Translations under genes and position numbers: made by a program
The notes under the pieces: model-generated
Databases searched by the model: none
What the model saw: the letters and a program-made list of their open reading frames with translations, nothing else
Told to the model about the DNA's origin: nothing
Shown: one piece after another, positions 1 to 64,000 of the stretch
Layout of the letters: every line of letters starts with the position of its first letter
Position numbering within the stretch: position 1 is the first letter of the stretch
Source: Clostridia bacterium
GTDB lineage: Bacteria; Bacillota; Clostridia; UBA1381
DNA: 64,000 bases
Direction: 5' to 3'
Assembly: GCA_017551095.1 (NCBI GenBank)
Contig: JAFZMQ010000030.1
Span: forward strand, 62,001 to 126,000

Positions 1-618
1 GGAGAATATGTCAAGTCCGCCCGCATACAGCAAAACTGCTTCAATCAAGGTCAGAATGGTATACATAATATATAGGATTTTTGCGGTTGTACGCACCTTT
101 GGCACGAGTTTGCTGACAGACGGCCCGGGACTTTCCGCTTTTATCAGGTAAAGGTTATTCCCGCCTGACAGGGGCAAAATAGCAACTAAAAATACCAAAA
201 CGCCCATACCGCCTATAAAGTGGGTAAAGCTACGCCAAAACAGCATACATTTAGGCAAAGCCTCGACATCTTGAAGTATCGACGCACCCGTTGTCGTAAA
301 GCCGGAAACCGTTTCAAATACGGCGTCGATAAAATTCGGAATCGCACCGGAAATTACAAACGGTAAAGCACCGAAAATACTCATAACTATCCACGAAAGA
401 GCAACTATTGTAAAGCCCTCTTTTGAGAACATCGTCTTATCCTTCGTTTTAGGAAGCGTCAAAAGCATACCTAAAATTCCGCAAATTAATATGCATATCA
501 CAAATGTAAGTACATACGGCTCGGAAAATGCCAAAGCACATATGAGCGGAAGAACGAGTGCTGCCGCCTCGACAATAAGCACCCAGCCGAGTGTGTTTAA
601 AATGACTTTATAGTTCAT
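1..618 (-). CDS. trkH: Trk/Ktr potassium uptake membrane subunit TrkH (partial, C-terminus outside window)
   Basis: Reading the minus strand from the ATG at 618 gives about 206 residues with no stop before the window edge, so only the N-terminal part is present. Hydrophobic stretches are separated by a pore loop containing SGFTTTGAS, the first selectivity-filter motif of the TrkH/KtrB family, followed by the family's WRSFTHFIGGMG segment. In this family the protein forms the membrane channel for K+ entry and is gated by a cytosolic TrkA/KtrA ring. The gene lies 12 bases downstream of trkA on the same strand, so the two form one operon under the promoter upstream of trkA. TrkH and KtrB cannot be separated confidently from this fragment. 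Confidence 0.93.
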   Translation of the reverse strand, partial: MNYKVILNTLGWVLIVEAAALVLPLICALAFSEPYVLTFVICILICGILGMLLTLPKTKDKTMFSKEGFTIVALSWIVMSIFGALPFVISGAIPNFIDAVFETVSGFTTTGASILQDVEALPKCMLFWRSFTHFIGGMGVLVFLVAILPLSGGNNLYLIKAESPGPSVSKLVPKVRTTAKILYIMYTILTLIEAVLLYAGGLDIFS

Positions 619-630
619 ATCTTTATTCCC

Positions 631-1989
631 TTATATCAAAATATCTGAAATGTCTTTTGAGCCTCTGTGTGTAGTTACTACAATAACAGTATCTTTTGGC
701 TCTATTGTATCCTTGCCGTGAGGAGTTATGATTTTGCCGCCTCTGTTTATACACGCAATACGGGTATTATCCTTTAATTTCAACTGTTCAAGAGGCACAT
801 TTGCGATAGGTGAGTTTTCCTGAACACGAAATTCCAAAGCTTCCGCTTTTCCGTCTAAAATGAGATGCATTGTCTCAATGTTACTTCCCATTGAATTATG
901 CTTAGCACGTACAAAACGGAGGATATAATCGGCTGTAATATTCTTTGGATAGATTACTGTATCGAGGTCAAGTCCGTCTAAGACCTCGTCATAGGCAATC
1001 CTGTTCACCTTTGTCACGATTTTGCCGGTCATTTTTGTTTTTGCAAATAGCGAAAGAAGCACATTTTCCTCATCAATGTTGGTAAGTGCGACAAAGGATT
1101 CCGCTTTTGAAAGTCCCTCCTCCAAAAGCACACGGTTTTCAGTGCCGTCAGCGTTTATTATGGAAGCACTTGGGAGCATTTCACAAAGCTTGTCGCAACG
1201 CATAGGATTCTGTTCGATAATTTTTACTCTGATGCCTGTTGCAATAAGCCTTTTTGCGAGATAATATGCGGTTGCACCGCCGCCTACAATTATTGTGTCT
1301 TTTACGCGGTTGGTTTTAACGCTGATTTTCTTAAAGAACTCCACACTTTCTTCGGGAGAACATACAATGCTCACAAAATCGCCGCTTTTTATGATAAAAT
1401 CACCGTTTGGAATATACGCGTTTTCGCCACGCTCAACACCGCATACCAAAACTTCACCGCCGAACTTATTGCTCATATCGGCAATTTTTATATCTGCAAC
1501 GGGTGACTCGGGAGCAACCTTAAACTTTAAAATTTCAACTCTGCCCTTGGCAAAGGTATCTATTTTAATAACAGACGGGAACCGCAAAATTCTTGCAATT
1601 TCCCGTGCCGCCGTGTCCTCCGGGTTAATAATCATGGCAAGACCTAAATCTTCCTTAAAAACATTCAGCCATTTTGCGTATTCGGGATTCCGTACCCTTG
1701 CAATCGTTTGGCAGCCGCCTGTCTTTTTTGCCATAAAGCAGGTCAATAGATTAAGCTCGTCGGCTCCTGTTGCGGCAATTAAAAGGTCGGCATTTTCAAT
1801 CCCGGCGTCATTCAGGGTATCAATATCAGAGCAGCTTCCGCATACGCCCATTATATCGTATTCGTTTATAAGGTCCTGAACGACATTGTATTTTAAGTCA
1901 ATTACGGTTATATTATGCTCTTTTTCCTGCGATAGCTTTTCCGCAAGTTTGTGACCTACCTTTCCGCAACCAACAATGATTATATTCAT
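631..1989 (-). CDS. trkA: Trk system potassium uptake regulatory protein TrkA
   Basis: A 452-residue protein with two tandem RCK halves. Each starts with a nucleotide-binding Rossmann loop: VGCGKVG near residue 6 and VGGGATAYYLA near residue 237. Each half continues into a TrkA-C domain. This full-length duplicated form is typical TrkA (KtrA has one half only). It forms the cytosolic ring that binds NAD(H)/ATP and gates the TrkH channel encoded just downstream. The ATG at 1989 follows AGGAGG at good spacing, and a sigma-A-like promoter lies about 40 bases upstream. Nothing looks broken. Confidence 0.96.
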   Translation of the reverse strand: MNIIIVGCGKVGHKLAEKLSQEKEHNITVIDLKYNVVQDLINEYDIMGVCGSCSDIDTLNDAGIENADLLIAATGADELNLLTCFMAKKTGGCQTIARVRNPEYAKWLNVFKEDLGLAMIINPEDTAAREIARILRFPSVIKIDTFAKGRVEILKFKVAPESPVADIKIADMSNKFGGEVLVCGVERGENAYIPNGDFIIKSGDFVSIVCSPEESVEFFKKISVKTNRVKDTIIVGGGATAYYLAKRLIATGIRVKIIEQNPMRCDKLCEMLPSASIINADGTENRVLLEEGLSKAESFVALTNIDEENVLLSLFAKTKMTGKIVTKVNRIAYDEVLDGLDLDTVIYPKNITADYILRFVRAKHNSMGSNIETMHLILDGKAEALEFRVQENSPIANVPLEQLKLKDNTRIACINRGGKIITPHGKDTIEPKDTVIVVTTHRGSKDISDILI

Positions 1990-2024
1990 AATACTTCCTC
2001 CTACTAAAATAAAAGAATTACCTC

Positions 2025-2053
2025 ATTATACCAAATAAAACTGAAAAAAGCAA
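2025..2053 (-). promoter_or_regulatory. Predicted sigma-A promoter of trkA-trkH
   Basis: On the minus strand, TTGCTT (2053-2048) and TATAAT (2030-2025) are separated by exactly 17 bases, about 36 bases before the trkA start codon. Pattern match only. Confidence 0.6.
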
Positions 2054-2054
2054 A

Positions 2055-3794
2055 TCAAAATTTTGAAAATGCTTCAAGTTCTTTTGCTTTAAACTGCGAA
2101 TCATACAGCTTTTGATAAACACCGCCCAGCTTTATAAGCTCATCATGTGTGCCTTTTTCCAAGATTTCTCCATCTCCTATAACCGCAATTTCATCAGCGT
2201 TTTTTATGGTAGAAAGACGGTGTGCGACAACTATTGTAGTACGCCCTTTGCAAAGTTCGTCAAGTGCGGACTGAATAAGGATCTCGGTGGTATTGTCAAG
2301 GGCACTTGTCGCTTCGTCCAAAATAAGTATGGGCGGATTTTTGAGAAAAACACGGGCGATTGATATACGCTGTTTTTGACCGCCCGACAGCTTTACGCCT
2401 CTTTCGCCTATCTGCGTGTCATATCCGTCCTTTAAGGACATAACATATTCGTGAATATTGGCGCGTTTTGCCGCCCTGATTATTTCTTCGTCTGTGGCAT
2501 CAGACTTGCCATAAGCGATATTTTCCTTTATGCTTGAATTAAAGAGATAAACATCCTGCTGGACAATGCCGATTGCACTGCGTAAAGAGTTCAGCGTCAA
2601 GGAATGTATCTCGTTGGAATCAATAAAAATCTCACCCTTTTTAACATCATAAAAATGGGGAATAAGATGACAAATTGTAGTTTTTCCGCCGCCCGACGGT
2701 CCGACTAAGGCGAGTTTTTTTCCGACAGGTATGTCAAGAGACAGGTTTTTTATAACCTCGCTGTCGTCGGTATAGCCAAAGGAAACATTTTTAAATTCAA
2801 TATGCCCTTGGCAGCCGGTAAGGTCATGAGCATATGGGTTGTCATATTCGGGCTCGGTATCCATTATTTCGCAAAAACGCTCAAAGCCGCTTACGCCGTC
2901 CTGAAACTGCTCCATAAAGTTAATAAGAGTGGTTACCGGTGTCAAGAACAGGTTTATGGACACAATAAATGCCGAATAATCCCCAAAATTGATTTTTCCG
3001 GCATAGAGGAAAAATCCACCGGCAATTAAAACGATTACATTAAAAATATCGGTTATAAACGAGGTTGAGGAATGAAAAATTCCCATTGCCTTGTAGGCGG
3101 ATTGTCTTGCTTTTACAAATTCCAAGTTGCCCTCTTCAAACTTTTCCGTTTCCTTTTCGGCATTGTTAAATGCCTTTGTTACCCGTATCCCCGAGATACT
3201 GCCCTCTATGGAGGCATTTATTTGTGCAATCGATTTCCTGCTCTCAAAAAACGCCTTGTGCATACGGGTACGCATAACCATTGCCACCCATACCAAAAAC
3301 GGAACGCACAAAAAAATGATTAAAGTAAGCGAAAAATTTATAGTGGAAAGATATATGAATGAAGTAATTACAGTTATGCTTGAAATTATGGCATTTTCAG
3401 GGCCGTGATGTGCAAGTTCGCTTATATCCATAAGGTCATTAGTAATGCGGGACATAAGCTTTCCTGTTTCGTGGTTATCAAAAAAAGTAAAAGAAAGCCG
3501 TTCCAAATGGCAGAACATATCCCGACGCATATCCGCCTGCATACCAACGCCCATCATATGTCCCCGATACTGTATGTAAAACCGCAAAAGCATACGGATT
3601 ATGTATAAAAAAACAAGTAAAAGTCCCGAAAATATAATCATGCGGTACATTTTTTCGGGTATGAAGATGTTCAGCATACGCCGTGTTACTATCGGATAAA
3701 TTACGCCGATCACCGACACAAAAAATGATGACAGCATATCTAAAACAAAAATTTTCCGATACGGTTTGTAATAATTCAAAAATCTTTTAAACAT
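2055..3794 (-). CDS. MsbA/LmrA-type ABC transporter, fused permease-ATPase half-transporter
   Basis: A 579-residue protein. An N-terminal six-helix exporter domain (about residues 15-310) is followed by a nucleotide-binding domain with Walker A GPSGGGKTT (near 365), signature LSGGQKQR (near 470), Walker B ILILDEATSALD and the AHRLST H-loop. This is the half-transporter architecture of homodimeric or heterodimeric drug and lipid exporters. It stands alone, with no partner half-transporter beside it, so a homodimer is more likely. The substrate cannot be told from sequence. It has its own promoter-like sequence upstream and is not obviously part of the trkA operon. Confidence 0.93.
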   Translation of the reverse strand: MFKRFLNYYKPYRKIFVLDMLSSFFVSVIGVIYPIVTRRMLNIFIPEKMYRMIIFSGLLLVFLYIIRMLLRFYIQYRGHMMGVGMQADMRRDMFCHLERLSFTFFDNHETGKLMSRITNDLMDISELAHHGPENAIISSITVITSFIYLSTINFSLTLIIFLCVPFLVWVAMVMRTRMHKAFFESRKSIAQINASIEGSISGIRVTKAFNNAEKETEKFEEGNLEFVKARQSAYKAMGIFHSSTSFITDIFNVIVLIAGGFFLYAGKINFGDYSAFIVSINLFLTPVTTLINFMEQFQDGVSGFERFCEIMDTEPEYDNPYAHDLTGCQGHIEFKNVSFGYTDDSEVIKNLSLDIPVGKKLALVGPSGGGKTTICHLIPHFYDVKKGEIFIDSNEIHSLTLNSLRSAIGIVQQDVYLFNSSIKENIAYGKSDATDEEIIRAAKRANIHEYVMSLKDGYDTQIGERGVKLSGGQKQRISIARVFLKNPPILILDEATSALDNTTEILIQSALDELCKGRTTIVVAHRLSTIKNADEIAVIGDGEILEKGTHDELIKLGGVYQKLYDSQFKAKELEAFSKF

Positions 3795-3826
3795 TTTGAC
3801 CTCGTTTAAACATTTATTATAGACCG

Positions 3827-3854
3827 ATTATAACATAAAACCCGCAAAAATCAA
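3827..3854 (-). promoter_or_regulatory. Predicted sigma-A promoter of the ABC exporter gene
   Basis: Minus strand TTGATT (3854-3849), 16-base spacer, TATAAT (3832-3827), about 32 bases upstream of the start codon. Confidence 0.55.
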
Positions 3855-3862
3855 ATAGTTTA

Positions 3863-3912
3863 TAAAAAAAAGCAAAGGCCTAAGGAATTTTCCGAAAGCC
3901 TCTGCCTTTTTT
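3863..3912 (-). terminator. Hairpin with T-tract downstream of the recombinase gene pair
   Basis: GCAAAGGC (3872-3879) pairs imperfectly with GCCTCTGC (3898-3905). The stem is bordered by an A-run on the left and a T-run on the right, so on the minus strand it is followed by a run of Ts. It separates the recombinase and small ORF from the ABC exporter promoter. Confidence 0.6.
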
Positions 3913-3933
3913 GTTTTCACAAATGATGATTAT

Positions 3934-4092
3934 TTACAGATTATCGTCTGTAAATACAACGAAAAAAGGTATGCCGATATTGCCCAAACTAATATTATCA
4001 GTATATGATACATTAAAAATAGGAATTATCTTGCCGTTTTTGATTTCAGAATCATCATTCAAAAATGAAAACGGAGTGATTACTTTAATCAT
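3934..4092 (-). CDS. Small hypothetical protein (52 aa) downstream of the serine recombinase
   Basis: The ATG at 4092 lies two bases after the recombinase stop codon, and the frame stays open for 52 residues (begins MIKVITPFSF, ends FTDDNL). There is no separate ribosome site, so it would depend on translational coupling with the recombinase. The sequence is hydrophobic and beta-like, with no domain I recognise. The tight junction argues that it is real; the short length argues for caution. Confidence 0.45.
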   Translation of the reverse strand: MIKVITPFSFLNDDSEIKNGKIIPIFNVSYTDNISLGNIGIPFFVVFTDDNL

Positions 4093-4094
4093 TG

Positions 4095-5762
4095 TTATTT
4101 GATTTTGTTTTCGTAATCCTCAATCATCTTCTTACTCATTTGACCTGTACGACTTCTAAGATTTTCAAGGTATTTTTCGCAGGTTTTTCCTGTAAAAATC
4201 TTGATTTCAAGCATAAGTCGGTCGTCATCCGGAGTAACAAAAATTTTGTCGATATACTTGTTTACAAACTCCTTTGATATAATTCCGTCCGCGGCATCTC
4301 TCTCTGCAATCCTTAATACATTGCGGATCTCATCTATGTGTTTTTTGAAATCCTCCTTGGAATTTTGCTGTTCCTGCAGTTCAAACAGTTCTTTTTCAAG
4401 TTTATCAATAGTTGACTTGCACTCACTGTTCATCTGAATATAATCCTCATCTGACAAATCTCCATTCAGATTATAATCGAGAATTTTGCGTTTTTTCTTC
4501 TGTTCATGCTCAATTTTAGCTTTCAGTTTTTCTATATCTTTAGTGAGCTCTTCATTTATGTCAATGCTCTTATACATTTCAATATATGATTCAACCAAAT
4601 CCTCGGCTATGGGGGAGGTTTCATTGAAAACATCAAAAAGAATGGGCTTGATTTCCTCTTCGTAAATTGCAAAAGACGGGCAGGAGTCGGTACCGTTATT
4701 GATTTTTCCACTGCATACCCATTTGCTGTTTTTGTTTCCCTGCCTGTCAATACTGTCGCGGCGGTAATATGCACGTCCGCAGTGAGTACAAAATAGCTTT
4801 CCCGTAAGCAAATTTGCATGATTGCAGATGTTTTGCCTGTTTTTTACATCTTTGCTCCGCCTTGAAAGAACGGTATTTGCCTCGTCCCAAAGCTCCTCGG
4901 TTACAATAGCAGGAACAATTTCGCCTGTTTCGTCTTTAAACATAACCCATTCCTCAGGCGGAAGGAAATGCTGTTTTTTTGTAAACATATCGACAACCTT
5001 TACCTTGTTGCCTACATAGTAGCCTTTGTATTTAGGATTGGAAATAGTGTTTGCCATTGTAGAATGTGCGATTTTGTTGCCGTTTCGGTTTCGGTAGCCT
5101 TTCTCCCAAAATAAGTCTTCAATTTGTTTCATACTGTATCTGTCGGTTGCATAAAGCTCAAAAAGCTCACGCACCATTTTCGCTTCATCTTCATTTATGA
5201 CCAGCTTTTTGTCCTTTTTATCATACCCGAAAATTCGGCTGTTACCAAGTACAACATGGTTTTTTATGGCCTGCTGATGCCCGAATTTTACTCTTGAGGA
5301 CAGCTTCCTGAGCTCGTCCTGTGCTATTGATGACATAATAGCAAGACGAAGCTCCGAGTCCTCATCTAATGTGTTTATATTATCATTTTGAAAAAATACA
5401 CCTACGCCGCTACTTAATAATTCTCTTGTGTACTTAATGCTGTCAAGCGTGTTTCTGGCAAAACGCGAAATCTCTTTTGTGATAATAAGGTCAAACAAAT
5501 CATTTTCGGCGTCGCGTATCATTTTATTAAAATTCTCGCGTTTAAAAGTGGATATTCCCGACAAACCTTCATCTATATATCCGGGAATATATGTCCATTT
5601 TGGGTTTTTCTTTATAAAGTCAGTATAGTAAGTAATCTGATTATCGAGAGAATTTAACTGCTCGTCCTTTTCAGAGGATACACGAGCATAAAAGGTCACT
5701 CTCATAGGTATATCATATATGGACTTTATTTTTAACTGTTCTCTGATCTGATGTATATTCAT
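4095..5762 (-). CDS. Large serine recombinase (resolvase/invertase family)
   Basis: A 555-residue protein. The N-terminal resolvase domain (about residues 20-170) carries YARVSS, with the catalytic serine near residue 29, and the conserved arginine-rich EISRFARN segment. A recombinase domain follows (about 175-300), then a zinc ribbon with CTHCG near 345 and later paired cysteines, and a long charged coiled coil (about 425-500). This is the layout of large serine integrases of phages and conjugative transposons. In this family the enzyme cuts and rejoins attachment sites through a serine-DNA intermediate. No conjugation genes or clear att sites are seen next to it, so it may be a leftover of a larger element or act on a nearby site. 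Confidence 0.92.
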   Translation of the reverse strand: MNIHQIREQLKIKSIYDIPMRVTFYARVSSEKDEQLNSLDNQITYYTDFIKKNPKWTYIPGYIDEGLSGISTFKRENFNKMIRDAENDLFDLIITKEISRFARNTLDSIKYTRELLSSGVGVFFQNDNINTLDEDSELRLAIMSSIAQDELRKLSSRVKFGHQQAIKNHVVLGNSRIFGYDKKDKKLVINEDEAKMVRELFELYATDRYSMKQIEDLFWEKGYRNRNGNKIAHSTMANTISNPKYKGYYVGNKVKVVDMFTKKQHFLPPEEWVMFKDETGEIVPAIVTEELWDEANTVLSRRSKDVKNRQNICNHANLLTGKLFCTHCGRAYYRRDSIDRQGNKNSKWVCSGKINNGTDSCPSFAIYEEEIKPILFDVFNETSPIAEDLVESYIEMYKSIDINEELTKDIEKLKAKIEHEQKKKRKILDYNLNGDLSDEDYIQMNSECKSTIDKLEKELFELQEQQNSKEDFKKHIDEIRNVLRIAERDAADGIISKEFVNKYIDKIFVTPDDDRLMLEIKIFTGKTCEKYLENLRSRTGQMSKKMIEDYENKIK

Positions 5763-5865
5763 AAAATCACCTCAAAATACATTGTATCATTATCATAATT
5801 ATATCATATAAAAAACGAAATCACAAGCGTTTGCATAAAGTTTCAAAAGGTAGATAATGGTAGAA

Positions 5866-5894
5866 TCCCCCAAGGAACTGAACTCCTTGAGGGA
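5866..5894. repeat. Inverted repeat between small ORF and recombinase
   Basis: An 11-base arm at 5866-5876 pairs with 5884-5894 with one mismatch around a 7-base loop, and four Ts follow on the plus strand. It could be a weak terminator, an attenuator or a recombinase binding site; the sequence does not decide. Confidence 0.4.
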
Positions 5895-5974
5895 TTTTGC
5901 CGTTATCTTCTGGTTTTAAATATCCCGTACCGAATCCATATATTCATAAACACAAAACGGAGCGGTACAGGATT

Positions 5975-6115
5975 CTATTTTCTATCAATCGAGCCATGAC
6001 ACCTTCTAAGTATCAAAGTGCTCATTTTGTTTTTCTCTTCTTTCGTAATTAACCCCTTATTAAGTAACACATCGTTGAAATAGCTTAACCATATTTCTTT
6101 TGCAACTGAGTTCAG
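5975..6115 (-). CDS. Small recombinase-associated protein (46 aa, probable CTG start)
   Basis: The frame is open back to a GTG at 6160, but the only good ribosome site, AAGGAGG (6131-6125 on the minus strand), lies 9 bases before a CTG at 6115, which begins LNSVAKEIWLSYFN. A GTG directly abutting the AAGGAGG is too close to be used. The C-terminal part (GLITKEEKNKM) resembles short helical proteins that often sit beside large serine recombinases in Firmicute elements; that resemblance is from memory and not verified. Either CTG is the true start or an original ATG was lost by mutation. The recombinase gene lies 212 bases downstream on the same strand. Confidence 0.45.
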   Translation of the reverse strand: MNSVAKEIWLSYFNDVLLNKGLITKEEKNKMSTLILRRCHGSIDRK

Positions 6116-6230
6116 CGGAATCACCCTCCTTTTTAATAGTTTTTGCAATAGTGCAGTCACATATGCATTTTATTAAAAAGGGGTATAATTACTCCTGTAA
6201 GAGAGATTTGCGATGAATGCCAATTTGCCG

Positions 6231-6352
6231 TATTTGATTAAAAACGGCGGGATAGCTCATGCTTATAATGCAAGACTACTCAGATGAATACACTTTATAC
6301 CCAATTCTGTCATTTTTAAAAACCATGAGCTTATCACCGCTTTTTTTGATTA
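6231..6352. repeat. Inverted-repeat element, copy 1 (MITE-like)
   Basis: The left arm (6231-6262) and right arm (6313-6352) are imperfect inverted repeats sharing the core GATAGCTCATG and its complement. The same layout, with matching arms and outer T-runs, recurs at 8246-8367. The rest of the non-coding stretch 6163-6538 shows nothing else I can name. Confidence 0.5.
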
Positions 6353-6538
6353 TGCTGCTTTAATATCGTTATTATGTATGAACAGCAATACGTTTTCTTG
6401 CCAATTTTTCCATGATATGCTTTTTTTGGTAATTAGCAGAATTAGTTTTACATTTTTTACTATCTCGTCCTCTTTTAAACCATGAATAATTAATTCTACA
6501 ATGACTGTGCTATAGTTCGTGCGGATAGCTTATTTCGT

Positions 6539-6739
6539 ATGGCGGCACATTCTACTTTTGATAGAATTATGGATAGGATTAAGAATAATTCGTATTTTAA
6601 GAATCAGTTGATTGAACTTATAGGAAACGCATATAAGGATAAGGGTTTTTTTGAGCCAAATGTTGAAATTCATGATATCAATGCTGAAATGCGGGAAATG
6701 TGTGGGGATGATATATTTGATAATCCTGTCGATGAATAA
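6539..6739 (+). CDS. Small hypothetical ORF, possibly a 3' gene remnant (66 aa)
   Basis: A 66-residue acidic ORF begins MAAHSTFDRIMDRI and ends DIFDNPVDE. No ribosome site precedes the ATG, and the frame is open a further 15 codons upstream to a TAA at 6491, which suggests the 3' end of a decayed gene. A strong hairpin terminator follows about 90 bases downstream on the same strand, consistent with a former transcription unit. No family recognised. Confidence 0.35.
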   Translation: MAAHSTFDRIMDRIKNNSYFKNQLIELIGNAYKDKGFFEPNVEIHDINAEMREMCGDDIFDNPVDE

Positions 6740-6826
6740 CATTCAAATCAAGGGAGTTTCCCTCTCCCGATAAAAAAATGAAATCAACAAAAGCCTTAAA
6801 AACAAGGAAATTCCTCACTTAAACTC

Positions 6827-6868
6827 AACACAACCACTTTTATTTTGCGGAAAGTGGTTGTGTTTTTG
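6827..6868 (+). terminator. Strong intrinsic terminator
   Basis: A perfect 14-base stem (6827-6840 with 6851-6864) with a 10-base loop is followed by a T-run on the plus strand. It insulates the ATPase promoter just downstream from upstream transcription. Confidence 0.75.
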
Positions 6869-6929
6869 TGCTATACTCGGAAATAAATTGTCGATTTTTG
6901 AAACTTTTTTCTCATTTCGGCAAAAACTA

Positions 6930-6958
6930 TTGACAAATTTGTTCTTTTACAGTAATAT
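6930..6958 (+). promoter_or_regulatory. Predicted sigma-A promoter of the first AAA ATPase gene
   Basis: TTGACA (6930-6935), 17-base spacer, TAATAT (6953-6958), about 27 bases before the ATG at 6985. Confidence 0.6.
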
Positions 6959-6984
6959 AAATTCAAAGAAAAGAGGTGCGGGAA

Positions 6985-8184
6985 ATGGTTCAAAGGAAAG
7001 AATACTTAGATAATTTAATAGCACTAAAAGATAAAAAGGTTATAAAGGTTATTACTGGTGTCAGAAGATGTGGTAAATCTACCTTGTTTGAGTTATATAT
7101 AGACTATTTGAAACAGTCGGGAGTTGAAGAAGGACAGATTATTTCAGTTAATCTTGAAGACCTTGAAAACTTTCATTTGATTGATTATCACGCGTTATAT
7201 GATTATATATCCGAAAAACTCACTCCCGATAAGAACAATTATATTTTCATTGATGAGGTTCAAAGGTGTAGTGGATTTGAAAAAGCGGTTGACAGCCTGT
7301 TTATAAAGAAGAACTGCGATGTTTATATTACGGGTTCTAATGCATATCTTTTATCGGGAGAGCTTGCGACACTTCTTTCCGGTAGATATATCCAAATTGA
7401 TATGTTGCCGTTCTCTTTTAAGGAATATTATGATGCAAAAAAAGAAAGCGGGAAGAGCAAAAGAGAACTTTTTGACAGCTATTTAAAATTTGGCTCTTTT
7501 CCGTATGTTGCATATCTTGATAATGACGAGAAGATTATAAATCAATATATAGAGGGAATCTATAATACAATATTACTAAAAGATGTTGCAATGAGGGAAA
7601 AGATAACAGATGTATCGGTACTGGAAAATATCTTAAAAACCGTTGCGTCAAGTATTGGCAGTCCTATTTCAGCCAAGAAAATAAGCGATACCTTAATATC
7701 AAGCGGAAGAAAAATCTCGCCAAATACAGTAGAAGCATATTTGCGGGCATTAACAGACAGTTATATTCTTTATAATGCTACAAGATACGATATTAAAGGT
7801 AAACAATTCTTAAAAACATTAGGAAAGTATTACTTTGTCGACAGTGGTATCAGAAATCATATAATAAGTGGATCCGCAAGTGATTTAGGACATATTCTTG
7901 AAAATGTAGTATATCTTGAACTTTTAAGACGGAAAAATAAAGTTAATATAGGTAAATTGGCTGAAAAAGAAGTAGATTTTGTAGCTGGTAATATGGGCGA
8001 GATTGAGTATTATCAGGTCTCTGCAAGCGTAATTGATGAAAAAACATTGGAGCGGGAATTAGCACCGCTAAAAGAAATAAAGGACAATTATCCTAAAACA
8101 ATTTTGACGCTTGACGATATCGGTAATGGAAAAAATTATGAGGGTATAAAACAGATAAATGTTATAGATTGGCTACTTGAATGA
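6985..8184 (+). CDS. AAA ATPase with DUF4143 domain (first copy)
   Basis: 399 residues from the ATG at 6985, which lies 8 bases after AGAGG; an in-frame GTG at 6976 overlaps that ribosome site and is unlikely. An N-terminal AAA_14-type P-loop domain carries GVRRCGKST (about residues 24-32), Walker B YIFIDEVQR and the sensor segment ITGSNAYLL. The C-terminal DUF4143 part ends in an EVDFVAG motif resembling PD-(D/E)xK-type active-site strands. Such proteins are common and often horizontally acquired in gut bacteria; their biological role is not established. The gene is monocistronic, with its own promoter, and lies between two copies of an inverted-repeat element. Confidence 0.9.
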   Translation: MVQRKEYLDNLIALKDKKVIKVITGVRRCGKSTLFELYIDYLKQSGVEEGQIISVNLEDLENFHLIDYHALYDYISEKLTPDKNNYIFIDEVQRCSGFEKAVDSLFIKKNCDVYITGSNAYLLSGELATLLSGRYIQIDMLPFSFKEYYDAKKESGKSKRELFDSYLKFGSFPYVAYLDNDEKIINQYIEGIYNTILLKDVAMREKITDVSVLENILKTVASSIGSPISAKKISDTLISSGRKISPNTVEAYLRALTDSYILYNATRYDIKGKQFLKTLGKYYFVDSGIRNHIISGSASDLGHILENVVYLELLRRKNKVNIGKLAEKEVDFVAGNMGEIEYYQVSASVIDEKTLERELAPLKEIKDNYPKTILTLDDIGNGKNYEGIKQINVIDWLLE

Positions 8185-8188
8185 TTCG

Positions 8189-8208
8189 GGGCAGGACTTT
8201 TCCTGCCC
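8189..8208 (+). terminator. Hairpin just after the first ATPase gene
   Basis: GGGCAGGA pairs perfectly with TCCTGCCC around a 4-base loop, starting 5 bases after the stop codon. Only a short, interrupted T-run follows, so termination strength is uncertain. Confidence 0.55.
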
Positions 8209-8245
8209 ACTTTCATTCTATTTCCGGTTTGTTACCATATCACAT

Positions 8246-8367
8246 ATTTGGTCAAAAATCGTGAGATAGCTCACGGTTTTTATTGAAACGTATCACCGGT
8301 AATATACTTCATGCTTAATAACACTACTTGCCAAAACCGTAAGCTATCTGGTACTTTTTTTACCAAA
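8246..8367. repeat. Inverted-repeat element, copy 2 (MITE-like)
   Basis: The left arm (8246-8280) begins TTTGGTCAAAAA and contains AGATAGCTCACGGTTTT. The right arm (8331-8367) is its near-exact inverted counterpart ending in ACCAAA. Length, arm order and core match copy 1 at 6231-6352. The left arm also contains a small internal hairpin (GTGAG-ATAG-CTCAC) followed by Ts that could act as a terminator. Confidence 0.6.
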
Positions 8368-8373
8368 ACGCCG

Positions 8374-8430
8374 TTATTCCTCTAATTTGTACCATATATA
8401 TAAGACAAGTAGCCAAAATATAAACCCCAT
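8374..8430 (-). CDS. Predicted 18-residue membrane micro-peptide
   Basis: A strong ribosome site, AAAGGAGG, lies 8 bases before an ATG at 8430. It opens an 18-codon frame (MGFIFWLLVLYIWYKLEE) that starts 18 bases after the DUF2958 stop codon. The peptide is a single hydrophobic helix with a charged tail. It is below normal gene-calling limits, but the ribosome-site spacing is ideal. Confidence 0.45.
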   Translation of the reverse strand: MGFIFWLLVLYIWYKLEE

Positions 8431-8448
8431 AAAACCTACCTCCTTTAT

Positions 8449-8760
8449 TCAGCCATTGTTTCGCCCGATGATATCTGTTATCTTAGTGCCGTATTTCAGG
8501 TATAAATCCCTCTCAATATAGCCAACAGATTCAAGCTCTGAGAGAGTTATATATCCCCATTCCCAACAGAAGATATGACAGTATCCAAAGAATAGCCAGT
8601 CACCGTCATCTTGCTTTTCACCCTCTGTTATGAGCCATGTTCCTCTGCCAAAGGGATTGAAGTATTTAACTACAATCGTAGCATCCTTGCCTTTTCCGTC
8701 TTGGCTATACAATGGGTATCCCTTGAACTTTTCAGCTAATTCTCTTGTCATCAGTTTCAT
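8449..8760 (-). CDS. DUF2958 domain-containing protein
   Basis: 103 residues from the ATG at 8760, which has AAAGGAG 8 bases upstream. The frame extends further upstream, but that part is hydrophobic, poorly conserved-looking and lacks a ribosome site. The body matches the DUF2958 pattern: N-terminal KLMTRELAEKF, then EGEKQDDGDWLFFGYC and LSELESVGYIERDLYL. Members are usually found on plasmids and conjugative elements and have no assigned biochemical function. Its presence supports the view that 3.9-10.3 kb is accessory DNA. Confidence 0.85.
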   Translation of the reverse strand: MKLMTRELAEKFKGYPLYSQDGKGKDATIVVKYFNPFGRGTWLITEGEKQDDGDWLFFGYCHIFCWEWGYITLSELESVGYIERDLYLKYGTKITDIIGRNNG

Positions 8761-8977
8761 AACATCATCTCCTTTACACATCCACATCACAGTACATTGC
8801 GAGCTTTTCATCATATCTATACGGCAGTCCTTCATAACTGAAAGCATTTGCTGGGATAATATAAAATATCCAAATGTATTCGTAGTAAAATAAACTATTG
8901 TTACCCAAATTATAATCAAAAATGTAGTTTTTCAAAAATATTAGTGCAAAAATGCGGGAATGTTTTCATAAAAACCA

Positions 8978-9006
8978 TTGATTTTTACAGGAAAGTGTGG
9001 TAAAAT
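8978..9006 (+). promoter_or_regulatory. Predicted sigma-A promoter of the second AAA ATPase gene
   Basis: TTGATT (8978-8983), 17-base spacer, TAAAAT (9001-9006), about 31 bases before the GTG at 9038. It lies inside the longest open frame and so argues for the later start. Confidence 0.55.
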
Positions 9007-9037
9007 ACCATTAGATTATAAAGGGCAGGTGATTTTG

Positions 9038-10333
9038 GTGCAAAGAAAAATAATGGATTTCTTAAAAAAATGGAAAGAGAATCCGCACAGGAAACCGCTG
9101 ATTTTGCAAGGGGCAAGGCAGGTCGGAAAAACATATTCGCTTTTGGAATTCGGAAGAACCTGCTATGAGAATGTTGCGTATTTCAATTTTGAAACAACTC
9201 CGAAACTTGCCTCCATATTTGAGGAAAATGTAAGTCCTGATTATTTAATACCTATACTGTCGCATTTTGCAGGGCAGACAATCATAAAGGAAAAAACGCT
9301 TATCATATTTGATGAGGTGCAAAAATGCGAAAGGGCTCTGACATCGCTAAAATACTTTTGCGAAGAGGCACCCGAATACCATATAGCAGTAGCAGGAAGT
9401 CTTTTGGGAATTGCAGTGAACAGGGAGGAGTTTTCATTTCCCGTCGGCAAGGTTGATATAAAGACAATGTATCCTATGGATATGGAGGAATTTTTGTTAG
9501 CACTTGGCAAAGACGATTTGATTAAGCGTATTAAAGAATGTTTTGACACAAACTCCCCAATGCCTGAAATTCTTCACGAAGAGGCTATGAATTTATACAG
9601 GCAATACCTTGTTGTCGGAGGAATGCCCGAATGTGTGATGAAATTTGCCGAGACAAAGGATTACATTCTCATAAGACATACACAGGATATGATTTTAGAA
9701 GGCTATCTTGATGATATGAGTAAGTATAACAATAAAAACGAAATAAAGAAAACACGGCTTACTTACGACAATGTTACGGTACAGCTTTCAAAGAAAAATA
9801 CAAGGTTCCAGTATAAGCTTATAAAAAAAGGTGCAAGAGCGGCAGAATTTGAAAATGCGGTTGAATGGCTGACATTATCGGGTATAGTGTCGCAGGTTTA
9901 TAAGATTGAACAAGTCAAAAAGCCTTTGGAAAACTATCGTGATATTGATGCTTTCAAAATTTATGTGTCCGATGTCGGTCTTTTATGTGCAAAAAAGGAC
10001 TTGATACCGCAGGATGTTCTATATATGTCTGATGAACTGAATGATTTTAAAGGCGGAATGACAGAAAATTATGTAAATTCACAGCTTATATTAGGCGGTT
10101 ATAAGACATATTACTGGATGACGGAACGGGGTGCGGAGGTGGACTTCGTTATACAAAAAGACGGCGATATTATACCGATAGAGGTTAAAAGTGCCGATAA
10201 TACAAAAGCAAAAAGCCTTAATATGTATATCAAGGCTTATAAGCCAAAGTATGCGATAAAGCTCTCTGCAAAGAATTTCGGATTTGAAGATGGGAAGAAA
10301 ACTGTACCGCTTTATGCTACTTTCTGCATTTAA
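9038..10333 (+). CDS. AAA ATPase with DUF4143 domain (second copy)
   Basis: 431 residues from a GTG at 9038, six bases after AGGTG; the frame is open to 8978, but that part coincides with a promoter. The family start typically reads (M)QRKIMDFLKKWK, as here. Walker A is LQGARQVGKTY, Walker B is LIIFDEVQK, and the C-terminal DUF4143 part ends with a GAEVDFVIQK...IEVKS nuclease-like strand pair. It belongs to a different subfamily from the 6985 gene (GARQVGKT against GVRRCGKS), so it is not a recent duplicate. Monocistronic, closed by a terminator it shares with the convergent spore protein gene. Role unknown. Confidence 0.9.
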   Translation: MQRKIMDFLKKWKENPHRKPLILQGARQVGKTYSLLEFGRTCYENVAYFNFETTPKLASIFEENVSPDYLIPILSHFAGQTIIKEKTLIIFDEVQKCERALTSLKYFCEEAPEYHIAVAGSLLGIAVNREEFSFPVGKVDIKTMYPMDMEEFLLALGKDDLIKRIKECFDTNSPMPEILHEEAMNLYRQYLVVGGMPECVMKFAETKDYILIRHTQDMILEGYLDDMSKYNNKNEIKKTRLTYDNVTVQLSKKNTRFQYKLIKKGARAAEFENAVEWLTLSGIVSQVYKIEQVKKPLENYRDIDAFKIYVSDVGLLCAKKDLIPQDVLYMSDELNDFKGGMTENYVNSQLILGGYKTYYWMTERGAEVDFVIQKDGDIIPIEVKSADNTKAKSLNMYIKAYKPKYAIKLSAKNFGFEDGKKTVPLYATFCI

Positions 10334-10340
10334 GTTAAGA

Positions 10341-10369
10341 AAATCAGTGCTAAAAGCACTGATTTTTTG
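10341..10369. terminator. Bidirectional terminator between the ATPase and spore protein genes
   Basis: A perfect 11-base stem (10341-10351 with 10355-10365) with a 3-base loop, followed by Ts on the plus strand and a shorter T-run on the minus strand. It sits between two convergent stop codons. Confidence 0.8.
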
Positions 10370-10372
10370 CGT

Positions 10373-10627
10373 TTATATTACTATTCTATACTCATACCCA
10401 ATCCTTGCAATATGCCCATCAAGAGAGCGGTTATTACGGGTAAAAAATCTTGTTCGCACGGGACAGATGTTATTGACCATTTGGCCGCCAACAGAGCCGG
10501 CTTGTCTTGAAGTTAAGTCACCGTTGTAACCTTGCTTCAAATCAACTCCGACTTCACGGGCAGCTTCCATCTTGAAGTTGTCCATTGCCTGCTTTGCCTC
10601 AGGCACGTTGATCTTTGATCTGCTCAT
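10373..10627 (-). CDS. Alpha/beta-type small acid-soluble spore protein (SASP), extended C-terminus
   Basis: 84 residues from the ATG at 10627, with GGAGG 8 bases upstream. Residues 1-50 match the alpha/beta SASP core closely: VPEAKQAMDNFKMEAAREVG, then DLTSRQAGSVGGQMV. In the family these proteins coat DNA in the dormant spore and are made in the forespore. The GPR protease cleavage region is usually near EAAREVG, which is present. Family members normally end within about ten residues of GGQMV; here a basic 33-residue tail continues (NNICPVRTRFF onward), possibly the result of an old frameshift. This is the clearest sign that the organism sporulates. Confidence 0.85.
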   Translation of the reverse strand: MSRSKINVPEAKQAMDNFKMEAAREVGVDLKQGYNGDLTSRQAGSVGGQMVNNICPVRTRFFTRNNRSLDGHIARIGYEYRIVI

Positions 10628-10769
10628 TGTTTCTTCCTCCAACATTCTCTATTTATATAAAGCAATCGCAATAAAAGCGATTACAGGCTTATTTTTTGAT
10701 ATTAGTCGTAAATTATTACAAAAATATTTTTCCAATTTTTTAAATAACGCAATTCGCCGTAAAAAAGCA

Positions 10770-10798
10770 TTGACAATGGCATATGTAATTGATATAAT
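10770..10798 (+). promoter_or_regulatory. Consensus sigma-A promoter of glycan unit 1
   Basis: TTGACA (10770-10775), 17-base spacer, TATAAT (10793-10798): both hexamers match consensus exactly. The start codon used lies about 47 bases downstream. The non-coding part 10646-10769 holds a small hairpin but no riboswitch I recognise. Confidence 0.8.
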
Positions 10799-10844
10799 GA
10801 AATGGTATTGCTTTAAGTTATTGAGAGATAGTGAGGGGAAAATA

Positions 10845-11573
10845 TTGCAGCAACGAAATATGGAATTTTATGAAAAATATATAAAAAGATTTTTTGACAT
10901 TGTTTGTGCAGTACTTGCGATGGTTGTTTTTTGCTGGTTATATTTGATAATAGCGATTCTTGTCAAATTAAGGCTTGGAAGCCCGGTAATATTTAAACAG
11001 CCACGGCCCGGAATGATTGACAAAAAAACAGGGGAAGAAAAGATCTTTTATCTGTATAAATTCAGGACTATGACCAATTGTGTCGGGGCGGACGGCAAAC
11101 TGCTTTCAGACAAGGACCGTTTGGGCAGACTCGGCGGATTTTTGCGTTCAACATCTCTTGATGAAATTCCTGAGGCGTGGAATATCTTAAAGGGTGATAT
11201 GAGCGTTGTCGGCCCGAGACCGCAGCTCGTCAGGGATATGGTTTTTATGACGGACAGACAGAGAATGAGGCATACGGCAAGACCCGGCTTATCGGGACTT
11301 GCACAGGTAAACGGACGAAATGCGGTCAGCTGGGAAGAAAAAATAAACTGGGACTTAGAATATATAAAGAAAATCACATTTTGGGGAGATTTGAAAATTA
11401 TTTTTAAAACTGTAAAACAGGTTTTTGTTTCTTCGCATAAAGAGGAAAACAGAGAACAGGTTGATCTTGCACTTGATTACGGAGATGTTCTTTTGAAAGA
11501 AGGCAAGGTAAGCAAGGAAGAATATGATAACTTGCAGATACAAGCCGAGAATATTTTGAGGAGCATGAAATGA
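10845..11573 (+). CDS. Priming polyprenyl-phosphate sugar phosphotransferase (first)
   Basis: 242 residues from a TTG at 10845, preceded by AGGGG at 6 bases; the frame is open back to 10572, but those bases contain the promoter. Bacterial sugar transferase family: N-terminal hydrophobic re-entrant helix (about 13-35), RLGSPVIFKQPRPG, FYLYKFRTM, the STSLDEIPE active-site pair and GDMSVVGPRPQLV. The family attaches the first sugar-1-phosphate to undecaprenyl phosphate at the inner membrane face. The C-terminus carries an acidic helical extension of about 40 residues (LALDYGDVLLKEGKVSKEEY). First gene of unit 1; its last bases overlap the next gene. Confidence 0.93.
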   Translation: MQQRNMEFYEKYIKRFFDIVCAVLAMVVFCWLYLIIAILVKLRLGSPVIFKQPRPGMIDKKTGEEKIFYLYKFRTMTNCVGADGKLLSDKDRLGRLGGFLRSTSLDEIPEAWNILKGDMSVVGPRPQLVRDMVFMTDRQRMRHTARPGLSGLAQVNGRNAVSWEEKINWDLEYIKKITFWGDLKIIFKTVKQVFVSSHKEENREQVDLALDYGDVLLKEGKVSKEEYDNLQIQAENILRSMK

Positions 11574-12076
11574 TTTTATTAAAAATTGCATATGAAAAGA
11601 TAAATAAAAGACCTGCCCCTTACTATTACGATTATTCAATTTTTAAACTAATGGGAAAGCCTATACGGAAATGGGTTGCCAATGTAGTAGCACCGAATTG
11701 TGTGTTTAATAAAACGAGAATTTTCCTGTATCGATTGTGCGGATTTAAAATCGGAAAACGCTGCTTTATCGGAATGCATTGCTATTTTGACGATTTGTGC
11801 TACAAAAGTCTTCAAATAGGCGACGATGTGGTTATTTCTTACGGCGTTTATTTTGCTCTTCACGGAAAAAGTCAAGGCAAAGGCAATCACCCGGTTGTCA
11901 TAGGCAACAAAGCATATATCGGCATGAGAGCAAGTATTATAAGTAAGAACGCAGATAACACAAGAAACGGTGTTTGTATCGGAGAAAAAGCCATAATAGG
12001 TGCATGTACGCTTGTCAACAGAGATATACCGGCAGGAGCGAAGGCTGTTGGCGTTCCGTGCAGATTGATTGGATAA
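11570..12076 (+). CDS. Hexapeptide-repeat acetyltransferase (WcaF/CysE-like)
   Basis: 168 residues; the ATG overlaps the previous stop (ATGA). Left-handed beta-helix repeats run from about residue 55 (FKIGKRCFIGMHCYF, LQIGDDVVISYGVYF, VVIGNKAYIGMRASI) to the closing GAKAVGVPCRLIG. A histidine in FALHGKSQ lies where the catalytic His of this family is expected. Probably acetylates a sugar or lipid-linked intermediate of unit 1. The acceptor is unknown. Confidence 0.85.
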   Translation: MILLKIAYEKINKRPAPYYYDYSIFKLMGKPIRKWVANVVAPNCVFNKTRIFLYRLCGFKIGKRCFIGMHCYFDDLCYKSLQIGDDVVISYGVYFALHGKSQGKGNHPVVIGNKAYIGMRASIISKNADNTRNGVCIGEKAIIGACTLVNRDIPAGAKAVGVPCRLIG

Positions 12077-12083
12077 AAAGACA

Positions 12084-12854
12084 ATGAGTGAATTAGTTTC
12101 AATAATAATGCCCTCGTATAACACGGGCAAATTTATAGAAAAATCCATAAAATCAGTTATAAATCAGACTTATAAAAACTGGGAACTGATTATTGTTGAC
12201 GACTGTTCGGACGACGATACAGATGCTACTGTAAAGCCGTATCTTTCCGATGCAAGAATCAGGTATTTTAAAAATGACAAAAATTGCGGAGCGGCGGTAA
12301 GCCGAAACTATGCACTAAAACAGGCAAAAGGAAAGTGGATGGCATTTCTCGATTCTGATGATTTATGGACGCCTGACAAACTTGAAAAGCAGATTGATTT
12401 TATGGAGAAAAACGGATACCACTTCTCATATACCGAGTACGAGGAAATGGATGAAGACGGCAATTCTTTGGGCATAACGGTGACAGGTCCTGAAAAGATT
12501 ACGAAAGCGGGATTTTTCAACTATTGCTGGACAGGGTGTCTCACGGTTATGTATGATGCCGGGCTTGTCGGACTTATTCAGATAGCGGACATAAAAAAGA
12601 ATAATGACTATGCTATGTGGCTTAAAGTATGCAAAAAGGCGGATTGCTATCTGCTTAAAGAAAATCTTGCATTTTACAGACGCGGAAGAAGCGGAAGCGT
12701 GAGCAGTCACAGCATACGAAAAATGATAATTTGGCATTATAAGCTGTATAAAGATGCAGAGGGGCAAAACGCATTGTTTGCCGCATTTAATACTTTGCGA
12801 AATATGGTTTTCGGATTTTATAAAAAGAAAAGGTATGTAAAAAAACATAATTAA
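12084..12854 (+). CDS. GT2-family glycosyltransferase
   Basis: 256 residues from the ATG at 12084; an in-frame TTG 15 bases earlier overlaps the previous gene without a ribosome site. GT-A fold: SIIMPSYNTGKFIEKS at the start, IIVDDCSDDDT, and the metal-binding FLDSDDLW at about residues 92-99. Family members transfer a sugar from a nucleotide sugar, usually with inversion. Cytosolic, probably membrane-associated. The sugar and linkage cannot be predicted. Confidence 0.88.
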   Translation: MSELVSIIMPSYNTGKFIEKSIKSVINQTYKNWELIIVDDCSDDDTDATVKPYLSDARIRYFKNDKNCGAAVSRNYALKQAKGKWMAFLDSDDLWTPDKLEKQIDFMEKNGYHFSYTEYEEMDEDGNSLGITVTGPEKITKAGFFNYCWTGCLTVMYDAGLVGLIQIADIKKNNDYAMWLKVCKKADCYLLKENLAFYRRGRSGSVSSHSIRKMIIWHYKLYKDAEGQNALFAAFNTLRNMVFGFYKKKRYVKKHN

Positions 12855-12878
12855 ATCAAGCAAATCACGGAGGATCAA

Positions 12879-13778
12879 ATGAGTAATAAAAGCGTTTTTT
12901 ATAAATTAAGAAGAAAAGGGCAAATTTTTGCTTATAGATTGACAAATCCTGTATTTGTGTCAAGGCTTTACTTCCGACACGAGCTTGGATATACCTTGAA
13001 CCTTGATAATCCGGTTACTTTTAACGAAAAGCTTCAATGGCTCAAACTTTTTTATTGGCCTGAGAACGAAAAGGCAATTCAGTGTGCCGATAAATATGCC
13101 GTTCGCTCATATATAGAAAATATGGGGAAAGCGGAAATTTTAAATAATCTAATCGGAGTATGGGACGATGCGAAAAAGATAGATTGGGACGCGCTTCCGC
13201 AAAAATTTGCATTAAAATGCAATCACGGCTGTGCATATAACCTGATATGCCAAAATAAAGATGAGCTTGACGGCAAAAAAACGATAAAGCAGTTTGATAA
13301 ATGGATGCATGAAGATTTTGGGGAGTACAACGCAGAGCCGCATTATGACAAAATCCCGAAAAGAATTATTTGTGAAGAACTTTTAAAGGGCGAAATCATC
13401 AATTACAACATATATGTATTTAACGGAAAGGTTGTCTTTTTCTCTGTTGCAGGAGGTTTAGGCGACGGCGTAGGAGAACACCTTACATACTATAATGCAG
13501 ACGGAAGTCTTGCATCATTTAAGAATAAAAATTACCCTGTAAGAGAAGAAAAACTCACGGAATTACTTCCGCAAATGCAGGAAATGGCGGTTTTTCTGGC
13601 AGGGGACTTTCCTATGGTAAGGGTTGACCTATTTGATGTAGGCGGGAAAATAATCTTTTCAGAAATGACATTTACACCTGGTGGGGGGCTGATTCCGTTT
13701 GATTCTTATGAAGCGGATAAATGGCTTGGCGACCAGCTGGATATAAGCAAAGAGATGACATCTGTCTTAAAAAGATAA
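12879..13778 (+). CDS. TupA-like ATP-grasp protein (first)
   Basis: 299 residues, ATG 6 bases after GGAGG. It matches the TupA-like ATP-grasp family: early LDNPVTFNEKLQWLKL, CADKYAVRSYI, the nucleotide-binding FALKCNHGCAYN, then RIICEELL and the metal-ligand region MVRVDLFDVGGKIIFSEMTF. TupA of alkaliphilic bacilli is needed for teichuronopeptide, a cell-wall polymer of uronic acid and polyglutamate. ATP-grasp enzymes join a carboxylate to an amine or thiol. The inference is that it adds an amino-acid or peptide group to the glycan. It sits directly before a Mur-ligase-like gene, and a second TupA-like gene lies further along in the same unit. Confidence 0.85.
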   Translation: MSNKSVFYKLRRKGQIFAYRLTNPVFVSRLYFRHELGYTLNLDNPVTFNEKLQWLKLFYWPENEKAIQCADKYAVRSYIENMGKAEILNNLIGVWDDAKKIDWDALPQKFALKCNHGCAYNLICQNKDELDGKKTIKQFDKWMHEDFGEYNAEPHYDKIPKRIICEELLKGEIINYNIYVFNGKVVFFSVAGGLGDGVGEHLTYYNADGSLASFKNKNYPVREEKLTELLPQMQEMAVFLAGDFPMVRVDLFDVGGKIIFSEMTFTPGGGLIPFDSYEADKWLGDQLDISKEMTSVLKR

Positions 13779-13810
13779 TAAAACTTAGGAAAAATCGGGG
13801 TGGGAAAGTT

Positions 13811-15373
13811 ATGGATTTTGGAAGTAAGCAAAGTTTTTCTTTGACAGAAAAGTTGCTTATGAAGACGCTAATTCCTCTTGGAAATTTAAAATACAAAGGC
13901 GTTAAGAGAAAACATTATAAAAAATTCCTCACGGTGAAAGAAATCTGTAATATTGCGGATATTGATATTTCTCAGCTTAATGACTCGGTCAAAAAAGTAC
14001 TTAACAAAAAAGTTTCGGGTGCGTATAGGGCGAGTTCAAGGTTTATAAAAGACTGTATTTGTGTTCAGCTTTACGAAGACGGTGACGGAGTTATGCGTTG
14101 GGCGGCATCACATGGAGCAACGGTTTGTGTAACATCGCATAATATTGAGGATATTCCGTGCATAGTGGCAGAAAATCCCGCCGCTGTATATTCGGATATA
14201 TGCAGTTACTACCGCAAAAGAAATCCTATTGAAGCGACAACAATAGTCGGAAGTATCGGAAAAACGACAACGAAAAAGATGGTTGAGTCGGTTTATAAGA
14301 CTCAATTTGAAACATTTTGCGATGCAGGTAACGATAACCAGATTGACGGTGTTGGATATTTTGCACAGCATATCCCCGAAAGGGCTGAAAAATGGGTTCA
14401 GGAGGTAAGTGAAGATACCCCCGGATGTGTAAAAGAAATTTCCAAAATCGTAATGCCTTCCATAAATATTGTTACGGCAATAGACAAATCGCATATTGAA
14501 GAATATGGCGACGAAAACGGAATTTTGGACGAGATCCGTTCTATTAAAGAGGGTATGTTGGAAAATGCCGTAAATATTGTAAGCAAAGATGAAGATAACA
14601 CGGCAACGCTCTTTTCCGAAAAGGATAATGTGATTTTTGTATCGGTAAAAGACGAACAGGCGGATTATTACGCAAAAGACATTGTGATTAAAAATGACGG
14701 GATGCATTTTTCCGTTACGGATAAAAAACAAAATCGGGATTTTCCGGTATTTTTGCCAAATGTTTTTGCTGAACATAATGTATATTCCGCACTTTACGCT
14801 TTTGCGGCAGGAGTATGTGCGGGAGTTTCGTATGATAATATAGTGAAGGGATTGTCGTTATACAAGGCGACGGGTATCCGCCAGAACGTGTATCGTGCGA
14901 AGGGCATGACGGTTTATGCCGATTGCTATAATGCGGTGGCAAAATCTATCCGTTCGGCAGTAGAGGCGTGTGACGGTATCCCTGTTACAGGTAAAAGGAT
15001 AGCCGTTATCGGAGATGTTGAAGAAGCGGGAGATTTTTCTGAGGCAGTGCATAAAGAAATAGTAGAAATCATAAATAATTCGAGGTTTGATGTGCTCTTG
15101 ACCTTTGGCGAAAAAATGGAAGAAGCTGTAAAGACGACAGAAGTCCGTTCAAATTTGGAAGTAAAGAGCTTTTTTAATAAGAGTAAGCTGAATTCGGAAA
15201 TACGGAAATATATAGAAAAAGACGGTCTGATATTGTTTAAGGCAAGTCATAAGAGCCGTTTGGACACATGCATATCGGCAATTTTTCCGATGGCATATTT
15301 TAAAAACATAGCAAAAAGCAGTTTGCCTCAAATTACTCACAGATTAAAGGTCATAAAAAGCTGGACTATATAG
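13811..15373 (+). CDS. MurF-like (Mur ligase family) protein in a glycan operon
   Basis: 520 residues from the ATG at 13811, with GGTGGGAAAG upstream. An unusual N-terminal region of about 145 residues is followed by a Mur-ligase central domain: P-loop VGSIGKTTTKK (about 153-163), SHIEEYGDENGILDEI, and a C-terminal domain with DCYNAV, KRIAVIGDVEEAGDFSE and ILFKASHKSRLD, which line up with MurF DSYNAN, LGDM.ELG and VKGS.. motifs. The Asn of YNAN is Val here. MurF adds D-Ala-D-Ala to peptidoglycan precursors, and related CapB/PgsB makes polyglutamate. Its place between two TupA-like genes suggests it adds an amino acid or peptide to the unit 1 glycan and is not the cell's housekeeping MurF. Confidence 0.82.
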   Translation: MDFGSKQSFSLTEKLLMKTLIPLGNLKYKGVKRKHYKKFLTVKEICNIADIDISQLNDSVKKVLNKKVSGAYRASSRFIKDCICVQLYEDGDGVMRWAASHGATVCVTSHNIEDIPCIVAENPAAVYSDICSYYRKRNPIEATTIVGSIGKTTTKKMVESVYKTQFETFCDAGNDNQIDGVGYFAQHIPERAEKWVQEVSEDTPGCVKEISKIVMPSINIVTAIDKSHIEEYGDENGILDEIRSIKEGMLENAVNIVSKDEDNTATLFSEKDNVIFVSVKDEQADYYAKDIVIKNDGMHFSVTDKKQNRDFPVFLPNVFAEHNVYSALYAFAAGVCAGVSYDNIVKGLSLYKATGIRQNVYRAKGMTVYADCYNAVAKSIRSAVEACDGIPVTGKRIAVIGDVEEAGDFSEAVHKEIVEIINNSRFDVLLTFGEKMEEAVKTTEVRSNLEVKSFFNKSKLNSEIRKYIEKDGLILFKASHKSRLDTCISAIFPMAYFKNIAKSSLPQITHRLKVIKSWTI

Positions 15374-15389
15374 GGAGATTCTTGATAGA

Positions 15390-16418
15390 ATGAAAAAAAT
15401 TATGCTAATCGGTGCTTTCGGCAACGGGACGCCTACAACCAGCGGGCAGATAATTCGCACAAATATTACATATAACGAACTTATAAAAAGGTATGGAAAA
15501 AAGAATGTATTAGCCGTAAACACATCTGAAAGCAGGATTAAGTGCTTGGCTAAGCTTGTTTGGCATTTATTCCGTGTGAAAGACATAATGGTTATTCTAT
15601 CATCAAACGGAATGCGTGTAATGTATCCTATTTTGGAAAAAACGGCTAAGCTTTTCGGGAAAAAGGTGCTTAACAGTGTAGTCGGCGGTACAATAAAGCC
15701 GATATTGAGAGCGTATCCCAAGTGCCGAGAAGCGATGAAGAGTTTTAATGTAAATTGGGTGCAACTGCCGGATATGGTAAAGGAACTTGAAGCAGATGGG
15801 ATTTATAATGGAGAGGTTCTCCCAAATGCAAAGCCGTTAAAGCTTGTTACAGCAGAGGAAATGAAGCCTGTTTCCAATCCGCCGTATAAGTTTTGCACAT
15901 TCAGCAGAATTTCAAAGGAAAAGGGCATAGAAGACGCAATAGAAGCAGTAAAAAAGATGAATGAAAATGGGGTTATTGCTACTCTTGACATATACGGAGC
16001 ACCCGACGAAAATTATATAAAAGATTTTGAAAAGATTATGTCGGAGGTCCCAAAATATATTACCTACTGCGGTGTTGCAGAATACGACAAAACATCGGAT
16101 TTGCTGAAAGACTATTATATGCTCCTGTTCCCGACAACCTTTGACGGAGAGGGGTTCCCGGGGACTTTAATAGATGCTATGTTTGCAGGACTTCCCGTTA
16201 TTGCAACAGATTGGAGACATAACGGAGCGGTAATAACCGACGGACAAACAGGATATTTATATGATTATAAAGACAAAGAAAAATTGCCTATGTTAATGGA
16301 AAAAGCCATATTAAATCCCGAAACCGTATACGGTATGCGTGAAAAATGCCTTAAAGAAGCCGAAAAGTATACAATAGAACGGGCGATGGATATAATTTGT
16401 AAAAGAATTGACGGATAG
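15390..16418 (+). CDS. GT4-family glycosyltransferase
   Basis: 342 residues with AGGGAG upstream. GT-B fold: the N-terminal half starts KKIMLIGAFGNGTPTTSGQ, and the C-terminal nucleotide-sugar half has FCTFSRISKEKGIEDAIEA and the EGFPGTLIDAMFAGLPVIA signature (E-x7-E region). Family members retain anomeric configuration. Probably adds one residue of the unit 1 repeat. Donor unknown. Confidence 0.87.
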   Translation: MKKIMLIGAFGNGTPTTSGQIIRTNITYNELIKRYGKKNVLAVNTSESRIKCLAKLVWHLFRVKDIMVILSSNGMRVMYPILEKTAKLFGKKVLNSVVGGTIKPILRAYPKCREAMKSFNVNWVQLPDMVKELEADGIYNGEVLPNAKPLKLVTAEEMKPVSNPPYKFCTFSRISKEKGIEDAIEAVKKMNENGVIATLDIYGAPDENYIKDFEKIMSEVPKYITYCGVAEYDKTSDLLKDYYMLLFPTTFDGEGFPGTLIDAMFAGLPVIATDWRHNGAVITDGQTGYLYDYKDKEKLPMLMEKAILNPETVYGMREKCLKEAEKYTIERAMDIICKRIDG

Positions 16419-16422
16419 TATA

Positions 16423-17511
16423 ATGAAAAGATTGTTATGTATTTTAGATTCTCTTGATACCGGCGGAGCGGAAACTTTTATGATGAAGCTTTACCGCAAA
16501 TTAGACAAAGAGCAGTATCAGATTGATTTTGTGGTCTGTAAAGACGGTTTTTATGATGATGAAGTCAGGAAAATGGGCGGGAAAATTTTTGTTATTCCGC
16601 TCAGGACGAAACACTTTTTTAAATCATTTTCAGAACTTCGCAGAATAGTTAAAGAAAATAGGTATAAGTCGGTGTTAAAGCTGGGAACATCACCGATAGT
16701 TGTATTTGATTTACTTGCAGTAAAATTCGGCGGTGCTAAAAAAATATGTTTAAGGTCTTGCAATGCACCTAAAAATGTCAGAATAAAGCAAAAAATAATA
16801 GATTTTGCACTAAGACCGCTGATGAACAGGCTCACAGATGTAAAATTGGCACCGTCCGACCTTGCCGGAAGATATACTTTTGGGGACAAGCTTTATGAAA
16901 AGGGTAATGTAATCCTTTTAAAAAATGCATTGGATTTGGAAAAGTATCGTTATTCCGAGGAAGAAAGAATAAAAATCCGTCAGGAATTTGGTATTGGAAG
17001 TGGATTTTTAGTAGGGCATATAGGCAGATTTGTTCCGCAAAAGAACCATAAGTTTTTGATTAGTATATTTGCCGAATTAAAAAAGTGCAATCCTGATTCA
17101 AAGCTCATTCTTGTCGGAACAGGACCGCTTGAAACGGACATAAAAAGATATTGTGACGAGCTCGGCGTGGGTGAAAGCGTGATTTTTGCCGGTAGAAGAG
17201 ATGATATACCATCATTGCTGTCAGCTTTTGATGTTTTCCTGCTACCGTCGCTATATGAGGGAATGCCGAATACCGTTATTGAGGCACAGGCATCGGGACT
17301 TTTATGCATCATATCGAATACTATAACAAAACAGGCTGATGTTACAGGCGGAGTAAAATACATATCACTTGGTGAAAGCTCAAAAGAATGGGCAAGGTGT
17401 GTTTTAGAAGCAAAGGACAAGCCTCGTATGGAAAACGGCAAAAAAATGCGGGAACAAGGATACTCTATCGAGGATTCTGTACGGCTGTTTGTGGAACGAT
17501 GCTATGAGTAG
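16423..17511 (+). CDS. GT4-family glycosyltransferase (EpsF/CapJ-like)
   Basis: 362 residues from the ATG at 16423, four bases after the previous stop; a TTG 15 bases earlier lies inside the preceding gene. The N-terminal LDSLDTGGAETFMMKLYR is the typical opening of EpsF/capsule GT4 enzymes. The C-terminal half has VGHIGRFVPQKNHKFLI and LYEGMPNTVIEAQASGL. The closely packed neighbours indicate one operon. It probably extends the lipid-linked oligosaccharide begun by the enzyme at 10845. Confidence 0.88.
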   Translation: MKRLLCILDSLDTGGAETFMMKLYRKLDKEQYQIDFVVCKDGFYDDEVRKMGGKIFVIPLRTKHFFKSFSELRRIVKENRYKSVLKLGTSPIVVFDLLAVKFGGAKKICLRSCNAPKNVRIKQKIIDFALRPLMNRLTDVKLAPSDLAGRYTFGDKLYEKGNVILLKNALDLEKYRYSEEERIKIRQEFGIGSGFLVGHIGRFVPQKNHKFLISIFAELKKCNPDSKLILVGTGPLETDIKRYCDELGVGESVIFAGRRDDIPSLLSAFDVFLLPSLYEGMPNTVIEAQASGLLCIISNTITKQADVTGGVKYISLGESSKEWARCVLEAKDKPRMENGKKMREQGYSIEDSVRLFVERCYE

Positions 17512-17549
17512 ATTTTTAAAAAAGTGTTTTAAAAAGGAGGGGAGTAAAA

Positions 17550-18818
17550 ATGAACTTTAAGCTGAATTTGCTTAGTTTTGGCAAGTTGCTTGTTTTGATT
17601 TTTGTGCTTTATACAGGCTGGTTCAGATACGCTTACGGAATAAGACAAATACTCTTGTATGCTCCTCCGATAGCACTTACGGCAACTATACTTTTACATA
17701 TGATAACACACGGAAATCTTAATATACGCGGCTGCCCAAGCATAATAATCGCATTTTTTGCATTGGCAATTTATGCATTTGCTTCGGGTAATATCGTTGC
17801 GGTTAACAAAAGCTATTGCATTTCATCAGTTGCAACGTTTTTTGCACATTCTTTAATATGTTTTGCTGTATATTATATTTCAAAAGAGGAAAAAAGCATA
17901 AATTGGATTTTGAATATACTAATTATTTGTGGCATACTATGCTCGGCATATGCGTATTTGAGAGGAATTGCTCGTAAAACAAGCGGAGTTGATGCGATAG
18001 TTTTGGGCGAGGCCAACAATCCGAATTTCTTAGGGATGGTTATGCTCACATCAATATTTGCACTGATTTACGATTTTGATAAGTTCAGGAAGAGAATGGT
18101 TTTAAGCACAGTTTTACTTGCAGCTTTTGCGGGTGTTGTTATACTGACGTCAAGTAGAGAATGTTTTTTGACTTTGGTAATCACTGTGGTGTGGTGGATA
18201 TTTGCGTTTATGAAAGCATTGGCAAAGGAGGAGCATTCGGGAGGCAGTATTTTTCATAATTCAATTTATCAAATATTTATTTTACTTGGAGTAGGGTTAA
18301 GCATAGTATACTTTATAAATAATTTTGAAGGTACAGGCGTTTATACAAAGATTGTAAATTCTATTACCCAGGGAGATGGATTAAATTCACGAAAACTTCT
18401 ATATCAAGAAGCGTGGAGACTATTTAAAAGGCATTACCCTACCGGAGTGGGATTTGACCAATTCAGGTTCTATACATCGTCAGGATTCTATCGTAACATG
18501 ACTTTCCACGGACATTATTCCCACTCTACCTATGCGGAGATTGCCTCATGCTTGGGCATATTTGGAATATTGATATTCTTTATACCTCTCGGTCTGGGAT
18601 ATTTAAAAACGATAGCGGAATTTTTAAAACACAGAGATTACAAAATTAGTATGCTGCTTATTATGTTTACGGCAGAGCTGATGTTGGGATTGGGAACTAT
18701 TTTCATATATGAGTTTTATCAGATGCTCATTTTAACCATAATATTTTACGAGTGTCAACAAATAGAAAAAAGCAATGCTAAGGGAGAAATATATGAAAAG
18801 CCTCATAAAAAGAATTAA
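17550..18818 (+). CDS. Wzy/O-antigen-ligase-family polymerase
   Basis: 422 residues with AAGGAGGGG upstream. Polytopic, with about ten to eleven hydrophobic helices. A large external loop after about residue 255 holds SRKLLYQEAWRLFKRHYPTGVG and the Wzy_C signature HSTYAEIASCLGIFG; VVILTSSRECFL corresponds to the LTGSRG segment of the family. Family members polymerise lipid-linked repeat units on the outer face of the membrane, or ligate finished chains. As the only such protein in unit 1 it is the likely polymerase of that polymer. Confidence 0.85.
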   Translation: MNFKLNLLSFGKLLVLIFVLYTGWFRYAYGIRQILLYAPPIALTATILLHMITHGNLNIRGCPSIIIAFFALAIYAFASGNIVAVNKSYCISSVATFFAHSLICFAVYYISKEEKSINWILNILIICGILCSAYAYLRGIARKTSGVDAIVLGEANNPNFLGMVMLTSIFALIYDFDKFRKRMVLSTVLLAAFAGVVILTSSRECFLTLVITVVWWIFAFMKALAKEEHSGGSIFHNSIYQIFILLGVGLSIVYFINNFEGTGVYTKIVNSITQGDGLNSRKLLYQEAWRLFKRHYPTGVGFDQFRFYTSSGFYRNMTFHGHYSHSTYAEIASCLGIFGILIFFIPLGLGYLKTIAEFLKHRDYKISMLLIMFTAELMLGLGTIFIYEFYQMLILTIIFYECQQIEKSNAKGEIYEKPHKKN

Positions 18819-19707
18819 AAAAGCCGTAAAAAATCCCAAGACTGCAATTTTTGCCCTGATGGATACCGGAATCGGAAGGGTAATACCGGACAAGCAGTAT
18901 CTGGAATTTTTATATAAACTTAAATTGGGCAAGAAATTAGACCTTGAAAATCCGCAGACATTTAACGAAAAAATGCAGTGGATAAAGCTTTATGACAAGA
19001 AACCTGAATACACGGTTATGGCAGATAAGTATGCCGTAAAGAAGTATATATCCGACAAAATAGGAGAGGAGTATGTTATTCCTCTTATAGGCGTGTGGGA
19101 TAACTATGACGACATTGATTTTGACAAATTGCCGAATCAATTTGTTTTAAAGGCAACACATAATAGCGGTGGGCTATGTATATGTAAAGATAAAGGTAAA
19201 TTTGACAAAGAATCGGTAAGAAAGACATTTGTAAAGGTATTAAAAAAAGATTATTTTTACCATATGCGTGAGTGGCCTTATAAAAATGTTCCTCGCCGCA
19301 TAATAGCAGAAAAATATATGGAAGACAAGGATACAGAAACGCTTGTTGTGTATAAGGTATTCAATTTTGGCGGTGAGCCGAAAATTATTCAGGTTATCCA
19401 GAATGATAAAAAAGAAAACGAAGTAATAGACTATTTTGATACGGAATGGAATCTTTTGGAATTAAGACAAAATTTCAATAATAGCAATAATCCCACAAAA
19501 AGACCGGAATGTTTGCAAAAGATGCTCGAATTATCAAGTGTTTTAAGTAAAGACATACCTTTTGTAAGAGTGGATTGGTATGTGATTAACGGAAGACTGT
19601 ATTTTTCGGAATTTACCTTTTTCTCGGACGCGGGAATGGCGGCATTTACTCCGGAAGAATGGGATTACAAGTTAGGCAGCTGGATTTCGCTTCCAGAAAA
19701 GAAGTAA
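18793..19707 (+). CDS. TupA-like ATP-grasp protein (second)
   Basis: 304 residues from the ATG at 18793 (GGGAG upstream), overlapping the end of the polymerase gene by 26 bases. Same motif series as the first copy at 12879: LENPQTFNEKMQWIKLY, ADKYAVKKYI, FVLKATHNSGG, RRIIAEKYM and PFVRVDWYVINGRLYFSEFTF. Both copies keep the key acidic and Asn/His positions, so both look active. The two differ enough to act on different substrates. Two ATP-grasp proteins plus a Mur-like ligase in one short operon points to more than one aminoacyl-type modification. Confidence 0.85.
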   Translation: MKSLIKRIKKAVKNPKTAIFALMDTGIGRVIPDKQYLEFLYKLKLGKKLDLENPQTFNEKMQWIKLYDKKPEYTVMADKYAVKKYISDKIGEEYVIPLIGVWDNYDDIDFDKLPNQFVLKATHNSGGLCICKDKGKFDKESVRKTFVKVLKKDYFYHMREWPYKNVPRRIIAEKYMEDKDTETLVVYKVFNFGGEPKIIQVIQNDKKENEVIDYFDTEWNLLELRQNFNNSNNPTKRPECLQKMLELSSVLSKDIPFVRVDWYVINGRLYFSEFTFFSDAGMAAFTPEEWDYKLGSWISLPEKK

Positions 19708-19733
19708 TATTTTTTGCATTGTGGAGTTTGGTT

Positions 19734-20273
19734 ATGAAGATGTTAAAAAAAATAATAAGAAGATTTAAGTTTTATTATGCAAATAGAAGTATGCCGACAA
19801 AGGCGGAATATTTACGCAAACAAGGAGCGAAAATTGGTAAAGGGACAAGACTGAATTGCAGTACGACTGCCTTTGGTTCAGAACCCTACTTGATAGAGGT
19901 CGGAGAAATGAGCTATTTCTCTGCGGGAGTGCAATTGTTTACTCATGATGGCGGAGTAATGACTTTAAATAATATGGGCTTTTTTGATGGAAAAGAAATG
20001 GATAAGATGGGCCGCATCAAAATAGGAAATAATGTGTATATCGGTACAAATGCAATGGTATTGCCGGATGTCACGATAGGAGATAACTGTGTAATAGGAG
20101 CAGGAGCGATAGTGACAAAAAATATTCCAAGCGGCAGTGTTGCAGCAGGTGTTCCTGCAAAGGTTATATGCTCGGTGGAGGAATATGGTAAAAGGGCAAA
20201 AAGCAAAATATATCCCACGATGGGTATGCCTTTTTTGGAAAAAAAGAAGTTTCTTATGGAAAATGTCAAATAG
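19734..20273 (+). CDS. Hexapeptide-repeat acetyltransferase
   Basis: 179 residues from the ATG at 19734 (GGAG about 8 bases upstream); the frame opens earlier but overlaps the previous gene. Left-handed beta-helix repeats include IGKGTRLNCS, IKIGNNVYIGTNAMV, VTIGDNCVIGAGAIV and the closing [19 protein letters not shown] carries the likely catalytic His. Last gene of unit 1, followed by a strong terminator. Confidence 0.87.
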   Translation: MKMLKKIIRRFKFYYANRSMPTKAEYLRKQGAKIGKGTRLNCSTTAFGSEPYLIEVGEMSYFSAGVQLFTHDGGVMTLNNMGFFDGKEMDKMGRIKIGNNVYIGTNAMVLPDVTIGDNCVIGAGAIVTKNIPSGSVAAGVPAKVICSVEEYGKRAKSKIYPTMGMPFLEKKKFLMENVK

Positions 20274-20315
20274 TTTTTTTTATAACTGAAAAATGATATT
20301 CAATAAAGCATAAAG

Positions 20316-20356
20316 AAAATGCACCTCAAAAAAACGATTTTGGGGTGCATTTTGTC
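20316..20356 (+). terminator. Terminator of glycan unit 1
   Basis: AAAATGCACCTCAAAA (20316-20331) pairs with TTTTGGGGTGCATTTT (20338-20353), including one G-T pair. It follows the last unit 1 gene and precedes the unit 2 promoter. Confidence 0.85.
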
Positions 20357-20387
20357 TTGAAACAGGCATTTTTTTGTGTCTAAACAG

Positions 20388-20416
20388 TTGACATTACATA
20401 TAAAGTGATATATAAT
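20388..20416 (+). promoter_or_regulatory. Consensus sigma-A promoter of glycan unit 2
   Basis: TTGACA (20388-20393), 17-base spacer, TATAAT (20411-20416), both exact. It lies about 57 bases before the start codon used. Confidence 0.8.
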
Positions 20417-20472
20417 TAAATAGGTTATTTGTGTCATATCATGTAGAAAAAATAGCTGACAGAGGGAAAATT

Positions 20473-21111
20473 ATGTATAAGGTGATAAAAAGGACGGCCG
20501 ATTTTGTATCCGCCCTGATGCTTTTGATTGTAATAAGCCCCGCATTTCTTGCTTTGGCAGTGCTGGTCAGGGTAAGAATAGGTAGCCCTGTTTTTTTTGA
20601 ACAGATACGGTCGGGCAAGAACGGAAAGCCTTTTAAAATAAGAAAATTCCGAACAATGACGGAAGAAAAGGATGAAAACGGCGTATATCTGCCTGACGAA
20701 AAAAGACTGACAAGGCTCGGACGAGCGTTACGGGGAACGTCGCTTGACGAGATTCCCGAGCTCATATCCATAATAAAAGGTAATATGTCGGTTATAGGTC
20801 CACGCCCGCTGCCGCCGTACTACGACGATTATTATACCGAGCGGGAACAAAAACGGTTTTTGGTAAGGGGCGGATTGATTCCGCCTGAGGTGCTTTTCCA
20901 TAATGTTCAGCCAACTTGGGAAGAGCAGCTTGAATATGAGGCGTGGTATGCTGAAAATGTGTCTTTAAAACTTGATTTGGCGATACTTTTTGCAGTGTTT
21001 AAGGGACTGTTTACAAGGTACAAAGACGATTACGGCGAATATGTCCGCGGTGATTTTGCGGAGGAGCGTAGGAGAGAAAGAGAAAATGATAGCGTCTATT
21101 CATCAACCTGA
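20473..21111 (+). CDS. Priming polyprenyl-phosphate sugar phosphotransferase (second, PglC-like)
   Basis: 212 residues from the ATG at 20473 (AGAGGG 6 bases upstream). Compact PglC-type architecture: membrane-inserted helix at about 10-32, RIGSPVFFEQIRSGKNGKPF, IRKFRTM, GTSLDEIPEL with the catalytic Asp-Glu pair, and GNMSVIGPRPLPP. The ending YDDYYTEREQKRFLVRGGL is typical of enzymes that prime with an N-acetylated amino sugar such as bacillosamine, which is an inference only. It starts unit 2, in parallel with the primer at the head of unit 1. Confidence 0.93.
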   Translation: MYKVIKRTADFVSALMLLIVISPAFLALAVLVRVRIGSPVFFEQIRSGKNGKPFKIRKFRTMTEEKDENGVYLPDEKRLTRLGRALRGTSLDEIPELISIIKGNMSVIGPRPLPPYYDDYYTEREQKRFLVRGGLIPPEVLFHNVQPTWEEQLEYEAWYAENVSLKLDLAILFAVFKGLFTRYKDDYGEYVRGDFAEERRRERENDSVYSST

Positions 21112-21793
21112 TTATATACCTTGGCTTGGGCTTTACTATAAGATTGCACATTCCGATGTTTTTGTCTATCTTGATGATGCACAGTATTCAAACGAGGCGG
21201 ACCATAATGTAAATAAAATCAAGACGCCACAGGGCGAATTAAAGCTTAAAGTGCCCGTCGAGCAGCATTTGGGCGACCTCATATGTAATGTGCGGACAAG
21301 GGATGAGCTGGGCTGGAAGAAAAAGCATCTTAAAACAATTCAGATGAATTATTTAAAAGCTCCGTATTTTAACGATATTTTCCCTCGTCTTTCCGAGATT
21401 ATTGAAAATCATACCGGAACAATCGCCGAGCTTAATATGCATATAAACAAGTTTATATGCAAAGGGTTCGGATTTGATACAAAAATCTTAAAAAGCTCCG
21501 ATATGGATATACATTCAGAGCGTGAAACAAGGGTCATAGATATATGCTTAAAGGTCGGTGCGGATGAATACCTTTCGGGGAACGGTGCAAGGGCATATCA
21601 GACCGAGGAACATTTTACAGAGCGTGGATTAAAGCTCACATATCTTGATTACAAGCCTATCGAATACAGTCAGCTTTGGAATAAAGTAGGCTTTTTGCCG
21701 TGTATGTCGGCTATTGATTATATATTCAACTGCGGGTTCGACTGGGAATATGTAGAAAGAAAAGTCAGAGAATTAAATGATGGAAATAGGTAG
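21086..21793 (+). CDS. WbqC family protein
   Basis: 235 residues from the ATG at 21086, overlapping the primer gene by 26 bases. It opens with IASIHQPDYIPWLGLYYKI, the WbqC family hallmark, and keeps VYLDDAQYS and the DYKPIEYSQLW region. WbqC proteins occur in O-antigen and capsule loci and are thought to help build modified amino sugars, often beside a PLP-dependent enzyme, as here. No reaction is firmly known. The ribosome site is a modest purine run. Confidence 0.87.
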   Translation: MIASIHQPDYIPWLGLYYKIAHSDVFVYLDDAQYSNEADHNVNKIKTPQGELKLKVPVEQHLGDLICNVRTRDELGWKKKHLKTIQMNYLKAPYFNDIFPRLSEIIENHTGTIAELNMHINKFICKGFGFDTKILKSSDMDIHSERETRVIDICLKVGADEYLSGNGARAYQTEEHFTERGLKLTYLDYKPIEYSQLWNKVGFLPCMSAIDYIFNCGFDWEYVERKVRELNDGNR

Positions 21794-22763
21794 TTTTATT
21801 GAATTGCAGTTCCCAAAGGGATTGGAATACTATAAAGGGGACAAGGATATTGCAAGGCTAAACACAGGCCGTGCGGGAATCTGGCACGGGCTTACGGTTT
21901 TAGGGTGCGACACGGTTTGGATTCCGCATTATCAGTGCGATTCTGTTCGCGATTTTTTGAATAAAAAGGGCGTAAAAATTAAGTATTACAGTATCGACCG
22001 GGAGTTTAACCCGATAGATTTGACGCCGCAAAAAAACGAGGCTGTTCTTTTTGTGAATTATTTTGGCATAATGTCAAAAAGCAGGATGGAAAGCTTGGCA
22101 AAAAGCTATAAAAATGCCATAATCGACAATTCACAGGCATTTTTTGCACCTCCTCTTGATACTTGTATGAATGTTTATTCCTGCCGGAAGTTTGTCGGTG
22201 TTCCTGATGGGGCGTATGTTTTGGGCAAAAACGCGGATAAGAAAGCGGAAGAATATGATGAGTGCCATTCCTCCGATACATCACTTTTTATGCTGCAAAG
22301 AATTGAATATGGCTGCGAGGGAAAGGCGTACGAAACCAGACAGAAAAATGAGAACAGAATTGAAAACGAGGATTGCCTTAAAATGTCCAAGCTAACCAGG
22401 ACAATTCTGGACGGAACAGACTATGAAGTTATAAAGAAAAAACGCGTACAAAATTTTGCGTATGCCAAGAAACTGTTTGACAAGTTAAATAGGCTTGATG
22501 TTTCAAAATACTATGATGACACCGTAGTTCCTATGGTATATCCTCTGTTAATTGAGGACACATCGCTGCTTTATAAGCTGCTTGATGCCAAGCATTTTCA
22601 GGGACATTGGTGGAATTATTTGCTTAAAGAAACGGATGCGGATTCCTTTGAGCATTATTTGTCAGAATATATGATTCCTATAACGATTGACCAAAGATAC
22701 GGAAAAGAAGAATTGGATTATCTTTACGGTATTATTGCAGAAAGTGAGGACAATAAAGTTTGA
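21777..22763 (+). CDS. DegT/DnrJ-like PLP-dependent aminotransferase homolog
   Basis: 328 residues, overlapping the WbqC gene by 17 bases (ATGATG start). It is shorter than standard DegT sugar aminotransferases (about 370-400). Family features are visible: LNTGRAGIWHGL near the N-terminus, VLFVNYFGI, IIDNSQAFFAP and the CRKFVGVPDGAYVLG segment, where the Lys is the probable PLP-binding residue. The coupling to WbqC suggests the two act together to make or modify an amino sugar of the unit 2 glycan. An altered activity is possible given the reduced C-terminal part. Confidence 0.75.
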   Translation: MMEIGSFIELQFPKGLEYYKGDKDIARLNTGRAGIWHGLTVLGCDTVWIPHYQCDSVRDFLNKKGVKIKYYSIDREFNPIDLTPQKNEAVLFVNYFGIMSKSRMESLAKSYKNAIIDNSQAFFAPPLDTCMNVYSCRKFVGVPDGAYVLGKNADKKAEEYDECHSSDTSLFMLQRIEYGCEGKAYETRQKNENRIENEDCLKMSKLTRTILDGTDYEVIKKKRVQNFAYAKKLFDKLNRLDVSKYYDDTVVPMVYPLLIEDTSLLYKLLDAKHFQGHWWNYLLKETDADSFEHYLSEYMIPITIDQRYGKEELDYLYGIIAESEDNKV

Positions 22764-23914
22764 GTAAAGGAAATATTTTGTTTTTGGCGACAGTTCCGTC
22801 GATGATAACAAAATTTAATACGCGAAATATCCGTATTCTTCAAAAAATGGGTTATAAAATACATGCAGCTTGTAATTTTGATGACAGAAGTGCGTGGACG
22901 GATGAAGAGGCGGAAAACATACGGAAAACGCTGTTGGATTTAGACGTCACGCTGCATCAGATTGATTTTCCGAGAAAGCCGTACCACCCGATATTGCTTG
23001 TTAAATCCTATAAACAGTTAAAAAAACTACTCAAAACGGAAGATTTTGAGATGATGCACAATCAATCCTGCGTAAGCGGGATTTTGGGCAGAATCTGTTG
23101 TCGGAAAAAGGACATTAAGATAATACATACAGAACACGGGTTTTACTATTTTGTAGGCGGCCCTATATATAATTGGATATTTTATCCCTTTGATAAAATG
23201 TGCTCAAAATGGACAGATGCCTTAATTACGATAAATAGAGACGATTATGAGTTTGCGAAAAAGCATATGTATGCAAAAAAAACCGTGTATATTCCGGGCG
23301 TCGGAATTGATACCGAATATTACGGCAACACGGTTATTGATAAAACCAAAATGCGTGAAGCATTAAATGTCCCAAAAGACGCGTTTGTTGTGCTTTCGGT
23401 GGGGGAACTCAATAAAAACAAAAATCATGAGATAGTGCTTCGTGCGATAGCCGTGACTAACAAAAGCGACATTTATTATGTAATTAACGGCGAGGGAGAG
23501 ATAAGGGATTATCTTGCCGAAGTTGCTAAAAGCGTCGGAATGTCGGACAGGTTCTTGCTTACGGGAAATGTGAAAAATGTAAATGAATACTATAAAATGG
23601 CTGATATATTTGCCTTTCCGTCAAAGAGAGAGGGCTTGGGACTTGCGGCACTTGAAGCTATGGCAGCAGGGTTACCGCTTGTAACCTCCAACAAAAACGG
23701 CATAAACGATTATGCAACCGACGGCGTTACGGGGTTTATGTCAGAGCCTGACGATTTAAACGGATTTAAAAATGCAATAGAAAAGCTGTATGAATCAAAA
23801 TCTTTGCGTGAAGAAATGGCAAAGAACAATATTGAGCGTGTAAAGGATTTCAGTGAGCAGAGAACAGACGAAATAATGACAGAAACTTACAGAGCCGTTA
23901 TGGGAAATCCGTGA
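22760..23914 (+). CDS. GT4-family glycosyltransferase (EpsD/TuaC-like)
   Basis: 384 residues from a TTG at 22760 that overlaps the previous stop; GAGGA lies 9 bases upstream. The N-terminal half contains [17 protein letters not shown], characteristic of EpsD-like capsule GT4 enzymes. The C-terminal half has [18 protein letters not shown] and [20 protein letters not shown] (E-x7-E). Probably adds the second sugar in unit 2. Donor unknown. Confidence 0.87.
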
Positions 23915-23924
23915 GGTAATGCAA

Positions 23925-24530
23925 ATGAACAAGTTTAAGAAAAGGTTTATACAATTCAAAACTGATGTTGAGCGTTTTTTGCAGTACGGCGATTTGCCGA
24001 CAAGTATGTATGTAAAGAACGGGTTAAAGGTCGGAAAGCGTTTTTCACGGCAAAGCGGGACAAGGCTTGATATATCAAACTGTTGGCTCATAGAAATCGG
24101 CGATAATGTTACGCTTGGTAACAGAGTTCAGCTTCTGGCACATGACGATGCGGCGGAGCAGTGGCTCGGTTACAGGAGAGTCGGCAGGATTGTGATAGGC
24201 GATAATGTGTTTATAGGGGCAGGCTCGACGGTACTGCCGGGCGTCACAATAGGCAAAAACAGCATAGTAGGAGCAGGTTCGCTCGTAACAAAGAGCATAC
24301 CTGAAAACTCGGTAGCGGCAGGAGTTCCCGCAAGAGTTATTAAAACGCTGGACAGTTACCTGGGAAATCTTAAAGATGATATTGAAAACGCCGAACAAGA
24401 GGGAAGAATCCTTGATATACAGTATGATATAAATTGCAGGAGCGATGAAAAAACCGACGTAAAACAAATAGAAGAGGGCAAAAACTATTATTTCAAAATA
24501 ACAAGATTTTGTGACCAAGCGGAAGAATAA
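23925..24530 (+). CDS. Hexapeptide-repeat acetyltransferase
   Basis: 201 residues from the ATG at 23925 (GAGGT 7 bases upstream; another in-frame ATG lies 6 bases earlier). Left-handed beta-helix repeats: [44 protein letters not shown], closing [20 protein letters not shown] carries the likely catalytic His. The C-terminal 50 residues are charged and outside the helix. Probably O- or N-acetylates a sugar of the unit 2 polymer. Confidence 0.87.
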
Positions 24531-24544
24531 AAGGGGGCGGACAT

Positions 24545-25546
24545 ATGCCGAAAAATCAAATAAAAACCGATTTGCTGCTTAAAGAAAACGCGGAAAATGC
24601 GCTTATTTCGGTAATAGTCCCCGTATACAATGTTTCGGAGCATATTGATGGATGCATAGATAGTATTTTATCGCAGAGTTATGGAAATTTTGAGCTTATT
24701 CTTGTTGATGACGGCACTCCCGACATTTCTGCGGAAAAGTGCGAGGAATACGCCTTAAAAGATGACAGAATAGTCGTCGTGCATAAGCCTAACGGCGGAC
24801 TAAGCAGTGCCCGTAACTCAGGTATGGATATAGCAACCGGCAGTTTTGTTACATTTATTGATAGTGATGATTATGTCAATAAGTATTATTTAGAAGTTAT
24901 GTTAAATTTTCAGACCCTGACAAAAGCAGATATTGTTCAGGCAAGAATTCACATAACAGAGTCAAAAAATGAGGATACGGCGGCATTAAAGAATGAAATA
25001 CCGTATGAGGTTGCAGACTTTAATAAAGCAATCAATTCGTTTGATTTTAAACCGGCAGCATACGCAAAACTGTATAGTAAATCAGTTGCAGAAAATGTGC
25101 GTTTTCTTGGGTGGCGGATTCATGAAGATGATGCGACTTATTACCATTTTGCATATCATGCAAAAACTATTTGTATGGCAGATGTCTTTGTATATGAATA
25201 CTTCCAATCACAGAATAGCATAACAAGAAATAGCAATAAGGATGTACCGCTTGATTTCATACCGATATATGAGGAGCGTATAGACTATTTTAAAGAGCGT
25301 GACGAAACACAGCTTGTTAAAGGCTCATATTTCAGGTTTTGTGTTGTTTTGATGCTGAATTATATCGGGTACATAAAGAATGACACAAATGCACAGGATA
25401 GGGAAAAAGTAATAAAATTATTCCGTAAAAACTATAAAAACGGAAGATTGAAGGAAGGACCGACTCTTTACAAAATCCTTATGCTTGTGTTTTATATAAA
25501 TCCTTATTTTGCAACAAAAATTATGCTTATGCTTCATTTACGCTGA
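24545..25546 (+). CDS. GT2-family glycosyltransferase
   Basis: 333 residues with GGGGGCGG upstream. GT-A core: ISVIVPVYNVSEHIDGCIDS, ILVDDGTPD, GGLSSARNSGMD and the metal-binding FIDSDDYV at about 108-115. The C-terminal half is helical and ends with a hydrophobic segment that may sit on the membrane. Extension enzyme of unit 2. Confidence 0.88.
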   Translation: MPKNQIKTDLLLKENAENALISVIVPVYNVSEHIDGCIDSILSQSYGNFELILVDDGTPDISAEKCEEYALKDDRIVVVHKPNGGLSSARNSGMDIATGSFVTFIDSDDYVNKYYLEVMLNFQTLTKADIVQARIHITESKNEDTAALKNEIPYEVADFNKAINSFDFKPAAYAKLYSKSVAENVRFLGWRIHEDDATYYHFAYHAKTICMADVFVYEYFQSQNSITRNSNKDVPLDFIPIYEERIDYFKERDETQLVKGSYFRFCVVLMLNYIGYIKNDTNAQDREKVIKLFRKNYKNGRLKEGPTLYKILMLVFYINPYFATKIMLMLHLR

Positions 25547-25560
25547 GGAGATATTTGGTT

Positions 25561-26856
25561 ATGAGTAAAAAACTTAAAGTTTTGCTTTTAATGGACGAGG
25601 TGTGGAACGACTCCGTTTACGGTAACAACAATATGACAAACTGGTTCAGCGGATTTTTAGGCGCGGAATTTGCATCTGTATGTTGCAGCGAGGGGACGCC
25701 GCAGAACAGCTGCTGCACAAAATATTTCCAGATTACAGACAAAATGATGTTTAAAAGCCTGTTTTCGAAAAAACGTGCAGGTATCATCTTGGAGGATAAG
25801 GATTATAGCAAAACGGACAATGCGGAAATGGGCAGTAAAAGCGGTATTATCGGAGAAATATCCAAAACGCATATGGATATTTTCAGATTAGTACGGGATT
25901 TGTTATGGCTTTTAGGAAGATATGACAAAAAGGCTCTTATAGAATTCATAGAGGACTTTAAACCGGACATAATTTTTTCGGTGCGTAGAGCAACGGTGAA
26001 GATGCTGCGATTGGAGCGGGAATTATGTCAGCTTTCGGGACTGCCGATAGCGGCATTTACGGGAGATAATGAGCTTGAAGAGGGCGTACCGATGATTTCG
26101 CCGTTTTCGCTCATCAGAAAAGCCATGATAAGACGGGCACTTAAAAAAACAGCACCTATGTACTCAATATATTACACAAGCTCGGAAGAGCAGGGAAAAA
26201 TATACGCCAAAAACTATGGCATAAAAACAGGACTTTTATTTAAGTGTGCAACGGCAGATTTTGAAACCGTACATAAGGAATTAAGCAGTCCGATAAGATT
26301 TCTTTATGTCGGCAGACTGTACTGCGGAAGGTGGAAAACGCTCGGTGCAGTAGCAGAAGCACTTAAAAAGATAAACAAAGACGGAGTTAAGGCAGTACTT
26401 GATATTTATACACGGGACAATGTAACCAAAAAGCAGATGCAAAAGCTCAGTGACGGGCAAAATAGTTTCATAAGAGGAGCAATCTCGCCCGACAAAATAA
26501 AGGATGAGTACAAAAAAAGCGATATAGTGCTTCACGTTGAGTCTTTTGACAGAAAAAACCGTGCCGTGACAAGACATTCGTATTCAACAAAGGTGGTTGA
26601 CTGTCTGGCAAGTGGATGTGCGGTTATGGCTATCGGCTGGGAAAAACATTCTGCGTGTGTAGAATTAAAAAAGGATGACAGTGCGATAGTAGTAACAGAT
26701 ATAGATGATTTGGAAACAGTGATAAATGATTTGGTAAAACAACCTGACAAAATCTTGTCATATGCGGAAAAATCAATGAGCGATATAGAAAAAAATCACT
26801 CAAAAGCAGATATTCAAAGTAGGATTTATAACGACTTTTTACAGATTATTCAGTAG
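25561..26856 (+). CDS. GT-B glycosyltransferase (GT4-like, divergent)
   Basis: 431 residues from the ATG at 25561 (GAGGAG upstream). The N-terminal half is divergent (KVLLLMDEVWNDSVYGNNN). The C-terminal half has a GT4-like RFLYVGRLYCGRWKTLGAVAEAL and a VDCLASGCAVMAIGWEK segment in place of the standard E-x7-E signature. CCSEGTPQNSCCTKYF gives several cysteines near residue 40. Assigned by fold pattern and context; the donor is unknown. Confidence 0.75.
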   Translation: MSKKLKVLLLMDEVWNDSVYGNNNMTNWFSGFLGAEFASVCCSEGTPQNSCCTKYFQITDKMMFKSLFSKKRAGIILEDKDYSKTDNAEMGSKSGIIGEISKTHMDIFRLVRDLLWLLGRYDKKALIEFIEDFKPDIIFSVRRATVKMLRLERELCQLSGLPIAAFTGDNELEEGVPMISPFSLIRKAMIRRALKKTAPMYSIYYTSSEEQGKIYAKNYGIKTGLLFKCATADFETVHKELSSPIRFLYVGRLYCGRWKTLGAVAEALKKINKDGVKAVLDIYTRDNVTKKQMQKLSDGQNSFIRGAISPDKIKDEYKKSDIVLHVESFDRKNRAVTRHSYSTKVVDCLASGCAVMAIGWEKHSACVELKKDDSAIVVTDIDDLETVINDLVKQPDKILSYAEKSMSDIEKNHSKADIQSRIYNDFLQIIQ

Positions 26857-26868
26857 GAGATAGAGAAG

Positions 26869-27972
26869 ATGGGATTTCTTACATATGCCGTACCAATAAC
26901 AGTATATATTGTAGGCTTTCTTTTTGAAATCGCATATACGGAAAAGAGCAATCTCGGAATACAAGAGCGGGAACGGTTCAGAAAAAAAATGAATATTTCC
27001 ATCGGAATTTTAATTTTTCTGATAGCGGCATTACGCGGCCCCGGAACAGGCATGGATACGGGGCAGTATTACAGAATGTTTAAAGATGTTCTTGCGGAGG
27101 AGTTGCCTCTTTCGTATTATTGGAGTCAATTGATAACAAGCATATCCGGTGGAACTTTCAGAGATATGTATTTTTGGGAATTCTTTATGAAGTTGGCGTC
27201 ATATGTAATCCGTAGTGCACAGGGTTGGCTTGCATTTGTGTCCTTCCTATATCTTTTGTCGGTATATATCATAATTGATAAATATTCAGCAGACCCGGCA
27301 ATAAGTTGGCTTTATATTTACTATGTGTTTATATTCAGCTTTATTTTGCAGGGTCTTAGGCAATCTATGGCAATGGCATGTATAATGTTTTCTTTCCGGT
27401 ACATAATGGAGCGAAATTGGAAGGGTTTTATATTGCTCATAACACTTGCGACGCTTTTTCACCAATCTGCGATGATATTCTTTTTGGCATATCCGATATC
27501 TATGCTCAAGAACCCGAAGGGATATATTATTACAATTATTGTTGCCATTTTGTGTCAGGTAGTGCCCTCTGTGGCACTTGGCATTATCGGAAAACTTGCA
27601 GTTAACACGCGGTTTGCAGGTTATACAAGTCACATAAGCGGTCTTTCCTGGAGTTCGTTTTTTATACAACTTGCGATATTTGCTTTTTGCTATTATTACA
27701 GGACAAAAGACGATGAGAAAGATGAGCTTATAACAATACTTTTGAACTTTTCGGTTATGGGCATATTAATGCAATCAATGACGGTTATTGTTGCCGAAAT
27801 GTTCAGAGTTTCATACTATTTCAATATGTTTAATATGCTTCTTCTTGCAAATATTTGTAAAAGCATAGGCGACGAAAAGTATAATCAAAGCTATCGAATT
27901 GCCATTATAACACTGCTTTTTGCATATAACTTTGTATCCGGAGCATACAGGTACTGGTTCTTTTGGCAGTGA
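26869..27972 (+). CDS. EpsG-family polysaccharide polymerase
   Basis: 367 residues, AGGAGA upstream, with about nine to ten hydrophobic helices. EpsG family marks are clear: ALRGPGTGMDTGQYYRMF near residue 55, QGLRQSMAMACIMFSFRY, and LFHQSAMIFFLAYP. EpsG-type proteins are thought to polymerise lipid-linked repeat units in exopolysaccharide systems. This is the only polymerase in unit 2 and differs in family from the Wzy-type protein of unit 1, which supports two separate polymers. Confidence 0.88.
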   Translation: MGFLTYAVPITVYIVGFLFEIAYTEKSNLGIQERERFRKKMNISIGILIFLIAALRGPGTGMDTGQYYRMFKDVLAEELPLSYYWSQLITSISGGTFRDMYFWEFFMKLASYVIRSAQGWLAFVSFLYLLSVYIIIDKYSADPAISWLYIYYVFIFSFILQGLRQSMAMACIMFSFRYIMERNWKGFILLITLATLFHQSAMIFFLAYPISMLKNPKGYIITIIVAILCQVVPSVALGIIGKLAVNTRFAGYTSHISGLSWSSFFIQLAIFAFCYYYRTKDDEKDELITILLNFSVMGILMQSMTVIVAEMFRVSYYFNMFNMLLLANICKSIGDEKYNQSYRIAIITLLFAYNFVSGAYRYWFFWQ

Positions 27973-27989
27973 TAAGAGGGGATAATTAT

Positions 27990-29177
27990 ATGAAATTGCT
28001 TGTTTCAAGCTGTGCGAGGCTTTTTAAAACACCGGACGGCAAGATATACACTCCCGTTGCGTATGGGTATGATTTTTATAAAAGATATTTAAAGGTGTTT
28101 GATGAAGTTATCGTCGCAGGTTTTTGCGATAGCATTGATGATGATGAGGCAAAATCAATGCTTTTGGTGAGCGGAGAGGGGATATCGTTTTTTGAACTTC
28201 CTTATCCGCACGGAGAATGGGAATATATATTTAAAAGACGGAAAATACAGAAGGCATTAAGGGGAATAACCGATGTATGTGATGCTATGCTTTTGCGTGT
28301 TCCCGAAACATTGTGCTTTTTAATAATGGATGTTGCGATAAGAAAAAGATTTCCGTTCGCAATTGAGGTCACCTCAGACCCGTTAAAACTATACACTAAG
28401 GCAAGTTGCCCTTCAAAATACCGTCTTGTATATAAAATATGGTACTATATTCAACTGCGGAGAGCAAGTTTTTTTGCACAGGGTACATCTTATGTAACAC
28501 AGTACGGCTTGCAAAGGCATTACCCTCCGAATCTCAGAAAAAAGGGCAATTTTACGACATTTTATACCGACACAAACATCAAAATTGACGGAAGTATAAA
28601 GCCGAGAGAATTGCCGGAAAACCGTCCCGTACGGCTCATCCATATTGCCGTTTCGGTAGGCGGATTTGCAAAGGGACATAAAGAGGCAATAGAGGCACTT
28701 AATTTACTTTTAAAGCAGAGAATAGATGTAGAGCTTACGCTGGTAGGGCAGGGCGACCTTGCGGATAAAAATGCGGAATATATCAAAAATAACGGCTTAG
28801 AGCCGTATATAAGGCGTACAGGGAAAATTACGGCGGACAAAGTAATTGAGGAGCTTGACCGTGCGGATATATTCTTTTTCCCGTCATATAACGAGGGACT
28901 GCCAAGAGTAGTCGTCGAGGCTATGAGCAGAGCCCTTCCTGTAATTGCGACTGATATTCCCGCACACCGCGAACTTTTGAAAGCGGATTATCTCGTTCCG
29001 ATTATGGACAGCAAAAGCTTGGCGGAAAAAACAGCGTGGATTATAAAAGATGCAGATGCTTACAAAAAGGCAAGTGCGGAAAATATTGAAAAATCCAAGG
29101 AATACGATATTGGTATAATAGAGAAAAAACGCACAGACTTTTATCAGAAAATAAAGGAATCGGCAATAAAAAAATAG
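27990..29177 (+). CDS. GT4-family glycosyltransferase
   Basis: 395 residues from the ATG at 27990 (AGAGGGGA upstream); the frame opens 27 bases earlier inside the preceding gene. The C-terminal half has LIHIAVSVGGFAKGHKEAI, LVGQGD and FFFPSYNEGLPRVVVEAMSR (E-x7-E). The N-terminal half resembles GT4 enzymes of lipopolysaccharide loci. Extension enzyme of unit 2. Confidence 0.87.
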   Translation: MKLLVSSCARLFKTPDGKIYTPVAYGYDFYKRYLKVFDEVIVAGFCDSIDDDEAKSMLLVSGEGISFFELPYPHGEWEYIFKRRKIQKALRGITDVCDAMLLRVPETLCFLIMDVAIRKRFPFAIEVTSDPLKLYTKASCPSKYRLVYKIWYYIQLRRASFFAQGTSYVTQYGLQRHYPPNLRKKGNFTTFYTDTNIKIDGSIKPRELPENRPVRLIHIAVSVGGFAKGHKEAIEALNLLLKQRIDVELTLVGQGDLADKNAEYIKNNGLEPYIRRTGKITADKVIEELDRADIFFFPSYNEGLPRVVVEAMSRALPVIATDIPAHRELLKADYLVPIMDSKSLAEKTAWIIKDADAYKKASAENIEKSKEYDIGIIEKKRTDFYQKIKESAIKK

Positions 29178-29186
29178 GGGTAATTT

Positions 29187-30140
29187 ATGAATGATAAACT
29201 GACGGTTATAGTGCCCGTCTATAATGTGGAAAATTACATAGAAGATTGTCTTAAAAGCATAGCAGGGCAGGATTATGCACCAATGGAAGTGCTCCTTGTT
29301 GATGACGGCTCTACTGATGGCTCTGCCAAAATATGCGAAGAAATGGCATTAAAGGACGATAGATTTTGCGTGATACACAAAAAAAACGGAGGATTGTCAG
29401 GAGCGAGGAATACCGGCATTTCACTTGAGGATGGAGAATTTATTTCTTTTATTGACTCTGATGACGCACTATTACAACAACCTTATATTTTTATGATTGA
29501 TGTATCAAAGAGGCACAATGCCGATATTGTTTTAATGAAATGTGTTTCCTCTGATGGGGATTATGATAATGTGAAATATAATGAAAATTCATCGGAACAG
29601 GAAATGAGAGTACAAACCTTTTTTTCAAAACTGTGTAAAGATGAGTTGACTGCTGCTTGGGACAAGCTTTATCGTGCAACGCTTTTTGACAATTTAAGAT
29701 TTGATGAAAAGGTTTTGAATGAAGATTTTTTGCTACTTGCTTCCATGACTAAGGACAAAAACTTAAGAGTTGTTAGCACTGATTATGAAGGATATTTTTA
29801 CAGGATAAGGAACGGAAGCATATCCCATTCAGGATTTAGTAAATCTATATTTGATGCGGTAATTAATGCCTATGAAGTTTGCAAAACCAATGTATATGAT
29901 GAACTTAAAAATGATGCAGTATCACATTTGTTTCATAGGATATTTGTATTTTTTATAGGTATGCCTAAGGAATACATAAAAAGCGAAAATGAAGACTATG
30001 TTTTTGCAAGAGAAAAATTGCGAGAATATAAAGGAAAAATCTTTTTTTCTAAAAACAGCTTCAGAAACAAGGTTGTACTTATGATGTTCTATTATTTTCC
30101 GGCATCGACCAAAAGAATTGTCAGTTTGTTTATTAAGTAA
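29187..30140 (+). CDS. GT2-family glycosyltransferase
   Basis: 317 residues with AGGGG upstream. GT-A core: TVIVPVYNVENYIEDCLKS, LLVDDGSTDGS, GGLSGARNTGIS and FIDSDDAL. The C-terminal half is helical. Next to another GT2 gene with a similar opening, which suggests past duplication. Sugar specificity is not predictable. Confidence 0.88.
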   Translation: MNDKLTVIVPVYNVENYIEDCLKSIAGQDYAPMEVLLVDDGSTDGSAKICEEMALKDDRFCVIHKKNGGLSGARNTGISLEDGEFISFIDSDDALLQQPYIFMIDVSKRHNADIVLMKCVSSDGDYDNVKYNENSSEQEMRVQTFFSKLCKDELTAAWDKLYRATLFDNLRFDEKVLNEDFLLLASMTKDKNLRVVSTDYEGYFYRIRNGSISHSGFSKSIFDAVINAYEVCKTNVYDELKNDAVSHLFHRIFVFFIGMPKEYIKSENEDYVFAREKLREYKGKIFFSKNSFRNKVVLMMFYYFPASTKRIVSLFIK

Positions 30141-30157
30141 GCGAGGAGATATTTAAT

Positions 30158-31126
30158 ATGCGATATAGTATTATTATACCGGCATACAATGCTGAGGAAT
30201 ACATAAGAGATTGCCTAAAAAGTATAATTAGGTCAAACTGCAAAGATTTTGAGGTAATAATAGTAGTTAATGGCTCTAATGACAATACATATGACATTTG
30301 CCAAAGCTTTGCCAAAGATAATAATGAACTTGATATTAAAGTGTTTAATTTGGAAGAAGGAAGTTTGCCAAAGTCACGAAATTTTGGTATGAAACAAGCA
30401 AATGGCGATTATATTTGGTTTGTTGATAGCGATGATACGATAGCCTTTGGTGCAATTGATATTATAAATGCCAAAATAGAGCAATATAACAATCCCGATA
30501 TGTTGATTTTTTCATATAACACAGTAAAAGACGGTGAAACAAAGCCGTTTGAAACGAATTTTGAAGAATGTGCAATTGACAGTAAAAAAGTAATGCATGG
30601 ACTGTTTGAAGCAAATGCTTGGAATGGTTATGTTTGGAATAAAATTTACAAAAAAGAAAAAATCGATAGTCTTTCTTTTGAACCGAAGTTTGATGGTATA
30701 GAAGATTTGAGATTTAATGTGTCAGTTTGTAAAAATATAACCGCATCGGCTGTTATTCCAGACAAACTGTATAATTACAAAATTTTAAGTAACAGTGCAA
30801 GTCATAAAATTATAAAAAATGATCAAGAGCGTATGTTCATGTTATATGGCGAATTGTTAAAAGAAATAAGCTGTGAAGAATATCCTTTTGAATATAGGGT
30901 TTTAAAAAATGCCTGTGTAGATTTTGCAAGAGGCAGATTGAATATTTTATGGAATATTGACAAAAAAGAGTATTATAAAAAGCGGAAACGCTTAAAGAAG
31001 GTCATAACCGAGAATTTTAAATATATTAAAGGAGCTAAGGCAAAGCTTATATCCGTTGTTCCGATATTATCACCAAGGCTGGATAATATTTTGAGGAAAA
31101 TGACAAAAAAAGAGGTACTTAAATGA
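30158..31126 (+). CDS. GT2-family glycosyltransferase
   Basis: 322 residues with GAGGAG upstream. GT-A core: SIIIPAYNAEEYIRDCLKS, LPKSRNFGMKQANGDYIWF and the metal-binding FVDSDDTI. IIVVNGSND replaces the usual VDDGS, so the first Asp of the UDP-binding pair is changed to Asn. The stop codon overlaps the next start (ATGA). Confidence 0.86.
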   Translation: MRYSIIIPAYNAEEYIRDCLKSIIRSNCKDFEVIIVVNGSNDNTYDICQSFAKDNNELDIKVFNLEEGSLPKSRNFGMKQANGDYIWFVDSDDTIAFGAIDIINAKIEQYNNPDMLIFSYNTVKDGETKPFETNFEECAIDSKKVMHGLFEANAWNGYVWNKIYKKEKIDSLSFEPKFDGIEDLRFNVSVCKNITASAVIPDKLYNYKILSNSASHKIIKNDQERMFMLYGELLKEISCEEYPFEYRVLKNACVDFARGRLNILWNIDKKEYYKKRKRLKKVITENFKYIKGAKAKLISVVPILSPRLDNILRKMTKKEVLK

Positions 31127-32265
31127 AGTTTCTGTTTGTAGTTACCGATTTTGATATGGGCGGAATAACCTCATCTCTTAAAAATTTATCAGACGAGCTG
31201 ATTTTAAAAGGACATGAAGTGTCAATTGTAAATCTTCCCATGAATAAGGACTTTCCTGTAAAGTTCAACTCAAAAGTAGAATTTATAGAAATAAAAGGTT
31301 TGTCGAGGTATTGGAATATAGGAATAGGCGAATTCAAAAAAGCAAAGGGAATAAAAAAGCCATTTTGGCTGATTGCTGGACTATTCAAAAAAACTTTGGT
31401 AAAATTTGGACTTTGGGAAAAGTTTGTGTTTGCAAATATGCCAAAAATAGAATGTGATGCCGCAATAGCTTATAGGCAGTCTTCAATATGTTATTACCTG
31501 ATAAAATATAAAACTACTGCAAAAAGCACTATTGCATTTATACACAGTGAAATTGAATTAGGGTGGGAGGCATGGCTGCCGCCGCTTAAATATATAGACC
31601 ATATTGCGTGTGTTTCGGATGCTTGGAGCAAGGCTTTTGCCGAGCGTTATCCGCAATATAAGAATAAGGTTTCAACGGTTTATAATCTGTTTGATGCAAA
31701 GAGTATAATCGAAAAAGGAAAAGGACAAAATCCGTACACAGATGATGACGGATTTAAAATAGTCACTGTTGCCCGTCTTGAAAAGGGGCAAAAAAGAGTC
31801 GATAAAATCCCTGAAATTGTAAAGAGCATAAAAGAAAAGAGCAATAAAAAAATAAGTTGGTATTTAATTGGTGACGGACCCGACAGGGAGCTTGTAAAAG
31901 AGAATATAAAAAAATACGGCGTAGAGGAAAATGTAATTTTAGCCGGTGCTAAGGAAAACCCGTACCCGTATATAAAAAATGCCGATTTGTTTGTCCTTAT
32001 ATCGTCTTGGGAATCGTACGGAATGGTGCTTGTAGAGTCGCTGATTTTAGGAACGCCTGTCCTATCTACCGAATATCCTGCGGTACACGAAATTATTGAT
32101 AACGGAAAAAACGGAATTATTGCAAAAAATGATATAGATAGCGTAGTTTCAGAAATTATAAAGCTCATTGAAGCACCTGAAATATATGAAAGAATCAAGG
32201 ATAATTGTTTGGAATATAATTATTCGCCAGATATTGCATATAATCAGCTAATGGATTTAGTATAA
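31123..32265 (+). CDS. GT4-family glycosyltransferase
   Basis: 380 residues, translationally coupled to the previous gene by ATGA. N-terminal FLFVVTDFDMGGITSSLKNL is a typical GT4 opening. The C-terminal half has FKIVTVARLEKGQKRVDKI, LIGDGPDREL and ISSWESYGMVLVESLILG (E-x7-E). Extension enzyme of unit 2. Confidence 0.88.
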   Translation: MKFLFVVTDFDMGGITSSLKNLSDELILKGHEVSIVNLPMNKDFPVKFNSKVEFIEIKGLSRYWNIGIGEFKKAKGIKKPFWLIAGLFKKTLVKFGLWEKFVFANMPKIECDAAIAYRQSSICYYLIKYKTTAKSTIAFIHSEIELGWEAWLPPLKYIDHIACVSDAWSKAFAERYPQYKNKVSTVYNLFDAKSIIEKGKGQNPYTDDDGFKIVTVARLEKGQKRVDKIPEIVKSIKEKSNKKISWYLIGDGPDRELVKENIKKYGVEENVILAGAKENPYPYIKNADLFVLISSWESYGMVLVESLILGTPVLSTEYPAVHEIIDNGKNGIIAKNDIDSVVSEIIKLIEAPEIYERIKDNCLEYNYSPDIAYNQLMDLV

Positions 32266-32278
32266 TGGAGGAATTATA

Positions 32279-32623
32279 ATGAGTGATAAAAAAGCACCTG
32301 CATATAAAAGCCCTGATTATCCGTATCAGCCGACAGGCGAAGTCTTAGATGCAGAAAGATTTCCTGAGGACGGATATTTAGACGGGGATAAGCTCTACGA
32401 ATTAAAATGTCCAAATCCCGAATGTGAGCTAAGTATACATATCCGTGGCACAAGAGTTTCGGAGTTTTATGAGCGTCTTAAAAAAACAGGCTGTCCCGAA
32501 TGTAAATTGCAGTTTGACGGTTCGGTATACAAGTTTAAAGAGGGCGAGAAAGAGAGAAAACAACCCGAAAACAACGGCAAATATAAGGGATTTACCGTGA
32601 AAGTTATTGAAGTCCGAAAGTGA
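32279..32623 (+). CDS. Small unknown protein with a four-cysteine (zinc-ribbon-like) motif
   Basis: 114 residues, GGAGG upstream. I do not recognise the family. Cysteines at 44, 49, 72 and 75 (KCPNPEC ... GCPEC) would suit a zinc ribbon. The ends are charged and proline-rich (YKSPDYPYQPTGEVL at the start, a Lys-rich tail). No signal peptide or membrane segment, so it is cytosolic. It is packed between a GT4 and a GT2 gene with spacings of 13 and 9 bases and must be co-transcribed with them. It could be a scaffold or regulator of the glycan enzymes; there is no direct evidence. Confidence 0.75.
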   Translation: MSDKKAPAYKSPDYPYQPTGEVLDAERFPEDGYLDGDKLYELKCPNPECELSIHIRGTRVSEFYERLKKTGCPECKLQFDGSVYKFKEGEKERKQPENNGKYKGFTVKVIEVRK

Positions 32624-32632
32624 GAGATATAA

Positions 32633-33664
32633 ATGCCAAAATATAGCATTATCGTGCCTGTTTACAATATGGAAAAGCTTCTCCCAAAATGTGTCGAAAG
32701 CATAAAGGCACAGACCTATGAGGATTTCGAAGTGGCGCTTGTTGATGATTGCTCGACAGATAATAGCTATAAAATGTGTTGTGAAATTGCGGCGGGAGAT
32801 AGCAGATTCAAGGTTGTCAAACAGGATAAAAACAGAGGTCTTTCTTCAACGAGAAACTTAGGAATGAAAAATATAACAGGTGATTACTTTACTTTTATAG
32901 ACCCTGATGATTATGTTGAAAATAATTTGCTGGAAGAGATAGAGAAAAAACAAAAATTCAGTGAGTATGAACTGATAACATGGGGGATGTACTATGATGT
33001 CGTATATCCCGACGGCAAAATCAACATAGAAGAAAGTAATTTAAACTCAAATGCCGATAAGGATGTTGTAAATCCTGTGAGCGAGGATTGGCGGCATTTG
33101 TGCATGGATACCTTTTTCGCATCTACCTGCAATAAACTATATCGCACCGACATAGTGAGAAAAAATGGGCTTTTGTTTGATACAGAATGCGTGGATTTTG
33201 AGGATTTTATATTCAACTCGCAGTATGCAGAATTTGTAAATTCATTTTCCATTTTAAAAACGCCCTTTTATCATTACAGAATGATGTCCGAGCAGGTAGC
33301 ACCTCTTAAAAGGCGTTGGGCAACTGTCAAGAGATTTTACGTTAGCGATAAGGTGTATAATGCTTGTTTTAAATTCAAAAAGATGCTTGAAAGCAGAGGA
33401 ATATTCCTCGATGATATTATGAAGTATGCGTACAAGGCATATATGAATGAAATTGAGTACGAATATAGAATTGGGGATAAAAAAAGTTTCAGAAAAGAAG
33501 TGGGAGAGCTCATTAAAAACAGAAATTTCTATGCCACATTGAATGCGTTGAAACAACGGGAGCTTAAAAAACTTGTTATTCCGATGAAAATACTGATTTT
33601 ATCACAGCAGAGTAATCTTTTTTCAGAGCTTTTATGGAGAGTGGAAAAAAGGAACTTAGGATAG
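32633..33664 (+). CDS. GT2-family glycosyltransferase
   Basis: 343 residues. GT-A core: YSIIVPVYNMEKLLPKCVES, LVDDCSTDNS, RGLSSTRNLGM and FIDPDDYV, where the usual DSDD is DPDD. The C-terminal helical part ends with a Lys/Arg-rich segment. Last gene of unit 2 before the promoter at 33.69 kb. No terminator separates it from unit 3, so read-through is possible. Confidence 0.87.
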   Translation: MPKYSIIVPVYNMEKLLPKCVESIKAQTYEDFEVALVDDCSTDNSYKMCCEIAAGDSRFKVVKQDKNRGLSSTRNLGMKNITGDYFTFIDPDDYVENNLLEEIEKKQKFSEYELITWGMYYDVVYPDGKINIEESNLNSNADKDVVNPVSEDWRHLCMDTFFASTCNKLYRTDIVRKNGLLFDTECVDFEDFIFNSQYAEFVNSFSILKTPFYHYRMMSEQVAPLKRRWATVKRFYVSDKVYNACFKFKKMLESRGIFLDDIMKYAYKAYMNEIEYEYRIGDKKSFRKEVGELIKNRNFYATLNALKQRELKKLVIPMKILILSQQSNLFSELLWRVEKRNLG

Positions 33665-33685
33665 ATATTAAAGAATAAAAAATTA

Positions 33686-33714
33686 TTGATTTATCATGAG
33701 AAATGTTATATAAT
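33686..33714 (+). promoter_or_regulatory. Predicted sigma-A promoter of glycan unit 3
   Basis: TTGATT (33686-33691), 17-base spacer, TATAAT (33709-33714), 43 bases before the permease start codon. Confidence 0.65.
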
Positions 33715-33756
33715 CACCATAATTATAGAAGTAGTCAGTTTAAGGAGAACAGACAA

Positions 33757-34599
33757 ATGGAACAAACATGGAAAAAGGTAATTGAACCAAAAAACAAACT
33801 TTTGGATTTAAAGCTCGGTGAACTTTTAGAGTATAAGGACTTAATATGGATGTTTGTAAAGCGTAGCTTTAAGAGCCAGTATAAGCAGACTATATTAGGA
33901 CCTGCTTGGTTTGTAATAAATCCGCTTATAACGTCGGTGCTTTTTACGGTGGTATTCGGCGGAATAGCAAAAATCTCAACAGACGGAGTACCGCAATTTC
34001 TGTTCTACATGGCAGGTAATACGGCGTGGAGTTATTTTGCGACATGTCTAACAAATACCTCAAATACATTTGTTGCAAATGCAGGTGTGTTCGGTAAGGT
34101 ATATTTTCCAAGGCTGGTAATGCCGATTTCTACCGTCATATTTTCTGTTTTGAGCTTCTTAATACAACTTGCCCTGCTTGTAGGCTTTATGATTTACTTC
34201 ATGGCAATCGGTGAAAATGTGCAGCCCAATATGTATATTTTACTTTTGCCGGTATTCGTATTACATATGGCGGCAATGGGACTTGGATTTGGAATAATAA
34301 TTTCATCGCTTACGACAAAATACCGTGATTTGACAATCCTTGTCGGATTTGGCGTACAACTTTGGATGTATATAACCCCTGTTGTATATCCTGTTTCGAC
34401 GCTGTCAGATAAGTTAAAAGCACTAATAATGCTAAACCCTATGGCACCTGTTGTAAACAATTTCAAGTACGCAATGTTAGGCTGCGGAAAGATGGAATGG
34501 GGCTATTGGGGACTAAGTGCAATTGTTACGGCAGTAGTGCTGTTTGTCGGCATTGTGATATTCAATAAAGTCGAAAAAACATTTATGGATACGGTTTGA
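33757..34599 (+). CDS. wzm: ABC-2 type polysaccharide exporter permease (Wzm/TagG)
   Basis: 280 residues from the ATG at 33757 (AAGGAG upstream). Six hydrophobic helices in the ABC-2 arrangement. An N-terminal amphipathic stretch with LIWMFVKRSFKSQYKQTILG and GPAWFVINPLI is the hallmark of Wzm/TagG permeases. It partners the ATPase directly downstream to move a finished lipid-linked polymer, O-antigen-like or teichoic-acid-like, across the membrane. In Gram-positive bacteria TagGH export teichoic acids. The polymer carried here is unknown. Confidence 0.92.
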   Translation: MEQTWKKVIEPKNKLLDLKLGELLEYKDLIWMFVKRSFKSQYKQTILGPAWFVINPLITSVLFTVVFGGIAKISTDGVPQFLFYMAGNTAWSYFATCLTNTSNTFVANAGVFGKVYFPRLVMPISTVIFSVLSFLIQLALLVGFMIYFMAIGENVQPNMYILLLPVFVLHMAAMGLGFGIIISSLTTKYRDLTILVGFGVQLWMYITPVVYPVSTLSDKLKALIMLNPMAPVVNNFKYAMLGCGKMEWGYWGLSAIVTAVVLFVGIVIFNKVEKTFMDTV

Positions 34600-34612
34600 T
34601 GGAGGAAAGACG

Positions 34613-35887
34613 ATGGCAGAAGAATTGATGCTAAAAGTTGAAGATGTTTATAAAAGATACCGCTTAGGCACAATCGGCGGAGGAACTTTAACCGCAGATT
34701 TGCAGAGCTGGTGGGCGAAAGTGCGTCATAAAGAGGATCCGAATAGCAAAATCGGTGCAAAAACATACGGCAAAAATGAGGTTTTCTATGCCTTAAACGG
34801 CATTTCTTTTGAGGTACGAAAGGGCGAAGCCCTCGGTATAATCGGCGGGAACGGTGCCGGAAAATCAACAACGCTTAAACTCATTTCGCAAGTAACCGCA
34901 CCGACAGAGGGAAAGATTTATCTAAACGGCAGAATTACGAGTATGCTGGAGGTCGGAACGGGCTTTCATCCTGAGCTTACAGGCAGGGAAAATATTTACC
35001 TAAACGGTGCGATTTTGGGTATGACAAAAGCGGAAATTGACAAAAAAATTGAAGAAATCATTGATTTTTCAGAATGCCGTCAATTTATTGATACACCCGT
35101 TAAAAGATATTCAAGCGGAATGTATGTAAAACTTGCCTTTTCAGTTGCGGCACACCTTGACAGCGAAATTATGATTATGGACGAAGTCTTGGCAGTCGGG
35201 GATATGGCTTTCCAGAAAAAATGTATTGATAAAATGAAAAGTATTGCCAACGATGAGGGAAGAACTATACTTTATGTAAGTCACAACATGAACACGATTA
35301 GGCAACTTTGTGATAGATGTGTTGTTTTGGATAAAGGAAAAGTTATTTTCGAGGGTGATGTTGAAAAAGCAATCGAAGTGTATATGAATTTTGAAAGTAG
35401 TACATTTCCAACAAACTATGATTGTAACAATGTATTAAGGGACGATTTGAATTTTGGAAAAAAAGCATTTATTCAGTCGGTAAATTTTTTAGATAAAAAC
35501 AGTGCAATATATGATTCGGGAGAAAAAATAAAGATAGAAGTTGTTTGGAAATCGATTGTTAATATTGACAATGTTGGAGTTAGAATGGCTGTAAAGCAGA
35601 GAACAAGCGGGAATATAGGGATGGCACAATCAAAGGAAACGCTGATTGGAAAAGAAGGAGATGTCAACAGAAGTATTTTTGAGTTAGATCTTTCAAACTT
35701 ATGTGATGGGGAATATTATATAAAACTATTTCTATATGAAAGTGATATGTCAGGGAATGTGTTTGATTTAGATGGAGCAATGCATACCATTTTTGTAAAG
35801 ATAAAAACAATCAAAAAAACACGAGCCGTCTGGAAACAGAATTATTGGGGAAATGTCTATTTGAATGAGATAAAAATATTACAATAG
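34613..35887 (+). CDS. wzt: ABC polysaccharide exporter ATPase with C-terminal carbohydrate-binding-like domain (Wzt)
   Basis: 424 residues. The nucleotide-binding domain spans about residues 1-260 with Walker A GGNGAGKST, YSSGMYVKLAFSVA signature, MIMDEVLAVGD Walker B and the SHNM switch. A ~155-residue C-terminal region (from about 270) has beta-sandwich-like spacing (IKIEVVWKSIVN, DLSNLCDGEYYIKLFLYE) as in Wzt proteins that recognise the modified end of their polysaccharide. Plain TagH lacks that domain. The C-terminal third is more AT-rich than the ATPase part. Confidence 0.92.
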   Translation: MAEELMLKVEDVYKRYRLGTIGGGTLTADLQSWWAKVRHKEDPNSKIGAKTYGKNEVFYALNGISFEVRKGEALGIIGGNGAGKSTTLKLISQVTAPTEGKIYLNGRITSMLEVGTGFHPELTGRENIYLNGAILGMTKAEIDKKIEEIIDFSECRQFIDTPVKRYSSGMYVKLAFSVAAHLDSEIMIMDEVLAVGDMAFQKKCIDKMKSIANDEGRTILYVSHNMNTIRQLCDRCVVLDKGKVIFEGDVEKAIEVYMNFESSTFPTNYDCNNVLRDDLNFGKKAFIQSVNFLDKNSAIYDSGEKIKIEVVWKSIVNIDNVGVRMAVKQRTSGNIGMAQSKETLIGKEGDVNRSIFELDLSNLCDGEYYIKLFLYESDMSGNVFDLDGAMHTIFVKIKTIKKTRAVWKQNYWGNVYLNEIKILQ

Positions 35888-35919
35888 CGAATCGATAGAT
35901 ACATAAATGAGGTGATAAT

Positions 35920-36156
35920 GTGGGAGAAAAAATAAGAAATTTAAGTGTATTTACAGTAAATGGCAAAGAGGTTGCGATAGAATTGAATGATGGATATAGC
36001 AAGGGATATTCTAAATATGACATTCACATCCAAAATGAAAATATTCAGTATTCGTTGACAGATAAGGATTTCATGAAATTGGTTTCAGCGATGGCCACAT
36101 CTAATAGAGTATTTGAATCGATGAAAGGAGATACGAAATGTCAAATCCAGCAGTAA
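35920..36156 (+). CDS. Small unknown protein, paralogous to the N-terminus of the next gene
   Basis: 78 residues from a GTG at 35920, with GAGG upstream. No known family. The pattern GK...IHI.N....LT...F...V.A...VF..MKG repeats in the first 65 residues of the protein encoded next (GKRF...IHVHIDD...MTVEEYRRFVKAV...LFALKG), so the two share a small domain. The gene overlaps the next start by 19 bases, indicating coupled translation. AT-rich compared with the flanking exporter gene. Confidence 0.7.
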   Translation: MGEKIRNLSVFTVNGKEVAIELNDGYSKGYSKYDIHIQNENIQYSLTDKDFMKLVSAMATSNRVFESMKGDTKCQIQQ

Positions 36157-37511
36157 GGACGCTTTTTTCTGGTTACATAAAAGGCAAAAGATTCCAAGTA
36201 GAGGATAATCTTGGAGAAGCAATTCATGTTCATATAGATGATTTGAGAGTCAGTATGACGGTCGAAGAATATAGACGTTTTGTGAAAGCTGTGCTGGATG
36301 CGGCAGATCAGTTATTTGCATTAAAAGGACTGGATTGGAATTTATTGGATTATAGCTCATTTGACTGGCCATGGCTAAATGGGTATGACAGAATACAAAG
36401 TATTAGAATAGAGCCGATCAAACTGTCTGAATTATATACAGCAAGTTTCTTTTTGGATAAACCTTTTTTGCCAATCAATACAAAAATCAATAAATCCAGG
36501 TTATATAGGGCTTTTAAAGGTGATTTCCGGGGTATAGATTCATATAAGCAAGTAAATATGTTCAATGTATCGAATAGGCAACGGTTGATGCAGATGTATG
36601 AACATATTTCAAAAAATGGATATCCGTTTGAAAATAAATACATTATGACTAACCAATTTGGATTGATATATGATGGCGACCATAGAGCAGTATGTCTAAT
36701 GAAAATTCATGGCAAGGATTATGAGATTCCAGTTATAAAATTGGTGTTAGACAATGAAAAATCAATAAAAGAACAAAAAAAAGCACAACGAGCAAACATA
36801 TTTCATTGGATATTTAAAACTTTATTCAACCCCATAAATTTGGCAAAAAGTATTGCAAGGAGAATTGTAAAAAAACAGGACAAAAAGTTTGAAACTATTA
36901 CAATGGGTATATCTTTTTCTGAATTTATAGAAAAAATAAACAAATTGGGGATTAAATATTTTATCATAAATGTCCCTAAATATGATAAATCAGGTAAGCT
37001 GATTGCAGATGTGAATGTAGTCGTTCAAAATGGGTTAGATGATATAAAAAATGCGTTTGGAGAAGACATAGAACGAAATCCTTACAAAGACTATGCCATG
37101 ATATATTCTATCAATAGACCCTTATATTATTTTTTCGAGAGTGAAAAGATAAGCGTGATAGTTTCAGAAACTTTGATTTGCAAGAGCAAGTATGAAGATG
37201 CATTACTTCCCATGGATAAATATGTACAAAAGTACGCAAGAGTCAATGCTGTTTGCATAAAAGGTAAGTATTATGCGGATGATTGCATAAAATGCATGTA
37301 CATATTATTAAACTCACTATTAGAGAGTAGAAGCTTTAAGGAAGAAGAAGTATTGTTTTTAAAGAATCAAATTAACTGTATTACGAGTAATAATTTTTCG
37401 GAATTGATGAGAAAAGAGTTGTTTGGTTTTACAGATTATCTAATAGAGCTAATTAAAAAAGACCAATTCAGTTCCATAATAGAACGATATGAAGAGAATA
37501 TTAATTATTAG
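36138..37511 (+). CDS. Unknown protein with ParB/sulfiredoxin-like motif and possible nucleotidyltransferase-like region
   Basis: 457 residues with AAGGAG upstream. Three parts can be seen. Residues 1-65 are a small domain shared with the upstream gene. Residues about 95-210 contain YIMTNQFGLIYDGDHRAVC followed by GKDYEIPVIKL, which resembles the ParB/sulfiredoxin fold (D-G-x-H-R). Residues about 255-457 contain LGIKYFIINVP and GKLIADVNVVVQNG, weakly like nucleotidyltransferase strands. No signal peptide. ParB/Srx-fold relatives include kinases and nucleotide-binding enzymes. Its place right after an exporter ATPase suggests a role in modifying the exported glycan; this is inference. Confidence 0.7.
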   Translation: MSNPAVRTLFSGYIKGKRFQVEDNLGEAIHVHIDDLRVSMTVEEYRRFVKAVLDAADQLFALKGLDWNLLDYSSFDWPWLNGYDRIQSIRIEPIKLSELYTASFFLDKPFLPINTKINKSRLYRAFKGDFRGIDSYKQVNMFNVSNRQRLMQMYEHISKNGYPFENKYIMTNQFGLIYDGDHRAVCLMKIHGKDYEIPVIKLVLDNEKSIKEQKKAQRANIFHWIFKTLFNPINLAKSIARRIVKKQDKKFETITMGISFSEFIEKINKLGIKYFIINVPKYDKSGKLIADVNVVVQNGLDDIKNAFGEDIERNPYKDYAMIYSINRPLYYFFESEKISVIVSETLICKSKYEDALLPMDKYVQKYARVNAVCIKGKYYADDCIKCMYILLNSLLESRSFKEEEVLFLKNQINCITSNNFSELMRKELFGFTDYLIELIKKDQFSSIIERYEENINY

Positions 37512-37559
37512 ATTTTTGTTTAATCATGAAATGAAATAGTAATTGAATCGGAGGATATC

Positions 37560-39155
37560 ATGAGCGATTGGGAGTCAATTGAAACATTTCTTTGCAGCAC
37601 AAAAAAGAACAATAGTATTATTCTACGAAATTTTAAAGATATATGCAATGAAATAGATTCAGGTGGAGATATAGATATTTTATGTGAGGACAAGAATACA
37701 TTTGTCGCGGATATGAACTTACATCCCATTAATAACTGTGATGACGGATATAATTATTACACAATGGTAAAAAACAAAAAAGTATTTTGTGATATAAGAT
37801 GTATTGGGGATGGATACTACGATATGTGCTGGGAAAAGGAAATGTTATTAAGAAAAATTGATTTGGGCAGTTTTTATATACCTGACCCAGAAGATTATGA
37901 ATACTCTTTGCTCTACCATACAATATTTCATAAGGATAGCTTCCCTGGCAGTCATAAGCAAGAGTTGCAGATGCTTTTTTCAGAAAAAATATCAAACATC
38001 AATTTTGCTATTAAAACTATATCCTGTTTTTTGGGTGACAGGGAATATGCAGTAGAGACCCCTAAAGATAAGTATGTGAAGTTTAATGAAAAAAATGTTA
38101 AAAAGTATTTTAAAATACAAAAGCATATGAAAGGAAATACACTTATTAGAAGCGTATCAAATGTGGAAGGAGAACAAGTAATGAATGGAAATTTATTAAA
38201 GGCAAATAACTTTAAAAAAGTGCTAACATGGATTCACAACAACACAATAAACGGTAATGGAATTACCGTGACATCAAAAGAAAAGGTAATATATCCGGAA
38301 GTTACGGGGTATTATATACCGTCTTTACTTGCATGGGGAGAAAAAGACCTTGCAATTTCATATGCTAAGTATTTATGCAGTATCCAAAAGCCGGACGGTT
38401 CATGGTATGACGCATATAATAAAGAACCATATGTTTTTGATTCTGCACAGATTTTAAAAGGTCTAATAAGCATAAGAGAAATCTTGCCCGAGGTTGATGA
38501 ACACATCATAAATGGCGTTGATTGGATACTGTCAAATATGCATAGCGACGGAAGACTAACAACACCGAGCAAAGATGCTTGGGGAAGTGATGAAAGTTTT
38601 TGTTCAGAACTAATACATATATATTGTCTTACGCCTATTCGTGATGCAGGGATAATATTTAATCGGCAAGACTATGTAGACGCTTCAAAGAAAATTTTGG
38701 AGTATTACAAAAAGAATGAATACGAAAAGATTATGAATTTCAGTCTTCTATCACATTTCTACGCCTATGTGATGGAAGGATTATATGATATGGGTGAAAT
38801 TGAAATGTGCAGGGAAGCTATGCAAAAGCTTGAAAAATTCCGTAACAGAAAAGGCGGTATTCCGGGGCTTAATGATGTTCCGTGGGTATGCTCTACGGGT
38901 ATGTTCCAACTTGCTCTTGTATGGTACAAGCTGGGCGAATTAAAAAAAGGTGATACCCTGTTTAAAAATGCATGTTCATTGCAAAATGAAACAGGTGGAT
39001 GGTTTGGTAGCTATCCGGCACAATCGTTTATGAAATATTTTTATCGTGGTCGTAAGCAACCATATTATTTTTCCGATGCGGAAATAAGCTGGGCTGATAA
39101 GTATTTTCTTGATGCCTTGGAATATAGAGAAAAATTATTAAAACAAGGGAAATAA
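37560..39155 (+). CDS. Fusion: nucleotidyltransferase-like N-terminus and alpha/alpha-toroid C-terminus
   Basis: 531 residues with GGAGG upstream. Residues 1-200: NSIILRNFKDI followed by SGGDIDILCED, later CDIRCIGDGYYDMCWEKE and FYIPDPEDYEYSLLYHTIFHK, a pattern seen in nucleotidyltransferase-fold proteins of capsule loci. Residues about 208-531: repeats such as IQKPDGSWYDAY, DSAQILKGLISI and QNETGGWFGSYP, typical of the alpha/alpha barrel of prenyltransferase/terpene-cyclase-like or glycosidase-like proteins. An AAGGAG lies 8 bases before an in-frame ATG at 38181, exactly at the domain junction, so the second part may also be made alone. Catalytic role unknown. Confidence 0.75.
   Translation: MSDWESIETFLCSTKKNNSIILRNFKDICNEIDSGGDIDILCEDKNTFVADMNLHPINNCDDGYNYYTMVKNKKVFCDIRCIGDGYYDMCWEKEMLLRKIDLGSFYIPDPEDYEYSLLYHTIFHKDSFPGSHKQELQMLFSEKISNINFAIKTISCFLGDREYAVETPKDKYVKFNEKNVKKYFKIQKHMKGNTLIRSVSNVEGEQVMNGNLLKANNFKKVLTWIHNNTINGNGITVTSKEKVIYPEVTGYYIPSLLAWGEKDLAISYAKYLCSIQKPDGSWYDAYNKEPYVFDSAQILKGLISIREILPEVDEHIINGVDWILSNMHSDGRLTTPSKDAWGSDESFCSELIHIYCLTPIRDAGIIFNRQDYVDASKKILEYYKKNEYEKIMNFSLLSHFYAYVMEGLYDMGEIEMCREAMQKLEKFRNRKGGIPGLNDVPWVCSTGMFQLALVWYKLGELKKGDTLFKNACSLQNETGGWFGSYPAQSFMKYFYRGRKQPYYFSDAEISWADKYFLDALEYREKLLKQGK
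38167..38183 (+). promoter_or_regulatory. Internal ribosome binding site and ATG at the domain junction
   Basis: AAGGAG (38167-38172) with an 8-base gap to ATG at 38181, in frame with the surrounding gene. It would yield a separate 324-residue alpha/alpha-toroid protein. Confidence 0.6.
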
Positions 39156-39157
39156 TT

Positions 39158-40009
39158 ATGGAAAAACTTGTATCAATAGTATTACCCGTTTATAACGGTG
39201 AAAAATATCTTGCGGAATCAATAGAAAGCGTATTAAACCAAACATATAAAAACTTGGAGCTAATTATCGTAAATGACTGTTCAACGGATTCTACCGAAGA
39301 TATTGCTTTAAAGTATAAAGCACAGGACAGAAGGATTATCTACATAAAAAATGAGGTAAATTCAAAGCTTCCAAAATCACTAAACAATGGCTTTAAAATT
39401 GCAAAAGGCGAGTATTATACATGGACGTCAGACGATAACAGGTACCATGAGGACGCAATTTTTGAAATGGTTGATTTTTTGGAAAAAAATCAAGATGTCG
39501 CAATGGTGTTTGCCGGATACGATGCAATAGATGACAAGGGAGATGTCAAATACAGATATTTACCACAAGGCAATTTAATTTATAATAATATTATAGGTGC
39601 ATGTTTTTTGTATAGAAGTGCCGTTGCGAAGGCTGTTGGAGAATACCGGGAGGATTTATTTTTAGTAGAGGATTATGAGTATTGGCTTAGAATAAATCTT
39701 GATTATAAGATTGTGCCATTTAGTAAATGCTTGTATGTATATCGCTTTCATGGCGGAAGTTTGACGGCACTGAAAAAAAAAGAAATAAAATCAGCATTAA
39801 AAAAACTTCATAGTATGTATCTAAAAAAGTATGAAGAAATGGGTATGACCGAGGATAAAATCATTGAGTATTTTAAAACTACATTAAGATATTATGATAG
39901 CTTTATAGAAAGATCGTGGCAAAGAGTATTATTTGCAATAAAACATAAACAGTATGGTAAAGAATTAATAAGTAAAATAAAACAAAAAGTATTCAAAAGG
40001 CAAATTTAG
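39158..40009 (+). CDS. GT2-family glycosyltransferase
   Basis: 283 residues, starting 3 bases after the previous stop. GT-A core: VSIVLPVYNGEKYLAESIES, IIVNDCSTDST, KLPKSLNNGFK and WTSDDNRY in place of the usual DSDD, so the metal site is altered but acidic residues remain. Followed by a helical Lys-rich C-terminus. Part of unit 3. Confidence 0.87.
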   Translation: MEKLVSIVLPVYNGEKYLAESIESVLNQTYKNLELIIVNDCSTDSTEDIALKYKAQDRRIIYIKNEVNSKLPKSLNNGFKIAKGEYYTWTSDDNRYHEDAIFEMVDFLEKNQDVAMVFAGYDAIDDKGDVKYRYLPQGNLIYNNIIGACFLYRSAVAKAVGEYREDLFLVEDYEYWLRINLDYKIVPFSKCLYVYRFHGGSLTALKKKEIKSALKKLHSMYLKKYEEMGMTEDKIIEYFKTTLRYYDSFIERSWQRVLFAIKHKQYGKELISKIKQKVFKRQI

Positions 40010-40046
40010 GACTTATGGTATTTAATATAAAAACGAGGTGAAACGG

Positions 40047-41072
40047 TTGCCGAAAATAAGCGTAATAGTACCTGTATACAATGTTGAAAAATACTTAAAT
40101 CGCTGTGTTGACAGCATATTAAACCAAACATTTACCGACTTTGAGTGCATTTTGGTAGACGACGGTTCGCCTGATAATTGTCCTAAACTTTGCGATGAAT
40201 ACGCAAAAAAAGACAAGCGTATAAAAGTAATACATAAGCAAAACGGCGGACTTTCCGATGCACGAAATGCAGGGATAGATTGGGTTTTTAAAAATAGTGA
40301 TTCTGAATGGATATCATTTGTTGATAGTGATGATTGGATACACAGCAGATATTTAGCATTGCTGTTTGAAAAGGCAACAGAGTATAATGTCGATATAAGC
40401 ATATGCGGATATTTGAGGACAAGCGGTGAAAGCTATAACATTGATGCACCGGATATAAATCCTGACTGTTTCAATCCTGAATTGCTCTGGTGCGAAAACC
40501 TTGGAAATGCAATAGTAGCATGTGGGAAACTATTTAAAAAGTCTATTTGGTCCAAAACCCGTTTTCCGTTAGGAAAACTGCATGAAGATGAGTTTGTTAT
40601 ATATAAATTAATTTTTACAAACAAAATTTTGTTTTTAAATACAGGGTTATACTTTTATTTTGTAAATACCAACAGTATAACAGGTGTATGGAGTCCAGAA
40701 CGGTTGTCAGTACTGGATGCCAGAAAGGAGCAAATTGCATTTTTCAAAGAAAATGGCTTTAATCTTGCCTACAAAACTACTATCTTGGACTATATACACA
40801 GATATTCCGTTGCTATTAGGGAAATAGATAGAGTATTGCCCAAGTATAGAGATTTATATAAACAGTTAAAAAGAAAGCAGAAACAGGCTATAAAAAAATA
40901 TGAAAGTGAAGTAACGTTACCATATGCAAGTATATATATAGAAAATTTTGCAGAAGGCATACAAGGAATGAATTTATTTTCAAAATTGATTTTAATTATA
41001 TTATATATAAAGCAGTTTGGAATTAGCAGGGCAATAAAAAAGGGAGTTAATTTATTAACGAAGTTTAACTAA
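40047..41072 (+). CDS. GT2-family glycosyltransferase (paralog of the gene at 51145)
   Basis: 341 residues from a TTG at 40047, six bases after AGGTG; an in-frame GTG at 40038 overlaps that ribosome site. GT-A core: ISVIVPVYNVEKYLNRCVDS, LVDDGSPDNC, GGLSDARNAGIDWVF and FVDSDDWI. It aligns end to end with the protein at 51145-52140, including the unusual C-terminal PYASIYIENF...IILYIKQFG. The two paralogs flank the nonulosonic acid and FucNAc genes. The following 188 bases (41073-41260) are AT-rich with no clear signal. Confidence 0.87.
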   Translation: MPKISVIVPVYNVEKYLNRCVDSILNQTFTDFECILVDDGSPDNCPKLCDEYAKKDKRIKVIHKQNGGLSDARNAGIDWVFKNSDSEWISFVDSDDWIHSRYLALLFEKATEYNVDISICGYLRTSGESYNIDAPDINPDCFNPELLWCENLGNAIVACGKLFKKSIWSKTRFPLGKLHEDEFVIYKLIFTNKILFLNTGLYFYFVNTNSITGVWSPERLSVLDARKEQIAFFKENGFNLAYKTTILDYIHRYSVAIREIDRVLPKYRDLYKQLKRKQKQAIKKYESEVTLPYASIYIENFAEGIQGMNLFSKLILIILYIKQFGISRAIKKGVNLLTKFN

Positions 41073-41260
41073 CTTTGTATTTGACACTCTATTGAAAAAA
41101 TATAAAAATATACAAACCAGTTATATTAAGGTGTAAATATCAAAAAAAGTGAGCAAGAATAGTTAAGCGTTCAGGTTCTTATTACAGAAATCCATTTGGT
41201 ATAGATACGGTGTGAGTTTACAGATTATATACATGATATTAAGGAATGTGAGGGTAAGAA

Positions 41261-42562
41261 ATGTTGGATTTTGCGATAGTTTACGAACATAAAAATCGTG
41301 AGTTGGAAACGGCATGTCTTATAAAAAGCTTACTTGAAAGCAAAGGATATACATGTGAAGTTTTATATATTTTCTCATTAAAACGTGCTATATGCAATCC
41401 CAAGGTGGTGATTTATCCATATCTTTATAGCACAGAAGCGTGTAAAGAGGCAAATTCTTTTCTTGTATCCCAAAAAAGACCGGTTATAAATCTTCAATAC
41501 GAACAGGTAATAACTAAAGCTGCAGAAGATTCAGGGTTTTACTATCCGAAAGGCGATGCAAAAAATGCAATGCATATAACATGGGGCAAATCTTCGACAG
41601 ACAGACTGGAAAATGGTGCGGGAATTGCAAAAACACATATTTCACAGGTCGGAAATATATCGTTGACTTTAAATGATAAATCATTCAAGAAATTCTATTT
41701 GGACAAGCGGCAAATGTCAGAAAAATATGGCATTTCACAAAATTCAAAATGGCATATTTTTATTTCAAGCTTTACATTTGTGACGATAGAGAGTAAAAAA
41801 AACTTCGACAAGGATAATACGGATGAATCCGAATTTATTTATCGCAATGATTTTTTGAATATCAGCAGAGAATCAAGAAAAGAAATATTAAGATGGTTTA
41901 AAGATTATTGTAAAGAGCATAACGATGAGACTATAATTTATAGGCCTCATCCTAATGAAACCATTGATAACACTCTTGTCAAGATGCAGGAGGAAATAAA
42001 AAATTTTTATGTTATTTCCGAGTATTCTATAAGGCAGTGGATATTTTTGGCAGACTCACTTTTGACATGGATTAGCACTTCGATAGCGGATATATTTTTT
42101 GCAGAGAAAAGTTGCCTGATTTTAAGGCCTAAGGATGTTCCTGTATCATATGATTCAGAGATGCTTTTAACCGCAGAAAAAATAAAAACAAAAGAAGATT
42201 TTTTTGATAAAATGAGCGACACAAAACAGAACTTTCCGGTCTCGGATGAAAAGATCAGATATTATTATTGCAATGCCACACCGGAAAAGGTTTTTTCTGA
42301 TTTTACGAAGTGTTGTGAGCATGTGTACGAAAATAAAGAAGAGTATGAGGTAGAGACATCGGGCAACAAATTTTATGCCACATTGCTATATAACATTCTG
42401 TTGAGCATAGGGAGCAGAATAAAGTTATATAAAATAACAAAAGGACTTTTGTCCGAGCGTTTGAAATACAGCTATAAAGAGAACAGAAATGTAAGGGGTT
42501 TAAAAAAGAAATATATTAAGAATTTCCGAAAATATTTTTCGGATACAGTTGATGTGAGGTAA
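41261..42562 (+). CDS. Surface carbohydrate / capsule biosynthesis protein (GT-B-like)
   Basis: 433 residues with GAGGG upstream. N-terminal FAIVYEHKNRELETACLIKS and a C-terminal half with ETIIYRPHPNET and LLTWISTSIADIFFAEKSCLIL. This pattern belongs to capsule/surface-carbohydrate proteins related to CDP-glycerol glycerophosphotransferases and capsule polysaccharide transferases, often found beside neuB/neuA genes. It may transfer a sugar or nonulosonic acid. The exact reaction is not known. It opens the block of CMP-sugar genes. Confidence 0.75.
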   Translation: MLDFAIVYEHKNRELETACLIKSLLESKGYTCEVLYIFSLKRAICNPKVVIYPYLYSTEACKEANSFLVSQKRPVINLQYEQVITKAAEDSGFYYPKGDAKNAMHITWGKSSTDRLENGAGIAKTHISQVGNISLTLNDKSFKKFYLDKRQMSEKYGISQNSKWHIFISSFTFVTIESKKNFDKDNTDESEFIYRNDFLNISRESRKEILRWFKDYCKEHNDETIIYRPHPNETIDNTLVKMQEEIKNFYVISEYSIRQWIFLADSLLTWISTSIADIFFAEKSCLILRPKDVPVSYDSEMLLTAEKIKTKEDFFDKMSDTKQNFPVSDEKIRYYYCNATPEKVFSDFTKCCEHVYENKEEYEVETSGNKFYATLLYNILLSIGSRIKLYKITKGLLSERLKYSYKENRNVRGLKKKYIKNFRKYFSDTVDVR

Positions 42563-42566
42563 GCAT

Positions 42567-44174
42567 ATGAAAATATTGGCGATAATTCCGGCGAGAGCAG
42601 GATCTAAGGGAATACCAAACAAAAACATAAGGATTATAAATGGTTATCCATTAGTTTACTACTCAATTAAAAATGCTATGTCTTCAGATTTTATAACAGA
42701 TGTGATTGTAACTACCGATTCGCCAGAGGTGAAAATAATTGCAGAGCAAATGGGGGCAAAAGTAAGATGGAGAGATGCGAAACTTTGTGGCGATTCCGTT
42801 ACTCTTGATGCCGTTGTTTTTGATGCAATGAGTGAAGGACAATGGGATTATGTAATTACGATGCAACCAACATCGCCTACACTAAATGTATCCACTTTGG
42901 ATAATGCAATAAAATATGCAATCGATAAGGATCTTGATACTGTTATATCAGTTATAAATAGACCACACCTATCATGGCGTGATGAAAATGGCAAAAAGGT
43001 GCCAAATTATGCTGAACGATTAAATAGACAGTATCTTCCGCCATGCTACTTTGAAACAGGAGCATTTCTTATTTCAAAAGCATCGGTAATCACATCAGAA
43101 ACAAGAATTGGACCAAATATTGATGTCTACGAAATTTCGGAAAACGAAGCGATAGATGTTGATAGTTTTGAAGACCTTAGAAATGTGACGGCAGGATTGA
43201 ATAAGCAGAAAGTTGCCATTTATGTAAATGGAAACAATAAGAGGGGTATAGGACATATTTATCGTGCATTAGAAATTGCAGACGAGTTTTATGTTAAGCC
43301 CGACATTTATTTTGATATCAATCAGACCGATCCAAAAGTTTTTGGAAAAACAACGCATAATCTGATTCCGGTTAATGGGATTGCAGATTTATTTGAGCAT
43401 TGCAAAAAAAATAAGTATACCATATTCATTAATGATATTCTTACAACATCAATTGATTATATGATAGGTCTGAAATCAGTTGTTCCAAATGCAAAGATAA
43501 TCAACTTTGAAGATGATGGAGAAGGGGTTTTAAAAGCGGACCTAGTATTTAATGCACTTCTCTCAAAAGAAGATTTGCCGCAAGTCAGGGCAGGAGAAAA
43601 GTACTATATTTCAGGAAAAACATTTATGTTTTACGAGCCTATTAAAATAAAGGAAGAAGTAAAAAAGGTTTTTATCTCTTTTGGTGGTGCCGATCCACAA
43701 AATTATACCGACAGATTACTTAGTATGATCACTAAAACAGAATATAAAAAATATAAGTTTATTGTAGCAGTAGGATGTGCGAAAACAAATGTAGAAACCC
43801 TGTTAGAATATAATAAATATGAAAACATCGAAGTGCTTTACAATGTTGAGAATATGCCTGAGCTTATGTCTGGTTGCGATATGGGAATAACATCAAGAGG
43901 GCGTACGGGCTATGAACTTGCGATTTTAGGAATTCCGGCTATTGCAATGGCTCAAAATAACCGCGAAGAAAAACATGGATTTGTCAGCAATGAAAATGGT
44001 TTTACATATATAGGTCTTAATCCGCCTGACGAGGTAATCGAGAGTAATTTGAAAATGTATTTGGAAATGTCAAAAAGTGGTAGACAACACTATCAGGATT
44101 TGCTACTAAGTCATGATTTAAGAGGCGGCAGAAAAAGAGTGATGTCCCTGATAAACGCATTGGTGGGGGAATAA
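42567..44174 (+). CDS. Bifunctional CMP-nonulosonic acid synthetase / PseG-SpsG-like nucleotide-sugar hydrolase
   Basis: 535 residues with GAGGT upstream. Residues 1-215 are an acylneuraminate cytidylyltransferase: IIPARAGSKGIPNKNI, the LCGDSVTLDAVV segment and TMQPTSPT. Residues about 216-535 are a PseG/SpsG-like GT-B domain: VNGNNKRGIGHIYRALEIA (with the conserved GxGH..R), FISFGGADPQNYTDRL and ITSRGRTGYELAILGIPAIA. The N-terminal part activates a nonulosonic acid with CTP. The C-terminal part would release UDP from a precursor sugar earlier in the same pathway. Both motif sets look intact. Confidence 0.88.
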   Translation: MKILAIIPARAGSKGIPNKNIRIINGYPLVYYSIKNAMSSDFITDVIVTTDSPEVKIIAEQMGAKVRWRDAKLCGDSVTLDAVVFDAMSEGQWDYVITMQPTSPTLNVSTLDNAIKYAIDKDLDTVISVINRPHLSWRDENGKKVPNYAERLNRQYLPPCYFETGAFLISKASVITSETRIGPNIDVYEISENEAIDVDSFEDLRNVTAGLNKQKVAIYVNGNNKRGIGHIYRALEIADEFYVKPDIYFDINQTDPKVFGKTTHNLIPVNGIADLFEHCKKNKYTIFINDILTTSIDYMIGLKSVVPNAKIINFEDDGEGVLKADLVFNALLSKEDLPQVRAGEKYYISGKTFMFYEPIKIKEEVKKVFISFGGADPQNYTDRLLSMITKTEYKKYKFIVAVGCAKTNVETLLEYNKYENIEVLYNVENMPELMSGCDMGITSRGRTGYELAILGIPAIAMAQNNREEKHGFVSNENGFTYIGLNPPDEVIESNLKMYLEMSKSGRQHYQDLLLSHDLRGGRKRVMSLINALVGE

Positions 44175-44176
44175 GC

Positions 44177-44776
44177 ATGTTAGAAGAAATTTATACAGGA
44201 CTTTGCAATTATAATCAAAAATTGACTGATAGGGCAGGTACATCAAACAGGAAGTTTGATATAGGAATATTGCGAGGTATAATTTATGATAAGTTGTATT
44301 TTGATAAATGCGGTAAAAGAAATGTAATAAGAAAAGGTTGCAAAATAAAAAAAACAGATAATGCGATATTAGAAATTGGCAGTAACAATGTTTTTGACGA
44401 GAACAGTATTATACTGTTGACGAAACCTAACCCAAAGCTTACAATAGGAGATTATGTAACTATTGGCAGAAACACTATAATATCCATAAAATCTGAGTTA
44501 AAAATAGGTGATTTTACATTAATCGGACCTAATGTTCAAATAACAGACAATAATCATTCCATAAAAAGAGATAATCTAATAAAATATCAGCATAGCACAA
44601 TAAAACAAGTTGAGATAGGTCAGGATGTTTGGATTGGCAGCGGAGCAAAGATTTTGGCCGGAGTAAAGATCGGTAATGGTGCAGTAATAGGGGCGAATGC
44701 AGTAGTAACACATGATGTGCCGAAGTTTGCTGTTGTTGCCGGAGTTCCTGCTAAAATAATAAAGTATAGAGAATAA
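44177..44776 (+). CDS. Hexapeptide-repeat acetyltransferase in the nonulosonic acid block
   Basis: 199 residues, ATG 3 bases after the previous gene. Left-handed beta-helix repeats: LTIGDYVTIGRNTII, LKIGDFTLIGPNVQI, VEIGQDVWIGSGAKI, VKIGNGAVIGANAVV, closing KFAVVAGVPAKII. ITDNNHS carries the expected catalytic His. Located between the CMP-sugar synthetase and NeuB, so it probably acetylates the nonulosonic acid or its precursor. Whether it acts like PglD/NeuD or as an O-acetyltransferase is open. Confidence 0.85.
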   Translation: MLEEIYTGLCNYNQKLTDRAGTSNRKFDIGILRGIIYDKLYFDKCGKRNVIRKGCKIKKTDNAILEIGSNNVFDENSIILLTKPNPKLTIGDYVTIGRNTIISIKSELKIGDFTLIGPNVQITDNNHSIKRDNLIKYQHSTIKQVEIGQDVWIGSGAKILAGVKIGNGAVIGANAVVTHDVPKFAVVAGVPAKIIKYRE

Positions 44777-44788
44777 GGAGTGTTTAAT

Positions 44789-45826
44789 ATGAAAAAACCC
44801 TATTTGATTGCAGAAATGGGCGTAAATTTTTATGATACAGCAAGGCAACTGAATATTTCGCCGCTTGAAGCAGCAAAAATGTATATTGACGAAGCGGCGG
44901 AAGCCGGGATAGATTGTGCGAAATTCCAGTCTTATAAGGCAGGGACAATTGTATCAAAGAACTCGCCGGCATATTGGGACACGACCAAGGAACCAACAAA
45001 AACGCAATATGAGCTTTTTTTAAAGCATGACGGCTTTAACGAAGAAGATTATAGGGAGCTATGCGATTACACACATAAAAAGGGAATGGATTTTACATCC
45101 ACACCTTTTGATTATGCCTCTGCCGATTATTTGGAAGGCATGGTAGATTTTTATAAAATATCATCATCAGATATTACAAACATTCCTTTTATCCGTCATA
45201 TAGGCTCTAAGGGAAAGCCTGTGTACTTGTCTGTTGGGGCATCATATATTTCGGAGGTAGATGAAGCAGTAAGAACATTAAAAGACTCAGGATGCAGTGA
45301 CATTACACTATTTCATTGCGTACTGTCATATCCCACTAATCCTGAGGATGCAAATTTAAGGATAATAACAACATTAAAGAAGATTTTTCCGGATGTGCGA
45401 GTGGGGTTCAGTGATCATGTTGCTCCTGATGACACAATGACAACATTGTCAACAGCATATCTTCTTGGTGCGGAAGTGATTGAGAAGCATTTTACTCTTG
45501 ATAAATCATTAAAAGGAAATGATCATTATCACGCAGGCGATCCGGAAGATTTCAAAAAGGCAATTTCGAATTTTAATTTAATAAATAAGATTATGGGTTC
45601 TGCTGAAAAGACAGTATTAGCTTGTGAAATAATCCCAAGGAGAGAAGCAAGAAGATCGTTAGTAGTTGTTAGAAATATGAAGGCAGGGGAGGTTATTTCC
45701 AAAGATGACCTTATGCCAAAACGTCCCGGCACGGGAATTTCTCCCAAATATGAAGATATAATAATAGGCAAAAAGCTTTTACGGGATTTGGATGAAGATG
45801 CTGTTCTCACATGGGATATGATATGA
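44789..45826 (+). CDS. neuB: Nonulosonic acid synthase, NeuB family
   Basis: 345 residues from the ATG at 44789, with AAGGAG upstream. The NeuB TIM barrel runs from LIAEMGVNFYDTARQ to GAEVIEKHFTLDKSLKGNDH, with DCAKFQSYKA, FTSTPFDYASADYL and VGFSDHVAPDDT. The C-terminal SAF/antifreeze-like domain has SLVVVRNMKAGEVISKDDL and RPGTGISP. The family condenses phosphoenolpyruvate with ManNAc or a 2,4-diacetamido-6-deoxy sugar to give sialic, legionaminic or pseudaminic acid. The exact acid is not decided by sequence. Confidence 0.9.
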   Translation: MKKPYLIAEMGVNFYDTARQLNISPLEAAKMYIDEAAEAGIDCAKFQSYKAGTIVSKNSPAYWDTTKEPTKTQYELFLKHDGFNEEDYRELCDYTHKKGMDFTSTPFDYASADYLEGMVDFYKISSSDITNIPFIRHIGSKGKPVYLSVGASYISEVDEAVRTLKDSGCSDITLFHCVLSYPTNPEDANLRIITTLKKIFPDVRVGFSDHVAPDDTMTTLSTAYLLGAEVIEKHFTLDKSLKGNDHYHAGDPEDFKKAISNFNLINKIMGSAEKTVLACEIIPRREARRSLVVVRNMKAGEVISKDDLMPKRPGTGISPKYEDIIIGKKLLRDLDEDAVLTWDMI

Positions 45827-45878
45827 GCATTGATTGATAAAACATAATAATATATAAGTATACAAAAGGGACAAAATT

Positions 45879-46622
45879 ATGTGGAATGCAAAAAGGATAA
45901 AGGAATACTGTGCGGAAAATGACATAAGTGTCGGCAAATATCTTTTTATCTCTGTTTCGTCAAAGATTGAAGGCATAAAAAAGCAGTTGCACGAAAAAAA
46001 GCGTGACAAAAAAATAGACCTTATAAACCAAAAAAGGCTCACAAATAAAACACCGTCAATTATTTCTATAAACTGCAACGGTTGTACGATTGCACACGAT
46101 TTGGGACTAAGGTTCAATACACAGTTTGTGAATTTGTGGCTTTATCCGAAGGATTTTATAAAGTATATTTCCAATCTAGACTATTACAACAGTCTTCCTA
46201 TTACTTTTGTAGAGAATAAAGAATATGACCACCCCGTAGGTAAGGTTGGAGATGTTTATGTATATTTTGTACATTATCTTACAAATGAAGAGGCAGAAAA
46301 AAAGTGGGAAGAACGTAAAAAAAGGATTGATAAGGACAATCTGTTTGTTATGATGACAGACCGAGGGGGATGCACCGAGGAGGATATGAAGGCCTTTGAC
46401 GCACTTTCGTATAAAAATAAAGTTATTTTTACGCATATACCTATGCCCGAGATAAAATCAGCATTTTATATAAAAGGCTTTGAAAATGCGAAATGTGTCG
46501 GGAGACTGAATGACTACATCGACGATAAATCGGTGTATAAATGGTATGACCAATTTGATTATGTAGAATGGTTTAATACTGGGGAAGTGAAGAGAAGTAA
46601 AATACCAGTTATTGCTATGTAA
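45879..46622 (+). CDS. DUF1919 family protein (first copy, intact)
   Basis: 247 residues, ATG after AAAAGGGAC. DUF1919 marks: PSIISINCNGCTIAHDLGLRF, VNLWLYPKDFIKYISNLDYY and MMTDRGGCTEEDMKAFDAL. Members occur in exopolysaccharide loci and may be glycan-modifying enzymes, but no activity is assigned. A related but frameshifted copy lies at 52350. The 165 bases after it (to 46787) are AT-rich with an 8-base inverted repeat (ACAACTTA/TAAGTTGT) and no clear promoter. Confidence 0.82.
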   Translation: MWNAKRIKEYCAENDISVGKYLFISVSSKIEGIKKQLHEKKRDKKIDLINQKRLTNKTPSIISINCNGCTIAHDLGLRFNTQFVNLWLYPKDFIKYISNLDYYNSLPITFVENKEYDHPVGKVGDVYVYFVHYLTNEEAEKKWEERKKRIDKDNLFVMMTDRGGCTEEDMKAFDALSYKNKVIFTHIPMPEIKSAFYIKGFENAKCVGRLNDYIDDKSVYKWYDQFDYVEWFNTGEVKRSKIPVIAM

Positions 46623-46787
46623 AAACGGAGTATTTAAGGTGTAAAATTTTGTTAAAGCCAACAACTTATATATAAAAATATGATTTAAGTTGTGAACAGT
46701 TGCATTTCTGCAATGAAAGAAATAGAGATATAGCTTTGAAATAAATATGGTCATGTAATAAGAAATTTATTTTACGGAGGAAATGGT

Positions 46788-47846
46788 ATGTCAACATTTA
46801 ATGGAGCGACACTTATGATTACAGGCGGCACGGGAAGCTTTGGAAATACTGTTTTAAAGCATTTTTTAAAGTCAGACATAGGAGAAATTCGTATTTTTTC
46901 AAGAGATGAGAAAAAGCAAGACGATATGCGTCATGAAATTCAAACAAATCATCCTGATTGTGCCCAAAAAATAAAGTTTTATATAGGGGATGTACGCGAT
47001 GCAAGGTCTATAGCTGATGCTATGCCGGGTGTAGACTATGTTTTTCATGCAGCGGCATTAAAGCAAGTTCCATCTTGTGAATTTTTTCCTATGCAAGCCG
47101 TGAAAACAAATGTAGAAGGTACGGACAATCTGCTTCATGCGGCTATTGATTGCAAAGTTAAAAGAGTTGTATGCTTGTCAACAGATAAAGCCGCATATCC
47201 GATAAATGCAATGGGTATATCAAAAGCAATGATGGAACATGTGATATATGCAAATTCAAGGATTGCCGCAGAGCACGGAAACACCGTCATATGCTGTACT
47301 CGTTATGGAAATGTTATGTGTAGTCGAGGTTCAGTAATACCGCTTTTTATCGATCAGATAAAATCAGGTAATCCAATAACCATTACAAATCCCGCTATGA
47401 CTAGATTCCTCATGAATCTTGACGAAGCGGTTGCTCTTGTCAAATTTGCTTTCGAAAATGCAAATCCGGGAGACTTATTTATCCAAAAATCGGATGCGAG
47501 TACAATAGGAACACTAGCGAAAGCCATACAAAAATTGTTTGGGGATACGGGAACAAACATTATCGGTACTCGTCATGGAGAAAAGCTTTATGAAACCCTG
47601 ATGACTAGGGAAGAGCGTTTGCGTTCGGAGGATATGGGTAATTATTTTCGTGTAGCTGCGGATAATAGGGACTTGAATTACGATAAGTATTTTGTTAAAG
47701 GTAAAGTGGTGACAGAATCCGATGAGAGCTATACATCACATAACACAAAGCTACTTGATGTTGACGGTGTTATACAAAAAGTTTTAACAACAGATTATGT
47801 AAAAGAGGCACTCAATATTTATAGAACAGGAGAGAATAATGAGTAA
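46788..47846 (+). CDS. capE: UDP-GlcNAc 4,6-dehydratase/5-epimerase (CapE/FnlA)
   Basis: 352 residues with GGAGG upstream. Short-chain dehydrogenase fold: MITGGTGSFGNTVLKHFL at the NAD site, EIRIFSRDEKKQDDMRHE, YVFHAAALKQVPSCEFFPM and the INAMGISKAMMEH segment, where the family's catalytic Tyr-x3-Lys is replaced by Met-x3-Lys, as in CapE/FnlA. First step from UDP-GlcNAc towards UDP-N-acetyl-L-fucosamine. The next two genes complete the path. Confidence 0.92.
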   Translation: MSTFNGATLMITGGTGSFGNTVLKHFLKSDIGEIRIFSRDEKKQDDMRHEIQTNHPDCAQKIKFYIGDVRDARSIADAMPGVDYVFHAAALKQVPSCEFFPMQAVKTNVEGTDNLLHAAIDCKVKRVVCLSTDKAAYPINAMGISKAMMEHVIYANSRIAAEHGNTVICCTRYGNVMCSRGSVIPLFIDQIKSGNPITITNPAMTRFLMNLDEAVALVKFAFENANPGDLFIQKSDASTIGTLAKAIQKLFGDTGTNIIGTRHGEKLYETLMTREERLRSEDMGNYFRVAADNRDLNYDKYFVKGKVVTESDESYTSHNTKLLDVDGVIQKVLTTDYVKEALNIYRTGENNE

Positions 47847-49002
47847 ATGGAAAAAAAACGGCAAAATTAAATTAATGATAATTGTTGGGACAAGACCGGA
47901 AATTATTCGACTTGCTGAGGTAATTAGAAAATGCCGCAGATATTTTGATACAATACTGGTACACACGGGTCAGAATTATGATTATGTATTAAATGGCGTG
48001 TTTTTTAAAGACTTAGCGATAGATCTTCCTGATATGTATTTAGATGCTGTGGGTAGTGATTTGGGCGAAACAATGGGTAATATTATTGCAAAATCATATC
48101 AAGTAATGGCTGAGATGATGCCGGATGCAGTTCTTGTGCTTGGGGATACTAATAGTTGTCTGTCGGTTATCGGAGCGAAAAGATTACATATTCCGATTTT
48201 TCACATGGAGGCGGGGAATCGGTGTAAAGACGAATGTTTGCCAGAGGAAACAAACAGACGAATTGTTGATATAATTTCAGATGTAAACCTTGCCTATTCC
48301 GAACATGCGAGGCGATATCTTGCAGAATGTGGTCTACCGAAAGAGCGTACATATGTTACCGGTTCGCCAATGGCAGAGGTTTTGCATAAAAATCTTGAAA
48401 AAATTCAGGCATCAAACATTCTAACAAAACTTGATTTAAAAAAAGGTAATTATATTCTTTTGTCTGCTCATCGTGAAGAGAATATTGATACCGAAAAGAA
48501 TTTCTTGTCATTATTCAATGCAATAAATAAAATGGCAGAACAATATGATATGCCCATCCTTTATTCCTGCCATCCGCGTTCTGCAAAGCGACTTGCAGAA
48601 ACCGGAATTGAATTAGACAGACGCGTAATTAAACATGAGCCACTTGGGTTTCACGATTATAATTGCCTTCAGATGAATGCATATGCTGTTGTTTCTGATA
48701 GTGGGACTTTGCCAGAGGAAAGCTCGTTTTTTGCTTCTATCGGAAATCCTTTTCCTGCTGTTTGCATTCGTACAAGTACGGAACGTCCCGAAGCCCTTGA
48801 TAAGGGAGTGTTTGTTCTTTCTGGAATAACCACAATGGGACTGTTACAGTCGATTGATAATGCCGTCAGCATGATAAAAAATGGTGATGTCGGCTTACCT
48901 GTACCGGATTATACAGATGAAAATGTAAGTGATAAAGTTGTTAAAATTATTCAAAGCTATGTGGGCATCATTAACAAAATGGTTTGGAGAAAAGATGACT
49001 AA
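47839..49002 (+). CDS. capG: UDP-N-acetyl sugar 2-epimerase (CapG/FnlC, WecB family)
   Basis: 387 residues, overlapping capE by 8 bases. Non-hydrolysing 2-epimerase fold: LMIIVGTRPEIIRLAEVI at the start, VHTGQNYDYVLNGVFF, FHMEAGNRCKDECLPEETNR, YSCHPRSAKRLAETG and SDSGTLPEESSF. GNRCKDE in place of the GLRTGD of generic WecB is characteristic of the CapG/FnlC branch. It epimerises C2 in UDP-L-FucNAc synthesis. Its location between capE and capF supports this over a ManNAc role. Confidence 0.9.
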   Translation: MSKWKKNGKIKLMIIVGTRPEIIRLAEVIRKCRRYFDTILVHTGQNYDYVLNGVFFKDLAIDLPDMYLDAVGSDLGETMGNIIAKSYQVMAEMMPDAVLVLGDTNSCLSVIGAKRLHIPIFHMEAGNRCKDECLPEETNRRIVDIISDVNLAYSEHARRYLAECGLPKERTYVTGSPMAEVLHKNLEKIQASNILTKLDLKKGNYILLSAHREENIDTEKNFLSLFNAINKMAEQYDMPILYSCHPRSAKRLAETGIELDRRVIKHEPLGFHDYNCLQMNAYAVVSDSGTLPEESSFFASIGNPFPAVCIRTSTERPEALDKGVFVLSGITTMGLLQSIDNAVSMIKNGDVGLPVPDYTDENVSDKVVKIIQSYVGIINKMVWRKDD

Positions 49003-49017
49003 GGATTGTGAAAAAAT

Positions 49018-50217
49018 ATGAACATATTGATAACCGGAGCAAAAGGTTTCTTAGGACGAAATCTTGTTGAAAATCTAAAGAATATTCGAGATGGAAAAAA
49101 TCGTACGCGTCCTTCTATACATATTGATAAAATATATGAGTATGACATTGATTCCACACAAGAAGCCCTTGAAATGTTTTGCAAGGACGCGGATTTCGTT
49201 TTTAATATTGCAGGTGTAAATCGTCCCAAAAATTCAGTGGAATTTAAAGAAGGCAATTTTGATTTTGTAGAATCACTTCTTAATACATTGAAAAAGTACC
49301 AAAATACTTGCCCGGTGATGTTTGCTTCTTCAATTCAAGCAACACTTCAAGGACGCTTTGGAGTGTCGGATTATGGTCTGTCAAAAAAAGCGGGTGAGGA
49401 ACTTTTTTTTGAATATGCTCAAAAGACAGGTGCAAAGGTTCTTGTTTATAGATTTCCAAATCTTGCGGGAAAGTGGGTTAGGCCTAATTATAATAGTGCA
49501 GTCGGCACTTTCTGCAATAATGTTGCAAATGATTTGCCAATAAGGATAAATGATCCTTCAGTTGAAATTGAATTGCTTTTTATAGATGATTTGATAGAAG
49601 AGCTGCTTGATGCAATCGAAGGGAAAGAACATCATTGCGAATTTCAAGGGGTTAAAACGGTATTTACGGAAGATGGCAAATATTGTGCTGCACCCACTAC
49701 TCATAAAGTAAGACTCGGTTATATTGCGGAGTGTTTAAATAGGTTTCATAATCAACCGGAAACGCTTGTTATGCCTAATATTCCAGAAGGAAGTTTTGAG
49801 AAAAAACTTTACTCTATGTATTTATCTTATCTTCCAAAAAATAAGATTGCATTTGATTTGCATATGAATACGGACGAAAGAGGCAGTTTTACGGAACTTT
49901 TAAAAACTGTGGATTGTGGGCAGTTTTCTGTTAATATATCTAAACCCAATATAACGAAGGGTGAGCACTGGCATAACAGTAAGTGGGAGTTATTTATTGT
50001 TGTATCAGGGCATGGACTTATAAGAGAAAGAAAAATAGGAACTGATGAAATTATTGAGATTGAAGTTGATGGGGAACATATAAAAGCAGTACATATGCTC
50101 CCAGGATATACTCATAGCATAGTAAACCTGAGTAGCACAGAGAATCTGGTAACATTAATGTGGGCAAATGAGATTTTTAACAAAGATCGACCGGATACTT
50201 TTTTTGAAAAAGTTTAG
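49018..50217 (+). CDS. capF: Bifunctional sugar-nucleotide reductase/epimerase with cupin domain (CapF/FnlB)
   Basis: 399 residues. N-terminal Rossmann domain from ILITGAKGFLGRNLVENL, with DYGLSKKAGEE (Tyr-x3-Lys). A C-terminal cupin (about 280-399) has FSVNISKPNITKGEHWHN and the metal-binding His residues in HWHNSKWE and MLPGYTHSIVN. CapF of Staphylococcus has the same two-domain form and acts after CapE on the UDP-sugar before C2 epimerisation. AAGGA lies upstream at a rather long spacing. Confidence 0.92.
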   Translation: MNILITGAKGFLGRNLVENLKNIRDGKNRTRPSIHIDKIYEYDIDSTQEALEMFCKDADFVFNIAGVNRPKNSVEFKEGNFDFVESLLNTLKKYQNTCPVMFASSIQATLQGRFGVSDYGLSKKAGEELFFEYAQKTGAKVLVYRFPNLAGKWVRPNYNSAVGTFCNNVANDLPIRINDPSVEIELLFIDDLIEELLDAIEGKEHHCEFQGVKTVFTEDGKYCAAPTTHKVRLGYIAECLNRFHNQPETLVMPNIPEGSFEKKLYSMYLSYLPKNKIAFDLHMNTDERGSFTELLKTVDCGQFSVNISKPNITKGEHWHNSKWELFIVVSGHGLIRERKIGTDEIIEIEVDGEHIKAVHMLPGYTHSIVNLSSTENLVTLMWANEIFNKDRPDTFFEKV

Positions 50218-50284
50218 TTTAAATGATAAAATAGAGTATTAGCGGTCTATTATGTCCGCAAGTAGCTGAAAGGAGAAATTAAGA

Positions 50285-51106
50285 ATGAGCAAGTATGCGT
50301 ATGTTACGGTTATGACAAATGATCAGTACGAATGTGGTGTCTTGGCGCTTTGGCATTCTGTAAAAAAAGCGGGGTGCAGACAACCTTTTATTGCCATGAT
50401 ATCGAGTAATGTGAGTGAGGCTGTGAAAAAAAGGCTACAAAAGTTGATGAAAATAGTCGAGTTTAGTGAGGATATACAAATAGACAGTGAAATAGTAAAA
50501 GATAATACAGGCTTTTTTGAAAAATGGAATACCACATTTTTTAAATTAAAAGTGCTACAACTTTGCGAGTATGATAAAATTGTAATGTTGGATGCAGATA
50601 TGATAGTTATGAAGAATTTAGACAATCTGTTTGAACATCCGCATATGTCCTGCGTTTATACAGAAAAATTAAGAGAAGGGGATAACCCAAGGATCAATTC
50701 CGGCATGATGGTGTTAGAACCGTCACAAGAATTATACGAAACGATGATAAACGCTATTGCACCAACAAAACATGTATGTGAGGGTAAGGCTATAGGGGAT
50801 CAAGATGTTTTTGAATTTGTATATTCCGATTGGACCAAGAAAAAAGAACTGCATTTGGAACCGACATATAATTGTTATCATACGGATATAGATGATTATA
50901 TTAAAAATAGAGAATTTAAATTCGAAGAAATATACATAATTCATTATACATTGAATAAGCCATGGGAAATAAGTAATTCTATAATATTTAAACAAATATT
51001 ACTAAAAATGATTGGACTTTACAAAAGCAAGTATGTTTTAAAAAGCAATTTAATTTGGAAGAAGCAGTACAGACAAGCGGTAAGAGTTTTAAAATCAAAC
51101 AAATGA
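50285..51106 (+). CDS. GT8-family (glycogenin-like) glycosyltransferase
   Basis: 273 residues with AAGGAG upstream. GT8 marks: YVTVMTNDQYECGVLAL opening, KIVMLDADMIVMKNLDNLF with the DxD metal site, INSGMMVLEPS and IIHYTLNKPWE near the C-terminus. Family members are retaining enzymes that use UDP-sugars. Placed after the FucNAc genes. No special substrate clue. Confidence 0.87.
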   Translation: MSKYAYVTVMTNDQYECGVLALWHSVKKAGCRQPFIAMISSNVSEAVKKRLQKLMKIVEFSEDIQIDSEIVKDNTGFFEKWNTTFFKLKVLQLCEYDKIVMLDADMIVMKNLDNLFEHPHMSCVYTEKLREGDNPRINSGMMVLEPSQELYETMINAIAPTKHVCEGKAIGDQDVFEFVYSDWTKKKELHLEPTYNCYHTDIDDYIKNREFKFEEIYIIHYTLNKPWEISNSIIFKQILLKMIGLYKSKYVLKSNLIWKKQYRQAVRVLKSNK

Positions 51107-51144
51107 GTTAATATATCGTGAATGTTATAAGAAGGTGAGAATTT

Positions 51145-52140
51145 ATGGAGAAAGTTGCAATCATAGTTCCTGTTTATAATGTTGAGCCATATATAAAGAG
51201 ATGTGTTGACAGTCTTATAAATCAGACATATAAGAATATACAGATTATTCTTGTTGATGACGGTTCCCCGGATAATTGTGGGGAAATTTGCGATAAATAT
51301 GCAGAAACAGATAGTAGAATAGTTTGTCTTCATAAAGAAAATGGTGGTCAATCCAGTGCACGTAATATGGGGCTTGATTGGTTTTATGAAAACAGCGATG
51401 CACAATGGCTATCATTTATTGATAGCGATGATTGGGTACACGAAAGGTATGTTGAATTATTATTAAAGGCGGCAACTGAATACGATGCAAATGTAAGTAT
51501 GTGCGGTTTTGTTGGTGGAATTGAAAGTTCGGAATATAGTGCTGATATAATGTCTGGTAAGGCAGAATTATTAGACCCTGAAAAAATATGGTGTGAGAAT
51601 ATTACATGGATAATTGTGCCATGGTGTAAGCTGTATAATCGGAATATTTGGAAAGAGATTCGCTTTCCTGTGGGCAAAGTTCGAGAAGATGAGTTTATAA
51701 CATATAAAATCATGTTTGAAAATAAAACATCTGTAATAAACGAGCCACTTTATTATTATTTTAAAAATCCTACAAGTACAACACGCAAAGAGTGGACACC
51801 AAATCATCTGGCAATTTTTGAGGCAAAAAGGGAGCAAATAAGCTTTTTTAAGAATCAAGGATTTAAAAGGGCATATGAGTACACAATAATTAATTATATT
51901 CATAGATACTCTTTGATTATTCGGCAAATTAAAGAAATATTACCAAAATACAAGGATTATTATAAAAGATTAAGAAAAGAACAAAAAAAGGTAATTAATA
52001 AATATAGAAAAGAAATTAAGATACCGTATGCAAGTATGTATATTGAGCAATTTAAACATGGTATTAAGGATATGAACATTTTTCAAAAATTGAGGTTTTT
52101 AATATTATATATAAAGCAATCAGGAGCAAGACGGTTGTGA
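51145..52140 (+). CDS. GT2-family glycosyltransferase (paralog of the gene at 40047)
   Basis: 331 residues with AAGGTGAG upstream. GT-A core: VAIIVPVYNVEPYIKRCVDS, LVDDGSPDNC, SSARNMGLDWFYENSD and FIDSDDWV. Collinear over its whole length with the protein encoded at 40047-41072, including IRFPVGKVREDEF and the C-terminal PYASMYIEQF...ILYIKQSG. This points to duplication on either side of the nonulosonic/FucNAc block. Confidence 0.87.
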   Translation: MEKVAIIVPVYNVEPYIKRCVDSLINQTYKNIQIILVDDGSPDNCGEICDKYAETDSRIVCLHKENGGQSSARNMGLDWFYENSDAQWLSFIDSDDWVHERYVELLLKAATEYDANVSMCGFVGGIESSEYSADIMSGKAELLDPEKIWCENITWIIVPWCKLYNRNIWKEIRFPVGKVREDEFITYKIMFENKTSVINEPLYYYFKNPTSTTRKEWTPNHLAIFEAKREQISFFKNQGFKRAYEYTIINYIHRYSLIIRQIKEILPKYKDYYKRLRKEQKKVINKYRKEIKIPYASMYIEQFKHGIKDMNIFQKLRFLILYIKQSGARRL

Positions 52141-52185
52141 AAAAAGTTCAATAAATAGTGCGACTTATTAGGAACACGATGTATA

Positions 52186-52353
52186 ATGAAAAACTTATTT
52201 ATAAAGTTAAATTATGATAAATATTTTGCTGTTGTACAGAAGAAAACCAAATCTGACGATAATAACACAAGGCTATTGAATATAGAGACAATTCAAAAGA
52301 TACTAACGGAATATTATGTCCGTGAGAAACTTGCGGAGAAAAAAATTAAATGA
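52186..52353 (+). CDS. Small hypothetical ORF (55 aa) overlapping the second DUF1919 gene
   Basis: 55 codons, beginning MKNLFIKLNYDKYF and ending REKLAEKKIK; the stop codon overlaps the next ATG (ATGA). The only ribosome-like site, AGGA, is 12-13 bases upstream. The helical, charged composition may be the 3' end of a lost gene. No family recognised. Confidence 0.4.
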   Translation: MKNLFIKLNYDKYFAVVQKKTKSDDNNTRLLNIETIQKILTEYYVREKLAEKKIK

Positions 52354-53053
52354 ACATTTTAGCTTTAAAACAGGGGATAAATAAAAAAATTATGCAACCC
52401 ATAATGCTTAAAAACGCAGGAAAGAGTTTAAGGGGAAAGAGTACACGATTATTTCTGTAAACTGCATAGGCGGTGGAATTTCACATGATTTTGGCTGGAA
52501 ATTTTTATCACCAACAATAAATCTTTTCCTGTTGCCTGAGCATTTTCTTACCTTTTGTGAGAATTTGGATGAGTGCATAAAACTTCCTGTAAAATTCAAA
52601 GGTATGGGATATGCAGGGAAAGAATATCCCATTGGCACAATTGATTTTGCAGGGGGAATTGATATTCATTTTCTGCACTATAATACATTTAGCGAGGCAC
52701 AGAAAAAGTGGTATGATAGGTGCAAAAGGGTTAATAAGAACAGAATTGTGATATTGTTTTCAGACCAGAACGGGTGCGAGGCAGAGCATATAAAAAGGTT
52801 TAATCGACTGGATTATCCAAAACTGCTTTTTGTAGGCAAAAATGAAAATGCAAAAATGTTTGAAAATTCAATATACATAACACCAACGAAACAGGAGATC
52901 GAAGAGAATATAAATCCTGTGGATAAATGTATGTTTTTCGGCGGACTGACAGGCAAAAGGCGTTATGAAAAGCATTTTAATGTAGAAAAATTCTTTAAAG
53001 ATTTAGAATCAAATAAAAAATCTGAACAAAAGAGGGAGCACTATGGAAATTAA
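52350..53053 (+). pseudogene. DUF1919 family gene (second copy) with a frameshift in an A-run
   Basis: Reading from the ATG at 52350 (MNILALKQGINKKI...) the frame hits TAA soon after the run of five As at 52410-52414. Adding one A there joins it to the downstream frame, giving KEYTIISVNCIGGGISHDFG, INLFLLPEHFLTFCENLDE and ILFSDQNGCEAEHIKRFN, all of which match DUF1919 and the intact copy at 45879. The downstream frame is long, intact and overlaps the next start, so it is a recent one-base loss, a sequencing error in a homopolymer, or a slippage site. A TTG at 52532 could only give a truncated protein. Confidence 0.75.
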
Positions 53054-54275
53054 ACCATTTGACAGAAAAATCTATCTTTCTTCACCGACTATGCACGGTG
53101 AGGAGCTGACCTACATGACCGAGGCGTTTAATACAAATTGGATGTCAACCGTCGGCAAGAATATCAACGAAATCGAAAGACAGGTAGCAGAAAAAACGGG
53201 CTCAAAATACGCTGTTGCACTTTCCTGCGGTACGGCATCACTGCATCTTTGTATGAAACTTGCAGGAGTAAAGCGTGGCGACTATGTATTCACGAGTGAT
53301 GTGACCTTTGACGCAACGGTAAACCCTATTGTGTATGAGGGCGGAATCCCTGTTTTTATTGACAGTGAGCGTGATACATGGAACATGGACCCCGTTGCAC
53401 TCAAAAAAGCGTTTGAGCTTTACCCTGACACAAAAGTTGTAGTAGTTGCAAACCTTTACGGAACACCTGCTAAAATGGATGAAATAGTTGCAATTTGCAA
53501 GGAACATAACGCAATTTTGATTGAAGATGCGGCGGAATCCTTAGGTGCTACATATAAAGGCAAACAGACGGGAATTTTCGGAACATACAATGCAATAAGC
53601 TTTAACGGAAATAAGATAATAACGGGCTCATCCGGCGGTATGCTTTTAACAGACGACTTAAAAGCTGCCAATAAAGCTCGTAAATGGTCAACACAAAGCC
53701 GTGAGGACGCACCGTGGTATCAGCATGAGGAGCTCGGATACAACTACCGTATGAGTAACGTTATAGCAGGTGTTGTTAGAGGACAGCTTCCGCACTTAGA
53801 GGAGCATATTGCACAGAAAAAGGCCATTTATATGCGGTACAAGGAAGGTCTTAAAGATCTTCCGATACAGATGAATCCTTATGACGAAAAGGTTTGTGAG
53901 CCGAATTTCTGGCTTTCATGTATGCTGATTGATAAATCGGTAATGTGCAAACAATCGCGTTCTGACAACATGGCTTGTTATGTAAAGGAAAAGGGGAAAA
54001 CCTGCCCTACCGAGATTTTGGAAACGCTCCAAAAATTAAATGCAGAAGGGCGTCCCATCTGGAAACCGATGCATATGCAGCCGATTTACAGAAACAATCC
54101 GTTTGTGACAGTCTTAGGTAACGGCAGAGGACAGACCGACGCATACATAAAGAGCGAAATTACAGATGTAGGTATGGATATTTTCGACAGAGGTCTTTGT
54201 CTTCCAAGCGACAATAAAATGACGGCGGAAGAACAGGAAGTTATTATTAAGGCAATCAGAAAATGTTTTGATTAA
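53043..54275 (+). CDS. DegT/DnrJ/EryC1 sugar aminotransferase (PglE/EpsN-like)
   Basis: 410 residues with GAGGGAG upstream, overlapping the previous gene by 11 bases. PLP aminotransferase features: ALSCGTASLHLCMKLAGV, ILIEDAAESLGATYKG and SFNGNKIITGSSGGML with the PLP lysine in NGNK. This class transaminates 4-keto-6-deoxy UDP-HexNAc in bacillosamine, legionaminic or related pathways. It could supply the amino sugar used by the PglC-like primer (20473) or the NeuB precursor. No matching PglF-type dehydratase is in the window. The composition is less AT-rich than the genes before it. Confidence 0.9.
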   Translation: MEIKPFDRKIYLSSPTMHGEELTYMTEAFNTNWMSTVGKNINEIERQVAEKTGSKYAVALSCGTASLHLCMKLAGVKRGDYVFTSDVTFDATVNPIVYEGGIPVFIDSERDTWNMDPVALKKAFELYPDTKVVVVANLYGTPAKMDEIVAICKEHNAILIEDAAESLGATYKGKQTGIFGTYNAISFNGNKIITGSSGGMLLTDDLKAANKARKWSTQSREDAPWYQHEELGYNYRMSNVIAGVVRGQLPHLEEHIAQKKAIYMRYKEGLKDLPIQMNPYDEKVCEPNFWLSCMLIDKSVMCKQSRSDNMACYVKEKGKTCPTEILETLQKLNAEGRPIWKPMHMQPIYRNNPFVTVLGNGRGQTDAYIKSEITDVGMDIFDRGLCLPSDNKMTAEEQEVIIKAIRKCFD

Positions 54276-54291
54276 AATAGGGAGTAGTATT

Positions 54292-54576
54292 ATGAATAAA
54301 GCAGAGCTTATAGAAATCACATCTAAAAAGACTAATATACCTGCAATAATGACCGAGCAGGTTATAAACTTTGCAATCGACACGCTTATAGAAAAGCTCG
54401 TATCAGGCGAAAAGGTGTATATTGTTGGTCTTGGCACATTTGAAATACATAAAAGAGCGGCACATGACGCGATAAATCCGCAAACAGGTAAGCGTATAAA
54501 CATAGGTGCGTATGAAGCACCGGTGTTCAGGGCGGCAGAGCCGTTAAAGCAGAAGGTAAGAAACAGGAATAAATAA
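54292..54576 (+). CDS. hup: HU-family DNA-binding protein
   Basis: 94 residues from the ATG at 54292 (GGGAG upstream). Clear HU/IHF fold: MNKAELIEITSKKTN, VYIVGLGTFEIHKR, and RINIGAYEAPVFRAA in the place of the usual PKTGE...AS..PAFKAG region. Binds and bends DNA as a dimer. It is 16 bases after the aminotransferase gene and 5 before azlC, so it is probably on the glycan transcript. It is unlikely to be the only HU of the cell. Confidence 0.92.
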   Translation: MNKAELIEITSKKTNIPAIMTEQVINFAIDTLIEKLVSGEKVYIVGLGTFEIHKRAAHDAINPQTGKRINIGAYEAPVFRAAEPLKQKVRNRNK

Positions 54577-54581
54577 GGACA

Positions 54582-55292
54582 ATGAAGAGATTTTCAGAAT
54601 TTATACGCGGCATAAAGGGCGGTCTGCCGATATGTATGGGATACCTGGGCGTATCCTTTGCATTTGGCATATTTGCGGTGGAGAGTGGGCTTAAAATATC
54701 GGAGGCGATGCTCATTTCCATGACAAATCTGACCTCTGCGGGACAGTTTGCGGCAGTGCCGGTAATAACGGCAGGCGGAAGCCTTATTGAGCTTATATTG
54801 GGGCAGATTATAATAAATCTGCGGTATATGTTCATGTCGGTGGCACTTTCGCAAAAATTGGATAAAAATGTAAATATTTTTGACAGGCTTATAATTTCCT
54901 TTGCAAATACTGATGAAATATTTGCGGTTGCGGTATCAAATAAGGAGGATGTCGGGAAAAGCTACCTGTATGGGCTTATTATTACTCCGTATCTCGGTTG
55001 GAGCATTGGAACTTTAATAGGTGCGACTATGGGAAGCATATTGCCGCATGACGCTATATCGGCACTCGGTGTTGCGATTTATGCCATGTTTGTGGCGATA
55101 GTTGTTCCGCAAACAAAAGAGGACAAAAATATGGCGTTTTGCGTACTTGTTTCGGTGATATTATCCTGCATTTTTTACTATGTGCCCGTTTTAAAGTCAA
55201 TTCCGCAGGGCTTTGTTATTACGATTTGTGCATTAACTGCAAGTATGATTTTTGCATACTTTGCACCGATTGGCGGTGATTGCAGTGAATAA
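54582..55292 (+). CDS. azlC: Branched-chain amino acid exporter large subunit AzlC
   Basis: 236 residues. The AzlC family opening (GIKGGLPICMGYLGVSFAFG) and about seven to eight hydrophobic helices, with SMTNLTSAGQFAAVPVI in the second quarter. With AzlD it forms an exporter of branched-chain amino acids or their analogues (AzlC of B. subtilis, YgaZ of E. coli). The gene starts 5 bases after HU. Confidence 0.92.
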   Translation: MKRFSEFIRGIKGGLPICMGYLGVSFAFGIFAVESGLKISEAMLISMTNLTSAGQFAAVPVITAGGSLIELILGQIIINLRYMFMSVALSQKLDKNVNIFDRLIISFANTDEIFAVAVSNKEDVGKSYLYGLIITPYLGWSIGTLIGATMGSILPHDAISALGVAIYAMFVAIVVPQTKEDKNMAFCVLVSVILSCIFYYVPVLKSIPQGFVITICALTASMIFAYFAPIGGDCSE

Positions 55293-55602
55293 CTTTTTTA
55301 TATATCTCGCCGTTATGGCGGTGGTTACATATCTTATACGAATGTTGCCGCTCGTTTTGGTTAACAAAAAGATTGAAAACAAGTTTATTACATCATTTTT
55401 ATATTATTTACCATGCTCGGTTTTAAGTATTATGACCGTTCCTGCAATTTTTTACGCAACCGACAGCAAAATCTCGGCAGCAGCGGGATTTTTGGCGGCG
55501 GTGATATTCGCTTATAAGGGCAAAAGCCTGATGAAAGTTGCCGTAATATCCTGCGTTGTGGTATATATAGCTCAGTATTTAATAAAAATGACGGCTTTTT
55601 AA
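55285..55602 (+). CDS. azlD: Branched-chain amino acid exporter small subunit AzlD
   Basis: 105 residues from a GTG at 55285 that overlaps the end of azlC by 8 bases. About four hydrophobic helices; VTYLIRMLPLVLV near the N-terminus and LYYLPCSVLSIMTVPAIF are AzlD family marks. Partner of azlC, ended by a strong terminator. Confidence 0.9.
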   Translation: MNNFFIYLAVMAVVTYLIRMLPLVLVNKKIENKFITSFLYYLPCSVLSIMTVPAIFYATDSKISAAAGFLAAVIFAYKGKSLMKVAVISCVVVYIAQYLIKMTAF

Positions 55603-55615
55603 GCCGTCATTTTTT
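55584..55615. terminator. Bidirectional terminator closing the glycan/azl transcript
   Basis: AAAAATGACGGCTT (55584-55597) pairs with AAGCCGTCATTTTT (55601-55614) around a 3-base loop, with T-runs in both directions. It lies between convergent stop codons. Confidence 0.9.
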
Positions 55616-56612
55616 AGCCTATAAACAGTTGCGTCCAATAAACGCCGTAGCTTCCGCCGGAATAGATGCCTACTCCCATTTGCGATACCGAGGAATTTAG
55701 AATATTCGCTCTGTGTCCTGAGGAATTCATCCATGCATTTACAACCTCTTGCGGAGTTTTTTGCCCTGCTGCGATATTTTCTGCGGCACTCCGGTATGAA
55801 ATTCCTGCCGCCTTCATTCTGTCAAAGGGTGATTGCCCCGAAAGGTTTGTATGGCTGAAATAATTGTTAACCGCCATATCCTTGCTGTGAGCGTATGCGA
55901 CAGATTCAAGCTTTGTGTTATAAGTGAGTGCAGAAAGTCCGTAATTTGCCCTTTGCTCATTTACAAGTCTTAAAACCTCCGCCTGATAGCCGCCGATATT
56001 TTGTGTTTCAGGCTGGGCGGGAGTTACAGGAGTTTGAGGGGTAGTCTGATTATTGCCCGAATTATTATTTGTTTTTCCAAAAAAATTATTTATAATATCC
56101 TGCAAGGAAGTGTAGTTTCCGTTTTGAACGGTATTATTGCAGGAACCGTCGGCACAGTTTGTGTCGGTTTCGCAATCCTCGCAATCGGTATTTTCGGGCG
56201 GCTCAATGCTTATGTTGCCGCTATTTGCGTCCCAATTCACATCACAGCCCAAAGCCTCACAGATGGCACGGAGCGGAACATAGGTTAAACCGTCCTTATT
56301 GCATGATGGAGTGGGAAGTGTGACTGTTCCGCTATCTGTTGCAATCTGATTTCCGCCTGTTGACACAGAAACGGTTTTGCCGCAACATTCGGCAGATGCA
56401 GTGTTGGTGTCGCTATTCCAGTTTACCTTTGCTCCCAAAGCCTCGCATATGCTCCGAAATGGAACCATGGTGCTTCCGTTTGAGTTATAGGAGGCAATAT
56501 TGCAAAGAGGTTTTGCAGTATTACCCGAAATTTTGATGTTACAAGCGGCGGAAGCCGAAACGGAAGCCACGAAAACGCAAATAGCCGCTATAAAAGACAA
56601 TGATTTTTTCAT
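55614..56612 (-). CDS. Secreted CAP/SCP-domain protein with copper-amine-oxidase-N repeats
   Basis: 332 residues from the ATG at 56612 (AAAGGA upstream); the frame opens earlier without a ribosome site. A signal peptide (MKKSLSFIAAICVFVASVSA) is followed by two CuAO-N-like repeats (TMVPFRSICEALGAKVNW and TYVPLRAICEALGCDVNW). A cysteine-rich linker has CEDCETDTNCADGSC, and a Gln/Thr/Pro stretch leads to a C-terminal CAP domain with YAHSKDMAVNNYFSH, AAENIAAG and NSSGHRANIL. CAP proteins of clostridia are extracellular, and the CuAO-N repeats are thought to bind the cell wall. At least a dozen cysteines is unusual for a Firmicute secreted protein. Confidence 0.9.
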   Translation of the reverse strand: MKKSLSFIAAICVFVASVSASAACNIKISGNTAKPLCNIASYNSNGSTMVPFRSICEALGAKVNWNSDTNTASAECCGKTVSVSTGGNQIATDSGTVTLPTPSCNKDGLTYVPLRAICEALGCDVNWDANSGNISIEPPENTDCEDCETDTNCADGSCNNTVQNGNYTSLQDIINNFFGKTNNNSGNNQTTPQTPVTPAQPETQNIGGYQAEVLRLVNEQRANYGLSALTYNTKLESVAYAHSKDMAVNNYFSHTNLSGQSPFDRMKAAGISYRSAAENIAAGQKTPQEVVNAWMNSSGHRANILNSSVSQMGVGIYSGGSYGVYWTQLFIG

Positions 56613-56769
56613 ATGTCCATATCCTTTCTGTCCGCAAATTGGGCGTAACATCACTTTCAGCGGACGGTGAAAGTGCAAAAATATCGCCCAAGAAAATTAT
56701 AACGCCTGAAAAACCGAAAAATCAATGCAAAATATGTGGGAAAAGGGACAAAAAAAGGAAAACAAAAAA

Positions 56770-56790
56770 GCCTCCTATCAATTAGGAGGC
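56770..56790 (-). terminator. Terminator of the L,D-transpeptidase gene
   Basis: GCCTCCTA (56770-56777) pairs exactly with TAGGAGGC (56783-56790); on the minus strand a run of six Ts follows. Confidence 0.85.
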
Positions 56791-56799
56791 ATAAAACAC

Positions 56800-57714
56800 T
56801 TAATTTTCGCTGACATAAACTGTGGTTTTTAGCGGAACATAAGATACGAGCCAACCGAGATTTTCAGGGCGTACCCTTACGCATCCGTGCGAATTTTTAA
56901 CGCCGACGGCATTGTTGTAGTCGGTTCCGTCAAATTTCAAAAGCGTTGAATGTATGGCATAACCTTCGTAAAAACGCATTATTGGTCCTACATAAAAATC
57001 GTCATAGGTCCACCTGCTTTCACGGGAAAAATACTTAAAAGTGCCTGTTACAGTAGGCGAATCGGCCGCTCCTATCGAGCATTTGCAGGAATATATCTGA
57101 CGCCAGTTGCCGTTTTTACCGAGGAAAACGTAAACGGTATATTTTGATTTGTTCACCCAGACTAAATACTGTGTATCGGATGGCAAGTCCATACTGTTTA
57201 CGCATTTTTCAGACACAAGTTCATTTTCCGGCAAATCTGCATAAACCGACATGGCGGTGTCGGAGGCATCACTTTTAAAGGTAAACCCCAAACTTTTTAC
57301 TACCAATTCGGCAGGGGCATAAACCGTTTCGCCCACCAAAAACGGAGCGGCGGGAAGCTCGACATTTTCACCGTTTAAAACAGCCTTTGTGCTGTCTAAA
57401 TATAATGCCGAAATGTTCTTGCCGTATGTTATGGTAATTTGGTTTTCGCTGTCAACCGAAAAATCGTTTGCACCTAAATGGGATAAAAACTCTTTTATGG
57501 GAAGCATGAGCGTTTCGTTTTCAAAAACGGGAAAGGACGAAAGCTCTATGCCGTTGTCGAAAACATAGAGATTTACAAGATTTATTGAAGCTTTCTTAGC
57601 AGTATCTTCTTTGATTTCATCTTCGGAAGAGATGCTTTCGCTCAATTCATCTTCTGCAAAGGCAAAAGTTTGAAATAAAAGCATGAAAATTAACAGAAAA
57701 GATAATTTTTTCAT
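56800..57714 (-). CDS. Secreted L,D-transpeptidase (YkuD) with copper-amine-oxidase-N domain
   Basis: 304 residues with GGAGG upstream. Signal peptide MKKLSFLLIFMLLFQTFAFA, an acidic spacer, a CuAO-N-like region (about 45-160: LMLPIKEFLSHLGA, VYAPAELVVKSLGF), then a YkuD domain with YAIHSTLLKFDG and VKNSHGCVRVRPENLGWL. The catalytic cysteine is at residue 278 in SHGCVR. The family forms 3-3 peptidoglycan cross-links or anchors polymers to the wall. Neighbour of another CuAO-N protein on the same strand. Confidence 0.93.
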   Translation of the reverse strand: MKKLSFLLIFMLLFQTFAFAEDELSESISSEDEIKEDTAKKASINLVNLYVFDNGIELSSFPVFENETLMLPIKEFLSHLGANDFSVDSENQITITYGKNISALYLDSTKAVLNGENVELPAAPFLVGETVYAPAELVVKSLGFTFKSDASDTAMSVYADLPENELVSEKCVNSMDLPSDTQYLVWVNKSKYTVYVFLGKNGNWRQIYSCKCSIGAADSPTVTGTFKYFSRESRWTYDDFYVGPIMRFYEGYAIHSTLLKFDGTDYNNAVGVKNSHGCVRVRPENLGWLVSYVPLKTTVYVSEN

Positions 57715-57777
57715 AAAACCCTCCTAAACAATGGGAAGATTATACCATTATCGGAAGAAATATGCAATAACAAAATA

Positions 57778-57816
57778 AAAAAATTGTGCGACATTATTTT
57801 TAAAATAACGTCGCAC
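57778..57816 (-). terminator. Terminator of the feoA-feoB-dusB operon
   Basis: GTGCGAC (57786-57792) pairs with GTCGCAC (57810-57816), extended by an inner AT stem that covers the last codons of dusB. On the minus strand it is followed by a run of Ts (57784-57778). Confidence 0.85.
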
Positions 57817-58732
57817 TTTCTAATATTTCTACAATTTCGTCAAGGCTTTTTGCCGTAAAAACACGATTTTTCAGGATATTTGCGTTACGCATGCCCTTTA
57901 CATACCATGCAATATGCTTTCGCGACTCCAAAACTCCGATATGTTCGCCGTGGCTCTTGCACAGCATTTTCGTATGCAAAAGCGCTGTTTTAAGTCTTTC
58001 GGCATCTGACGGGAAATAGCTAACCGAGCCCTTTTCCAAAAGCTCCTTTATTTGTCTGAAAATAAACGGATTTCCCAGAGCACCGCGTCCTACCATAACA
58101 CCGTCACAGCCTGTGAAATCCAGCATATTTTTAGTGTCCTCTGCTGAAAATATGTCACCGTTTCCGATTATGGATATTTTAACTGCATTTTTCACTTCTT
58201 TTATGGCATTTAAGTCGGCTTTGCCTGAATATAACTGCTCTTTTGTCCTTGCATGAACGGTGATGCCGTCGGCTCCGTTCGCCTCCAAAACCTTTGCAAA
58301 TTCAGCACAGGTATCACTATCCCAACCTTTGCGGATTTTGACGGTTACAGGGATATCTACTGCATTTTTTACCGATTTTACGATTTCACCCGCAAGAGCC
58401 GGATTTTTCATAAGTGCTGAGCCGTCACCGTTTCCGACTATTTTCGGCATGGGACAGCCCATATTTATATCTATTGCAGCTGCACCTGCATTTTGGAGTA
58501 GAGGTGCAACCTCTGCCATAATGGCAGGCTCTGACCCGAAAAGCTGGATTGCCGTTGGCATTTCCTCTTTTGCGATTGACATAAGAGATGCCGTCTTTTT
58601 GCTTTTATAATAAAGACCTTTGGCACTTACCATCTCGGTTATTACAAAATCAGCACCGAAGCTTTTGCAGATTTGCCGAAAAGGGCTGTCGGTAACACCT
58701 GCCATGGGTGCAAGATGCACGGGAGCCGTCAT
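57800..58732 (-). CDS. dusB: tRNA-dihydrouridine synthase (DusB family)
   Basis: 310 residues from the ATG at 58732, which overlaps the feoB stop codon (ATGA); the frame opens further upstream inside feoB. TIM-barrel FMN enzyme: HLAPMAGVTDSPFRQICKSF, AIDINMGCPMPKIVGNGDGS (catalytic Cys in GCP), VTVKIRKGWD, ITVHARTKEQLYSG and GDGVMVGRGALGNPFIF-like segment. It reduces uridine in tRNA D-loops. Its coupling to an iron transporter is probably chance or shared expression. Confidence 0.93.
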   Translation of the reverse strand: MTAPVHLAPMAGVTDSPFRQICKSFGADFVITEMVSAKGLYYKSKKTASLMSIAKEEMPTAIQLFGSEPAIMAEVAPLLQNAGAAAIDINMGCPMPKIVGNGDGSALMKNPALAGEIVKSVKNAVDIPVTVKIRKGWDSDTCAEFAKVLEANGADGITVHARTKEQLYSGKADLNAIKEVKNAVKISIIGNGDIFSAEDTKNMLDFTGCDGVMVGRGALGNPFIFRQIKELLEKGSVSYFPSDAERLKTALLHTKMLCKSHGEHIGVLESRKHIAWYVKGMRNANILKNRVFTAKSLDEIVEILESATLF

Positions 58733-60801
58733 AATACGGCACTTCCTATCTGATAAAAGAGAGCGGAAACTATCCACGCAAGTCCCAACTGCATAAATAT
58801 TGCAATCAGGGTATGGCGTATGTTTGTTTCTCTGCGTATTGTAGCAATAGTTGCAACGCAAGGGATATACAAGAGACAGAACAGCATCATGGCATATGCA
58901 TTAACCGCCGTAAAACCGCTGTTTTCAAGTACACCGCCAAGAGCCGCCATGCCGTAAGGCGAAGATATGTTGGATATTCCGTAAAGTACCGCCATGCTCG
59001 ATACGACTACCTCCTTTGCCGCAACACCCGATATAAGAGAAACAACTATCTGCCAATATCCAAGCCCTGTCGGCTTCATTACAGGAACAAGCCATATTCC
59101 CAAACTTGCCGCAAAGCTCTGCGACATATCGGTGACCTGCCCTGAAAATCCGAAGTTTAAAATAAACCATATAACGATTGAGGCGAGGAATATTGTAGTA
59201 CCTGCCTTTCCCAGATAATCACGCACCTTTTCCCAGACATAAATCATAATAGTACGGGCATTTGGCGTTTTGTATTCGGGAAGCTCAATTAAAAGGTCGG
59301 CAGTATTGTTCTTTTTGTCAACCTTTGATACTATAAAGGCAATCAAAAGTGCAATTAAAAATCCGACTAAATACATAGAATATGCGTAGAATACCGCGAA
59401 TTTTCCAAAGAATATTTTAGAGAACATAACATATATTGGAAGCCTTGCACTGCATGACATAAAGGGCGTAATCAGTATTGTTCTTAACTTATCGTGTCTG
59501 TTTTCCAGAGAACGAGACGCCATAATTGCAGGAACGGTACAGCCAAAGCCTAAGAGCATGGGGATAAAAGCACGGCCGGAAAGACCGAGTTTTCCCATAA
59601 TTCCGTCCATAACGTATGCAACACGCGACATATAACCGCTATCCTCCAAAAATGCCAATGCCAAAAAGAGTATAAAGATGTTCGGCAAAAAGGTCAGGAC
59701 ACTGCCGACGCCTGTAATAATGCCGTCAACAATTAAGGAAACAAGCATTCCGTTTGTGTTTATTGAGGTCAGCATATTGCGGACAGCCATAGAAAAGGCT
59801 TCGAGCCAATTTTCAAAAAAGCCCTTCAAAAAATCACCTATGGTAAAGGTCAGGAAAAAGACAACCGCCATAATTGCCAAAAATATGGGAACGCCCCAGA
59901 TTCTGTGGGTCAAAGCCTTGTCAATTTTATCGGTAAAAGCACTTTTTTCGTCTTTGTTTACAAGCGTTTCGTCAATTATTTCCTGTATAAAATCATATTT
60001 TTCATTTATTATCTGCGGTTCAAAGTCTGTTTTTAAAATGCCCGAAAGGTCGAGGGGGTATTGTTTTAATATATTTTCGTCATTTTCTAAGATTTTGATT
60101 GCGTACCATCTTAAATTTTTGAGGTCGGGATATTTTTGTTTAAGCATAGCTACAATCAGGTCGATTTTTTCCTCGATTGCATCGGAATAAACGGTAACAT
60201 ACCGATGATGCTTTGAGCTTAGTTTTACATTGACATCGGTTTTTTCATCATCAGAAAACTCAAAACGGGGCATTTCGTGATGATGATGCTCGGTAATGTC
60301 GTGCGGTCTTCCTGCATGATGCTCCGCCGCATGCATCAAAATATCAAGTCCCGTCCGCTTTCTTGCACTTACGGGGATTACGGGTATACCGAGCATTTCG
60401 GGCAGACGGTGCATATCGATTTCCATGCCGCGTTCTTCTACAATATCCATCATATTGAGTGCGAGAACAACAGGCTTTCCAAGCTCTATCAGCTGCAAAG
60501 TGAGGTAAAGATTCCGCTCTAAGCTTGAAGCGTCTGCAACATCAATAATAACATCAACGCTGTCGCTTAATATGTAGTCCCTTGCAAGAGTTTCCTCCAT
60601 AGTGTATGAAGTCAGGGAATAAAGTCCCGGCAGGTCGACAAGGTTAAAGGTATGCCCGTGGTATTTCATTCTTCCTTCAATCTTTTCAACAGTAACACCG
60701 GGCCAATTTGCGACTTTTAAGTTTGCACCTGTGTATGCGTTAAAAAGTGTTGTTTTTCCGCAATTCGGGTTTCCGATAAATGCTATATTTAATTCTGCCA
60801 T
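58729..60801 (-). CDS. feoB: Ferrous iron transport protein B
   Basis: 690 residues from the ATG at 60801, with GGAGG inside the end of feoA. N-terminal G protein: FIGNPNCGKTTLFNAYTG (G1), VDLPGLYSL (G3), LALNMMDI (G4). A histidine-rich loop near residue 185 (HHAGRPHDITEHHHHEMP) is followed by a polytopic domain with Gate motifs including FGCTVPAIMASRS and MSCSARLPIYVM. GTP-driven Fe2+ uptake at the cytoplasmic membrane. Full length and intact. Starts one base after feoA ends. Confidence 0.95.
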   Translation of the reverse strand: MAELNIAFIGNPNCGKTTLFNAYTGANLKVANWPGVTVEKIEGRMKYHGHTFNLVDLPGLYSLTSYTMEETLARDYILSDSVDVIIDVADASSLERNLYLTLQLIELGKPVVLALNMMDIVEERGMEIDMHRLPEMLGIPVIPVSARKRTGLDILMHAAEHHAGRPHDITEHHHHEMPRFEFSDDEKTDVNVKLSSKHHRYVTVYSDAIEEKIDLIVAMLKQKYPDLKNLRWYAIKILENDENILKQYPLDLSGILKTDFEPQIINEKYDFIQEIIDETLVNKDEKSAFTDKIDKALTHRIWGVPIFLAIMAVVFFLTFTIGDFLKGFFENWLEAFSMAVRNMLTSINTNGMLVSLIVDGIITGVGSVLTFLPNIFILFLALAFLEDSGYMSRVAYVMDGIMGKLGLSGRAFIPMLLGFGCTVPAIMASRSLENRHDKLRTILITPFMSCSARLPIYVMFSKIFFGKFAVFYAYSMYLVGFLIALLIAFIVSKVDKKNNTADLLIELPEYKTPNARTIMIYVWEKVRDYLGKAGTTIFLASIVIWFILNFGFSGQVTDMSQSFAASLGIWLVPVMKPTGLGYWQIVVSLISGVAAKEVVVSSMAVLYGISNISSPYGMAALGGVLENSGFTAVNAYAMMLFCLLYIPCVATIATIRRETNIRHTLIAIFMQLGLAWIVSALFYQIGSAVL

Positions 60802-60802
60802 C

Positions 60803-61021
60803 TTAATCCTCCAAAAAAATACCGTCACAAAATCTTTTTCCGATAGCAAACCGTGTGCCCCGGACTCTGATAATAACAGGTCCAAAAGATTTTCTGTTTA
60901 AAACGCTTATCTTTGTGCCGTGAGTAAGACCTAAAACTTGCAGACGGCGTGTCACCTTAAAATCAAGCTCAATTCTGTCTATCGTGTAGTCAAATCCTGC
61001 TTTTGCATCTGAGAGAACCAT
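60803..61021 (-). CDS. feoA: Ferrous iron transport protein A
   Basis: 72 residues, SH3-like FeoA fold with RRLQVLGLTHGTKISVLNR and GPVIIRVRGTRFAIGKRF. A small cytosolic partner of FeoB. Preceded by AAGGAAG and by a promoter-like sequence; followed directly by feoB. Confidence 0.93.
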   Translation of the reverse strand: MVLSDAKAGFDYTIDRIELDFKVTRRLQVLGLTHGTKISVLNRKSFGPVIIRVRGTRFAIGKRFCDGIFLED

Positions 61022-61054
61022 AAAAAACTTCCTTTCAACGATTAACCACCGCTT

Positions 61055-61083
61055 ACTTTAACACTTTTTCACGATTTTGTCAA
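61055..61083 (-). promoter_or_regulatory. Predicted sigma-A promoter of feoA-feoB-dusB
   Basis: Minus strand TTGACA (61083-61078), 17-base spacer, TAAAGT (61060-61055). No clear Fur box was recognised around it. Confidence 0.55.
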
Positions 61084-61137
61084 TTACAGACAAGATTATT
61101 TTATGCAAAAAGTGCAATGATAAATGTGCAGATTTAT

Positions 61138-61166
61138 TTGACAAAAACGCAAAAATATTGTATCAT
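61138..61166 (+). promoter_or_regulatory. Predicted sigma-A promoter of glgA-glgP
   Basis: TTGACA (61138-61143), 17-base spacer, TATCAT (61161-61166), about 23 bases before the glgA ATG. Confidence 0.65.
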
Positions 61167-61189
61167 ATTTCGTTAAGGGGTGATTTATA

Positions 61190-62893
61190 ATGAAAATTTT
61201 GTATGTTGCGTCCGAGGCAGCACCTTTTATTAAAACGGGCGGTCTTGGAGATGTGGCAGGTTCGCTTCCCATAACTCTTAAAAAGAAAGGGGAAGATGTG
61301 CGGGTAATACTGCCTCTTTACAAGTGTATTGACGGAAAATACAGACAGATGATGCATTATATCACAAACATATATGTAAATGTCGGTTGGAGAAGCCAGT
61401 ATTGCGGAATATTTTCAATGGAATATGAGGGAACGACATATTATTTTATTGATAATGAATACTATTTCGGCGGAGATAAGCCGTATGATTTTATACATTT
61501 AGACTGCGAAAAATTCATATTCTTCTCAAAGGCGGCTTTGTCGGTTTTGCCGACTCTTGATTTCAGACCCGATGTAATAAACTGCAACGATTGGCAGACA
61601 GCACCCATTCCTGTTTTTTTGGACACCTTTTATGATAATCCGTTTTACCGCGGAATAAAAACCGTTATGACAATTCATAACCTGAAATTCCAAGGGCGTT
61701 GGGATTTGGAAAAAATCAAGGACGCTATGGCAGTCGGTGACTATTATTTCACCAGCGATAAACTCGAATATTATAAGGACGCCAACCTGTTAAAAGGCGG
61801 ACTTGTATATGCGAATAAGATCTCCACAGTTTCCGAAACCTATGCAAAGGAGATAATGTCCCAAGAGTACGGCGAGGGACTTGACGGGCTGTTAAGGGCA
61901 AGGGAAAATGATGTTGTCGGTATTGTTAACGGTATTTCGGACGATTGGAATCCTGAAAAGGACAGCTTTATTGCCAAAAACTATTCCGCTGAAACTATTG
62001 GGGATAAGAAAATAAATAAAACCGCACTTCAAAAGGAACTGAATCTTGAAGTAAATCCCGATAAGTTTATGATAGGGATTGTATCAAGACTTACCGACCA
62101 AAAGGGCTTTGACCTAATTTCCTGCGTTATGGAGCGTCTTTGTGAGGGCGGATATCAGGTAGTTGTGCTTGGCACTGGCGATGAAAATTATGAAAATATG
62201 TTCCGTTATTTTGCAGGGAAATATCCCGACAGAGTATCGGCAAACATTTATTTTTCAAATGAGCTTTCACATAAAATATATGCAGCGTGTGACGCATTTT
62301 TGATGCCGTCACGCTTTGAGCCGTGCGGACTTTCGCAAATAATTTCGATGCGTTACGGAACGCTGCCTATCGTGCGTGAAACGGGCGGTCTTAAAGATAC
62401 CGTAACTCCGTATAATGAGTTCACGGGCGAGGGCACAGGATTTTCTTTCAGCTCTTACGATGCAGAGGATATGTATCATGTTATAAACTACGCTATGCGT
62501 ACCTATTATGACAAGCCTGACGAATGGACAAAGCTTGTTAAAAATGCCATGAAAAAAGACTTTTCATGGTCTGTTTCGGCTGAAAAATATCTGGAACTGT
62601 ATAGAAATATTACGGGAATCAAAAAGGAAGTGCCAAAACCGAAAAAGAAAAAGCCGGTAAAAAAGAAGACATCATCTTTTGAAAAGTCAATTTCGGCGGA
62701 CAAAGAGGCGTCGGAAAAGGCGTGGGCAAACGAAACTGCATCAAAAGACAAAAAGGTCATTGAAAATCTTAGTGAAAAAGAAAGAGATGCAAAACTTCAA
62801 GAATTAAAAAAAGATATTGAAAAAACGGCACCAAAAGCCGTAAACAACAAGAAAACGGCCACGAAAAAGGGCAGGAAAGGAACAACAAAATAA
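61190..62893 (+). CDS. glgA: Glycogen synthase (ADP-glucose type) with lysine-rich C-terminal tail
   Basis: 567 residues with GGGGTG upstream. GT5 fold: opening KILYVASEAAPFIKTGGLGD with the KTGGL nucleotide-sugar motif at 15-19, NCNDWQTAPIP, GIVSRLTDQKGFDLIS and MPSRFEPCGLSQIISMRYG. The catalytic region ends near residue 477, the usual family length. A further ~90 residues are very rich in Lys and Glu (PKPKKKKPVKKKTSSFEK and later NNKKTATKKGRKG). Makes alpha-1,4-glucan from ADP-glucose in the cytosol. Coupled to glgP. Confidence 0.94.
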   Translation: MKILYVASEAAPFIKTGGLGDVAGSLPITLKKKGEDVRVILPLYKCIDGKYRQMMHYITNIYVNVGWRSQYCGIFSMEYEGTTYYFIDNEYYFGGDKPYDFIHLDCEKFIFFSKAALSVLPTLDFRPDVINCNDWQTAPIPVFLDTFYDNPFYRGIKTVMTIHNLKFQGRWDLEKIKDAMAVGDYYFTSDKLEYYKDANLLKGGLVYANKISTVSETYAKEIMSQEYGEGLDGLLRARENDVVGIVNGISDDWNPEKDSFIAKNYSAETIGDKKINKTALQKELNLEVNPDKFMIGIVSRLTDQKGFDLISCVMERLCEGGYQVVVLGTGDENYENMFRYFAGKYPDRVSANIYFSNELSHKIYAACDAFLMPSRFEPCGLSQIISMRYGTLPIVRETGGLKDTVTPYNEFTGEGTGFSFSSYDAEDMYHVINYAMRTYYDKPDEWTKLVKNAMKKDFSWSVSAEKYLELYRNITGIKKEVPKPKKKKPVKKKTSSFEKSISADKEASEKAWANETASKDKKVIENLSEKERDAKLQELKKDIEKTAPKAVNNKKTATKKGRKGTTK

Positions 62894-64000
62894 TGGAAAA
62901 GATTAAGCTGACAGCAAAGGAAACAGAAATCAAAAAGGAGATAGAGGGTAAAATTGCCCGTCATTTCGGCAAAACGATGGAGGACGCAACGCCAAAAATG
63001 GTTTATACGGCGAGTGCGTTAACGGCAAGAGATGAAATAATGGCAAGATGGGCAATTTCACATAAAGAGGTTAAAAAGGAAGGCTCGAAAAAGCTTTATT
63101 ACCTGTCATTTGAGTTTTTGATGGGGCGTCTTTTTACTACGAATGTCTTGAATTTAATGCAGACAAAGGAGTACACAAATGCGATAAAAGCTCTCGGATA
63201 CGATATTTCCGATATAGCCGAGCTTGAAAATGACGCAGGTCTTGGAAATGGCGGTTTAGGAAGACTTGCAGCCTGCTTTATGGACTCTTTGACAACGATG
63301 GATTTACCGGCATACGGTTGTACCATAAGATATGAATACGGTCTTTTCCGCCAGAAGATAGTTGACGGATTCCAAACCGAGCTTCCGGATACCTGGCTGG
63401 AAAACGGAAATGCGTGGGAAATTGCAAGACCGGAGGAAGCAGTAACGGTAAAATTCGGCGGAAAGGTTCATACCGATTGGAATGACGGACATTTTTCCTT
63501 CCGTTACGAAAATGCACATACCATAACGGCAGTGCCGTATGATGTGCCGCTTGTAGGATATGATTCAAAAATTGTAAATAAGCTCCGTCTTTGGTCGGCA
63601 AAAGCCCCTGATGTTATGGATATGCAGGCGTTTAACAGCGGTGATTATATCCGTTCTACCGAGGAACGCCAACTTGCCGAACTTATTTCAAAGGTTTTGT
63701 ATCCCGAGGATAATCATACCGAGGGCAAGGAGTTAAGATTAAAGCAGCAGTATTTCCTTGTTTCCGCAACACTTCAATGGATACTCCGCGAATATGAGGA
63801 CAGATACGGCTATGATTGGAAGAATCTACCCGAAAAAGCGGTAATTCATATAAACGACACACACCCGACCCTTGCAATTCCCGAGCTTATGCGTCTTTTG
63901 ATTGATGACAAGGGACTTGGCTGGGACGAGGCATGGGATATAACACGCCGAACCTTTGCTTATACGAACCACACGGTAATGAGCGAGGCTCTTGAAAAGT
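62893..64000 (+). CDS. glgP: Glycogen/starch phosphorylase (partial, runs off window)
   Basis: The ATG overlaps the last base of the glgA stop codon (TAATG). 369 residues are visible with no stop. GT35 features: KLYYLSFEFLMGRLFTTNVLN, ENDAGLGNGGLGRLAACFMDS, GYTIR-like GCTIRYEYGLFRQ and VIHINDTHPTLAIPELMR. The PLP-binding lysine lies beyond the window. Releases glucose-1-phosphate from glycogen, opposite in direction to glgA. Confidence 0.95.
   Translation, partial: MEKIKLTAKETEIKKEIEGKIARHFGKTMEDATPKMVYTASALTARDEIMARWAISHKEVKKEGSKKLYYLSFEFLMGRLFTTNVLNLMQTKEYTNAIKALGYDISDIAELENDAGLGNGGLGRLAACFMDSLTTMDLPAYGCTIRYEYGLFRQKIVDGFQTELPDTWLENGNAWEIARPEEAVTVKFGGKVHTDWNDGHFSFRYENAHTITAVPYDVPLVGYDSKIVNKLRLWSAKAPDVMDMQAFNSGDYIRSTEERQLAELISKVLYPEDNHTEGKELRLKQQYFLVSATLQWILREYEDRYGYDWKNLPEKAVIHINDTHPTLAIPELMRLLIDDKGLGWDEAWDITRRTFAYTNHTVMSEALEK

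Follow-up and report, generated by a model that had tools for sequence, protein, structure and literature searches.

The window analysed here, a 64,000-nucleotide stretch of DNA from a Clostridia bacterium, carries an integrated island that interrupts an alpha/beta SASP spore-protein gene in its 3' end. Two inverted-repeat elements, E1 and E2, each occupy an intergenic gap of this 6341-bp island, and it was these, together with the AAA ATPase gene between them, that an initial annotation made from the sequence had singled out. The features of the locus, in window positions, are as follows.

4095-4133, minus strand: the SASP gene's displaced 3' end, which now terminates the recombinase gene.
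4095-5762, minus strand: large serine recombinase (Resolvase, Recombinase and Zn_ribbon_recom), whose C-terminal 12 residues are encoded by SASP-gene sequence.
4100-4175, no strand: attL region, with an inferred 2-base core TT at 4132-4133, from comparison of attL, attR and the empty sites.
4134-10474, no strand: integrated island, 6341 bp, carrying both hairpins; its joined flanks match empty sites.
5975-6160, minus strand: ORF of 61 amino acids; relatives of it lie close to other recombinase or SASP-junction loci.
6231-6352, no strand: E1, an imperfect, non-coding palindrome of about 117-122 bp with its conserved core at 6231-6347.
6539-6739, plus strand: ORF66, an orphan ORF of 66 amino acids between E1 and the ATPase gene, with no relative found in the collections searched.
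6901-6958, plus strand: promoter-like region of the ATPase gene, with TTGACA (6930) and TAATAT (ending at 6958) and a palindrome ahead of them that is conserved in relatives.
6985-8184, plus strand: ATPase 1 (AAA_14 and DUF4143); the ORF is listed from a GTG at 6976, and relatives align to the ATG at 6985.
8245-8367, no strand: E2, a diverged second copy in the same orientation as E1.
8449-8919, minus strand: DUF2958 protein, from the protein-family scan.
8978-10333, plus strand: ATPase 2 (DUF4143 and AAA_14), outside the hairpin bracket.
10440-10515, no strand: attR region, with an inferred core TT at 10473-10474, from the same comparison.
10475-10645, minus strand: 5' part of the alpha/beta SASP gene, whose frame now enters island DNA (10373-10474).

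E1 and E2 are homologous. In an ungapped sliding comparison over 921,476 positions from 39 sources, both strands included, the best match of the E1 core (6231-6347) outside itself is 8245-8361, with 69 of 117 bases identical against 55 for the runner-up, which bears out the two inverted-repeat stretches where the initial annotation had placed them; the reverse query gives 68, again with a runner-up of 55. Their gapped local alignment scores 32 under lenient settings, where shuffles reach at most 22 (0 of 500 as high), and 28 under strict ones (1 of 500 as high). Compared with 110 other hairpin windows, the lenient score is at best 27.5 for E1 and 21.5 for E2, and the partner of E1 at 27.5 is a hairpin at locus L076 that appears to be an unrelated terminator. 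Random pairs among the hairpin windows score at least 32 in 13 of 5791 cases, and the eight of these that were listed all pair related loci. As the copies are oriented alike and their spacers can be aligned, the similarity extends beyond the arms. By blastn, E2 is absent from the matches of E1 at E<=1, and E2 as query finds itself alone in its own genome at E<=0.01.

The description of the pair as diverged copies that each fold on themselves and have no coding capacity also stands. No stop-free stretch exceeds 32 codons in any frame, and the folding z-scores on the plus strand are -4.93 for E1 and -3.73 for E2, with 0 of 200 shuffles as good for either; on the minus strand they are -2.63 (5 of 200 shuffles as good) and -4.04 (1 of 200). 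The four arms each match GATAGCTCAYGGTTTT with at most three mismatches and are spaced 68 bases apart in both elements, and arm identities of 24/30 in E1 and 29/36 in E2 provide the terminal inverted repeats expected of a MITE. A gapped inverted-repeat scan of the 64-kb window puts E2 on top (score 20), followed by two others at 17, with E1 among five at 16. All 17 consensus pairs are kept in both elements, three of them with changes on both sides, against pairing of only 44-53% in slid controls, and the covariation obtained from these two sequences does not reach significance (73 of 500 shuffles score at least as high). Arm scores within an element (16 and 20) are hardly higher than those between elements (12, 13, 18 and 19), and so make no case for selection on pairing.

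Further copies were sought with R1, a covariance model of the E1/E2 pair, and R2, a four-row model built from four strands. R1 found the pair only, whether in 70 family genomes (own genome plus 69), in 391 class genomes (own genome plus 390) or, at a looser setting, in 16 chosen genomes (own included); these draws overlap, and the filters of the larger runs were stricter and so miss weak matches. It gave a single match, at E 1.9, in nine viral recombinase loci, and E1 had no match in plasmids. The matches of R2 in eight congeners, at most 28.5 bits, are judged to be noise because, of those viewed, L128 looks coding and L126 and L127 look like plain terminators; in 32 fetched loci its best match has 26.1 bits (L062, a hairpin just upstream of the ATPase gene), followed by one of 26.0 (L110). 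In the own genome, which is 80.66% complete, the arm pattern at up to three mismatches matched 56 times and its reversed control 55 times, so there is no genome-wide repeat family; the search of this genome and its relatives for the arm sequence that the initial annotation had proposed turned up no third copy. An exact two-arm pattern found E2 alone in 398 phylum genomes, a weak test in that the pattern misses E1 in its own genome, and a longer version, likewise weak, had 0 matches in viral contigs. The exact arm pattern matched seven times in viral contigs, in no case with a visible partner arm, and E2 in 41 genomes (own plus 40 relatives) matched, besides itself, one 26-base loop sequence in G027, which we judge to be chance and which by eye lies inside an AraC-type gene. 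The initial annotation had staked its case on further copies, which were not found in the samples searched, and on an alignment of the two elements above chance, which they have.

Ranked close behind the reading of E1 and E2 as cis-acting hairpins, and plausible without being favoured, is that they are functionless remnants of a MITE family. Two insertions, into the island or its ancestor, would then have been made by a transposase of which nothing was seen here. Size, inverted-repeat ends, a homologous spacer, intergenic places and the lack of coding capacity all fit, and a MITE family may be down to one copy per genome (PMC10969869). Against this, no third copy turned up in the own genome (1.37 Mb) or the other genomes searched: rather than being dispersed, the two copies lie 2 kb apart with none elsewhere in these samples. 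No target duplication shared by E1 and E2 was seen by eye, and the 8-base direct repeat TTTGATTA at the ends of E1 makes a poor one, its left copy lying (by eye) within the stretch homologous to E2, where the match in E2 runs in inverted rather than direct orientation. As short, non-coding, intergenic inverted repeats that fold in transcripts, E1 and E2 resemble the RUP, SPRITE and BOX repeats of Streptococcus pneumoniae, of which SPRITE elements are named rho-independent terminator-like (PMC10969869); unlike these, they occur as two copies only, in one island, with no shared target duplication seen and no family in the samples.

The initial annotation had also suggested that the position of the elements on both sides of the ATPase gene could reflect joint movement. 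The bracket is real but loosely drawn, with 632 bases from the end of E1 to the ATPase start (6985); the orphan 66-codon ORF and a terminator-like site lie in that gap. ORF66 was found in its own genome only among 391 class genomes and had no match in plasmids; neither it nor the DUF2958 protein had a relative in viral contigs, and a single phage record matched, covering 7% of the query and confined to its DUF2958 part. For ATPase 1, genome contigs yielded 12 relatives at 84-89% identity and 5 more at 52-64%, and a viral contig yielded one at 89%. Across the 13 close loci (12 genome contigs and the viral contig), DNA similarity starts at 6875-6905 and ends at 8172-8187; the common unit is the ATPase gene with about 100 bases upstream. 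Gene neighbourhoods are unlike between most ATPase loci, and R1 had no convincing match in the 18 loci, the best, at 24.1 bits, being a different hairpin (L049). Within the genus, three of eight other genomes match the stretch 5770-8960, only in the ATPase gene, just upstream of it or in the 61-amino-acid ORF. Because the ATPase gene is shared with its promoter but without the hairpins, gene and promoter have a history independent of E1 and E2, and the suggestion of joint movement is not supported by the close relatives, which share only about 6880-8186. A gene flanked by hairpins is not thereby shown to move with them, tempting as that reading is.

The same evidence bears on the least probable of the readings weighed, in which E1, ORF66, the ATPase gene and E2 form a mobile cassette with the hairpins as recombination or transposition ends, be it an integron cassette or a composite MITE. 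Two copies in the same orientation do flank the gene, and in L048 the ATPase gene is also bracketed by a direct repeat of about 110 bp, of different sequence. However, the unit shared by the 13 close relatives stops near 6880 and 8186, with E1 and E2 not found there, and in a flanking-repeat test only L048 and L054 among 18 other ATPase loci beat all 60 shuffles, the repeat in L054 being by eye two similar flanking genes; for the window itself, 8 of 60 shuffles were as high in this lenient 800-base test, which is a weak one. Integron attC sites need RYYYAAC and GTTRRRY boxes, and neither box occurs on either strand of E1 or E2. No integron integrase is among the seven proteins scanned, and the island recombinase is a serine enzyme.

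The inserted unit that can be demonstrated is the whole island. Joined at 4133/10475, the window matches two same-genus genomes, with 405 of 469 aligned columns identical to the G005 locus and 390 of 468 to the G002 locus, and its SASP frame is open. Since the joined flanks match these empty sites (L109 and L091), the island spans 4134-10474, or 6341 bp; the empty sites that the initial annotation had advised looking for, along with target duplications, thus exist for the island, and none was found for either hairpin by itself. Its recombinase gene lies inside an element that splits a gene and is bounded by att sites that can be rejoined, as in gene-intervening elements. By the insertion, the recombinase and SASP genes have exchanged their 3' ends. 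A separate match of 44-51 bases to the recombinase gene's 3' end (4095-4145) occurs in 18 of 95 order genomes, counted from the places listed, and in the two such loci that were read an alpha/beta SASP gene ends in this match. A SASP-like tail also ends six other recombinase loci (the SASP genes of their genomes were checked in part), four of which (L071, L112, L113 and L115) encode recombinases 80-87% identical to that of the island and two (L119 and L120) recombinases 45-47% identical, so the SASP target looks recurrent. The altered SASP tail of the window is found again in G034 and G005 and is, on the simplest reading, the recombinase's own original C-terminus, left by the exchange. The own genome, at 80.66% completeness, has one SASP match only, cut short (2-49 of 59); SASP matches occur in seven of nine genus genomes, and G005 has one full and one cut. 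We infer that insertion of the whole island at the SASP 3' end was the work of the large serine recombinase, which can also excise it.

In our judgement, this island, a recombinase element with precise bounds inside a spore-protein gene, for which two congeners have the empty site, is of more interest than the hairpin pair. It resembles the sporulation gene-intervening elements SP-beta in spsM, skin in sigK, vfbin in spoVFB, gin in gerE and yin in yabG (described in PMC8270828, PMC5595907 and PMC10747680) in that it interrupts a sporulation gene and encodes a large serine recombinase, and its removal in silico rejoins the SASP gene. As gin illustrates, such elements need not be phages (PMC5595907). 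Further marks of such elements are regulated excision in sporulation and a directionality factor. The island differs in its target, a SASP gene, and in being 6.3 kb only. The terms 'small acid' and 'ssp' are absent from the main texts of PMC5595907 and PMC10747680, and the part of PMC8270828 available names a SASP gene solely as cargo of SP-beta. That review was the only hit for SASP with serine recombinase, integration and excision, and nothing linking SASP with mobile elements was found; our literature collection is limited, so we do not claim that the target is unpublished. According to PMC8270828, sspC is a forespore gene; excision in the forespore would remove the island from the spore, and forespore expression of SASP genes argues against a simple skin-like life style.

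Two further observations concern loci near other SASP junctions. In G005, an interrupted SASP gene (L118, on contig C75) stands beside another P-loop ATPase ORF and a relative of the 61-amino-acid ORF, with relaxase- and MobC-like ORFs recognised by eye; this locus may be a mobilizable relative of the island whose ATPase slot is occupied by another ATPase. In L110 (9715-10828), close to the SASP junction of G034, a Rep-like ORF adjoins a stem-loop with TAATACTA in its loop that by eye resembles a rolling-circle origin.

Also weighed, and very unlikely in our view, is the reading that the hairpins are cis sites for replication or transfer of the island, such as a single-strand origin, an oriT-like site or a partition site. 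Single-strand origins are typically long imperfect palindromes, and the possibly related G005 element, with its relaxase- and MobC-like ORFs, and the Rep-like ORF of G034, all by eye, count in its favour. Yet the seven window proteins scanned include no relaxase or Rep, the G005 and G034 stretches gave no R1 match, and the best R2 match there (26.0 bits, L110) overlaps the terminator of the 61-amino-acid ORF.

We favour, tentatively and at somewhat below even odds, E1 and E2 as putative cis-acting hairpins that terminate or insulate and descend from a single palindromic repeat. That repeat would have given rise to both by a MITE- or REP-like insertion that occurred twice or by duplication of one copy, and the hairpins would act, if at all, in cis, as a terminator or insulator for transcripts from both sides. 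Both elements are laid out as an outer A-run, a stem, a loop of about 50 bases and a T-run; ordinary intrinsic terminators have far shorter loops. The left arm of E2 (8254-8281) is a palindrome on its own and, on the minus strand, alone shows the traits of an intrinsic terminator (G+C stem, short loop, T-run): the terminator scan returned one site in the elements, there, for leftward transcripts (8275-8260), and none on either strand of E1 or on the plus strand of E2. Rfam had 0 matches above the gathering score in the window. A terminator at E2 makes sense, as the element lies between the convergent ATPase and DUF2958 genes; it makes less sense at E1, whose gap is divergent, with a leftward gene on one side and a rightward one on the other, and needs none. 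The ATPase gene may have reached the island separately, bringing its own promoter. If the recombinase moves the whole island at the SASP 3' end, hairpins and ATPase gene would travel together as passengers only.

A more inclusive scheme, which we consider rather unlikely as it stands, would make the island a SASP-intervening element: its recombinase clade would home to alpha/beta SASP 3' ends and exchange 3' ends at each insertion, so that both C-termini would differ between the integrated and circular states, the 61-amino-acid ORF would be the directionality factor, and E1 and E2 would be paired cis hairpins insulating a cargo gene from neighbouring modules. The 61-amino-acid ORF is in any case a candidate directionality factor.

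Both island ATPases match the two Pfam families AAA_14 and DUF4143; no published account of the mobility of such genes, nor any publication on DUF4143 with mobility or Clostridia, was found in our limited literature collection. Beside the -35 box of ATPase 1 lies a palindrome of the form AGTTTTTTCTCAnnTGAGnAAAAACT (6901-6935), which is also present upstream of the ATPase gene in L048-L059, L061, L062 and L065. It is conserved with some decay in an alignment of 16 loci (L060, L063 and L064 left out), remains recognisable in both Selenomonas loci and is a candidate operator for autoregulation of the ATPase gene. Other repeats occur around related genes. The ATPase gene of L048 is flanked by a nearly identical direct repeat of about 110 bp (~4690-4870 and 6215-6380), unrelated to E1 and E2; one near-perfect hairpin with a stem of about 20 bp lies upstream of the gene in L049 (4727-4787) and in L050 (3074-3133); and in L064 (2740-2884) three tandem palindromes resembling AAAGTTTTTGG...CCAAAAACTTT precede a distant ATPase relative.
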